38,063 bases of DNA from Acidobacteriota bacterium (GTDB lineage: Bacteria; Acidobacteriota; Vicinamibacteria; Vicinamibacterales; UBA2999): the NCBI GenBank assembly GCA_016213695.1, contig JACQZV010000175.1, forward strand, positions 1 to 38,063, given 5' to 3'. The position numbers and the translations under genes were made by a program. Of the stretch, positions 1 to 38,063 are shown piece after piece; position 1 is the first letter of the stretch; each line of letters opens with the position of its first letter. The notes below the pieces were generated by a model. That model did no database searches. It saw nothing but the letters and a program-made list of their open reading frames with translations, and had not been told where the DNA came from.

Positions 1-440
1 TGCAGTCCGAAGCGCTCGATCTTCTGACGCTGCGCGCCGGCCGCGCCGTTGGTGACGAGCGCCAGCCGGCACCCGGCCTCGCGCAGCCATTTCAGCGTGC
101 CGATCGCGTCCGGAAACAGGGCCGTCCGCTCGTCGCGACACCGGTCGTACCGCTCGGCAATGCGCGCGGCCAGGCCCTCGTCGGTGCAGCCCACCGCCGC
201 CACGGCCATCTCCGCGATCCGCCGCCGGGCGGCCGGAAGGTCGAGGCGGCCCAGACGATGACGCTCCGGGTCGGACCAGAACCACTCCCGCAGCCTGAGG
301 ATCTCCGCCAGCACGGCCTGCGGATCCGCGGCGGGCGCGCAGCACGCACACGCCACGCCCCAGCAGTCCACCACGGCGCGGCCGTCGACGATCGTGTCAT
401 CGAGGTCCAGGAGCAGGGCGCGCGGCTGTGTGGGAGGCAC
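1..440 (-). CDS. HAD-family hydrolase, 3' end cut by window edge
   Basis: This reading frame is absent from the ORF track because it starts with GTG. It runs without a stop from 440 to the window edge (146 codons visible). Residues 12-16 read DLDDT, the HAD motif I with nucleophile Asp12 and acid/base Asp14. Residues 129-132 read VTNG, the motif II Thr region. The helical cap insertion lies between them, as in small phosphatases of the HAD-IA class. The Lys and acidic motifs III and IV would lie beyond the edge. It is divergent from the RibD-like gene by 120 bp. A sugar- or nucleotide-phosphate phosphatase serving the adjacent cluster is plausible, for example dephosphorylating a RibA/RibD-derived intermediate, but the substrate cannot be read from sequence. 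Confidence 0.85.
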   Translation of the reverse strand, partial: MPPTQPRALLLDLDDTIVDGRAVVDCWGVACACCAPAADPQAVLAEILRLREWFWSDPERHRLGRLDLPAARRRIAEMAVAAVGCTDEGLAARIAERYDRCRDERTALFPDAIGTLKWLREAGCRLALVTNGAAGAQRQKIERFGL

Positions 441-560
441 GGCGTAACAGTAGCGCGGTTCTCGGGTGCACTCGTGCTCAGGTGCTCGGGTTCCGCCAAG
501 CACCACGAACTCAAGCAAGCCGTTGGCATTTCGGCGGGCGTCGTGGCAAAGTGACGCGAC

Positions 561-1535
561 ATGTCTTCGGGAACGGCAGCCGTGCTGCAGGATCGATCGC
601 CGGTGGACTGCGCGTGGAGCCTGCTTCGCGCGGCGAGCGTCCTGGCCGGCGAGCTCGAGCGGAGCGGCCGCGTCGAGCTGTTCGGTGAAGACGAGTCCGG
701 CGGCGTGCGGCCGGTGCCCGACAAGAGCCCGGACGCCGTGCTGGCGTGGCGCCCGGGGACGGGGTGGGAGTCGCGCCTGCCAGCCGACGATGCCCGGGTG
801 GCGCTGGTGACGCTCTATCTGCCGATCTGCAGCGCCACGGCCGCCCGTCCGCTGACCGTCGGACACCTGGGCCAGAGCCTCGACGGCTTCATCGCGACGG
901 CGTCCGGCGACTCGCAGACCGTCACCGGCAGCGACAACATCGTGCATCTGCACCGCATGCGCGCGTTGTGCGACGCCGTCGTGGTCGGCGCGGGGACCGT
1001 CGCCGCCGACGATCCGCAGTTGACGACGCGCCATGTGTCGGGGCGCAACCCGCTGCGGGTGATCTTCGATCCCGGGAGGCGGCTGCTGCCGACCTTCCGC
1101 GTATTCACCGATCGCGCGGCGCCCACGCTGTACATCTGCGCACGTTCCAGGGTCTCCCCTGGCGAGAGCCAGGTCGGCGACGCCGTCATTGCGCCGATCG
1201 AGGGAGGCACGCCCGGCGAAGAGGCGGCGCAGGTGCTCGGTCTGCTGCGCGCGCGCGGCTGCGCGCGCGTGTTCGTCGAAGGCGGGGGGGTCACGGTGTC
1301 GCGGTTTCTCGAGGCCAACCTTCTCGACCGGCTGCAGATCGCCATTGCGCCGGTGCTCATCGGCGAGGGGCGTCCCGCGGTGCGGCTGGCGCCTCCGCTG
1401 CGCCTGCGCGACTGCCGGCGGCCGGGCTACCGGGTGTTCCGCATGGGCGGCGACGTGATGTTCGACTGCGATCTGAGCCGGCAGGCCGATGCGGCGCAGC
1501 CGGATGCGCCCGGCACGGTGAACAGGGTGATCTGA
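561..1535 (+). CDS. RibD C-terminal-type reductase (dihydrofolate reductase fold), no deaminase domain
   Basis: From about residue 98 to 310 this is the reductase half of RibD (Pfam RibD_C type). GHLGQSLDGFIAT begins at residue 101, followed by VVVGAGTVAADDPQLTTR, NPLRVIFD and, near the C-terminus, FVEGGGVTVSRFLE and the DRLQIAIAPVLIG strand. In the family this domain uses NADPH to reduce the ribosyl side chain of the GTP cyclohydrolase II product to ribityl. The zinc cytidine-deaminase half of bacterial RibD is missing; the first 95 residues resemble nothing I recognise and lack H(C)AE and PCxxC motifs. It is therefore closer in layout to yeast Rib7 or archaeal reductases. It shares the cluster with ribA at 8556-9203, but no ribE/ribH is nearby, so a non-riboflavin product is likely. 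No clear Shine-Dalgarno precedes the ATG. Confidence 0.85.
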   Translation: MSSGTAAVLQDRSPVDCAWSLLRAASVLAGELERSGRVELFGEDESGGVRPVPDKSPDAVLAWRPGTGWESRLPADDARVALVTLYLPICSATAARPLTVGHLGQSLDGFIATASGDSQTVTGSDNIVHLHRMRALCDAVVVGAGTVAADDPQLTTRHVSGRNPLRVIFDPGRRLLPTFRVFTDRAAPTLYICARSRVSPGESQVGDAVIAPIEGGTPGEEAAQVLGLLRARGCARVFVEGGGVTVSRFLEANLLDRLQIAIAPVLIGEGRPAVRLAPPLRLRDCRRPGYRVFRMGGDVMFDCDLSRQADAAQPDAPGTVNRVI

Positions 1536-1568
1536 GGCCGATCTCAGGGTGAGTCAAGGCTGATCTGA

Positions 1569-2447
1569 ATGCGCGCTGTCGGCGTGGCGGCGGTGATCGT
1601 GCTGGCGGTCGTCCTGGCGGCCGGCCAGGGGCGTCGCGCCGCGTCCGCGTGGACCGCCGCGGAGAGCTTTCGCGTCGCGACGTTCAACATCCACAAGGGC
1701 GCCAACCGGAAGGGCCACTACGACCTGGGGCGCACCATCGAAGCCATCCGGCGTCTCGACGCGGATCTCGTCGGCACGCAGGAGGTCATGCGGAATCAAC
1801 CCGACTTCAACTGCGACGATCAGCCGGCGCTCATCGCAGAAGGACTGCGGCGGCGCACCGGACGCCCGTGGACCTACGTGCATCAGAAGGCGTGGGTCAC
1901 CGACGATCGCCGGTGCCGTGACCGCGGCCATGGGTCCGATGTCGCCACCGAAGAGCTCGCGATCTTCTCCGCCAGTCCAATCACCGATTCGCGTGTCGTG
2001 CGGCTGTCCGAGGGACGCGTCGGACTGGCGGTGCGCGTCGCCGCCCTCCCGCAGGTTCCCATCGTCGTGACGCACCTGGCGGCCAACCGCGAGAACCAGC
2101 GCGGCCGGATGGAAGAGCTCGGGGTGCTCCTGCCGTGGGCCGCGCGGCAGGGCCCCGGGCTGCTGATTGGCGACTTCAACGCGCAGCCTGACGCCGTCGA
2201 GCTCGGTCCGGTGATGGCCCGTTACCACGATGCGTGGGCGGACGCCGCCGCGGATGAACACATCACTGGGGTCGTGTCGGGATCGACGCGACCGGGCCGC
2301 CGCTTCTCGCGCATCGACTTCGTCCTCTACGACGAGAAGGCCGGGCTGAGGGTCGAGTCTGCTGAAGTCTTCGACGTGTCGGACCTGCCGGGACTCGGCG
2401 AAGTCTCGGATCATCAGCCGGTCGTGGCCACGTTTCGGGCGCGGTGA
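1569..2447 (+). CDS. Exported endonuclease/exonuclease/phosphatase (EEP) family protein
   Basis: A DNase I-like fold metal-dependent phosphodiesterase or phosphatase of 292 aa. Visible landmarks are ATFNIHKG (Asn40), GTQEV (Glu72, metal ligand), VVTHLAA, GDFNAQP (Asp202, Asn204), and the terminal SDHQPV (Asp281-His282 catalytic pair). A hydrophobic stretch at residues 4-18 looks like a signal peptide or anchor, so it probably acts outside the cytoplasm. Family members cut nucleic acids, phosphoinositides, sphingomyelin or other phosphodiesters; given the CDP-alcohol phosphatidyltransferase nearby, a lipid head group is a reasonable but unproven substrate. It follows the RibD-like gene by 33 bp on the same strand and its 3' end overlaps the convergent methyltransferase by 34 bp. 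Confidence 0.85.
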   Translation: MRAVGVAAVIVLAVVLAAGQGRRAASAWTAAESFRVATFNIHKGANRKGHYDLGRTIEAIRRLDADLVGTQEVMRNQPDFNCDDQPALIAEGLRRRTGRPWTYVHQKAWVTDDRRCRDRGHGSDVATEELAIFSASPITDSRVVRLSEGRVGLAVRVAALPQVPIVVTHLAANRENQRGRMEELGVLLPWAARQGPGLLIGDFNAQPDAVELGPVMARYHDAWADAAADEHITGVVSGSTRPGRRFSRIDFVLYDEKAGLRVESAEVFDVSDLPGLGEVSDHQPVVATFRAR

Positions 2448-3337
2448 GGTCCAGGCCAGGCGGCGAGGTCGTCGTGGCCGACCACGATGCTCGAGCGGCC
2501 GGCGGCGACGTGGGCGAGCCGCCGCGCGTGCCAGCTCGCGATAGCCGAGGCGCGGTCGGGCGCCATCTCTGTCGCCGCCTCGGCCCAGCCGCCTATGAGG
2601 GTCCGCTGCATATCTGCGTCTGCAGGCACTAACCTCCAGTCGCTCGGCTCGCGGCGGACCCGATAGCCCGCGTTCGCAAAACATCGTTCCGCCAGGGCGC
2701 CTGCGTCGGGACCGGCTGCGGGACCGGCTGCGCGACCGCCGCGCTCCCTGTCCCGCCTCTGGTGCCGGTTCAACAGCTCTCGCACCATCTCATCCTCGGG
2801 ATCCGCGGGCGCGCAGGCGGATCGGCCGTCATAGGTGAGGGCGAAGAGCGCCAGGGCATTTTCGGCGGCACAGTGCGCCGCGAGCGCCGCAAGCCATGAC
2901 TCCGAGACGAGGTCGAGCAGCGCAGAGGCGGTGACGAGGCGGCGTCCGTCGAAGATCCGGCGATCGTCGAGGAGGGTGAGATCAATCGCGTGCGTGTCGA
3001 TGACGCACTCGAAACGTGCGCCGCGAATCGTGCATCGCCCGCCCTCGACGGTCGCCGCGTAGCCGCGGGTTGCAGCCCACGACACCATGCGTCGAGGCAG
3101 CTCGGCCAGCAGGGCGGCGCTCCGGTCGAGGGCCAGCCACCGTTGGGGGCCGCGCAGGCGCTCGGCCAGGTAGCGGATGTTCGATCCGGTGCCGGTCCCG
3201 AGATCCAGCATGTGGAGCGGCTCGGCGGATCCGAGGCTCCCGGCGACGTCTCTCGTCAGCGCCTCGGAGCGCGCGGCGGCGTCGGCCGGCTCGCGCAGGA
3301 GCAGCCACTGCGGCAGCGAAGCGTCATCCACGGGCAT
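2414..3337 (-). CDS. Class I SAM-dependent methyltransferase
   Basis: 307 aa, cytosolic, no signal peptide. The SAM-binding motif I is LDLGTGTGSN at residues 44-52, followed by the acidic strand LALDRS and a third strand ending in DLTLLD. The C-terminal third (residues about 180-300) is Arg/Ala-rich and not recognisable. The gene is the last of a tight four-gene minus-strand unit (dehydrogenase, PTPS-like, glycosyltransferase, methyltransferase) and its start overlaps the glycosyltransferase stop by 14 bp, which suggests translational coupling. It probably methylates an intermediate of the same pathway. The acceptor (O, N or C) cannot be told from the sequence. Confidence 0.85.
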   Translation of the reverse strand: MPVDDASLPQWLLLREPADAAARSEALTRDVAGSLGSAEPLHMLDLGTGTGSNIRYLAERLRGPQRWLALDRSAALLAELPRRMVSWAATRGYAATVEGGRCTIRGARFECVIDTHAIDLTLLDDRRIFDGRRLVTASALLDLVSESWLAALAAHCAAENALALFALTYDGRSACAPADPEDEMVRELLNRHQRRDRERGGRAAGPAAGPDAGALAERCFANAGYRVRREPSDWRLVPADADMQRTLIGGWAEAATEMAPDRASAIASWHARRLAHVAAGRSSIVVGHDDLAAWPGPHRARNVATTG

Positions 3338-4391
3338 TCACGCTGCGGACCGGCTCGATCGCGGCCGCTATGCGCCGGCACGCCTCGTCCCACGTTGGCA
3401 GGCGATCCCGCCGGCGCCGCGCGCCTTCGGCGAGCCGCGCCCGGAGGCCGCCATCGACGATCACGCGTGCCAGCGCCTCGGCGAGCGTCGTCTGGTCTCC
3501 GACGGGAGCCAGCAGGCCGGCGTCATGGCCGACGAGCTCCGGAATCGCGCCGGTTGCCGTGGCCACGACGGGCAGGCCGTGGGCCAGCGCTTCGGCGACG
3601 GCCATGCCGTAGGTCTCCCGCAGCGTGGCGAGCACGAAGACATCCGCCCGGCTGTAGCACTGCTCGAGCTCAGGACGGTCGACGTCGCCGGCGAAGGACA
3701 CCCGGTCCGCCATCCCGAGCCTCGCGACCGTGGCCTGCACGCGACGGGCGGTGGCCGGGTCGCGCTCCAGGCTGCCCGCGCAGGTCAGCCGCCACCGGGA
3801 GTCCGACACGGTGGAGAGAGCGGTCAGCAGCATCTCGTGCCCTTTTCCTGCTGTCACGGCGGCCACGCACAGCAGTTCCACAGAACCATCGTCGGAAGAG
3901 CCGCTCGACAGCGCGGCGCGATCCGTGCCCGGCTCGACGACGACGATGCGATCCGGCGCGACGCGGTACCTCGCGAGGAGCGACAGCGCCGCGTTGCCGG
4001 TGACGACGATCAGTGCCACGGCGTTGAGCGCGCGCCCCTCGCCCTGCTCGAACCGCGCAGCGGCGTCCGGGTCGAGTCCGACCGCGGCGGCCAGCGGCAG
4101 GTGGACGAGCGCGACGACAGGGAGGCGCGACGCTTCGCGCACGATGATCTCCGGCATTGCGCCAAGCGCCAGGCTGTCGATCAGGGTGATGGTCCCGGCA
4201 GGCACGGCGGCCAGCGCGCCGGCGGCGTGCTCGAGCGCGGCCGGAGCGGGATGGGGAAAGCTCGCGTCAAGCGCGACGACGTCAACGCGCCACCCAAGGC
4301 GCGCGAGTCCCTCTGCGATGCGCCGGTTGAAGATGTACCCGCCCGTACGCGCCTCGAGCGGTCCAGGCGCGACGATGACTATTGAGGGCAC
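3324..4391 (-). CDS. GT4-type glycosyltransferase
   Basis: 355 aa with a two-Rossmann GT-B layout. The N-terminal domain has the Gly-rich acceptor loop APGPLEARTGGYIFNRR; the C-terminal nucleotide-sugar half carries the EX7E motif (ETYGMAVAE, about residues 259-267) and then LAHGLPVVATATGAIPELV. These are the hallmarks of retaining GT4 enzymes. The start is GTG at 4391, 7 nt after the PTPS-like stop, and the end overlaps the methyltransferase start. There are no membrane segments, so it works on the cytosolic face. A soluble pterin/pyrimidine-type compound or a lipid head group made by the neighbouring enzymes could be the acceptor; both are inference. Confidence 0.88.
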   Translation of the reverse strand: MPSIVIVAPGPLEARTGGYIFNRRIAEGLARLGWRVDVVALDASFPHPAPAALEHAAGALAAVPAGTITLIDSLALGAMPEIIVREASRLPVVALVHLPLAAAVGLDPDAAARFEQGEGRALNAVALIVVTGNAALSLLARYRVAPDRIVVVEPGTDRAALSSGSSDDGSVELLCVAAVTAGKGHEMLLTALSTVSDSRWRLTCAGSLERDPATARRVQATVARLGMADRVSFAGDVDRPELEQCYSRADVFVLATLRETYGMAVAEALAHGLPVVATATGAIPELVGHDAGLLAPVGDQTTLAEALARVIVDGGLRARLAEGARRRRDRLPTWDEACRRIAAAIEPVRSVNARG

Positions 4392-4398
4392 GCCGGAA

Positions 4399-4803
4399 TC
4401 ATCCGTTCACGCTGGCCTCGAACGACGCCGACGCCACGGGCGATTCGTGCAGCGTCACGCGGATCCGTTCGAGCGCCGCGGCTCCCGGTCCGAGCTCGCC
4501 TCCTCTGATCGAGGCGACCAGACGTTCGAATATCTCCCGCGCCAGCCGCTCGGTCGTCGTATTCCGGCCCGCGAACGCCGGAATCTCGTCGAGGTTGCGG
4601 TAATTCAGGTCGGCGAGCACGCGTCGCAGCGCGTCGGCGGCGCGCCCGATGTCCACGACGATGCCGTCGGCATCGAGGTCCGGCCGGTGGAGCTCGACCT
4701 GTACCACGTATGTCGCGCCGTGCAGGCGCTGGGCTGGGCCGAACACCTCTCCGCGGAGGCTGTGCGCAATCATGATGTGGTCGCTGACGGTGACGCTGTA
4801 CAT
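4399..4803 (-). CDS. Divergent 6-pyruvoyl-tetrahydropterin synthase / QueD-like protein with altered active site
   Basis: 134 aa from the ATG at 4803, preceded by AGGAG six bases upstream; the longer 309-aa ORF in the track is an in-frame read-through. The T-fold pattern is clear: IAHSL (His14), LHGATYVVQV (His28), GIVVDIGRA (Asp51), DLNYRNLDE, NTTTE (near residue 84) and a late Glu120. Canonical enzymes have HGHxY, a catalytic Cys, and an Asp-His pair in LDHxxLN. Here the second zinc His is Ala30, the Cys is not seen, and Asp-His is Asn67-Tyr68. It therefore probably does not run the standard dihydroneopterin triphosphate reaction. It lies between the dehydrogenase (26 bp gap) and the glycosyltransferase (7 bp gap) in one operon. 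Confidence 0.85.
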   Translation of the reverse strand: MYSVTVSDHIMIAHSLRGEVFGPAQRLHGATYVVQVELHRPDLDADGIVVDIGRAADALRRVLADLNYRNLDEIPAFAGRNTTTERLAREIFERLVASIRGGELGPGAAALERIRVTLHESPVASASFEASVNG

Positions 4804-4829
4804 CGTGCGCTCCTGGTGGTCCCGACTGG

Positions 4830-5801
4830 TCAGTATCTGATCCGGTGACAGAGCGCGTCGCCCGGCGACTCTGCGAGCGTCGCCATCACGTCGGGAAGCG
4901 CCTCGAACTCGCTCTCTCCGGTAATCAGCGCATCGAGCTCCGGCGCGTGCAACAGGTTGAGTGCGAGCGCCATGCGCCGGCGGCTGTCCCATCGCGGCCG
5001 CTGTGACGGGGCCACGTGCCCGACCTGCGAGGAGGCGATCGTCAGCCGGCGGGCGTGGAACGGACCGCCGAGCGGCAGCGGCACCTGCTGCGTGCCGAAC
5101 CAGCTCAATTCGACGATGCGCGCCTCCTCTCCGGCCAGGTCCAGCGCGGTGGCGAGACCTTCCGGGGCACCGCTCGCGTGAATGACGACGTCCGCGTCGC
5201 GGGTGGCGGCCGCCGGCTCCGCGAAGGGCACCTTCAGCGCCTTGGCCACCGACGCCCGGCGGGGATTGATGTCGAGCAATTCGACTTCGCATCCTGGAAT
5301 CCGCGAGGCGAGCCAGGCGGCCAGACACCCCACCGTGCCGGCGCCGACGACCGCGATACGATCGCCCACGTGCGGCCTGGCATCCCAGACGCCGTTGAGC
5401 GCCGTCTCGAGGTTGGCGGCCAGGACGGCCCGAGCGGCGGGAACGCCGCCGGCGAGCACGTGCGCGTCGGCCGCGGGTACGATGAAGCGGCTCTGATGTG
5501 GATGCAGCACGAACACGTTGCGGCCGGCGAGCTCGTCCGGGCCGCGCTCGACGAGGCCGACCATCGAATAGGCGTACTTGACCGGAAAGGAAAACTCACC
5601 CTGCTGAAACGGCGCGCGCATCCGCTGCCACTCGCCCGGCGGGACGCGCCCCGCGAACACGAGCGCCTCGGTGCCGCGGCTGATGCCGCTGTAGAGCGCG
5701 CGCACCACGACCTCGCCCGCGCGGGGCGCCGCCAGCGTTTCGCTGCGGATCTCCCCGCGGCCGGGCGCCGTCACCCAGAACGCTCTGGCCTCCTCGCGCA
5801 T
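4830..5801 (-). CDS. MDR-family (zinc alcohol dehydrogenase-like) oxidoreductase
   Basis: 323 aa medium-chain dehydrogenase/reductase. The N-terminal GroES-like part has LYSGISRGTEALVF at residues 37-49 where catalytic-zinc alcohol dehydrogenases have a Cys-containing C.(T/S)D motif, and there is no GHE motif or four-Cys structural zinc lobe, so the classical zinc site appears absent. The cofactor domain has GAGTVG at residues 153-158 and an acidic strand end (LLDIN), suggesting NAD rather than NADP. The SGISRGTE signature is shared with threonine-dehydrogenase-related and BchC-like reductases. It is the first gene of the four-gene minus operon. Its ATG is only 14 bp from the divergent phosphatidyltransferase ATG. 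The ATG was chosen because GAGG lies just upstream of it. Confidence 0.85.
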   Translation of the reverse strand: MREEARAFWVTAPGRGEIRSETLAAPRAGEVVVRALYSGISRGTEALVFAGRVPPGEWQRMRAPFQQGEFSFPVKYAYSMVGLVERGPDELAGRNVFVLHPHQSRFIVPAADAHVLAGGVPAARAVLAANLETALNGVWDARPHVGDRIAVVGAGTVGCLAAWLASRIPGCEVELLDINPRRASVAKALKVPFAEPAAATRDADVVIHASGAPEGLATALDLAGEEARIVELSWFGTQQVPLPLGGPFHARRLTIASSQVGHVAPSQRPRWDSRRRMALALNLLHAPELDALITGESEFEALPDVMATLAESPGDALCHRIRY

Positions 5802-5815
5802 ACCTCGTCATTCTG

Positions 5816-6529
5816 ATGCGGTACCCACGCCGTTACAATGTCGTCCTCGCGATCGGGTTCGGGATGACGCTGGCCCTGGCGTCGATCGTCGGCTCGTGGG
5901 CCGGCGCGGGCGCGGCGTATGCGCTCGAGGCCGTGTTGTTTTTTGCCGCGCTGACCATCGGCGTGGTCGTGGTGGCCGGCGGACAGCATCCGTATCCACG
6001 TTTCGGGCCCGCCAACATTGTCACGACGATCCGGGCGATGCTGGCGGCGCTCGCGGCCGGGCTCGTCGGCCATCCCGCGTCTCCGGCGGTGCTCTGGTCG
6101 GTTGTCGGCCTGATCGCGCTTGTCGCCATCCTCGACGGCGTCGACGGCCACCTGGCGCGGGCCACACGCATGGCGAGCGCCTTCGGCGCGCGGTTTGACA
6201 TGGAGACCGACGCGGCGTTCATCTTCGTCCTGGCGATTCTCGTCTGGCAATACGGAAAAGCCGGGGCGTGGGTGTTGCTGTGCGGGCTGATGCGGTACGC
6301 CTTTGTCGCGGCCGGCCGGCTGCTGCCGTGGCTCGCCGCGCCGTTGCGGGCGACGCGGCGCGGTCGGATCGTGGCGGTGGGGCAGTCGATCGGGCTCGGG
6401 GTGGCGCTCGCGCCGATCGTGCCGCCGCCGGCGAGCGCGATGGTCGCCGTCGTGACGCTGGCCGCCCTGACGTGGTCGTTCGCGGTCGACGTGATGTGGC
6501 TGAAGGGGGTCAGACCCCCTGTGGAGTGA
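5816..6529 (+). CDS. CDP-alcohol phosphatidyltransferase family membrane protein
   Basis: 237 aa integral membrane enzyme with about six hydrophobic segments. The complete family signature D-x2-D-G-x2-A-R-x8-G-x3-D-x3-D is present: Asp107, Asp110-Gly111, Ala114-Arg115, Gly124, Asp128 and Asp132. These residues bind two metal ions and the CDP moiety; the reaction moves a phosphatidyl (or other phospho-alcohol) group from a CDP-alcohol to a second alcohol. The spacing matches phosphatidylinositol/phosphatidylglycerol-phosphate synthase relatives, but the acceptor is not predictable. No Shine-Dalgarno is visible ahead of the ATG, which sits 14 bp from the divergent dehydrogenase start; a leaderless transcript or a later start (ATG at residue 17) is possible. 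The DoxX-like gene follows by 4 bp. Confidence 0.88.
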   Translation: MRYPRRYNVVLAIGFGMTLALASIVGSWAGAGAAYALEAVLFFAALTIGVVVVAGGQHPYPRFGPANIVTTIRAMLAALAAGLVGHPASPAVLWSVVGLIALVAILDGVDGHLARATRMASAFGARFDMETDAAFIFVLAILVWQYGKAGAWVLLCGLMRYAFVAAGRLLPWLAAPLRATRRGRIVAVGQSIGLGVALAPIVPPPASAMVAVVTLAALTWSFAVDVMWLKGVRPPVE

Positions 6530-6533
6530 GACC

Positions 6534-6980
6534 ATGCCTGTTCTGGGACGACTCGGATCACCGGCCGGCGCGCTGCGGATTCTGTCGATGGCCATCGGAA
6601 CGTTTCTGATCTTCATGGCCCTCGACAAGGTCGGGTGGCTGACCGACAGCGGGTTCCTGCTGCGGCGGCTTCAGGAATGGCGCGGCACGGTGCGGCCGCT
6701 GGCGCGGTGGTATCTCGAGACGGTGGCCATTCCCGGCGTCCCGGTGCTCGCGCGCGTTATCCCGATCTCCGAACTGGCGGCGGGGGCGGCCCTGATCCTG
6801 GGCGTGAGGGTGCGGCTCGCGGCGGCCCTGACCTTCCTGATGGTGCTCAACTTCCACCTGGCCGCCGACCTGGTCTTCCGGTACAGCTACCTGATCAACG
6901 CCTACGGCTTGCCGATCCTCGGCGGTCTGCTGGCGCTTGCGGTCAACGGGACGCGGCTGCCGTTCAGCGCGTCCAGGTGA
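6534..6980 (+). CDS. DoxX-like small membrane protein
   Basis: 148 aa with four predicted hydrophobic segments (about residues 16-30, 72-90, 92-112 and 118-138), the usual size and topology of DoxX/TQO small-subunit relatives. These proteins are often quinone-linked or of unknown role. It starts 4 bp after the phosphatidyltransferase stop with GGAG upstream, so the two are surely co-transcribed. Its last 79 bp overlap the convergent sulfatase-like gene. I see no redox-cofactor motif and would not assign a reaction. Confidence 0.75.
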   Translation: MPVLGRLGSPAGALRILSMAIGTFLIFMALDKVGWLTDSGFLLRRLQEWRGTVRPLARWYLETVAIPGVPVLARVIPISELAAGAALILGVRVRLAAALTFLMVLNFHLAADLVFRYSYLINAYGLPILGGLLALAVNGTRLPFSASR

Positions 6981-8551
6981 CGCCCCTCCGGCACGCGATC
7001 GAAGGCGTCGAGCAGCAGCGGCGTGAGCTGGTGCATCCGGCCAATCGCCGGCGACTGCGGCTCCAGGCCCTGACGGAACCCTGCCTCGCGCAGACGATCG
7101 AGCACGTGCCGCCTGCCGCCGATGACGTGTACGGGAACGTCCCATGGCGCGCCTTTGCCGCTCACCGCCGCAGGCGGCTGATGGTCGCCGATCACGACGA
7201 GTACCGGGTCGTCCGCCTGCTCGCGCAGGTAGCCGGCGAGCGCGGTGTACTCGTACGCCATGGCCCGAACATAACTCGGCCGCAGATTCGTGAGATCCGG
7301 GCTGACGGCCATCGCGCGCGCGACCTCCGCGTCATCGAAGGCGTGCTCCGTCAGGACGCGCGCCCAGGACGGCTGATACGGCGGCACCGGGCCGAACGGG
7401 GCATGCGTCGTGCTGGTTGGAAAGACGACGAAGAGCGGCGCGCGCGAGCGAGGGCGGCGCTCGACGGCATCGAGCCTGGCGAACGCGTACTGGTCCGGGA
7501 CGGCCCACCAGCCGAATTCCGGCCCGCGGTACGCAAGGTGCTCGCGGTCGGCGATCGCATCGAAGCCATAAAACGCGCCTTCGGGCCACGCCTGCCGCAT
7601 GCCGGGCATGAGCGCCACGGTGCGATAGCCGCGCCTGGCGAAGTTGGTGACGAGCGTCTCCCGCGAGGAGGCCATCAGCGACGAATAGGCATACTGGTCG
7701 CGCACCTCCACGCCCGAGAGCAGGCTGAGGTGCGCCAGCCACGAGGAACCGCCGAACGTCGGTGATTCCACGTAGGCGGACACGACGTCGCGGCCAGTCT
7801 GGTGGACGGCCGCTTCGAGTTCGGCGCGGCTGGCGGCAAGGCCCGCGGAGATCGCCGGCGTCTGGTACGTCACGGCGCCGTACGACTCGACGAAGATGAC
7901 CAGGACGTCGGCGCCGCTGATGCCGCGCAGCCCGGTGTCGAACGCCGGGCTCGGACCGAGCGCGGGGGCTGCCGGTGCCGGGCCCATCATGGCCAGTGCG
8001 AAGCGCACCTGCCGCGCGTAGGCCGGCACCACCGGACTCGCAAACGCGACCCCGGGCACGAGTCCGGCCAGCCGCTGGCCGGCGAAGAGCAGCACGACGG
8101 AGGCGGCGAGGGAGGCAAGCGCAAGCCGGCCGCGGCGATGCTCCACCGAGGTCGCCACCTGGTGGAACGCAAACCGGGCGAGGCCGTACACGACGGCGAC
8201 CATCACGGCGGCGCCGGCCGCGGCGGCGGCCACGAGCCACCATGGCGCCGCGCGCGCCAGCATCGCGGCCCCGTTGCCCAGGTGCCGGGAGTCCCAGTAC
8301 AGATTGAACTCCCGCCCGTAGAGGCCGGGAGCCGTGACGTCGAGATAGTGGCCGGCCACCAGCACGACCCAGAGCGGCGCGAGGACGCGGCGGGCGAGTG
8401 CTCGCGCCCGCCGGTGCGCGACCGAGAGCAGCAGGACGCCGGCGGCGAGCTCAATAGACAGCGCGGACGTCCAGCGGATGGCCGGCGTGGGCCATATGTT
8501 TTCGAACGTCAGCAGGGCGTTGAGGAGGATGAGGGCGGCCGTCGTGGCCAC
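6902..8551 (-). CDS. LtaS/sulfatase-fold membrane phosphotransferase-like protein
   Basis: 549 aa. An N-terminal membrane block (several hydrophobic helices, residues 1-170) is followed by an alkaline-phosphatase-superfamily domain: DVLVIFVESYG (metal ligand Glu222), SPTFGGSSWLAHLSLLSG (probable nucleophile Thr265) and VVIGDHQPP (Asp-His near residue 455). This matches lipoteichoic acid synthase and phosphoethanolamine/phosphoglycerol transferases rather than true sulfatases, which use formylglycine at a Cys/Ser-x-Pro-x-Arg site absent here. The catalytic domain should face the periplasm and transfer a phospho-alcohol group from a phospholipid. It starts 4 bp after the ribA stop, so the two form one transcript. 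Its C-terminus overlaps the DoxX-like gene by 79 bp. Confidence 0.85.
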   Translation of the reverse strand: MATTAALILLNALLTFENIWPTPAIRWTSALSIELAAGVLLLSVAHRRARALARRVLAPLWVVLVAGHYLDVTAPGLYGREFNLYWDSRHLGNGAAMLARAAPWWLVAAAAAGAAVMVAVVYGLARFAFHQVATSVEHRRGRLALASLAASVVLLFAGQRLAGLVPGVAFASPVVPAYARQVRFALAMMGPAPAAPALGPSPAFDTGLRGISGADVLVIFVESYGAVTYQTPAISAGLAASRAELEAAVHQTGRDVVSAYVESPTFGGSSWLAHLSLLSGVEVRDQYAYSSLMASSRETLVTNFARRGYRTVALMPGMRQAWPEGAFYGFDAIADREHLAYRGPEFGWWAVPDQYAFARLDAVERRPRSRAPLFVVFPTSTTHAPFGPVPPYQPSWARVLTEHAFDDAEVARAMAVSPDLTNLRPSYVRAMAYEYTALAGYLREQADDPVLVVIGDHQPPAAVSGKGAPWDVPVHVIGGRRHVLDRLREAGFRQGLEPQSPAIGRMHQLTPLLLDAFDRVPEGRHLDALNGSRVPLTASASRPPRIGKP

Positions 8552-8555
8552 GGAT

Positions 8556-9203
8556 TTACACCGACGAGAGCAGGTGGCCGAGCTTGTCTTTCTTCGTCTT
8601 CAAGTAGCGCGCCGTCGAGGGGGTCGGCTCAATTTCGATGGGCAGCCGCTCGCTCACCGACAGCCCCTCGCCGGTGAGGCCCGCCAGCTTCCTGGGGTTG
8701 TTGCTCAGCAGGCGCGTCGAGTTCACGCCGAGAGACCGCAGCATCTCGAAGGCCACGCGGTAGTCGCGGCCGTCGGCAGGGAAACCGAGCCGCTCGTTGG
8801 CCTCGACCGTGTCGTCGCCATGATCCTGGAGCGCGTAGGCCCGAATCTTGTTGGCCAGCCCGATGCCCCGCCCCTCCTGATCGAGGTAGACCACGATCCC
8901 GCGGCCCTCCTCGACGATGCGCTCGAAGGCGGCCTGCAGCTGCTGGCCGCAGTCGCAGCGCGCCGAATGAAAGAGGTCGCCCGTCAGGCACGCCGAATGA
9001 ACCCGCGTGAGCACGTTGTCCCCGTTGCCGATCTCACCGAAGACCAGTGCGACGTGCGCCTTGGTCGAAAAGAGGCCCTTGAAGACGTGGATGTCGCACT
9101 CCCCGTAGTGGGTCGGCAGCTTCGACGACGCCACGCAGCGCACGGCCGGCCGGCGAAAGGGTAGGTGAAGGGAGGCGAGAATGCCGCGAAGCCGTGGATT
9201 CAC
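8556..9203 (-). CDS. ribA: GTP cyclohydrolase II
   Basis: 215 aa, close to the size of single-domain E. coli RibA, with no DHBP synthase (RibB) domain. The zinc site is Cys72, Cys83 and Cys85 in HSACLTGDLFHSARCDC; the loop YLDQEGRGIGL (Asp108) and the DTVEAN and GRDYRVAFEMLRSLG segments are all present, so it should be active. It opens the GTP imidazole ring, releasing formate and pyrophosphate and giving the diaminopyrimidine 5'-phosphate. The GTG start at 9203 gives about 20 residues ahead of the usual RibA start (near VASSKLPT), so a later start is possible. A consensus-like promoter lies directly upstream. I see no FMN riboswitch and no other riboflavin genes except the RibD-like reductase at 561, which argues for a dedicated copy. 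Confidence 0.93.
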   Translation of the reverse strand: MNPRLRGILASLHLPFRRPAVRCVASSKLPTHYGECDIHVFKGLFSTKAHVALVFGEIGNGDNVLTRVHSACLTGDLFHSARCDCGQQLQAAFERIVEEGRGIVVYLDQEGRGIGLANKIRAYALQDHGDDTVEANERLGFPADGRDYRVAFEMLRSLGVNSTRLLSNNPRKLAGLTGEGLSVSERLPIEIEPTPSTARYLKTKKDKLGHLLSSV

Positions 9204-9238
9204 AACCAGATGCCTGAATCTGTCAAAGGGGAACTCTA

Positions 9239-9267
9239 ATCGTAGGTGTGGACGCGAGGCCTGTCAA
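9239..9267 (-). promoter_or_regulatory. Sigma-70-type promoter for ribA
   Basis: On the minus strand the -35 box is TTGACA (a perfect match), then a 17-bp spacer, then TACGAT as -10. The -35 box covers the stop codon of the upstream MBL gene. The predicted transcript start is near 9232, leaving a leader of roughly 29 nt, too short for a riboswitch. Confidence 0.6.
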
Positions 9268-10298
9268 TGCGCCGGCATCGTCCGCTTTCCGTCCACGACC
9301 GGCGGAAAGTCCCTCACCTCGTCGTACACCTCCGTGATGAAGCGGTCCTTGCTCTGCCGCGAGTCGCCGGCGGTCGTCTCGTCATAGGGCGCGGTCAGAT
9401 CCGCGGCCAGGACGTCCTTCAGCGATGCGCCCTGATTGCGCAGCGCGGCCACCCTGGCCAGCACGTCCACCAGCATGGCCCGATAGGGCAGGAGGTCTTT
9501 CTTCCTGATGAGCGTGCCATGGCCTGGAACCAGCGTCGTATCGGGGCCGGCCACCTTGTCGAAGAGGTCGATCGCGTCGAGCATGCCCCTGATCGACCCG
9601 CCATTGGCCTGATCGGCGAAGGGATAGCCGAAGTTGCGGTAGAAGTCCTCGATGTAGATCACGTTGGCGTTGCGGAAGCGGACGATGGTGTCGCCGGCGG
9701 TGTGGGAGGGCATCATCGGAATGAAGTCCACGGTTTCGCCGTTCATGGTGAGCGTAACGGCGGGCCGGCCCGGCGCGGCCGGGTCGTAGTCATAGGTCAC
9801 CACCGGAACGCCCGGCAGATCGGCCGCCGCGATCGGCTGGCCGTTGGCGCGACGCACCATCTCACGGCGCAGATTCTCCTGGGCGAAGATCAACGCTCCC
9901 TGCGTGCCGAAAAAGGCGTTGGCGCCGGTGTGGTCGCCATGAATGTGTGTGTTGACCACGACTTTGACGGGCGCGTCGGTGAACGACCGGATCGTCGTCA
10001 ACGTCTTGTCGGCCACCTGCCGGTTCTCGGTGTCGACCATGAGGACGCCGTCCGGTCCGAAGAGCACCATGACCCTGCCGCCGGACGCGTCGGGATGTGC
10101 CGGATCGAGGCCTTCCGACCCATGCAGCACGAAGAGATTCGGCGCCAGCCTGGCCGTCACCATGATCTGAATCCTGTCCCAGGGCGTCTGGTAGCCGACA
10201 GGAAACGCGTACGGACCTGCTCCCTGCGCCCGTCCCATCGCGGGGATCGCGGCCATCGCGGCGAGACTCAACAACACTGCGGCGCGCTGCTTCATCAT
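9264..10298 (-). CDS. Exported metallo-beta-lactamase-fold hydrolase
   Basis: 344 aa with a signal peptide (hydrophobic residues 7-20, cleavage near GRAQ). The dinuclear zinc motif HxHxDH is intact: His118, His120, Asp122, His123 in NTHIHGDHTGAN. Further ligands appear in PSHTAGDT and VPGHG. These proteins hydrolyse diverse esters or lactams, or act as thiolesterases; the substrate cannot be assigned. The ATG-ATG at 10298 has only a weak GGG upstream. It diverges from the NHL propeller operon, with 112 bp between starts. It provides a useful contrast with the MBL fusion at 24258, where the HxH pair is lost. Confidence 0.85.
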   Translation of the reverse strand: MMKQRAAVLLSLAAMAAIPAMGRAQGAGPYAFPVGYQTPWDRIQIMVTARLAPNLFVLHGSEGLDPAHPDASGGRVMVLFGPDGVLMVDTENRQVADKTLTTIRSFTDAPVKVVVNTHIHGDHTGANAFFGTQGALIFAQENLRREMVRRANGQPIAAADLPGVPVVTYDYDPAAPGRPAVTLTMNGETVDFIPMMPSHTAGDTIVRFRNANVIYIEDFYRNFGYPFADQANGGSIRGMLDAIDLFDKVAGPDTTLVPGHGTLIRKKDLLPYRAMLVDVLARVAALRNQGASLKDVLAADLTAPYDETTAGDSRQSKDRFITEVYDEVRDFPPVVDGKRTMPAH

Positions 10299-10363
10299 CC
10301 CGCTGTCGTATCACATCCCGTCCTGTTTCCCCAACCTGAAGACCCGCGGCCTCCGATCGATCA

Positions 10364-10392
10364 TTGAACCGCCGTCCCGCCTGGTGTAGGCT
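10364..10392 (+). promoter_or_regulatory. Candidate promoter for the 10411-14306 operon
   Basis: TTGAAC, 17-bp spacer, TAGGCT. The expected start near 10399 would leave a leader of only about 12 nt containing the GAGGAG ribosome site at 10401. The fit is plausible but tight, so this is a moderate-to-weak call. Confidence 0.35.
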
Positions 10393-10410
10393 CCCCCCGT
10401 GAGGAGCTCC

Positions 10411-11457
10411 ATGACACGATTGCCCGCGTTCCTGTGTGCCGCCGCGCTGCTCGTCGCCGGGTCCGCCTTCGCGCAGCAGAAGGCGACGATTACCGGTGTT
10501 CCCGACATTCCGTTCACGTCCGTTCCGAACTTCCTGAAGCTGCCCGCCGGGGAGTATCTGGGCGAATCGGTGGCCGTGGCCACCGACTCGAAGGGCAACA
10601 CGTACGTGTTTCACCGGCGCGACACGACGCGGCTGTTCCAGTTCGACCGGAACGGCACCTTCGTCAGGGAAATCGGCAAGGGCTATTACGGCTTCGAATT
10701 CGCCCACTCGGTCCGCGTGGACAAGGACGACAACATCTGGACGGTGGACGAGGGAACCAATATGGTCACCAAGTTCAGCTCCGAGGGCCGGGTGCTGATG
10801 GTGCTGGGGCGCCGGCCGGCGGCCGTTGACGGCCCGGTTCTGTTCCCGGTCGGCCCGAACCCGCCGGCACAGAAGTACATCTTCTGCCGCCCGACCGACG
10901 TGGGGTGGGACCCGCAGGGCAACATCTTCGTCTCCGACGGCTACTGCAACAATCGCATCGTCAAGTACGACAAGAACGGCCGCTTCCTCGCGCAGGCCGG
11001 CAGCGAAACGGCGGGCAAGGGGCTGGGCGAATCCAACCTGCCGCACGGCATGCAGGTGGACGAGCGCGGCAATGTGTGGGTGGCCGATCGGACCAACTTC
11101 CGGTATCAGGTCCTCGACAACAATCTCAAGCCGATCAGGGAGATCACCAACCTCGGCGTCGGCTGGACGATCTGCATCTCGCCGGGACCGCACCAGTACG
11201 TCTTCCACTCCAACTCGAACCCGAACGGCAATCCGCCCGGGTCGTGGGACATCACCGGCGAGATCTACAAGACGGAGCTGGACGGCACCGTCATCGGCAA
11301 GTTCGGCAAGCCCGGCAAGGTCGCGCCCGGATTCCAGGTGGTCCACATGATGGACTGCCGCAATCCGAATGAGATCGTGCTCGGCGAAATCGAATCGTGG
11401 CGCGTGCAGAAATTCATCCTGCAGTCGGCGCCGGCATCACGTACCGCGGCGCGTTGA
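10411..11457 (+). CDS. Exported NHL beta-propeller with complete PAL-type active site (peptidyl-alpha-hydroxyglycine amidating lyase-like)
   Basis: 348 aa from the ATG at 10411, chosen because GAGGAG lies 4 bp upstream; the track start (GTG 10399) precedes that site. A signal peptide ends near AFAQQ. The six-bladed propeller has repeated DxxGNxxVxD strands. Comparing from memory with rat PAL, each key residue has a counterpart: Arg69/70 (HRRD), zinc-type His99 (FAHSVRV), Tyr178 (SDGYCNNRI), His212 (LPHGMQV), Arg227 (ADRTN) and His312 (VVHMMDC). The stretches FCRPTDV and DGYCNNRIV are strikingly PAL-like. In animals PAL cleaves alpha-hydroxyglycine peptides to amides and glyoxylate; the bacterial substrate is unknown. 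It is followed by a tandem paralogue 28 bp downstream that lacks these residues. Confidence 0.85.
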   Translation: MTRLPAFLCAAALLVAGSAFAQQKATITGVPDIPFTSVPNFLKLPAGEYLGESVAVATDSKGNTYVFHRRDTTRLFQFDRNGTFVREIGKGYYGFEFAHSVRVDKDDNIWTVDEGTNMVTKFSSEGRVLMVLGRRPAAVDGPVLFPVGPNPPAQKYIFCRPTDVGWDPQGNIFVSDGYCNNRIVKYDKNGRFLAQAGSETAGKGLGESNLPHGMQVDERGNVWVADRTNFRYQVLDNNLKPIREITNLGVGWTICISPGPHQYVFHSNSNPNGNPPGSWDITGEIYKTELDGTVIGKFGKPGKVAPGFQVVHMMDCRNPNEIVLGEIESWRVQKFILQSAPASRTAAR

Positions 11458-11485
11458 CGTGGAGCGAACCATGAGGAGCCTGTCC

Positions 11486-12550
11486 ATGAAACCGTTCGCA
11501 CACGCACTCGCGGCCGCCATCGTCGTGGCGGCGATTCCCGCCTCGGCCCAGAACACCGCGCCGACGATGAACTTCGATTCCTCGCCCAATGTGCTGACGC
11601 TGCCCGCCGATGTGTATCTCGGCGAAGTCGGCGGCGTGGCGACGAACTCGCGCGGCGATATCTTCGTCTACACGCGCACCGGCCATCCGACGATGTCGAT
11701 GGCGACACCGCGTCCGTTCGCACATGGCGGATCGCGGCTCTTCCAGTTCGATCGCAACGGGCGCTTTACCCGCGAGATCGGTCAGGGGCTGTACGGCTTC
11801 CTCTTCGCGGCCCAGGTGCGCGTCGACTCCGAGGACAACATCTGGGTCGTCGATGAGATGTCCGGCATGGTCATCAAGTTCGATTCGCAGGGCCGTGTCG
11901 CGTTCCTTCTGGGACGAAAGCCGGAAGCCCTGCAGAACCCGCCGCGCCCGGCGGCCGGCGGCGGTGAGGGCGGTGGCGGCGGCAGAGGAGGCCCGCCCGG
12001 TGCCGGTGCGAATCAGGATGTCTTCAACCGTCCGACCGACGTGGCGTGGGACGCCCAGGGCAACGTGTTTGTCGCCGACGGCCGCGGCAACGCGCGCGTC
12101 GCCAAGTTCAGCAAGGACGGCGTGTTCGTCAAGTCGTGGGGCCAGAAAGGCGCCACGCCGGGACAGTTCGGCAGCGTCGACAGCATTGCCGTCGATGCGC
12201 AGGGCAATGTCTACGCGGCCGACGGCGGGAACGGGCGCATCCAGGTGTTCGACAACAACGGCGCCTTCAAGACCGAGATCCGGAATGTCGGCAACGCGCA
12301 GGCGATCTGCATCACGCCGGGTCCGAACCAGGTCATGTATGTGTCGAATTCCAACCCCCCGAACGATCTCGATACGGCCGGGGAGATCTACAAGATGCGC
12401 CTCGACGGGACGATGATGGGAAAGTTCGGCCGGGCCGGGAAGCTCCTCAAGGAGTTCGGCAGCGTCAGCGCCATCGATTGCCGGAGCGAGAACACGCTCT
12501 ACGTGGGCGAGGTCGGCAATCTCAGGGTCCAGAAACTCGCGATCCGCTAG
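11486..12550 (+). CDS. Exported NHL beta-propeller, degenerate tandem paralogue of the PAL-like gene
   Basis: 354 aa from ATG 11486 (MKPF), with AGGAG about 7 bp upstream and a clean signal peptide ending ASAQN; ATG 11471 is an alternative. It aligns along its length with the preceding gene (LFQFDRNG, EIGxGxYGF, RPTDVxWDxQGN, DxxGEIYKxxLDGT), but the positions of PAL-type residues are replaced: the first His is Ala109 in FAAQVRV, Tyr becomes Arg200 in ADGRGN, the second His becomes Asp232, the Arg becomes Gly247, and the last His becomes Ser328. A Gly-rich insertion sits at about residues 158-174. It is probably a binding or scaffold propeller rather than a lyase. Confidence 0.85.
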   Translation: MKPFAHALAAAIVVAAIPASAQNTAPTMNFDSSPNVLTLPADVYLGEVGGVATNSRGDIFVYTRTGHPTMSMATPRPFAHGGSRLFQFDRNGRFTREIGQGLYGFLFAAQVRVDSEDNIWVVDEMSGMVIKFDSQGRVAFLLGRKPEALQNPPRPAAGGGEGGGGGRGGPPGAGANQDVFNRPTDVAWDAQGNVFVADGRGNARVAKFSKDGVFVKSWGQKGATPGQFGSVDSIAVDAQGNVYAADGGNGRIQVFDNNGAFKTEIRNVGNAQAICITPGPNQVMYVSNSNPPNDLDTAGEIYKMRLDGTMMGKFGRAGKLLKEFGSVSAIDCRSENTLYVGEVGNLRVQKLAIR

Positions 12551-12562
12551 GAGGATGAGCAC

Positions 12563-13051
12563 ATGGAGCACATCATCGGCAAGATGCTTGGCGAATACGA
12601 ACGCGGCAAGGTGACGCGTCGCGAACTCATTCAGACTCTCGCGCTCGCGGCGACGGCGGCGGGCGCGGCGGGGACCGCGGAGGGCGCCGTGCCGGCCAAC
12701 GCCACCTACATCAACCACGTGTCGATGCAGGTGGCCGATTACAAGAAGTCGCGCGATTTCTATACGGGCCTCTTCGGCATGAAGGTCACGAGCGACGACG
12801 GCAAGCAGTGCCGTCTGGTATTCGGCGACAACATCCTCATCGTCCGCAACGCCTCCGAGCGGCCGGGCGGCAAACCCGGCGTCGATCACGTCGCGTACTC
12901 GCTGGCCAACTGGGACACCGACAAGTCCGTCAGGCCGGCGGTCGAAGCGGAGCTCAAGCGCCGCGGGTTGAAGATTCGAACGACCGAAGGCAGCTTCCAC
13001 GTGATGGATCCGGACGGCTTCGAAGTGCAGATGGGCGGCAAGAACCAGTAG
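12563..13051 (+). CDS. Exported VOC (glyoxalase/dioxygenase-fold) protein with Tat-like leader
   Basis: 162 aa. The leader has a twin-arginine region (VTRRELIQ, residues 17-24) followed by an Ala-rich hydrophobic stretch, so Tat export of a folded metalloprotein is likely. The VOC domain spans residues 48-158. Probable metal ligands are His52 (INHVSMQV), His109 (VDHVAYSL) and Glu154 (DGFEVQM). The single-module length means it must dimerise for a full active site. GGAGGATG precedes the start and the gene lies 12 bp after the propeller and 2 bp before the DUF6152-like gene. The reaction is unknown; VOC members include glyoxalases, which could matter if a PAL-type lyase releases glyoxylate, but that link is speculative. 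Confidence 0.82.
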   Translation: MEHIIGKMLGEYERGKVTRRELIQTLALAATAAGAAGTAEGAVPANATYINHVSMQVADYKKSRDFYTGLFGMKVTSDDGKQCRLVFGDNILIVRNASERPGGKPGVDHVAYSLANWDTDKSVRPAVEAELKRRGLKIRTTEGSFHVMDPDGFEVQMGGKNQ

Positions 13052-13053
13052 GC

Positions 13054-13491
13054 ATGAACCGCCAATTCTTCGGGAGCGTACTCGCCGGAGTGGGTCTGGC
13101 TGCGGCCGCGGTGGGGCCTGCAGCCGCCCACCATTCGTTCGGCGCCGAATACGATGGGCAGAAGGTCGTCACGCTGACCGGCGTCGTGACGAAGGTGGAG
13201 TGGACCAATCCGCACTGCCACTTCTACATCGACGTGACCGACGAGAAGGGCGGCGTGGTCAACTGGAAGTTCGAGGGGTACGGCATCGGCCCGCTGTACC
13301 GGAACGGCTGGAAGAGAGACGTGACGATCAAGCCGGGCGACCGGGTGACCGCCACGGGCTATCGCGCCCGCGACGGCGGTCCGTGGGCCCATTCGCGCGA
13401 GGTCATTGTCGCCGGGGGGCAGAAGATGCTCTTCGGCCCGCCGCCGGGCACCGGCGACGGCGGCGCGATCCCGGCTGTCGAGGTGCGCTGA
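13054..13491 (+). CDS. DUF6152-like exported protein, copy 1 (mature N-terminus His-His)
   Basis: 145 aa. A signal peptide ends in GPAAA and the AxA rule puts cleavage directly before HHSFGAEYD, so the mature protein should begin His1-His2-Ser3. A small beta-rich domain follows with VTLTGVVTKVEW, TNPHCHFYIDV and IKPGDRVTATGY, a pattern that resembles an OB-like barrel. The His-His start and the NPH motif recur in the copies at 26147 and 35058. The function is not described to my knowledge. The position between a VOC gene and a PDLTGxW gene, with a 1-nt stop/start overlap (TGATG) to the latter, indicates tight co-translation. Confidence 0.85.
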   Translation: MNRQFFGSVLAGVGLAAAAVGPAAAHHSFGAEYDGQKVVTLTGVVTKVEWTNPHCHFYIDVTDEKGGVVNWKFEGYGIGPLYRNGWKRDVTIKPGDRVTATGYRARDGGPWAHSREVIVAGGQKMLFGPPPGTGDGGAIPAVEVR

Positions 13492-14306
13492 TGCGCCGCC
13501 CGCGCCTCGCCCTTGTCTGTGCGATGGTGCTCGGTGCCGTCCCCGCACTCGCCCAGTCGCGCGCGGTTCCGCGGACGCCCGACGGCAAGCCGGATCTGAC
13601 CGGCGTGTGGCAGGCGGGCAACACTCAGCGCGGCACCTGGCAGGAGGCCAACGGCGGAAGCGGACTCGGCGGCTCGGGGCTCAACGAGAACGCGCCGCGG
13701 GTGCAGTCGTCCAGCGATCGACCCGCCGGCGCCGAACCGGCCCCCTATCAGCCGTGGGCGGCACAGAAGGTGCTCGAAGCGTTCAACCGCAGGGGGATCG
13801 ACGACCCGACCGGGTTGTGCCTGCCTCCCGGCGTACCCCGTGTGTCGATGCTGGGCCTGTACCCACAGCAGTTCATCCAGACGCCGAACGCGATGGTCAT
13901 CCTCTACGAGTACGCGAACTCGCACCGGCTGATTCGGCTCAACGCCGCGCATCCCGACGACGTGCTGCCGGGCTATATGGGCGACTCGGTCGGCCGCTGG
14001 GAGGGAGACACGCTGGTCGTTGATGTCACGGGGTTCAACGACCGGACGTGGATTGCCGGCGCGGGTACGTTTCACACCGAGGCGCTGCACGTCGTCGAGC
14101 GCTACACGCGGGTGGACGCGGATCAGATCAATTACGAGGCGAGGGTCGAAGACCCGAACGTGCTGACCAGGCCCTGGGTCCTGCGCACGACGATGATGCG
14201 GCGCGAGGGCACGCGCATCGAGGAGAACATCTGCGTCGAAAACAACATCGACGTGGACCGCTACGAAAAACTGCTGAAAGAAGGGGTCGACTTCACCCGG
14301 CACTGA
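13491..14306 (+). CDS. PDLTGxW-family exported protein, copy 1
   Basis: 271 aa with a signal peptide ending ALAQS. Right after it comes RTPDGKPDLTGVW, the family hallmark. Later landmarks are CLPPGVPR, the IQTPNAMVILYEY strand, GDSVGRWEGDTLVVDVTGFND and VEDPNVLTRPW. These segments recur in the proteins at 24258 (N-terminal half), 26551 (partly) and 35505. I know such proteins as hypothetical in acidobacterial genomes and cannot name an activity; the strand-rich pattern suggests a beta-barrel. The start overlaps the DUF6152-like stop. The ORF in the track that begins at 13200 is an upstream read-through. Its 3' end overlaps the convergent reductase by 14 bp. Confidence 0.85.
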   Translation: MRRPRLALVCAMVLGAVPALAQSRAVPRTPDGKPDLTGVWQAGNTQRGTWQEANGGSGLGGSGLNENAPRVQSSSDRPAGAEPAPYQPWAAQKVLEAFNRRGIDDPTGLCLPPGVPRVSMLGLYPQQFIQTPNAMVILYEYANSHRLIRLNAAHPDDVLPGYMGDSVGRWEGDTLVVDVTGFNDRTWIAGAGTFHTEALHVVERYTRVDADQINYEARVEDPNVLTRPWVLRTTMMRREGTRIEENICVENNIDVDRYEKLLKEGVDFTRH

Positions 14307-15357
14307 CACGATTCTTCGTCAGGCGCTCGTCCACCAGCCTGACAATCTCATCCAGCGTGGCCGACTGCATGCCTTTCTGGCGCGCGATCCGCCGCACCAG
14401 GCAGTCGACGCGCTCGATGTGCTCGGCCCCGCCGAACAGCGCGCGTGCCGCGGACGAGGGCTTGCCGAGGCCCTCGGCGGCCTTGGCGTACTTCTCGAAC
14501 GGCACCAGATCCTCATCCTCGGCGCCGAGCGCCTTGCAGAGGGCCGACGCCCAGTCGTAGACCTCCCGCGAGGCGGCGACGTCGCCGTGCACGGCGTCCC
14601 GGATCGGAATCATGTCGTCGCGCCGGATGCAGCGGTAGTTGCCGGCGACGAGCATCGGCCACTTGGCCAGCGGCACGAACACCGACTCGTGCACCTTGAG
14701 CTTCACGGGGACTTCAATCGCGCCGTCGCCCGGGTCGAAGCGCGCGGCGTCGATGTCGGCTTCGAGCCGCCTGAGGATCGCCGTCGCGTCCGCGCCGTCG
14801 AAGCGGGCCGCCTTGAAATTGGTGGGGAGCCCCACCTGCAGCACGTTCTTCGGCTGATCCGGCGGGCGGAACGCCTGCGGGTCCGGGCTGGCCAGGGTCA
14901 CCAGCGCCGGATCGAAATCGGTCCAGACGCCCGGGTCGGCGTAACACGCCTCGAGCGCGTCGGTGGCGAGTCCGGGAATGCGCTTGAGGTAGGGCAGCGG
15001 CGGCATGTTCATGATCGCCAGGCAGGGCGTGCGCGACCGTGCGACCCGCCCCGTCAGCTCCCGGACGCCGGCGGCGCCGTACTGCGCCTCCTGCATGCCC
15101 AGCACGATGAGGTCGAACCTTCCGGGGTCGACCGCATCGGGGGTGGCGGCGAGGAGCGCGCCCGGGAGCGCCTTCGACGAGATGTCGAGCGGCGCCGCGC
15201 GCCCCTTGATCGGCATCCGGACGACGGTCCCCTCGCGGTTGATCAGGTCGGCGGTCGGCTTGGTGCACACGAGGGACACCCGATGCCCCGCCATCAGCAG
15301 CTTGGTGCCGAAGAGCGACCCGTAGGAGGCGCCGAGGATGAGGACGTTGTAGCTCAC
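14293..15357 (-). CDS. Ketopantoate reductase-like (ApbA/PanE-type) oxidoreductase
   Basis: 354 aa, cytosolic. The N-terminus has a Rossmann dinucleotide loop, LILGASYGSLFGTKLLMAGH, and the layout of two-domain ketopantoate reductases with a helical C-terminal half. The loop GASYGS departs slightly from GxGxxG. The GTG start at 15357 has AGGAG upstream that overlaps the frc stop, so the two genes are probably coupled. Linkage to frc rather than to pantothenate genes suggests another 2-oxo or hydroxy acid as substrate. The product and direction remain unknown. Confidence 0.72.
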   Translation of the reverse strand: MSYNVLILGASYGSLFGTKLLMAGHRVSLVCTKPTADLINREGTVVRMPIKGRAAPLDISSKALPGALLAATPDAVDPGRFDLIVLGMQEAQYGAAGVRELTGRVARSRTPCLAIMNMPPLPYLKRIPGLATDALEACYADPGVWTDFDPALVTLASPDPQAFRPPDQPKNVLQVGLPTNFKAARFDGADATAILRRLEADIDAARFDPGDGAIEVPVKLKVHESVFVPLAKWPMLVAGNYRCIRRDDMIPIRDAVHGDVAASREVYDWASALCKALGAEDEDLVPFEKYAKAAEGLGKPSSAARALFGGAEHIERVDCLVRRIARQKGMQSATLDEIVRLVDERLTKNRVSAG

Positions 15358-15366
15358 GGCACGCTC

Positions 15367-16614
15367 CTAGATGGCGCCCTGCTGGCGTGCGGCTTGAATT
15401 TCCGCGTCGGTGAGGCCCACCAGCGTGCGCATGACCTCTTCGGTGTGCTCTCCGAGCAGCGGCGAGCGCCGCACGTCGGACGGTGAGTCCGACAGCTTAA
15501 TCGGGTTGCCGACCGTCAGATACTTGCCGCGGGTCGGATGATCGACTTCGACGATGGTGCCGGTCTTGCGGAGTGCGGGCTCCTCGGCCAGCTCCTTCAT
15601 GGAGAGGATGGGGCCGCACGGGACGTTCAGCGGGTTGAGCGTCGCCATGACCTCCATCTTGCCGAGCGTCATCGTCCATTTCTCGATTTCGGCAAAGATG
15701 TGCGCCAGCCGGGGCAGACGGGCGTCGGGGGTGTTGTAGTTCGGGTCGTCCAGCCAGTCGGCGTGGCCGATCACTTTGGCAAGCGTGGAGAACGCCTGCA
15801 CCTGCGCGATCACGTAGATGTAGGCGTCGGGGTCGGTCTCCCAGCCTTTGCACTTGACGATCCAGCCCGGGTGGCCTCCGCCCGAGGCATTGCCGGCGCG
15901 CGGGACGGCGTCGCCGAATTTCCCGTTGGGATACTGCGGGTACTCCTTGAGCGGACCGTGGGCCAGCCGCTGCTGATCGCGCAGCTTGACGCGGCAGAGG
16001 TTCAGCACGGTGTCCTGCATGGCGCAGGTCACGCGCTGGCCGCGCCCGCTCTTCTCGCGGTGCAGGAGTGCGGCGAGGATGCCGGCCACCAGATGGATCC
16101 CGGTGCCGGAGTCGCCAATCTGGGAGCCGGTGACCAGCGGGACGCTGTCGATCTCACCAGTGGTGGACGCCGAGCCGCCCGTGCACTGCGCGACGTTCTC
16201 GTAGACCTTACAGTCCTCGAACGGGCCGGCCCCGAAGCCTTTCACGGAGGCGTAGACCATGCGCGGGTTGATCTTCTGGATGGTTTCCCACGGAAACCCC
16301 ATGCGGTCGATCGCGCCCGGCGCGTAGTTTTCCACCATCACGTCGCACAGTTCGATGAGCCTGGTGAAGATCTTCTTGCCGGCCTCGGTCTTCGGATTCA
16401 AGGTGATGCCGCGTTTGTTGCTGTTCAGCATCGTGAAATAGAGGCTGTCGACTCCCGGCTTGTCGCGGAGCTGGCCGCGCGTCGGGTCGCCCTCGCCTGG
16501 TCGCTCCACCTTGATGACGTCGGCGCCGAACCAGGCCAGAATCTGCGTGGCCGTCGGTCCCGACTGCACGTGCGTCATATCCAGAACCCGAACACCCTCC
16601 AAAGCTTTCCCCAT
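15367..16614 (-). CDS. frc: Formyl-CoA:oxalate CoA-transferase (class III CoA-transferase)
   Basis: 415 aa, nearly identical in length to E. coli Frc (416). Extended matches from memory include [52 protein letters not shown] and [16 protein letters not shown]. The catalytic Asp is Asp168 in [11 protein letters not shown]. The glycine loop reads GGGHPGW where E. coli has GGGGQPGW. It moves CoA from formyl-CoA to oxalate, giving oxalyl-CoA for a decarboxylase, but no oxc is in the window. The start at ATG 16614 has GAGGAAGAGG upstream; ATG 16632 is in frame but would place that site inside the gene. The 856-aa ORF in the track is a read-through. A promoter candidate lies at 16661-16690. Confidence 0.88.
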
Positions 16615-16660
16615 CGTGACCTCTTCCTCCATTGAACTGTGTCGTACGAGACGAACGCGA

Positions 16661-16690
16661 ATTGTACCTTCCGCCTTCGATGCGCAGCAA
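16661..16690 (-). promoter_or_regulatory. Candidate sigma-70 promoter for frc
   Basis: On the minus strand: TTGCTG, 18-bp spacer, TACAAT. The -10 box is a good match and the start point would fall about 40 bp ahead of the frc ATG. Confidence 0.45.
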
Positions 16691-16704
16691 TGGCTCGCCG
16701 GATT

Positions 16705-16746
16705 GCTGCCCGCTGCCGACTGCCGGCTGCCGGCTACCGACTGGCA
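16705..16746. repeat. Six-unit heptamer tandem repeat
   Basis: Six consecutive 7-bp units based on GCTGCCG: gctgccc, gctgccg, actgccg, gctgccg, gctaccg, actggca. The array covers the last codons and stop of the M28 peptidase gene and runs into the frc upstream region. Outer units are more diverged than the centre, as expected of an ageing slippage array. Confidence 0.7.
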
Positions 16747-18275
16747 TTGACCGGTCCACCCCGGAGGTCGCGGATTTCCACTCCGTTCACCTGGTCGACG
16801 ATCCGGGCGAAGGCGCGCGCCGACTGCTCGAGCCCGTAGGCGGGTACCGCTGCCAGTGTGTCCATGTCGGTGTGGTACACGGTGTGGTCGATGATGTGAA
16901 AGCTCGGCGCGTCGGTGAACACCTGGCCGAGCTCGCCGCCGGGGCGCCCCTCGGGCCGTGAGTAGAGCGCGATGCCGTAGTCGCGGAACGTCTTCAGGAC
17001 GATGTCGCGCAGCCGGTCGCTGCCGCCCACGTACCAGCGCCGTGCGCTCACCTGGTTGGACGTGATGAACGCGTCGCCCACGAGATAGGTGGCCACCTGC
17101 GCCGTGTGTTCGGCGTTGATGAGCAGCGCCGTCTTCGCGAACATCGCCTGCATGTGGTTGTGCACCCACCGGACGCCGGCCTGCTCGCCAGACGGGGAAT
17201 GATGGGCGGTGGTCGTGAAGAACGTCATCGTCCGGCGGCGCTGCGCCTTCGGGAGCTTCGCGTAGTGCTCGGCCAGCGCGACGACGGTCGCCATGCCGGA
17301 GGCGTTGTCCATCGCGCCTTCGAAGAACGAATCGGCATGGGCCATCACGGCGATGTTCTCGTCGGTGGCTCCGGGGAGCACGCCCCAGACGTTGGCGGTC
17401 TTCAGGCCGGTGCGCGTCTCGACTGCGAGGCGGATGCGCAGCGTCGGCGACTGCCGGCGTTCGATCATCCCGCGAATCGTCCGGCCGTCCTGGTCGCCGA
17501 GCAGAAAGACCGGCACCTTCGCCGGAGCGGCCGTGCCGCCGGCCTGCGGCTCGTTCATCACGTTGCCGGGGAAGCCGAGGATGAGGAGCACGGCCGCCGC
17601 GCCCGCTTCGTCGGCGCGCCGCACGGCGCCGAGCGTCAGCGCCGTGTTGCCCCGGCCGCCCGGATTGGGGAAGCCATAGAGGACGACCGCCTTGCCCGTG
17701 ACGTCGCGGCCGGCAAAGTCGGCCGCCGTGCCCATGCCGATCCAGACCGGCTCGAGGTTCAGCGTGCCGGCCGTGCCGACCGAGTTGAACAGCGGAAACG
17801 CCGTCGCGATTGGCGTCGTCGTGCCGCCGCCGCTCGCCGCGATCTCCCACGACGTGGGAAACCACTGCGGCGGGAGATCGAACTCCTGGATGCGCACCTC
17901 GTCGAGGCCGATGCGTCGGAACTGCGCCGCCGTCCATTCGTTGGTCATGCGCTCGTAGGGCGTGCCGGCAATGCGGCCCCAGTACTGGTTCCCGTCGGCG
18001 CGGCTCCTTCGTGAGATCGCGGTGACCTCGTTGACCAGCGCCTTGATGCGGAAGCCGTCGAGGTCGGTATAGGGCGCGTCGCCGGGCGGGTAGGGCCAGC
18101 GGAGGAACTGGTCGTCCACGAGCCAGTTGGGCGGGAGGTACGCGCCGCGCGGCAGGTCGGGCGCCGGATCGGTCAGGCGTCCCTCCCGGACTGGCGTTGT
18201 TTGCGCGACCGCTCGTGCCAACAGCAGCGTGGCCGCCGCTGCAATCCCTGCGAAGACGGGCATCCAGCGTCTCAT
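16734..18275 (-). CDS. Exported M28-family metallopeptidase with PA-type insert
   Basis: 513 aa from ATG 18275 (MRRWMPV), which gives a good signal peptide ending AVAQ; the longer 542-aa ORF would bury it. A protease-associated-like region spans about residues 165-270, then the M28 core: [19 protein letters not shown] supplies His313 and Asp323, [12 protein letters not shown] holds the probable catalytic Glu364, INAEH a further acidic ligand and [11 protein letters not shown] the last His. The usual EE.GLxGS segment is thus altered but the Glu is kept. It should be a periplasmic or secreted di-zinc aminopeptidase or carboxypeptidase. The C-terminal codons overlap the heptamer repeat. Confidence 0.85.
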
Positions 18276-18389
18276 GGCGAACAGAAGCCTACCACTGCGG
18301 GTCCCGGGGCGGGAGCGGTATACTGCACCCTGCAGATTTCGCGCCGCCGCTCGCGCGGTCACGACGTTTACGGCTACTGGAGGTCACTT

Positions 18390-18977
18390 ATGAGACGCAT
18401 CGTTCCGATCATGCTGGGTGTGCTGGCCCTGTCCATCAGTGCGTTCGCGCAGGGAGGCCGCGGCGCGCCGCCGCCGCCGCCGCCGCTCGAGCCCGGGGCG
18501 TCGCAGGCCGACGTCGACAAAGCCGTCCTTGCCGCGCCGGCCAACCTGCGCGACCAGTCGACGGTCATCAAGTGGAAGGCCGACTTCACGTACGACACGC
18601 TGCGGAAGGGCACCAACCCGCTCGTCTGCTTCGACAAGTCCGGGTTCCCCCGGCAGCCGCCGTTCATGATCGAGTGCACGACGATGGGCAACCTGGCGCG
18701 GGTCGCGCAGAACCTGAAGGTCGAGGCGATGGGCGACAAGGCGCCGGCGGCGTTCGAGGCGATGGAGAAGGACGGCACGCGCGTCAAGCCCGAGTTCGGG
18801 TCGGTCTGGTACCACCTGATGGGCATGAGCCGCGAGCAGTCGCGCACCCACTTCACGATTGCCGTGCCGAACGCGACCGCGCAGACGCTCGGCATCCCGG
18901 ATAAGGCCCGTCAGGACGGCATCTGGCTCATGAACGCGGGCACGACGACCGCCCACATCATGACGCCGGGAGAGTAG
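18390..18977 (+). CDS. Exported protein of unknown function
   Basis: 195 aa from ATG 18390, preceded by TGGAGG. The signal peptide ends SAFAQ, followed by a low-complexity GGRGAPPPPPPLEPG linker and a domain of about 150 residues containing WKADFTYDTLRKG, CFDKSGFPRQPP, VWYHLMGMSREQSRTHFTIAVPN and a C-terminal TAHIMTPGE. I do not recognise a family. Two Cys (CFD and IECTTM) could form a disulfide. A TATACT hexamer at 18319 might be a -10 box, but I see no -35. The longer ORFs in the track that start at 18197 and 18201 are read-throughs or shadows. Confidence 0.8.
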   Translation: MRRIVPIMLGVLALSISAFAQGGRGAPPPPPPLEPGASQADVDKAVLAAPANLRDQSTVIKWKADFTYDTLRKGTNPLVCFDKSGFPRQPPFMIECTTMGNLARVAQNLKVEAMGDKAPAAFEAMEKDGTRVKPEFGSVWYHLMGMSREQSRTHFTIAVPNATAQTLGIPDKARQDGIWLMNAGTTTAHIMTPGE

Positions 18978-18993
18978 CGGCCGTCTCGAGGTC

Positions 18994-19320
18994 ATGAAAC
19001 CTCTGCTCGCGGGTGTCCTGGCGCTGGCGTCGCTCTCGCCGGCCCAGGGCACCCGGACGTTTGCCGGCACCATCACCGACGACATGTGTCCGAAGGCCGA
19101 TCACGCGGGGATGCGGATGGGGCCGACCGATGCCGAGTGCGTCACGGCGTGCGTGGCGGTGCACGGCGCCGCCTACGTTCTGTACGACGGCGCGACGCTC
19201 TACCAGTTGAGCGATCAGCAGGCGCCGGAAGCGTTCGCCGGGCAGAAGGTCAGGGTTGCCGGCACCCTCGACGCGAAGACGAAGACGATCCACGTGGAGT
19301 CCATCTCGGCCGCACGGTAA
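18994..19320 (+). CDS. Small exported protein with conserved Cys (acidobacterial hypothetical type)
   Basis: 108 aa. A short signal-like hydrophobic start (residues 1-18) is followed by TFAGTITDDMCPKADHAGM, MGPTDAECVTACVAVHGAAYVLYDG, and FAGQKVRVAGTLD. Three Cys lie in the pattern MC...AECVTAC, suggesting a metal site or disulfide, and the closing strands look OB-like. I have seen similar sequences annotated as hypothetical proteins in Acidobacteriota. It lies 16 bp after the previous gene, likely in one transcript. Confidence 0.75.
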   Translation: MKPLLAGVLALASLSPAQGTRTFAGTITDDMCPKADHAGMRMGPTDAECVTACVAVHGAAYVLYDGATLYQLSDQQAPEAFAGQKVRVAGTLDAKTKTIHVESISAAR

Positions 19321-19381
19321 CGCCGCGAACGCCGCGGCGAAGATGCTATCCTTCCTCTCTCACTTGTTCACTTGGAGGCAT

Positions 19382-21331
19382 ATGTTCAAATTGTCGCGAG
19401 CGGTCTTGACCGCTGCAGTCGGAGTGTTTGTCGGGGCCCTCATGGTCCCATCCCTTGCGAGCGCGCACACGGTGCGGATTTGCGTGAAGGACGACGGCCC
19501 CGTCACCACCTTCTACGCCGGGACGTACCACTCCCCGTCAGAGGGTCCGTCGCCAGTGGGCAAGATCATCATTGACGGTTTCGGGTATCCGTTCTCGGGT
19601 TGGATCTCCCCGTCAGCTCTGCCGGCAGGCGTGACGTGCGAGATATCCACTAGCGGCGCTGGCCCGGCCGTGGTCCATTACCAGACCTTCACCAGCAGCT
19701 TCGCCGGTGGCTTGCACACGATTTCGTTCGATACCTCGACTGTCGTTCAGTCCCCCTGGGGACCCTTTCTCCCCATGACCTTCGGCGGCGGCGCGTGCGC
19801 GGACGCCGACTTCGACGGCCTCTGCAACGACGTGGATTCATGTCCCCTGGATGCCGCCAACGACGGTGACCACGACGGCATTTGCGGGAATGTCGACAAC
19901 TGTCCGCTCGATGCGAACCCGAGCCAGATTGACGCGAACCACAATGGGCAGGGCGACGCCTGCGAAGGCGTGGTGTGCGGCAACGGCCTCCTCCAGGGCT
20001 CCGAGCAGTGCGACGACGGCAACAAAGCCGGCGGCGACGGGTGCTCGGCCATCTGCACGCTCGAGGTCGCGGACAGCCCGCCCAACGCGGATGCCGGCCT
20101 GGATTTCAGCGTGAACGAAACGCAGGGCGTCATGCTGGACGGAACCGCGAGCAACGATCCGGACGGCGACGCGCTCACGTTTGCCTGGGTGCAGGTTGGC
20201 GGCACGCCCGTGGCGCTCGTCGGTGACAACGGGAGCCAGCCGACCTTCACCGCTCCCACCGTCCCGTTCGGCGGCGAGACGCTCACGTTCCAGTTGACGG
20301 TCACGGCCAACGGCCTGAGCGACACCGACACGGTCAGCATCAACGTCGTCAACGTCAACCACGAACCCGTGGCGGATGCCGGCGACGATCAGGCGGTGGC
20401 CGAAGGCGCCCCGACGGCGCTTGATGGCACCAACAGCTACGACAACGACGGTGATGCGCTGACGTATGCGTGGACGCAGGTGAGCGGCACGCCCGTGACC
20501 CTCACGGGAGCCAATACCGCCACGCCGAGCTTCACGGCTCCCATCGTCGGTTCGGGTGGTGCGCCCGGCGTGGTCGACACCCTGGTCTTCAAGCTGGCGG
20601 TCAATGACGGCTTCACGACCCCCGACGTCGAGGACACCGTGTCGATCGACATCACCAACGTGAACAACGACCCGGCCGCGGACGCCGGTACGGACAAGAC
20701 GCTGAACGAGCACACGGCCGTTCAGCTGAACGGCAATGGCAGCAGCGATCCGGACGGCGACGTGCTGACGTATGCCTGGGCGCAGGTCGGTGGAACGGTC
20801 GTGACCCTTACGGGCGGCTCGACGGCCACGCCGAGCCTGACAACGCCCTTCGTCAGCGCCGGCGGCGAGGACCTGACGTTCGAGCTGACGGTGGACGACG
20901 GGTACGGCGGCGTGTCGGTGGACACCATGGTCGTGCACGTGCAGAACGCCAACGACCCGCCGCTCGTGTCGGCGGCGCAGCCGACAATCGCGTGCCTCTG
21001 GCCGCCGAACCACAAGCTGGTGTCGGTCGGGATCACGGGGGTCAGCGATCCGGAGAGCAACGCGACGATCACCATTGACGGCGTGACCCAGGATGAGCCG
21101 ACCAACGGCCTGGGTGATGGTGACACGGCGGTCGATGCAATCATCAATGCCGACGGCACGGTGCTCCTGCGCGCCGAGCGGCAGGGTGGCGGCGACGGTC
21201 GCGTCTACCACGTGCACTTCACGGCATCGGACCTCGAGGGCAGCGCCTCGGGTGTCGTGAACGTGTGCGTGCAGCAGGACCGGAAGAAGCCGGCTGTTGA
21301 CGGCGGGGAACTCTTCGACTCGACCAACTAG
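19382..21331 (+). CDS. Large secreted multidomain protein (TSP3-like, DUF4215-type Cys repeat, three PKD-like domains)
   Basis: 649 aa from ATG 19382 with TTGGAGG upstream. The signal peptide ends SLASA, leaving mature HTVRIC. Domains in order: an N-terminal beta domain (to about 140), calcium-type Asp/Asn-rich TSP3-like repeats (DADFDGLCNDVDSCP, DGDHDGICGNVDNCP), a Cys-rich DUF4215-type repeat (CGNGLLQGSEQCDDGN, GGDGCSAIC), three PKD/Ig-like repeats of 95-105 aa each ending in (V/T)xNxNxxPxADAG or similar, and a C-terminal domain with CLWPPNHKLVSV, DEPTNGLGDGDT and RAERQGGGDGRVY. It is probably a surface or matrix protein for calcium-dependent binding. A strong terminator follows. Confidence 0.88.
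   Translation: MFKLSRAVLTAAVGVFVGALMVPSLASAHTVRICVKDDGPVTTFYAGTYHSPSEGPSPVGKIIIDGFGYPFSGWISPSALPAGVTCEISTSGAGPAVVHYQTFTSSFAGGLHTISFDTSTVVQSPWGPFLPMTFGGGACADADFDGLCNDVDSCPLDAANDGDHDGICGNVDNCPLDANPSQIDANHNGQGDACEGVVCGNGLLQGSEQCDDGNKAGGDGCSAICTLEVADSPPNADAGLDFSVNETQGVMLDGTASNDPDGDALTFAWVQVGGTPVALVGDNGSQPTFTAPTVPFGGETLTFQLTVTANGLSDTDTVSINVVNVNHEPVADAGDDQAVAEGAPTALDGTNSYDNDGDALTYAWTQVSGTPVTLTGANTATPSFTAPIVGSGGAPGVVDTLVFKLAVNDGFTTPDVEDTVSIDITNVNNDPAADAGTDKTLNEHTAVQLNGNGSSDPDGDVLTYAWAQVGGTVVTLTGGSTATPSLTTPFVSAGGEDLTFELTVDDGYGGVSVDTMVVHVQNANDPPLVSAAQPTIACLWPPNHKLVSVGITGVSDPESNATITIDGVTQDEPTNGLGDGDTAVDAIINADGTVLLRAERQGGGDGRVYHVHFTASDLEGSASGVVNVCVQQDRKKPAVDGGELFDSTN
20077..20955 (+). repeat. Three tandem PKD-like domain repeats inside the surface protein
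   Basis: Three units of roughly 280-315 bp (about 20077-20355, 20356-20670, 20671-20955). Each encodes ADAG, then GxxSxDxDGDxLTxAWxQV, a TPSxTxP strand and LxFxLxVxxG. The units have diverged, so this is old domain duplication, not recent slippage. Confidence 0.75.
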
Positions 21332-21392
21332 CGCCGCGAACCGGCGCATCCGGCGGACGGGGCACCGGCCCCGTCCGCGTAAGGCAAGAACG

Positions 21393-21429
21393 AAAAGGGG
21401 CGGGACCCGTGAGGGTCCCGCCCCTTTTT
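21393..21429. terminator. Strong bidirectional rho-independent terminator
   Basis: A perfect 12-bp GC stem (GGGGCGGGACCC / GGGTCCCGCCCC) with GTGA loop, flanked by AAAA on the left and TTTTT on the right. The A and T tracts make it work in both directions, which fits its place between the convergent surface-protein and esterase genes. Confidence 0.9.
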
Positions 21430-21460
21430 GTCTGGTACTGACAGTGGAGAGTTGCGGCGC

Positions 21461-22402
21461 TCAGCGCCCCGACGCCGACTGCCGCGCCGGCCCGGCCACG
21501 CGCTGCTTCAGCCACGGTCCGAGCAGATCGGTCAGCTGGTGCTCGGACGTGCCCACCGAATAGATCTGCGACATGTGGTTGTGCGTCTTCATGATGTGAA
21601 AGACGTGATCCCTGCCGGCCTCGGTGAGCACGCGGTGGATCATCTCGCCCTGCGCAATCTGCGGCATCTCGGGGTCCCATTCCGCGCGCGTAATAAAGAG
21701 CGGAATCGTCGTCTTCCTGAGGCCGTCCACCGACGACCACGCCTTGACCTTCTCGGGGTCGGTGCCGAAGATGCCGCCGGGACGCGAATCGTAGCCGCCC
21801 GAGGTCATGACCGCGCCGCTGATGCCGCCGCCGCGCGCGTAGTGATAGTCGGGGTGCGACACGTAGAGGCCGACGAGCGTGGCGCCGGCCGAATGGCCCC
21901 ACAGCAGCATGCGGTTCGGGTCGCCGCCGTAGCGCGCGATGTTCCTGGCGGTCCAGGCCAGCGCGTCGCGGGCGTCCTCGATCTGGGCGGGCAGCACGTG
22001 GGCGGGCAGCAGGCGATAGTTGATGTCCACGCCCACCATCCCCTGATCGACCGCCCACTTCATCAGGTTGTCGTTGGTGAACTGCCCCGGCTGGTGCTTG
22101 TCGCCGCCGGTGAAGCCCCCGCCGTGCACGAATACGAGGACCGGCTTGCCCGCGCCCTGCCCGTTCGACACGACGTCGAGCGTCTGCTTGACGTCGGTGC
22201 CGTACGCGATGTCGCGCTCGACCTTGAGCCCGGCTATCGGATCGACGGGCTGCAGCGGATCGAAGATGAGCCGCGTCTTCTGGGCGTCATTGACGTGCCC
22301 CATGGCGGCCACGGCCCTGGCGACGTCGGCCGGGAGATCCGCCCGCACGATGACGGGAACGGACACCGTGGCGAGGGCAAGCAGGACGATCAGTCTCTTC
22401 AT
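21461..22402 (-). CDS. Exported alpha/beta hydrolase (esterase/feruloyl-esterase-like)
   Basis: 313 aa with a signal peptide (residues 1-21). The oxyanion motif HGGGF is at residues 93-97 and the nucleophile elbow GHSAG at 169-173 (Ser171). The acid is probably in TRAEWDPE and the His in the late HNHMSQIYS. This is the BD-FAE/carboxylesterase type of serine hydrolase. The start has GGAGAG upstream. It is 23 bp downstream of the cytochrome/propeller gene on the same strand, so the pair is likely one operon ending at the terminator at 21393. Confidence 0.85.
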   Translation of the reverse strand: MKRLIVLLALATVSVPVIVRADLPADVARAVAAMGHVNDAQKTRLIFDPLQPVDPIAGLKVERDIAYGTDVKQTLDVVSNGQGAGKPVLVFVHGGGFTGGDKHQPGQFTNDNLMKWAVDQGMVGVDINYRLLPAHVLPAQIEDARDALAWTARNIARYGGDPNRMLLWGHSAGATLVGLYVSHPDYHYARGGGISGAVMTSGGYDSRPGGIFGTDPEKVKAWSSVDGLRKTTIPLFITRAEWDPEMPQIAQGEMIHRVLTEAGRDHVFHIMKTHNHMSQIYSVGTSEHQLTDLLGPWLKQRVAGPARQSASGR

Positions 22403-22425
22403 GGTTCACTCTCCGCGCCGGCGGG

Positions 22426-24111
22426 TCAGGGCGCCAGCGGCTCGATATGGATCAGCGTGTTGCCGTGTTGATTGCCCAGCCAGAAGCTCGAGAGCGCGCC
22501 GGATTTCTGCACCTCGACGTGGCGGACGTTCGTTTCGTGCGGGAGCAGGTACTCGGTGAACTCGCCGGTCTGGACGTTCAGCCGCAGGGCCAGGTCGTTG
22601 TCCATCCCCGCCGTCCATGCATACGTCCGGTCGTCAAATTGCGCGTCGTACGGCCGCGTCCACGGCGTGGGGGCGGTCCATTCGGTAATCTTCTCCGTCT
22701 TCGGGTCGAACATCGCCAGACGGTTGCCATGGAAGACGCCGCACCAGAGGCGGTCCTGCGCGTCGATGTGACCGCGGCGGCAGCCCGCGCCCTTGGTGGG
22801 GAAGTCGTACCAGACGGTCTGGAGCGTCTTGCCGTCGGTCTTCCAGAGCTTGTCGTTGGTCATCTGCATCCCGTAGGAGTTGTTCTTCGAGTCGGCCACG
22901 ACGTCGTAGGCGCGCGCCGAGGGACTGCCAGCCGGATAGGTGACGCGCGTCCACGTATTGGTGGCGAGGTCGATGTGCCACGTCCCGCCCGCCTCGCCGG
23001 TATCGAAGGCCACGTTGGCCCAGAGTTTCCCGTCCAGATGCTGGAACGCGGGGTCCACCATCGTCAGGTGGGCGTCGCCGAAGCTCGATTCCTCGAGCGG
23101 CGACCTGAACGTCTCGAGCTTCCCGGTCTTCGGGTCGAGCCTGGCGATCTGCATCTGCGACATGTTGCCGTAGTAGATCCGGCCCTGGCGGTCGATGTCG
23201 ATCTGCAGGCCGCCCTGCGCAATCTGGCCGAGGCGATTCTGCGGAACGGTGTACTCGGTCACCTTGCCGGTCTTCGGATCGAGCTTCCCGAAGAACTGCG
23301 AATTGAAGTCCGAATACCAGACGTTGCCCTGCGCGTCGAAGACCGTGTCGTGCGGCGAGGCATCCGGGCGCGGGAGCTCGTACACGGTGTAGATGACCTG
23401 CGTCGCCTTCCCGTGCGGCCGCGGCAACGTCGTGAGCGGGAAGTCGAACGAGTCCCTCGCGCTCAGGTTGACCGAGGCGAGATACGTGGCGAACGCGCTC
23501 GGCGCGGACGGCGGCGCGGCGCGTATCGGCCCTTCGATCGGCCGCACCCAGGGATGGAGCGGCGACGAGTTGTTGGTGTGCCTCGCCATCCGCTGAATCA
23601 CCGGCATCCACTCCTCGGCGGTAAAGCGGGAGAACAGGACGCGCTGCAGCGTGTGGCAGTTGACGCAGCCGCCGAGCCCCGTTTTCTGCACCGGCGTGCC
23701 GGGGGCGCTCAGGATCAGCTCGGCGTTCGACATCTGCATGGCGAGCGCCGAGGCGCGCGTCACCTTGTCGAGCGGCAGGTCGAGCCGGGCCGGCTGCGCG
23801 GTCACCTCGACCGACGTGCCCCGCAGCTCGTAGCCGACCGCCCGGACGGTCACCGCGTAGCGGCCCGGCTCCATGCGGTCGCGCGGGAAGCGGTACTCGC
23901 CGCGGGCATCGCTGACCACCCAGGTTGCCACCGTCGAGCCGGCTTTCTTCGCGCCCACGAGCACGCCTTCCATGGCGCCTTCGACCGGCGAGGTGACCGT
24001 GCCCGACAGCGCCGCGTCGGACGGGGTGTCGGGTGGTACGCGCCCGATGACCGTCGTGTCTGCCACGGCCAGTCCCACCACGATGGCCGCGAGAAGTGTC
24101 GCCTTACGCAT
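22426..24111 (-). CDS. Exported carboxypeptidase-regulatory/cytochrome c/Vgb-like propeller fusion
   Basis: 561 aa. A signal-like start is followed by a carboxypeptidase-regulatory-like beta domain (residues 35-115: GTVTSPVEGAMEGVLVGAKK, GEYRFP, GRYAVTVRAVGYE), a single haem motif CVNCH (149-153) in a minimal cytochrome c-like segment, and a streptogramin-lyase-like propeller (about 230-561) with DPKTGKxxxY repeats and PHDTVFDAQGNVWYSD. It probably works in the periplasm as an electron-transfer or redox-linked lyase/sensor protein. It shares this architecture with the protein at 31900-34071. AGAGGAG precedes the ATG. The gene is divergent from the MBL-fusion operon (146 bp between starts). 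Confidence 0.85.
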   Translation of the reverse strand: MRKATLLAAIVVGLAVADTTVIGRVPPDTPSDAALSGTVTSPVEGAMEGVLVGAKKAGSTVATWVVSDARGEYRFPRDRMEPGRYAVTVRAVGYELRGTSVEVTAQPARLDLPLDKVTRASALAMQMSNAELILSAPGTPVQKTGLGGCVNCHTLQRVLFSRFTAEEWMPVIQRMARHTNNSSPLHPWVRPIEGPIRAAPPSAPSAFATYLASVNLSARDSFDFPLTTLPRPHGKATQVIYTVYELPRPDASPHDTVFDAQGNVWYSDFNSQFFGKLDPKTGKVTEYTVPQNRLGQIAQGGLQIDIDRQGRIYYGNMSQMQIARLDPKTGKLETFRSPLEESSFGDAHLTMVDPAFQHLDGKLWANVAFDTGEAGGTWHIDLATNTWTRVTYPAGSPSARAYDVVADSKNNSYGMQMTNDKLWKTDGKTLQTVWYDFPTKGAGCRRGHIDAQDRLWCGVFHGNRLAMFDPKTEKITEWTAPTPWTRPYDAQFDDRTYAWTAGMDNDLALRLNVQTGEFTEYLLPHETNVRHVEVQKSGALSSFWLGNQHGNTLIHIEPLAP

Positions 24112-24205
24112 GACCTGTTCTCCTCTGGGCGGGCTGCGGCCCGCGCGCTACGTCTGGTGCCATAGGATGCCCCCGCCGGGGCGTTCTGGCAACGGTTTTC
24201 CTCGC

Positions 24206-24234
24206 TTGACGCCTCGTTCTCGCTACCGTATCGT
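24206..24234 (+). promoter_or_regulatory. Promoter for the seven-gene operon 24258-31891
   Basis: TTGACG, 17-bp spacer, TATCGT; start expected near 24241, 17 nt before the ATG. The same -10 hexamer and spacing, with TTGACC, occurs ahead of the cytochrome/propeller gene at 34071. Confidence 0.55.
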
Positions 24235-24257
24235 TCGGGCCGGGTCCAGCAGTCCGG

Positions 24258-26150
24258 ATGAATCGACTGAAGGTCGCGGGTCTCCTGATAGCACTGGCGT
24301 CAGCGGCGTCGCTGCCGACGCGCGCGCAGGAGAACTCGCCGCCCGACCTGACCGGGACGTGGCGGTGGCTCCCGTACGAAGACGAGCGCGACCGCACGCC
24401 GGGCGCCTATCCGGGCGACTACCGCGGCCTGCCCCTGAACGACGCGGCGCGGATGCGCGCCGACACCTACGACGAAGAGGTCAACGCCACCTCGCAGCTC
24501 CTGCAGTGCCGCCCGCGCAGCCCGGCGTACCAGGCGAAGGGACTCGATCCGGCGCGGATCGACCAGGTGGTCGATCCGATCAGCCGTCAGATCGTCGCGC
24601 TGCGCATCGGCTACGAGAAGACACCGGGCGATCGGATGGTCTGGCTCGACGGCCGTCCGCACCCGTCGCCGTACGCGCTGCACTCGTGGGACGGCTTCTC
24701 GACCGGCCGCTTCGTCGGGGACACGCTGGAGATCACGACGACGCACATGAAGGAGAGCTACGCGCGCCGCAACGGCGTGCCCGCCAGCTTTCGCGCGACG
24801 GTCGTGGAGCACGTCTCGCTCGAGGAGCCGTTTCTCGAGTGGACGTTCACGGTCATCGATCCCGACTATCTGACCGAGCCGCTCGTCCGCAGCGCCACGT
24901 ACGTGCGCGCGCCGACGCTGCAGCTGCCGCCGTACCCGTGTCAGCCCGAGGCGTACCAGCCCGGCGAGAAGTATCGGGTGCCGCACTACCTCGTCGGCGA
25001 CAATCCGTACCTCACCGAATCGGCCGTCAAGTACCGGATGCCGCAGGAGGGGACGCGCGGCGGCGCCGAGACGCTCTATCCCGAGTGGCGGGCGAAGGGC
25101 GCGGCGCTGGCTCCGCCCAAAGAACAGTACGCGTACACGCCGGTGTACGCCGACGCCTCGACGCACGTCGCCGAGCGCGCCGATGCCGAACCGGCGCGCC
25201 CGCCCGCCTACGACAGGGTCGAGACGCTGCACGTGGCCGGCAACGTCTACCTCGTCGCCGGCGCGGGCGGGAACATCACGATTTCCGCAGGGGGCGACGG
25301 CGTGGTGATGGTTGATTCGGGTGCCGCCGCGGCCAGCGACCGCGTGCTCGCGGCGATTCGCCGGATCGCCGACATCCCGCGGCCGCCGGAGCCGCCCGAC
25401 GCCGCGTCGTTGACGGCGAGTCCGTGGCTGGCCTCGCACGCGCCGGCGGAGCCGGCCATCCGCTTTATCATCAACACCAGCGGCAACGCGGATCACGTGG
25501 GCGGCAACCCGGCGATTCGGAAGTCGCCGCTCTTCCGCGTCCTCGGATACCGCGATCCGTCGCTGAGCCTGCAGGTGCTGGCGCACGAGGCGGTGCAGGG
25601 CCGGCTCGCCGAGTCGAGCGCCACCGAGGCGCTCGCGCCGACCGACACGTACTCGTCCGACACGTACACCCTGTACCGCTTCTTCAACAATCAGGCGGTG
25701 CAGCTCTTCCACGCGCCGAACGCGGTCACCGACGGCGACACGATGGTCTGGTTCCGCCGGGCGGATGTGATCGCGGCGGGCGACATCTACAACAGCGACA
25801 TCTATCCGCCGATCGACGTCGGGCGCGGCGGCGGCATCGACGGCACGATCGAGGCGCTCAACCGGCTGATCGAGATGTCGGCGACCGAATTCATGTCCCA
25901 GGGAGGCACGCTCGTCGTGCCGGGCCACGGCTGGATCGGCGACGCCGCCGACGTCGGCACCTACCGCGACATGCTGATCGTCGTCCGCGATCGCGTCCAG
26001 AACCTCGTCGGCCGCGGCATGACGCTGGCCCAGGTCAGAGCCGCCAGGCCGACGCTCGATTTCGACCCGTTGTACGGGCGGCAGCGGGGCGCCGCCGCGC
26101 GCTTCGTCGAGGCGGTGTACCGGAGTCTTGCGGAGAAGAAGAAGTCATGA
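24258..26150 (+). CDS. Fusion of PDLTGxW-type domain with an MBL-fold domain lacking the HxH pair
   Basis: 630 aa. A signal peptide ends TRAQE and is followed at once by PPDLTGTWRW, the start of the PDLTGxW-type domain (to about 240: GRFVGDTLEITTTHMKES, VIDPDYLTEPL). From about residue 325 an MBL fold begins (VETLHVAGNVYLVAGAGGN). The motif that should read HxHxDH reads SGNADH: Ser408 and Asn410 replace two His, while Asp412 and His413 stay. Other ligands look kept (AAGDIYN, VPGHGW). At most one metal site may survive, so activity is doubtful or changed. It is the first gene of a seven-gene operon and its stop overlaps the next start (ATGA). Confidence 0.85.
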   Translation: MNRLKVAGLLIALASAASLPTRAQENSPPDLTGTWRWLPYEDERDRTPGAYPGDYRGLPLNDAARMRADTYDEEVNATSQLLQCRPRSPAYQAKGLDPARIDQVVDPISRQIVALRIGYEKTPGDRMVWLDGRPHPSPYALHSWDGFSTGRFVGDTLEITTTHMKESYARRNGVPASFRATVVEHVSLEEPFLEWTFTVIDPDYLTEPLVRSATYVRAPTLQLPPYPCQPEAYQPGEKYRVPHYLVGDNPYLTESAVKYRMPQEGTRGGAETLYPEWRAKGAALAPPKEQYAYTPVYADASTHVAERADAEPARPPAYDRVETLHVAGNVYLVAGAGGNITISAGGDGVVMVDSGAAAASDRVLAAIRRIADIPRPPEPPDAASLTASPWLASHAPAEPAIRFIINTSGNADHVGGNPAIRKSPLFRVLGYRDPSLSLQVLAHEAVQGRLAESSATEALAPTDTYSSDTYTLYRFFNNQAVQLFHAPNAVTDGDTMVWFRRADVIAAGDIYNSDIYPPIDVGRGGGIDGTIEALNRLIEMSATEFMSQGGTLVVPGHGWIGDAADVGTYRDMLIVVRDRVQNLVGRGMTLAQVRAARPTLDFDPLYGRQRGAAARFVEAVYRSLAEKKKS

Positions 26151-26548
26151 GCAGACACCTGCGTTTCATCGCCCTGGCGGCCGCCGTCATGCTGTCCGGC
26201 CTCCCGGCGGCGGCGCACCATTCCTTCGGCGGCACCTACAACGTCGACAGGCAGATCACGATCACGGGAACGATCGTGCAGCTCACCCTGCGCGCGCCGC
26301 ATTCGTTCGTCTACGTCGAGGCCCAGGCGGCCGACGGTTCGACCGCGCGCTGGACGGTGGAAGGCGCCTCCGCGCAGCAGTTCGCGCAGCAGGGATTCAG
26401 CAAGGACGCGTTCAAGGTGGGCGATCCGGTCGAGATCGTCGGCAATCCGTCGCGCAGTCCGAACAGCACGCGGGCGCGGCTCATCAGGATCACCCGTACC
26501 AGCGATGGCAAGTCGTGGGGCAGCCGCGCCGGCGAGGCGGTGAACTGA
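26147..26548 (+). CDS. DUF6152-like exported protein, copy 2 (mature N-terminus His-His)
   Basis: 133 aa. The signal peptide ends GLPAAA with predicted cleavage directly before HHSFGGTYN. The domain repeats the copy-1 plan: ITITGTIVQLTL, RAPHSFVYVEA, RWTVEG, FKVGDPVEIVG. The second conserved His is in APH rather than NPH. The start overlaps the MBL-fusion stop by 4 nt (ATGA) and the stop lies 2 nt ahead of the next gene, so translation is coupled on both sides. It sits two genes upstream of the PHM-like copper monooxygenase, which fits a copper-handling role; that role is inference. Confidence 0.85.
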   Translation: MSRHLRFIALAAAVMLSGLPAAAHHSFGGTYNVDRQITITGTIVQLTLRAPHSFVYVEAQAADGSTARWTVEGASAQQFAQQGFSKDAFKVGDPVEIVGNPSRSPNSTRARLIRITRTSDGKSWGSRAGEAVN

Positions 26549-26550
26549 CA

Positions 26551-27450
26551 ATGAGGCGACGGGATCGGGCCGCGCTCTGCGTCCTGGTGACATGCCTCCT
26601 CGCACCGTCGGCCGTCTCCGCGCAGGGCCGCGGCGGGCGCGGGAGCGCGCCGGCCACCGCGCGCGCGACGGCGCCGATCGACCTGACCGGCTACTGGACG
26701 GCCGTGATCACCGAGGACTGGCACGTGCGCATGCGCACGGCGCCGCGGGGCGACTTCGGCGTGGGCGAGCCGGGCGTCATCGAGAACCCGGGCGTCGGGC
26801 TGCTTGGCGTGGGGCCGAACCCGGCGGCGCGATCGAACATTCCCTACAACACCGCCGGCGCGCAGGCGGCCATGGCATGGGATCCCGCGAAGGACGAGGC
26901 CGAGGGGAATGCCTGCAAGGCGTACGGCGCACCCGGGGTCATGCGGCAGCCGACGCGCCTGCACGTCACCTGGCAGGACGACAACACTCTGAAGATCGAC
27001 GCGGACGCCGGCACGCAGACGCGCCTGTTCCGCTTCGGGCCGCCGCAGAATCCCGGCCGGATGGACTACAGCAACGCCACCTACTTTCCGCCCGAACCGC
27101 GCACGCTGGAGCCGCCTGCCGGCACCGAGCCGAGCTGGCAGGGCTACTCGATGGCGGCCTGGACGATTGCAGGTGGCACGGCGGGAGTCGAGCGCGGCGG
27201 CCATCTGAAGGCCGTGACCAGGCGCCTGAAGCCGGGCTACTACTGGAAGAACGGGATGCCGTATACGGGCAGCGCGGTGCTCACCGAGTATTTCCGCACC
27301 ATGGAGCTGCCCGACCGCAGTTGGTGGATCCGGTTCACCCAGATTGTCGAGGACCCCGACTACCTGACCCAGCCGTGGGTGGTCAATTACGCCTTCAGGA
27401 AGCTGCCGGACGGCTCGGCGTGGAATCCGACCCCGTGTACGGCCAGGTAG
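26551..27450 (+). CDS. PDLTGxW-family exported protein, copy 2 (IDLTGYW variant)
   Basis: 299 aa with a signal peptide ending AVSAQ and an Arg/Gly/Ala linker, then PIDLTGYWTAVITEDW. Later segments include RQPTRLHVTWQDDNTLKIDADAG, WQGYSMAAWTIAGG, GYYWKNGMPYTGSAVLTEYF and VEDPDYLTQPWVVNYAFRKL. The last matches VEDPxxLxxPW in copies 1 and 3, so it is a distant relative with a different middle section that lacks GDSVGRWEG. No catalytic motif is recognised. It lies directly between the DUF6152-like gene and the PHM-like gene, 41 bp upstream of the latter. Confidence 0.8.
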   Translation: MRRRDRAALCVLVTCLLAPSAVSAQGRGGRGSAPATARATAPIDLTGYWTAVITEDWHVRMRTAPRGDFGVGEPGVIENPGVGLLGVGPNPAARSNIPYNTAGAQAAMAWDPAKDEAEGNACKAYGAPGVMRQPTRLHVTWQDDNTLKIDADAGTQTRLFRFGPPQNPGRMDYSNATYFPPEPRTLEPPAGTEPSWQGYSMAAWTIAGGTAGVERGGHLKAVTRRLKPGYYWKNGMPYTGSAVLTEYFRTMELPDRSWWIRFTQIVEDPDYLTQPWVVNYAFRKLPDGSAWNPTPCTAR

Positions 27451-27491
27451 TGGCAGAATATCGTCGTTCGCTTTTGCAGGAGGGACACGTC

Positions 27492-28826
27492 ATGCGGTTC
27501 ATCGTTCCCGCGTCACTGGCGCTCGTCGTCGTCGCCGCCACGGTGCCCCTTCAGGCCGGCCAGTCGGCTGCCGCACAGGCGCCCGTCACGTTCGCGAAAG
27601 ACGTCGCGCCGATTCTCCAGAAGAACTGCCAGACGTGCCACCGGCCGGGCAGCATCGCGCCGATGCCGCTGCTGACCTACGACCAGGCGCGCCCCTGGGC
27701 GCGGTCGATCAAGGAGCAGGTCCTGCTGCGGCAGATGCCGCCGTGGTTCATCGACAAGAACGTCGGCGTCCAGCACTTCAGCAACGACCGGTCGCTGACC
27801 GACCGGGAGATCGACACGATCGCGCGGTGGGTCGACGCCGGCGCGCCGCAGGGCAACCCCGCCGACATGCCGCCGCCCCGCCAGTTCGCCGCCAACGAGA
27901 CCTGGCAGATCGGTGAGCCGGACGTCGTCGTGAGCCTTCCGAAAGACCTCATCGTGAAGGCCAAGCAGCCGGATCAGTGGCCCGATATTCTGGTCGATCC
28001 CCAGCTCACCCAGGATCGCTACATCCAGGGCGTGCAGATTATTCCGATCAAAGGCTACCCGGTCATTCACCACATCCGCACCTCCATCGTCGAGCCGACC
28101 GACGCCAGCCGCGGCAGCGGGCAGACCGATGATGTCGACGATCTCGAGCTGGGCGAGCAGGGCGTATTCCTCAACGAGTACGCGCTCGGCAAGGGGGGCG
28201 ACGTCTTCACGGATGGATCGGGCCGGTTGATCAAGGCGGGAACAAAGATCAACTTCCAGCTCCACCTCCACGCCAACGGCAAGGAGGACATGCCGGCCAA
28301 CGTCAAGCTCGGCCTGAAGTTCTATCCGGCCGGCTACGTGCCGAAGCATGTCATTGCGTCCATGACCGTGAGCTCGCCCCAGGTCGACCTCCGGCCGCAC
28401 GCCGACAACGTCCGGTCCGACGGCTACAAGGTGCTCGTGCGCCCGGCCCGGATCCTGTCGTTCCAGCCGCACATGCACAACCGCGGCAAGGCGGAGTGCC
28501 TTGAAGCCATCCTGCCCACGGGCCGCGTCGAGGTGCTCTCGTGCGCGAAGTTCCGGTTCAACTGGCATCTCAACTACGTGTACGACGATGACGCGGCGCC
28601 GCTGCTGCCGGCCGGCACCGTGCTCCACGCGATCATGTGGCACGACAACTCGGCGAAGAATCCGTTCAACAACGATCCCGACGCCCAGATTACCTACGGT
28701 CAGCGGACCGTTGACGAGATGTCGTCGGCGTGGCTGAGCTGGTACTACATGTCGGACGAGGAGTACAAGCAGGAACTGGCGGAGCGTCGGGCGCGTCGCA
28801 GCGCCGTGACGACCTCGTCAAACTGA
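27492..28826 (+). CDS. Exported cytochrome c fused to PHM-like type II copper monooxygenase
   Basis: 444 aa from ATG 27492 (AGGAGGG upstream); the 744-aa ORF is a read-through. A signal peptide is followed by a c-type haem site CQTCH (46-50) with a downstream MPPW segment that may hold the axial Met, then a monooxygenase-like region. Compared from memory with peptidylglycine alpha-hydroxylating monooxygenase, all copper positions have candidates: His193-His194 (VIHHIRT), His258/His260 (LHLHANG), His327 and His329 (FQPHMHNRGK) and Met410 (VDEMSSAW), the last in a context close to the animal enzyme. The fusion suggests electrons come through the haem instead of ascorbate. It should hydroxylate a C-H bond in the periplasm; substrate unknown. 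Confidence 0.88.
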   Translation: MRFIVPASLALVVVAATVPLQAGQSAAAQAPVTFAKDVAPILQKNCQTCHRPGSIAPMPLLTYDQARPWARSIKEQVLLRQMPPWFIDKNVGVQHFSNDRSLTDREIDTIARWVDAGAPQGNPADMPPPRQFAANETWQIGEPDVVVSLPKDLIVKAKQPDQWPDILVDPQLTQDRYIQGVQIIPIKGYPVIHHIRTSIVEPTDASRGSGQTDDVDDLELGEQGVFLNEYALGKGGDVFTDGSGRLIKAGTKINFQLHLHANGKEDMPANVKLGLKFYPAGYVPKHVIASMTVSSPQVDLRPHADNVRSDGYKVLVRPARILSFQPHMHNRGKAECLEAILPTGRVEVLSCAKFRFNWHLNYVYDDDAAPLLPAGTVLHAIMWHDNSAKNPFNNDPDAQITYGQRTVDEMSSAWLSWYYMSDEEYKQELAERRARRSAVTTSSN

Positions 28827-28840
28827 GTGGGAGGCCGGCG

Positions 28841-29656
28841 GTGAAGCGGTTCGTGGTCCTGGCGCTGGCGTGCTGCGCGCTCCTGGCGCCGGCCCTTCGT
28901 GCGCAGGTCGGCCCGCAGTCGTTCGCTCGCGGCCAGGACATCAGTCCGACCTTCGACGGCTGGGAGCGGAACGCGGACGGCACCTTCACGCTCTGGTTCG
29001 GCTACTACAACCGGAACACCGAGGAAGAGATCGACGTCCCGCTCGGTCCGGACAACACGTTCGATCCGGGCGGCGATCGCGGCCAGCCGACACACTTCTA
29101 CCCGTCGCGGAAGTGGTGGGTCTTCAAGACGATCGTGCCCGCCGACTGGCCCGCCGACCGCAGGGCCGTCTGGACGCTGACGACACACGGCAAGACGAAC
29201 CAGGCCAAGGGCTGGCTCCAGCCGGAATGGGAGGTCGACACCGATCTGATCTCCAAGAACGGCGCGCGTGACCCGTCGCTGATGACCAACGGCACCAACG
29301 CGCTCGACCAGGATCACGAGAACCGCCCGCCGGTGATGGCCGGCAGCGCCGCGCAGACGATCGGGGTCTCGGACACGCTGGCCCTCACGGTGACTGCCAC
29401 CGACGATGGACGACCGAAGCCGGTGCCCGATCCGGAGGGCCGCCTGCAGCAGGGCGTGCGCGTGCGCTGGATCGTGTACCGGGGGGCCGGCGCGGTCCGG
29501 TTCGACCCGGACATCATGAGCGGCCGTATCTACGGCAAGCCGGCGACGCTGGCGACCAGGGTGCGCTTTGCGGCCGCCGGCGCCTACCGGCTGCGCGCGA
29601 TTGCGAGCGACGGCCAGGCCTTCTCCACCTACGACGTGGATGTGACGGTCAAATGA
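28841..29656 (+). CDS. Exported protein of unknown function downstream of the PHM-like gene
   Basis: 271 aa from GTG 28841, chosen for GGGAGG upstream and because it opens a clean signal peptide ending LRAQV. The mature part has SFDGW-like text (ISPTFDGWERNADGTFTLWFGYYNRN), EEEIDVPLGPDN, FYPSRKWWVF, then NRPPVMAGSAAQTI leading into an Ig/cadherin-like domain (LALTVTATDDGRP to the C-terminal YDVDVTVK). It resembles hypothetical exported beta proteins of the same genomes. The stop overlaps the flavoprotein start (ATGA), so it is co-translated with it and possibly partners it. Confidence 0.8.
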   Translation: MKRFVVLALACCALLAPALRAQVGPQSFARGQDISPTFDGWERNADGTFTLWFGYYNRNTEEEIDVPLGPDNTFDPGGDRGQPTHFYPSRKWWVFKTIVPADWPADRRAVWTLTTHGKTNQAKGWLQPEWEVDTDLISKNGARDPSLMTNGTNALDQDHENRPPVMAGSAAQTIGVSDTLALTVTATDDGRPKPVPDPEGRLQQGVRVRWIVYRGAGAVRFDPDIMSGRIYGKPATLATRVRFAAAGAYRLRAIASDGQAFSTYDVDVTVK

Positions 29657-31284
29657 ACAGACGCAGGTTTCTGAAGGACGGCGTGCTCGGCGTCGGCGCC
29701 AGCGCGCTGGCGGGCGCCGCGGCGCAGGAGGCGGAGCTCTCGGCTCAGCGCGTCACGAAGTGGGACCGCGTCGCCGACGTGGTCATTGCCGGCGCGGGCG
29801 CCTCGGGGCTGTGCGCCGCGATCATGGCCCGGGACGAGGGTGCGTCGGTGCTCGTGATCGATCAGAACCACGACATCGGCGGGCACGCCATGGTGAGCGG
29901 CGGGCGGATCCCGCTCGGCGGCGGCACGCGCCTGCAGAAGAAGTTCGGCGTCGAGGATTCGGCCGACAAGGTCTATCTGGATCACACGAACGCTCGCAAT
30001 CAGGAGCTCCGGTTCAGCGATCGCGATCTCGTGCGTGTGTGGGCCGACGAGAACGCGCCGACGTTCGATTTCCTGCTGGACAACGGCGTGAAGTTCGACG
30101 AGGTCATGCCGACCCTCGTCAACGAAGGCACGGTACCGCGCCTGTTCCGCACGGTGCCGTACTCCGACGATCTCAACGTCACGATCAACGGCAGTCCGGG
30201 ATCGGGTCTGGTGCGGGCGCTCGAGAAGAGCGCGCGCGCCAAGGGCGTCGAGATTCTCCTCAGCCACCGCCTGACGCGCATCGTCCGCGAGAGCGCGGCG
30301 TCTGGGCGCGTGCAGGGCATCACCGCGGAATTCCAGGGCAAGCCGGTCGCCATCCAGGCGCGCAAGGGCTTCATCATCGCCACCGGCGGCTTCACGAGCA
30401 ACGTGGCGTTCCGGCGGATGTTCGACCCGCGGCTCACCGAGGAGTACCAGGTGGCGGGGGAGCCGTGGAGCAGGCAGCCGGCCGAAGGGGAGATGCTCGC
30501 GATGGCGCTCGGCGCCGCGCTCTGGGGCACGTCGAACGTGGCAAGCGAGCACGGGCGCACGATCACCAAGACGCGCCACATCGGCGCCCGCTACGGATAC
30601 GAGAATCTGAGATGGAACCCCGGCAGCCCGATGTTCAAGCAGGCGGGCGGCTCCGGCCTGACCGTGCGCACCTATCAGGATGTCGTCTGCGTGAACCAGT
30701 TCGGGCGGCGCTTCTGGAACGAGCTGGACGACACCTACGGGTACCTCAACGCGTGCGTCGGTCGCCAGGACGACAGCGAGACGCGCGGCAAGCTGAACGG
30801 CGGCGGTCCGATCTGGGCCGTCTTCGACGCCGACGGGGTCGCGCGCGAGAAGTGGGACCCGAAGCCTCCCAACGTCGATCCGAACGGCTGGTTCTTCACG
30901 GCGGGCACGGTGGCGGAGCTGGCGCGAAAGATTGCCAACCCGTATCAGTCCAAGCCGATGCCGCCGCGCGCCCTCGAAGAGACGGTCGCGAAGTACAACT
31001 CGTATGTCGATGCGGGGAAGGACCCGGAGTTCGGCAGGCCCGGCCTGATGTTCAAGATCCAGAAGCCGCCGTTCTATGCCGCGTGGGCCACGCCCATCCT
31101 CCACGATGCGCTGGCGGGCCTCCGGACCAGCGCGCGCAGCGAGGTGCTCGACATTCGCGGCCAGGTCATTCCCGGCCTGTACGCCTGCGGCGAGTCGGCG
31201 GGCGGTTTTGCGCTGCACGGTCTCCCTCGGGTCACCGTCTTCGGCCGCATTGCCGGGCGCGAGGCGGCCCGTGTCAGGACCTGA
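29653..31284 (+). CDS. Tat-exported FAD-dependent oxidoreductase (fumarate reductase/ketosteroid dehydrogenase-like)
   Basis: 543 aa. The leader MNRRRFLKDG is a strong twin-arginine signal, so a folded FAD-loaded enzyme is exported. The FAD Rossmann motif is GAGASG (47-52) with Asp at the end of the second strand (VLVIDQ). The C-terminal LYACGESAGGFALHGLPRVTVFGRIAGREAA is the second FAD segment typical of the FAD_binding_2 family (fumarate reductase, 3-ketosteroid delta-1-dehydrogenase). It may move electrons between its substrate and the operon's cytochrome. It starts within the preceding stop and overlaps the following gene by 14 bp. Confidence 0.88.
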   Translation: MNRRRFLKDGVLGVGASALAGAAAQEAELSAQRVTKWDRVADVVIAGAGASGLCAAIMARDEGASVLVIDQNHDIGGHAMVSGGRIPLGGGTRLQKKFGVEDSADKVYLDHTNARNQELRFSDRDLVRVWADENAPTFDFLLDNGVKFDEVMPTLVNEGTVPRLFRTVPYSDDLNVTINGSPGSGLVRALEKSARAKGVEILLSHRLTRIVRESAASGRVQGITAEFQGKPVAIQARKGFIIATGGFTSNVAFRRMFDPRLTEEYQVAGEPWSRQPAEGEMLAMALGAALWGTSNVASEHGRTITKTRHIGARYGYENLRWNPGSPMFKQAGGSGLTVRTYQDVVCVNQFGRRFWNELDDTYGYLNACVGRQDDSETRGKLNGGGPIWAVFDADGVAREKWDPKPPNVDPNGWFFTAGTVAELARKIANPYQSKPMPPRALEETVAKYNSYVDAGKDPEFGRPGLMFKIQKPPFYAAWATPILHDALAGLRTSARSEVLDIRGQVIPGLYACGESAGGFALHGLPRVTVFGRIAGREAARVRT

Positions 31285-31891
31285 GCAGACGGCGCCGGAT
31301 CTGCCGCACGACACCAGCCTTGCCGTCTGGGATCTCCCCTCACCCGCGATTGCCGGCCGGCGTGCGACTGTGAAGGCGGGGATCGCGTGCTCGAGCGGCT
31401 GCAATCTGTCGGGCGCGCGGATCGACGTTCACAACGAAACGGGACAACGGACCGGCAGCGGAGAGGCGGGTTCCGCACCGTGGCCGGGTACGACCTCGCT
31501 CTACTGGGTGGAGCTCGACGTTGCCGCGCCCGACATGCCGGGCGAGTGCGCGTGGACGCTTCGGGCGACCGCGTCCGGCCCTCACGCTCCAGCCACGTCG
31601 ATGGTGCGCGTGGTCGTCGCCGCCGCGCCGCAGCATCGCGTGACGATCGCGGTGACGGAAAAAGGGAGCGGCGGTCCGGTGCCGGGCGTCGACGTGCGCG
31701 TGGGGATGTTCAGGGGCGCCACCGGCGAGGCGGGCATCGCGCAGATCGACGTGCCCGCCGGCCGCTTTGACGTCGTCGCCTGCAAGATCGGCTACGAGAC
31801 CCTCTCGAGCACGATCGAGGTCGCGGGAGACATCGCCGTTCATCTGAAGGCTGCCCCGGCATCCGAGCCGGAGCAGCCCTACTGGATGTAG
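31271..31891 (+). CDS. Signal-less beta-rich protein with carboxypeptidase-regulatory-like C-terminus and EQPYWM tail
   Basis: 206 aa from GTG 31271, inside the last 14 bp of the flavoprotein gene. There is no signal peptide. Residues 20-120 look like an Ig-type domain (GRRATVKAGIACSSGC, CAWTLRATASG); residues 125-195 form a carboxypeptidase-regulatory-like domain (HRVTIAVTEKGSGGPVPGVD, GRFDVVACKIGYE). It ends EPEQPYWM. Since its neighbours are exported and the flavoprotein uses Tat, it could travel out as a Tat hitchhiker partner; this is speculative. A relic of a paralogue with the same tail is at 34128-34238. Confidence 0.78.
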   Translation: MSGPEQTAPDLPHDTSLAVWDLPSPAIAGRRATVKAGIACSSGCNLSGARIDVHNETGQRTGSGEAGSAPWPGTTSLYWVELDVAAPDMPGECAWTLRATASGPHAPATSMVRVVVAAAPQHRVTIAVTEKGSGGPVPGVDVRVGMFRGATGEAGIAQIDVPAGRFDVVACKIGYETLSSTIEVAGDIAVHLKAAPASEPEQPYWM

Positions 31892-31899
31892 TCCTCGCG

Positions 31900-34071
31900 C
31901 TACTTGGCGAGCGGGTCGGGACGAAGCTGGAACCTGACCACCTTGCTCGTCGTGCCCGGGCCGGTCTCCATGTGGAACGGCGTTCGAGTGCTGACGGTCG
32001 TCCAGAGCCCCTTGCCCTTCCATCCCGCGTTCGGATCGTCGATCCGGCCGTCCATCCACTTGGTGTAGTACCCGGTGGGATACGGGACGCGCAGCACGAC
32101 CCATTTCCCGTCCTTGAGCACGAGCAGCCCCTCGGAGGCGTTGCCCGTGTCGATCGGCACGTTCCTGCCCAGGCCCAGGGTGTCGAACTGGTCGACCCAG
32201 GTGAAATAGCTGGCCTCGACGCTACCCGAATCGGTCACACCCTTGAACTGGGGCAGCGGTTCCGGATAGAGCGTCCAGCCCTCGGGACAATGCTGTCCGG
32301 TTGCGGTGGGTCCGTTCAGCGGGCCCTGGCACTTGCGACGATCGAAGCTGGCCAGGTGTCCGCTGGCGAGTGCCAGCCACGCGACGCCGTTGCGGTCGAT
32401 GTCGAACCCACGCGGCGAGAACCCCTGCACTGGTGCTTTCGCGTTGTTGAACGGCGGTTCGTACACTTCCGCCAGTGCGGTCGCCGGCGGATTTGCGCCG
32501 GGATTCAGCCGGACAACGGCGCCCGGCAGACCGAGGAGCGATCCCCACACCGTCCCGTCCGGCGCCGGAGACACGCCGTAGAAGGCGCCGCCGAGCCGCT
32601 TGTCCTTCCCGGGGTCGAGCGGCTGATCGGGCTCGACATAGGCGTCGCGCTTTCCGTTGCCGTTGGTATCCAGAATCAGCGCCGTCCAGCCCTGGGACTT
32701 CGCTTCGTCCCCCGTCTCCTCGAACATCTTCCGGTTCAGCCACCCGACGACCTGGCCGCCGCCGCTCGTCCAGAGCGTCTGGTTGGCATCCTCGGCGAAC
32801 ATCAGGTGGTGCGTGCTGAAGCAGGTGCCGATGTGGGTGAGTTTCTGCGTCTTCGGGTCGTACATGGCGAGGTGCCGCTCCGCGTTGGCAATCGGAAACA
32901 GCTTCGCTGACGGATGGCTCGATCCCTCCTTGCAGTAGTCCGGGTTGGCGGCAGGGCGGATCGCCGACGTGATCCAGACGCGGCCCTTCTCGTCCATCAT
33001 CGGATTGTGCACGTTGTTCCTGCTGCTCCAGATCACTTCTTCGCCCCAGTACGGCGACGGTTGTGGCATGGCCGGCGTCGAGGCGGGCGGCGTCTTCGGA
33101 TCGCGGACCGTCAGCTTCACCTGGCTGGTCGTATGGCGCGTCGGATCCAGCACGGGGAGATAGTCCGCGCTGAGCTCGAGCGAACCGTACATCAGTCCGT
33201 TGGCATTGACCCGCGGATTGCGCCTGTCGGTCGAGACGACGTCGTGGAGGTACGCCTTCGGATCCGCCCAGTCCCACTGGGTGATGACGACATTCCGCTC
33301 GACGCCCTGCGGCCGCTGGGGCGCCGGCGGCACTTCGCCTGCGGCAATTCGATCGGTCCAGTCGGCGAACATCGCCAGCGCACGAGGGCGGCCCATCTGG
33401 TTGAGACCGGTGCTCATCTGACCGCCCGCCTGTCCGGATTGCACGCGGCGGTCCCACGCCGCCACCGAGGAGGCGAACGCACCAAGCGCCTTGGGGATCT
33501 CGCGCGTCCCTTTCGTGCCGATCTGGTGGCAGGTCGTGCAGTTGCCCGACTTCATCCTTCTGATCCAGTCGGCCTGGCTCGTCACGACCGGCGAGATGCC
33601 GTTGCCCCCAGGCCCGGTGCCGGGAAACTCCTTCTTGTCCGGCACGCGGACGAGCGAATACCAGTAGCCGGCCGGATAGTACTGCGCGGCGGCGCGCGGA
33701 TTGGGCGCCGCCACGGCGGTGAGGTTCAGTACTCTGCCCGGCGCCGCCTGCACCTTGGGCGAATCCACGAGCCCGTAGCCGCGGACCCAGACGCTGTAGT
33801 TCGCTTTCGGCAGGTCGGGCATCACGTACCGTCCCTGGTCGTCGGTCACCACCGTTCGGCTGAATTTCGTGGGAAGGTCACTCGTTTCCGCGATGACCCA
33901 GACCCCGGCCTCCGGTCCGCGCGGGCCCCTGACCACTCCGCCGATGTCATCGTTATCGATGCGCACGGCGTCGCCGGCGACCTGGAGGGCGCTCGTGTTC
34001 ATTGGCGCCGCCGCCCACAGCACAGCGAGGCCGACGGCCACGATGCCCACAGTCAGCGTTCTGCTTGTCAT
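31900..34071 (-). CDS. Exported carboxypeptidase-regulatory/cytochrome c/propeller fusion, second copy
   Basis: 723 aa from ATG 34071 with GAGGAGG upstream. A signal or anchor segment (8-22) is followed by a carboxypeptidase-regulatory-like domain (42-118), one haem motif CTTCH (177-181) and a long beta-propeller with DPKTQKLTHIG, FDIDRNGVAWLALASGHLASFDRR and WKGKGLWTTVSTRTPFH. It has the same order as the protein at 22426 but is longer, with extra propeller insertions including DTNGNGKRDAYVEPD, which resembles a calcium loop. It is probably a periplasmic redox or substrate-binding partner. Its 3' end is 8 bp from the convergent operon end. Confidence 0.85.
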   Translation of the reverse strand: MTSRTLTVGIVAVGLAVLWAAAPMNTSALQVAGDAVRIDNDDIGGVVRGPRGPEAGVWVIAETSDLPTKFSRTVVTDDQGRYVMPDLPKANYSVWVRGYGLVDSPKVQAAPGRVLNLTAVAAPNPRAAAQYYPAGYWYSLVRVPDKKEFPGTGPGGNGISPVVTSQADWIRRMKSGNCTTCHQIGTKGTREIPKALGAFASSVAAWDRRVQSGQAGGQMSTGLNQMGRPRALAMFADWTDRIAAGEVPPAPQRPQGVERNVVITQWDWADPKAYLHDVVSTDRRNPRVNANGLMYGSLELSADYLPVLDPTRHTTSQVKLTVRDPKTPPASTPAMPQPSPYWGEEVIWSSRNNVHNPMMDEKGRVWITSAIRPAANPDYCKEGSSHPSAKLFPIANAERHLAMYDPKTQKLTHIGTCFSTHHLMFAEDANQTLWTSGGGQVVGWLNRKMFEETGDEAKSQGWTALILDTNGNGKRDAYVEPDQPLDPGKDKRLGGAFYGVSPAPDGTVWGSLLGLPGAVVRLNPGANPPATALAEVYEPPFNNAKAPVQGFSPRGFDIDRNGVAWLALASGHLASFDRRKCQGPLNGPTATGQHCPEGWTLYPEPLPQFKGVTDSGSVEASYFTWVDQFDTLGLGRNVPIDTGNASEGLLVLKDGKWVVLRVPYPTGYYTKWMDGRIDDPNAGWKGKGLWTTVSTRTPFHMETGPGTTSKVVRFQLRPDPLAK

Positions 34072-34102
34072 AGTCTCTGCCTCCTCGCGGAATGATGGGT
34101 GG

Positions 34103-34131
34103 ACGATACGTCCGCAAGGGGAATTGGTCAA
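34103..34131 (-). promoter_or_regulatory. Sigma-70-type promoter for the 31900-34071 gene
   Basis: Minus strand: TTGACC, 17-bp spacer, TATCGT. The start would fall near 34096, about 25 nt ahead of the ATG. Its -35 end overlaps the edge of the relic gene segment. Confidence 0.55.
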
Positions 34132-34238
34132 TCGGAAACGCCGTGGCGCCAGGCAGCGCCACGATCGCCGCCGCGGCCGATACTACCGTGTGCCTGGAAG
34201 CAGTCCTGACAGGTGAGGCTGAGCAGCTGTACTGGATG
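34128..34238 (+). pseudogene. Relic of the 3' end of a paralogue of the 31271-31891 gene
   Basis: The plus-strand frame reads TIAAAADTTVCLEAVLTGEAEQLYWM. Set against the end of the 206-aa protein (TIEVAGDIAVHLKAAPASEPEQPYWM) it matches at half of the positions with no gap, and the SIGN/KIGY segment upstream aligns with one small gap. In the intact gene YWM is followed by a stop; here the frame runs on (tactggatgtcgcg). No upstream part of the gene is present, only the regulatory-domain end. It lies antisense to the 3' end of the HAD-like gene. Confidence 0.55.
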
Positions 34239-34884
34239 TCGCGACGTCGGAGAGCAGGACCGGGCGCGACCGGCGCACGACTTCGCTGCCGAGCTTCCGT
34301 GCGAATTGCCTGAAGTGGTGGCTCGACGCCGACTCGATTTCGCAGATCCGTCGAAGGCAGTCGTCCACCGAGCCCATCGCCGTGGATGCTGCGGCGTCGC
34401 CCTCCGGTTCACCCGCGGCGTCAACGCCGTCGAGCACGCGGTTGACGGGACTGTCGATGACGACGTCGAGCTCGAGCGCCTCGACGATTGCCGCGAGCGG
34501 CCGGCTGACGACCGACACCACCGGCCGCTCGAAGCCCCTGGCCACCAGCCACTCCTGCGATTGGCGCTGCGGCGTCGACCCCGCGGTGTCCATCCGTCTC
34601 GGGAGGAAGATGACCTCCCATTGCCGCTCGTTGGCGATGGCCGCCAGCCTCGCGACGGCACCCGGTTCGATCTCGTCGAGGCCCTGCCAGAAGTTGTCGG
34701 AGGCGCACACGACACGCACCAGCAGGCGACACTGTGCCGGCGTGAGGCGGCCGAGCGCACGCCCGGCCGATTCAGGCGCCGTGTCAGGGCCTGCCGAATC
34801 CACATCGAACAGTTTGCCGGCCAGATCGCTGAGCGCCCGGTCGGCATCTGCCAGTACGCCGTCGAGGCCGAAGGCTATTCGCAC
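34183..34884 (-). CDS. HAD-like protein lacking the nucleophile Asp
   Basis: 233 aa from GTG 34884, no signal peptide. The N-terminus VRIAFGLDGVLADADRAL is the start of a HAD domain of the 5'(3')-nucleotidase type, where DxDGVLAD is expected; the first Asp is Gly6 here while Asp8 is kept. Segments VIFLPRRMDTAG (replacing a TxR/TxxP-like motif II) and the later VVIDSPVNRVLDG fit the fold. Without the nucleophile it probably binds but does not hydrolyse phosphate esters by the usual route. The last 18 or so codons overlap the relic segment on the other strand and may not be ancestral. Function unknown. Confidence 0.7.
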   Translation of the reverse strand: MRIAFGLDGVLADADRALSDLAGKLFDVDSAGPDTAPESAGRALGRLTPAQCRLLVRVVCASDNFWQGLDEIEPGAVARLAAIANERQWEVIFLPRRMDTAGSTPQRQSQEWLVARGFERPVVSVVSRPLAAIVEALELDVVIDSPVNRVLDGVDAAGEPEGDAAASTAMGSVDDCLRRICEIESASSHHFRQFARKLGSEVVRRSRPVLLSDVATSSTAAQPHLSGLLPGTR

Positions 34885-34984
34885 AACTCAGAAGGTCTAC
34901 TGGTAATCGTACGGGTCCCGTGGACTCCGAGCCATGGCCCAAAGGTGGCTGGTGGGGGGCACCCTCCTGGGAGGGGCCGGTCTC

Positions 34985-35014
34985 TTGACTTCCCTGGACC
35001 CCTGCGTCTATACA
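34985..35014 (+). promoter_or_regulatory. Sigma-70 promoter for the 35058-36341 pair
   Basis: TTGACT, 18-bp spacer, TATACA; start near 35021. It lies in the 173-bp gap after the HAD-like gene start and is one of the best promoter matches in the window. A CCCTCC/GGAGGG inverted repeat at about 34968-34981 sits just upstream. Confidence 0.6.
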
Positions 35015-35057
35015 AGGCGTGCGTGTTGGCGTGAAATTGTTCACAAGGAGACCGTTC

Positions 35058-35483
35058 ATGAGCATGCGACGTCCACTGGGTGCGGTGCTGGCTGCCGCGG
35101 CCGGGCTGCTCGCCGGAAGTCCGGCGCTGGCGCACCACAGCGTGCCCGGCACCTTCCACACCGACAAGACCGTCGCCATCAAGGGAACCATCTCGCGGAT
35201 CGACTGGATTAATCCGCACATCTACATTTACGTCGATGTGAAGGACAAGGCGGGCGTCGCGACCACGTGGAAGGTGGAGACGCTGCCGACCAATCACATG
35301 CGGCGCGCCGGAGTGTCGAAGGCGCTCATCATGGACGAGGCCAAGGGCGGAGAGGTGACCGTGTACATGTATCCCGCCATCAAGAACCCCGCGGCCGGCT
35401 TCCTCCTGCGGATCGTGTATCCGGAGGGCCATTTCTACCATCTGTACGGCGAAGAGAGCGAAATCGCCCGCGCGTCCAACTAG
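35058..35483 (+). CDS. DUF6152-like exported protein, copy 3 (mature N-terminus His-His)
   Basis: 141 aa from ATG 35058, with AAGGAG 7 bp upstream; the track's 154-aa version adds 13 residues ahead of that site. The signal peptide ends SPALA with cleavage predicted just before HHSVPGTFH. The domain follows the family plan: VAIKGTISRIDW, INPHIYIYVDV, TTWKVET, and a longer C-terminus with GGEVTVYMYPAIKNP and GHFYHLYG in place of the GDxVxxxG end of copies 1 and 2. It is followed 21 bp later by a PDLTGxW-family gene, as in the other two loci. Confidence 0.85.
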   Translation: MSMRRPLGAVLAAAAGLLAGSPALAHHSVPGTFHTDKTVAIKGTISRIDWINPHIYIYVDVKDKAGVATTWKVETLPTNHMRRAGVSKALIMDEAKGGEVTVYMYPAIKNPAAGFLLRIVYPEGHFYHLYGEESEIARASN

Positions 35484-35504
35484 GCGCGCCTGAAGGGAGT
35501 GTTC

Positions 35505-36341
35505 ATGATGAAGCGGCACCAATCAGGTCTCCTCGTGGCCGCGCTCTGCGCCGCGGTGGCGGTCGCCGCCGGTGCGCTGTACGCGGCGCCTCAGGCCGGA
35601 ACGGCCGCTGCGACCGCGGCTGTCGCCAGGCCGACGCCCCGGACGGCCGACGGACATCCCGATCTGTCGGGCATGTGGTACCGGCGCGTGGCCGGACCCC
35701 TCACCCGGCGCGTCGGAAAGTCGATCGTCCTGGCGCCGCGCGGCGGGGAAGGCGCCGCGGCCCGCATTCCCACCTACAACCCCGGTACGCCGAAGTACAA
35801 GCCGCAGTTCCTGGCCACGGTGAAGGAATTGAAGGACGACCAGATCAATGCCGATCCGTCGTTTCACTGCGGCCCGCCGGGATTGCCCCGGATCGGCGCG
35901 CCGCAGCGCATCGTGCAGACGGCCCGCGAGGTCGTGATCCTGTACGACGACCTCAACGGCAACTACTTCCGCGTGATCCCGACCGACGGCCGGAAGCACC
36001 GCACCGGGGTCGAGCCGTCGTCGCTCGGCGACTCGGTCGGCCGCTGGGAGGGCGAGACGCTCGTCATCGAGGCGACGAACCTGCTCGACGACACCTGGCT
36101 CGGCGACAACGGCCTGCTGCACTCGGCCGATGTCAGGGTGACCGAGCGCCTCACGCGACAGGGCGACACGCTGAAGTGGGAGGCGACGGTCGAGGATCCG
36201 GAGTTCCTCGTGGAGCCGTGGAAGGTCACGCCGCGGACGCTGACGCTGATGGCGAATGCGGAGATCGATGAAGCCGCGTTCTGCGAGGATCGCGGGGTCG
36301 CCGATCGCGCCACGAAGGACTACCACGGCAACGTGCGGTAG
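35505..36341 (+). CDS. PDLTGxW-family exported protein, copy 3
   Basis: 278 aa from ATG 35505 (or 35508, which has slightly better spacing from AAGGGAG). The signal peptide ends near LYAAP. Family landmarks are RTADGHPDLSGMW, FHCGPPGLPR, the VQTAREVVILYDD strand, GDSVGRWEGETLVIEATNLLDDTW and VEDPEFLVEPWKV. These match copy 1 at 13491 in the same order, so the two are clear paralogues. No catalytic motif is known to me; the single Cys of CGPPG and the late FCEDRG may form a disulfide. It converges on the HbpS-like gene, 40 bp away. Confidence 0.85.
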   Translation: MMKRHQSGLLVAALCAAVAVAAGALYAAPQAGTAAATAAVARPTPRTADGHPDLSGMWYRRVAGPLTRRVGKSIVLAPRGGEGAAARIPTYNPGTPKYKPQFLATVKELKDDQINADPSFHCGPPGLPRIGAPQRIVQTAREVVILYDDLNGNYFRVIPTDGRKHRTGVEPSSLGDSVGRWEGETLVIEATNLLDDTWLGDNGLLHSADVRVTERLTRQGDTLKWEATVEDPEFLVEPWKVTPRTLTLMANAEIDEAAFCEDRGVADRATKDYHGNVR

Positions 36342-36362
36342 CTCCTTCGGCGGGTCCGCCGC

Positions 36363-36388
36363 GCCCTGATTCCCCGCCGCCTCAGGGC
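36363..36388. terminator. Possible hairpin between convergent genes
   Basis: GCCCTGA and TCAGGGC form a perfect 7-bp stem with a 12-nt loop, overlapping the HbpS-like stop codon. There is no T tract, so termination by this hairpin is uncertain. Confidence 0.25.
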
Positions 36389-36903
36389 CCGGTCGTGGTC
36401 GCGCGTCCCTTGAAGACCTCGTCGATCGCGGACTGCGCGCACTTTTCGCCGTCGCCGCTCGACACGCCCATGGCGCCGATCACCTGGCCGTCGAGCACGA
36501 TCGGCAGCGCGCCGGGCTGCGGGAAGTCGTTCATGAACGTCGGCGCCAGGTTCTCGCCGCTTCGCACGACCCGGTTGGTCTCCGAGGTGGGCCGCCGCCA
36601 GCGCAGCGCCGACCGGGCTTTGAGCAGCGCCGTGTCGATCGCGTTGCCCGCCGCGCCCTCCATCGCGTGGGAGTCGATCTGGTTCCCACCCCAGTCGAGA
36701 ACCGTCATCGCGACGATCGTCTTGTTGCGTTCGGCCCATGCCGTGCACGCGTCGACCAGCGCCCGCGCGCCGGCGCTCGAGATCAGCTTGATGTCCCGGG
36801 TCAGCTTGGTCTCGCTGCGGGCCTGGGCCGCGGCGGGGCCGCCGGCCGCGAGCAGCATCACCGGCAGGACGACGACGAGGCGGCGAAAGCGGACGCGCAT
36901 CAT
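36382..36903 (-). CDS. Exported GlcG/HbpS-family protein
   Basis: 173 aa from ATG 36903 (GAGGAG upstream), with a signal peptide ending AAAQA. The GlcG/HbpS domain is clear: LISSAGARALVDACTAWAERN, MTVLDWGGNQIDSHAMEGA, a KARSALRWRRPTSE helix, FPQPGALPIVLDGQVIGAMGVSSGDGEKCAQSAIDEV. HbpS proteins bind haem or cobalamin-like cofactors and sense redox stress; many GlcG relatives have no proven role. The stop-to-start gap with the upstream PAL-type propeller (36919) is 15 bp, so they share a transcript. A haem-binding partner would suit a pathway with c-type cytochromes, but that is inference. Confidence 0.85.
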   Translation of the reverse strand: MMRVRFRRLVVVLPVMLLAAGGPAAAQARSETKLTRDIKLISSAGARALVDACTAWAERNKTIVAMTVLDWGGNQIDSHAMEGAAGNAIDTALLKARSALRWRRPTSETNRVVRSGENLAPTFMNDFPQPGALPIVLDGQVIGAMGVSSGDGEKCAQSAIDEVFKGRATTTGP

Positions 36904-36918
36904 GAGCACTCCTCTTCT

Positions 36919-38040
36919 CTAACGGGTTCCCGACATCCCCTTGAACGCGAGCTTCTGCAGGCCCATGGTCGTCTGCGCGATGTAGAGGTTGCCCTTCGAG
37001 TCGCTGGCGAGATGGTGACCGCCGCCAATCATCCCGGGCACCTTGATCGCCCCCACGATCTCGAGCGACTTGCGGTCGACGACCACGATATCCGGGCCGT
37101 TGCCGACGTACAGAAACTGCTGATCGGGATCGGCCGAGAAGGCGAGGTCGCGCGCGAACTGCGTGTCGGTCTTCACCAGCTGCTTCACCAACTTGCCCTC
37201 GCGGGAGAACGCCTGGACGCGGCGGTTCTCGCGGTCGGCGACGTAGACCGTGCCGTCCTTCGACACCCTGATGGCGTGCACGATGCTGAAATTCTGCGGA
37301 CCGGGGCCGGGAGGAAAGCTCGACGGCGTGACCACCTCGCAGTGGTCGTCGTCTCTCGGCGTGTTGCCGAACGCGCCCCACATGCGCTTGAACGCGCCGG
37401 TGTCGGGATTGAACACGGCCACGCGATGGTTGCCGTAGCCGTCGGCGACGAACAGCTCGTTGGCCGGCGCGTAGAGCCAGACGTCGGCCGCGCGGTGCAC
37501 GTTCTGCGTGTCGGTGTTCCCCTTGCTCTGGTTGCTGTGGCCGATCTGCAGGACGAACGTGCCCTCCGGGGTGAACTTCAGGATCTGGTCGTCGGCGACG
37601 TGCTTCAGGTAGGCGATGCCGTTGGTCGGGCAGTTGTTGCCGGTGATCCAGACGAAGCCTTTGGCATCGACGTGGATCCCGTGCTCGCGCTGCGGCCACT
37701 CGTAGCCGGCGCCGTCACCGCCCCAGCCGCGGATGAAAGCGCCGGCAGAGTCGAACACCAGCACCGCCGGCGCCCGCATGGCTGCCTCCTCCGGCTTAAC
37801 GAGCGTGCGGGGCCGATGGAGGAGCCAGACGTTGTCGCGCGCGTCGATCGCGAAGCTGGAGGCGTCGCCGATCTTCCATTTGGGCGGCAGCTTCGGCCAG
37901 GCGCGGTCGACCTCGAACACGGGAAGCGCGCGTGCGCCGGATTGCGCGAAGGCGACGCTCCCGCGCAACGATGAAGACAGCCAGGCGCCGGCCAGCACCA
38001 GGCCAAGGACGACGGCAGTACGGGCGGATGCGCGCTTCAC
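36919..38040 (-). CDS. Exported NHL beta-propeller with PAL-type active-site residues
   Basis: 373 aa from GTG 38040, with AAGGAGG just upstream. The signal peptide ends VAFAQ. The propeller keeps the PAL-type set in order: Arg76 (LLHRPR), His120 (REHGIHV), Tyr202 (ADGYGNHRV), His255 (IVHAIRV), Arg270 (ADRENRR) and His342 or His343 (GGHHLASD). It is divergent from the 10411 copy in sequence, with insertions such as GNTPRDDDHCEV, so it is not a recent duplicate. A zinc-dependent lyase activity on an alpha-hydroxylated compound is possible; the substrate is unknown. It is upstream of the HbpS-like gene in one operon. Confidence 0.85.
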   Translation of the reverse strand: MKRASARTAVVLGLVLAGAWLSSSLRGSVAFAQSGARALPVFEVDRAWPKLPPKWKIGDASSFAIDARDNVWLLHRPRTLVKPEEAAMRAPAVLVFDSAGAFIRGWGGDGAGYEWPQREHGIHVDAKGFVWITGNNCPTNGIAYLKHVADDQILKFTPEGTFVLQIGHSNQSKGNTDTQNVHRAADVWLYAPANELFVADGYGNHRVAVFNPDTGAFKRMWGAFGNTPRDDDHCEVVTPSSFPPGPGPQNFSIVHAIRVSKDGTVYVADRENRRVQAFSREGKLVKQLVKTDTQFARDLAFSADPDQQFLYVGNGPDIVVVDRKSLEIVGAIKVPGMIGGGHHLASDSKGNLYIAQTTMGLQKLAFKGMSGTR

Positions 38041-38063
38041 GGTGACCTCCTTACGAGTGGGCA

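Follow-up and report, generated by a model that had tools for sequence, protein, structure and literature searches.

Seven closely packed genes at positions 24258-31891 of an acidobacterial contig raise the question of whether they encode one dedicated oxidation pathway or an assembly of separable parts. The window, by which we mean the whole stretch of DNA analysed (38,063 nucleotides), spans an entire 38 kb contig of a soil-type Acidobacteriota genome (3.75 Mb in 203 contigs, 90.6% complete). The initial annotation read the operon as a single oxidative system in which a PHM-like copper monooxygenase receives its electrons through haem. PHM and DBM are the textbook animal copper enzymes, which take their electrons from ascorbate. 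The PHM fold is thus already known; the new features are its fusion to a haem domain and a near-obligate Ig-like partner. In our view the locus is probably an operon for periplasmic oxidation chemistry with a mosaic structure of three modules, g1-g2-g3, g4-g5 (a putative haem-copper monooxygenase with an Ig-like subunit), and g6-g7.

Organization of the operon

The genes g1 to g7 lie on the plus strand and either overlap or are at most 41 bp apart, with gaps of -4, 2, 41, 14, -4, and -14 bp in order from g1 to g7, in agreement with the tight packing first described. Only g5 (28841) and g7 (31271) needed a choice of start, and GTG was chosen for both. Most of the products carry export signals, and no terminator was found within the operon on the operon strand. 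A promoter-like site upstream of g1, TTGACG-17-TATCGT (24206..24234, plus strand), is the single plus-strand sigma70-like match across 8.4 kb, as the initial annotation had it, but it scores just 9/12 in a consensus scan and is weak evidence for one promoter. On both strands together, 2 such sites were observed as compared with 0.4 expected by shuffling, and by eye the site before g1 is not conserved in genome G027. The g1-g7 order was seen in this window alone, and G027 contains the same set split by inserted genes. The divergent neighbour of g1 (22426-24111, minus strand) encodes a propeller that resembles Vgb lyase and contains a CVNCH motif, and its counterpart holds the same place in G027 (L065 2358-4040).

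g1-g2-g3 and the DUF6152/PDLTGxW background

g1 (24258..26150, plus strand) encodes an exported protein in which a PDLTGxW domain, reading PDLTGTW, is fused to a metallo-beta-lactamase domain (PF00753, 9e-7), in line with the MBL fusion annotated initially. Where an HxHxDH zinc motif would be expected, g1 reads NTSGNADH (~25400-25500); the first two zinc histidines are lost, a change shared by the G027 orthologue (NTSSNADH), while g1 retains the Asp-His pair of this motif as well as HAP, GD, and PGHG motifs further on. g2 (26147..26548, plus strand), first described as DUF6152-like, is a true exported DUF6152 protein (PF19649, 1.4e-21; 76.8 bits against a cut-off of 27), and g3 (26551..27450, plus strand) is an exported PDLTGxW-family protein without a Pfam family.

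Recurrence of these two families in the window had been taken as part of the case for a special system. Extra copies of each are indeed present, DUF6152 at 13105-13377 and 35112-35384 and PDLTGxW at 13524-14303 and 35499-36338, forming together with g2 and g3 the stretches 13105-14303, 26147-27450, and 35112-36338, but they are genome background. The 3.75 Mb genome contains 60 DUF6152 and about 100 PDLTGxW matches. A PDLTGxW gene lies within 1.5 kb of 47 of the 60 DUF6152 matches, where at most 11% is expected, and in 33 cases it follows on the same strand within this distance. DUF6152 and PDLTGxW thus represent a recurring genome-wide pairing of two exported families, and their presence says little about g4. 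The co-occurrence proposed between the PHM-like gene and these families turned out to be loose, with DUF6152 in 7 and PDLTGxW in 25 g4 neighbourhoods; for comparison, g5 is found in 69 of the 73 neighbourhoods with g4. Since DUF6152 and PDLTGxW genes are spread all over the genome, we rejected them as specific partners of g4.

g6-g7

g6 (29653..31284, plus strand) encodes an FAD_binding_2 flavoprotein (Pfam 9e-41; 140.9 bits against a cut-off of 20.4) of the fumarate/urocanate reductase - ketosteroid dehydrogenase superfamily, with a leader that is Tat-type by eye (MNRRRFLK...). It scores 193.7 bits against flavocytochrome c TIGR01813, below the curated cut-off of 285.45. g7 (31271..31891, plus strand) has a CarboxypepD_reg-like domain (weak Pfam match) and no leader by eye. 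Wherever a strong g7 match has room beside it, g6 adjoins in nearly every case, often without g4. The initial annotation likewise had a Tat flavoprotein with a signal-less partner here. The g4 clade of the window (support 100) has 11 members, of which 5 have g6 within 3.5 kb of g4; several of the rest are truncated at a contig end.

The operon is a mosaic of separable modules

The view that all seven genes serve a single pathway dedicated to one substrate and centred on the copper hydroxylase draws on the tight spacing and overlaps, on the same, though interrupted, set in G027, and on the occurrence of g4-g5-g6-g7 together in L086 and of g6-g4-g5 in L088 and L092. Against it stands the distribution of the parts. 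g1-g2-g3 occur together in the window, G027, G011, G002, and G003, and in the latter two they have none of g4 to g7 alongside. In G011, g1-g2-g3-g6 are contiguous, and no match to a g4 homologue was found in this genome, which is estimated to be 100% complete; the copper enzyme is thus a cassette in the operon rather than its defining core, and g6 need not serve g4. Furthermore, g6-g7 occur without g4 in several genomes, and in G027 the set is interrupted twice, g3 being separated from g4 by three reverse-strand genes and g6 from g7 by an extra DUF6152/PDLTGxW pair. We therefore regard a single seven-gene pathway as unlikely, albeit the alternative that survives best. What stands of the initial reading is a g4 with haem and a PHM fold next to a Tat-type flavoprotein among exported products; what does not is the single system, in place of which we find three separable modules. 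Random association across related genomes had been named as evidence against such a system. The association is non-random (L086, L088, L092, and G027), yet the parts are separable (G011, G002, and G003), and the seven genes do not make up a fixed set.

g4 combines a c-type cytochrome with a PHM-like dicopper domain

g4 (27492..28826, plus strand) encodes an exported protein with a CxxCH cytochrome c domain followed by a domain resembling the PHM/DBH-fold dicopper monooxygenases. In an alignment of 64 homologues (31-70% identity), the haem motif C46-Q-T-C49-H50 (27627..27641, plus strand) is invariant in C46, C49, and H50, as are the distal Met candidates M58 and M82, which is the pattern of a c-type cytochrome. 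A cytochrome c family (Cytochrome_CBB3, E up to 0.01) was matched by 53 of the 64 homologues, the window g4 itself giving a weak cytochrome c match below the Pfam cut-off.

The second domain was recognized by its fold. Neither PF01082 nor PF03712 matched g4 above the cut-off in Pfam, only 3 of the 64 homologues matched Cu2_monoox_C (PF03712; best E 0.001), and a profile search against PDB sequences gave nothing useful, so that the question was settled by the fold search. With the AlphaFold model of g4 (pLDDT 87), PHM and DBH structures took all of the first 31 places among the Foldseek matches in PDB (E 1.8e-12 to 1.4e-7, probability 1.0). The TM-score against PHM, normalised to PHM, is moderate at about 0.52-0.66, which suggests that the domain packing may differ from that of PHM. 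Six further residues, all on the plus strand and all invariant in the same 64 sequences, correspond to the PHM copper ligands, which we take to be H107, H108, and H172 for CuH and H242, H244, and M314 for CuM. The predicted equivalents in g4 are H193-H194 (28068..28073) for H107-H108, H258 (28263..28265) for H172, H327-M-H329 (28470..28478) for H242/H244, and M410 of a DEM motif (28719..28721) for M314. From H194 onward, the spacing is 64, 69, 2, and 81 residues, as compared with presumably 64, 70, 2, and 70 in rat PHM; H258 thus stands 64 residues from the histidine pair, as in PHM. In residue type, order, and approximate spacing, the six therefore agree with the CuH and CuM sets of PHM. The cytochrome c-PHM-like assignment of the initial annotation is borne out by the haem motif, the fold, and the full conserved ligand set, and copper binding by g4 would be expected from these ligands.

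The PHM residues that anchor the peptide carboxylate, which we take to be R240, N316, and Y318 (at -2 relative to H242 and at +2 and +4 relative to M314), read Q325, S412, and W414 in g4. This replacement makes a glycine-extended peptide substrate improbable and peptide amidation unlikely. A g4 paralogue in the window's own genome (L083 7693-9711, C19) lies behind a g4-g5 pair and has lost the copper histidines, and is perhaps a non-catalytic subunit.

g5 is a near-obligate partner of g4

g5 (28841..29656, plus strand) encodes an exported protein with two Ig/PKD-like beta domains, both Ig-like in the predicted model (pLDDT 91.7). It matched no family in Pfam or NCBIfam, although PKD was matched by 11 of 64 g5 homologues. 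No strongly conserved His, Cys, or Met was found among the homologues, which argues that g5 is not a redox protein.

Among 137 non-redundant g4 loci with flanks long enough to show the neighbours, selected inside Acidobacteriota, 133 have an adjacent g5 on the same strand (125 downstream and 8 upstream) and 4 lack it. In the reverse direction, all 19 loci picked by g5 alone, mostly ones whose g4 had not been listed before, have an adjoining g4, and so do all of ten further g5-picked loci, of which eight come from other families of the phylum; among these ten, either gene may lead, and divergent and convergent arrangements also occur. No g5-like gene without g4 was found in these 29 g5-picked acidobacterial loci. 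Natural fusions exist in opposite orders (L070, g4-g5; L158, g5-g4); both carry just one leader, and they are far apart in the g4 tree. Thus, g4-g5 is a near-obligate pair in Acidobacteriota, and the rearranged and fused cases suggest that inheritance of close linkage is not the whole reason for the pairing. The exported beta protein of the initial annotation does have two Ig-like beta domains, but it had been treated as one unknown among several, whereas it is the near-obligate partner of g4.

Genome G100 contains 24 stretches matching g5, and several others contain 15 or more. In a scan of genome contigs, the best 80 matches listed were nearly all titled Acidobacteriota, and the few under other phylum names look misnamed. 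In another family of the phylum (f55; L254, L255, and L256), a short g5 of roughly 160-190 aa precedes g4 and seemingly has one Ig-like domain.

The purely Ig-like nature of g5, the great paralogue expansion, which could reflect surface functions, and the existence of paralogues without ligands such as L083 7693-9711 would also fit a non-enzymatic g4-g5 that reuses the PHM fold as a copper/haem sensor, carrier, or adhesin. However, both copper sites are invariant over the 64 sequences, including the Met of the oxygen-activating CuM. As a mere binder would not need such conservation of both sites, the invariance counts against such a role, and we consider it improbable.

A PAL-like lyase is not a general companion of g4

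The window also contains an NHL-propeller gene (10420-11454, plus strand) whose product has PAL, the lyase of PAM, as its best-scoring relative in PDB (3fvz, 7.8e-24) and retains FCxPTDV, SDGYCNxR, and the aligned histidines; its paralogue (11486-12547) has DGRGNAR in place of SDGYCNxR. At locus L082 (G086:C35), g4-g5 is immediately followed by a PAL-like gene in the same orientation. The least probable of the readings is that g4 and such a lyase form a bacterial PAM equivalent, hydroxylating next to nitrogen and then cleaving, because the motif-retaining NHL gene of the window, its relative straight after g4-g5 in G086, and PAL-like genes near g4-g5 in L070, L093, and L260 have to be set against a separation of 16 kb from g4 in the window, where PAM has PHM and PAL in one polypeptide, against a close PAL-like gene at only ~4 of roughly 170 g4-g5 loci (weak enrichment at most), against nine relatives with a PAL-like gene and no g4, and against the missing peptide anchors. 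With about four of roughly 170 loci, a PAL-like gene was rejected as a rule for g4.

Proposed mechanism

Returning to the mosaic operon, which we favour on the basis of the predicted fold, the conserved ligands, the near-obligate pairing, the fusions, and the mosaic structure itself, g4 would be a copper C-H monooxygenase of PHM/DBM architecture, its monooxygenase activity being suggested by the fold and ligands. Its c-type haem at the N terminus most likely takes the place of the one-electron donor, which in animals is ascorbate, or channels it to the two coppers. Delivery of electrons to these coppers by haem, as first proposed, is plausible, and the flow within g4 would run from haem to copper. 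g5 would be a non-catalytic two-domain Ig-like subunit, and the pairing and fusions suggest that it physically binds g4; it probably presents substrate, docks g4 to a surface, or stabilises g4. The exported g6, together with g7, may act in the same pathway, oxidising or reducing the same substrate or its hydroxylated product, and g7, given its missing leader, is perhaps carried out through Tat with g6.

In the open-access papers searched, we found no relevant link between Acidobacteriota and DUF6152, ascorbate-dependent monooxygenase, or peptidylglycine hydroxylation, and within this literature the claim of an undescribed system holds. It is tempting to speculate, though we would put the chance at somewhat less than even, that the g4-g5 pairs of Acidobacteriota make up a large but unrecognised class of haem-wired copper C-H hydroxylases built from two proteins, where a fused cytochrome feeds the coppers instead of ascorbate, an Ig-like subunit sets the substrate, and some twenty paralogous pairs can be present in a single genome, like P450s in other bacteria. 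If so, a bacterial PHM branch that combines an integral cytochrome with a partner protein of its own would represent another way to feed two coppers, and g4-g5 would offer a two-gene system for studying how electrons reach the CuM site. Considering that some Acidobacteriota have around twenty g4-g5 pairs and that we found no paper on them, the pairs could be an overlooked oxidative capacity in organic-matter turnover.

Comparison with known systems

g2 is a member of DUF6152 (PF19649), a family that in this genome is tied to PDLTGxW proteins throughout. g6 shares its superfamily with urocanate reductase, flavocytochrome c3, and the 3-ketosteroid dehydrogenases (FAD_binding_2), from which it differs in that it stays below the curated cut-offs of all specific NCBIfam families listed and is paired with g7. 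g4 resembles the PHM half of PAM in its two-domain beta fold, its export, and the composition, order, and approximate spacing of its CuH (H,H,H) and CuM (H,H,M) ligands, albeit with about 13% identity in the structural alignment. In contrast to PHM, the bacterial g4 adds an N-terminal c-type haem domain and a near-obligate Ig-like partner, has the peptide anchors replaced, and carries no lyase domain in the same protein. Dopamine beta-hydroxylase (PDB 4zel), to our knowledge without a g5-like partner, is similar to g4 in that PHM-type copper domains are combined with an extra N-terminal domain, which is DOMON in the former and a CxxCH cytochrome in the latter.
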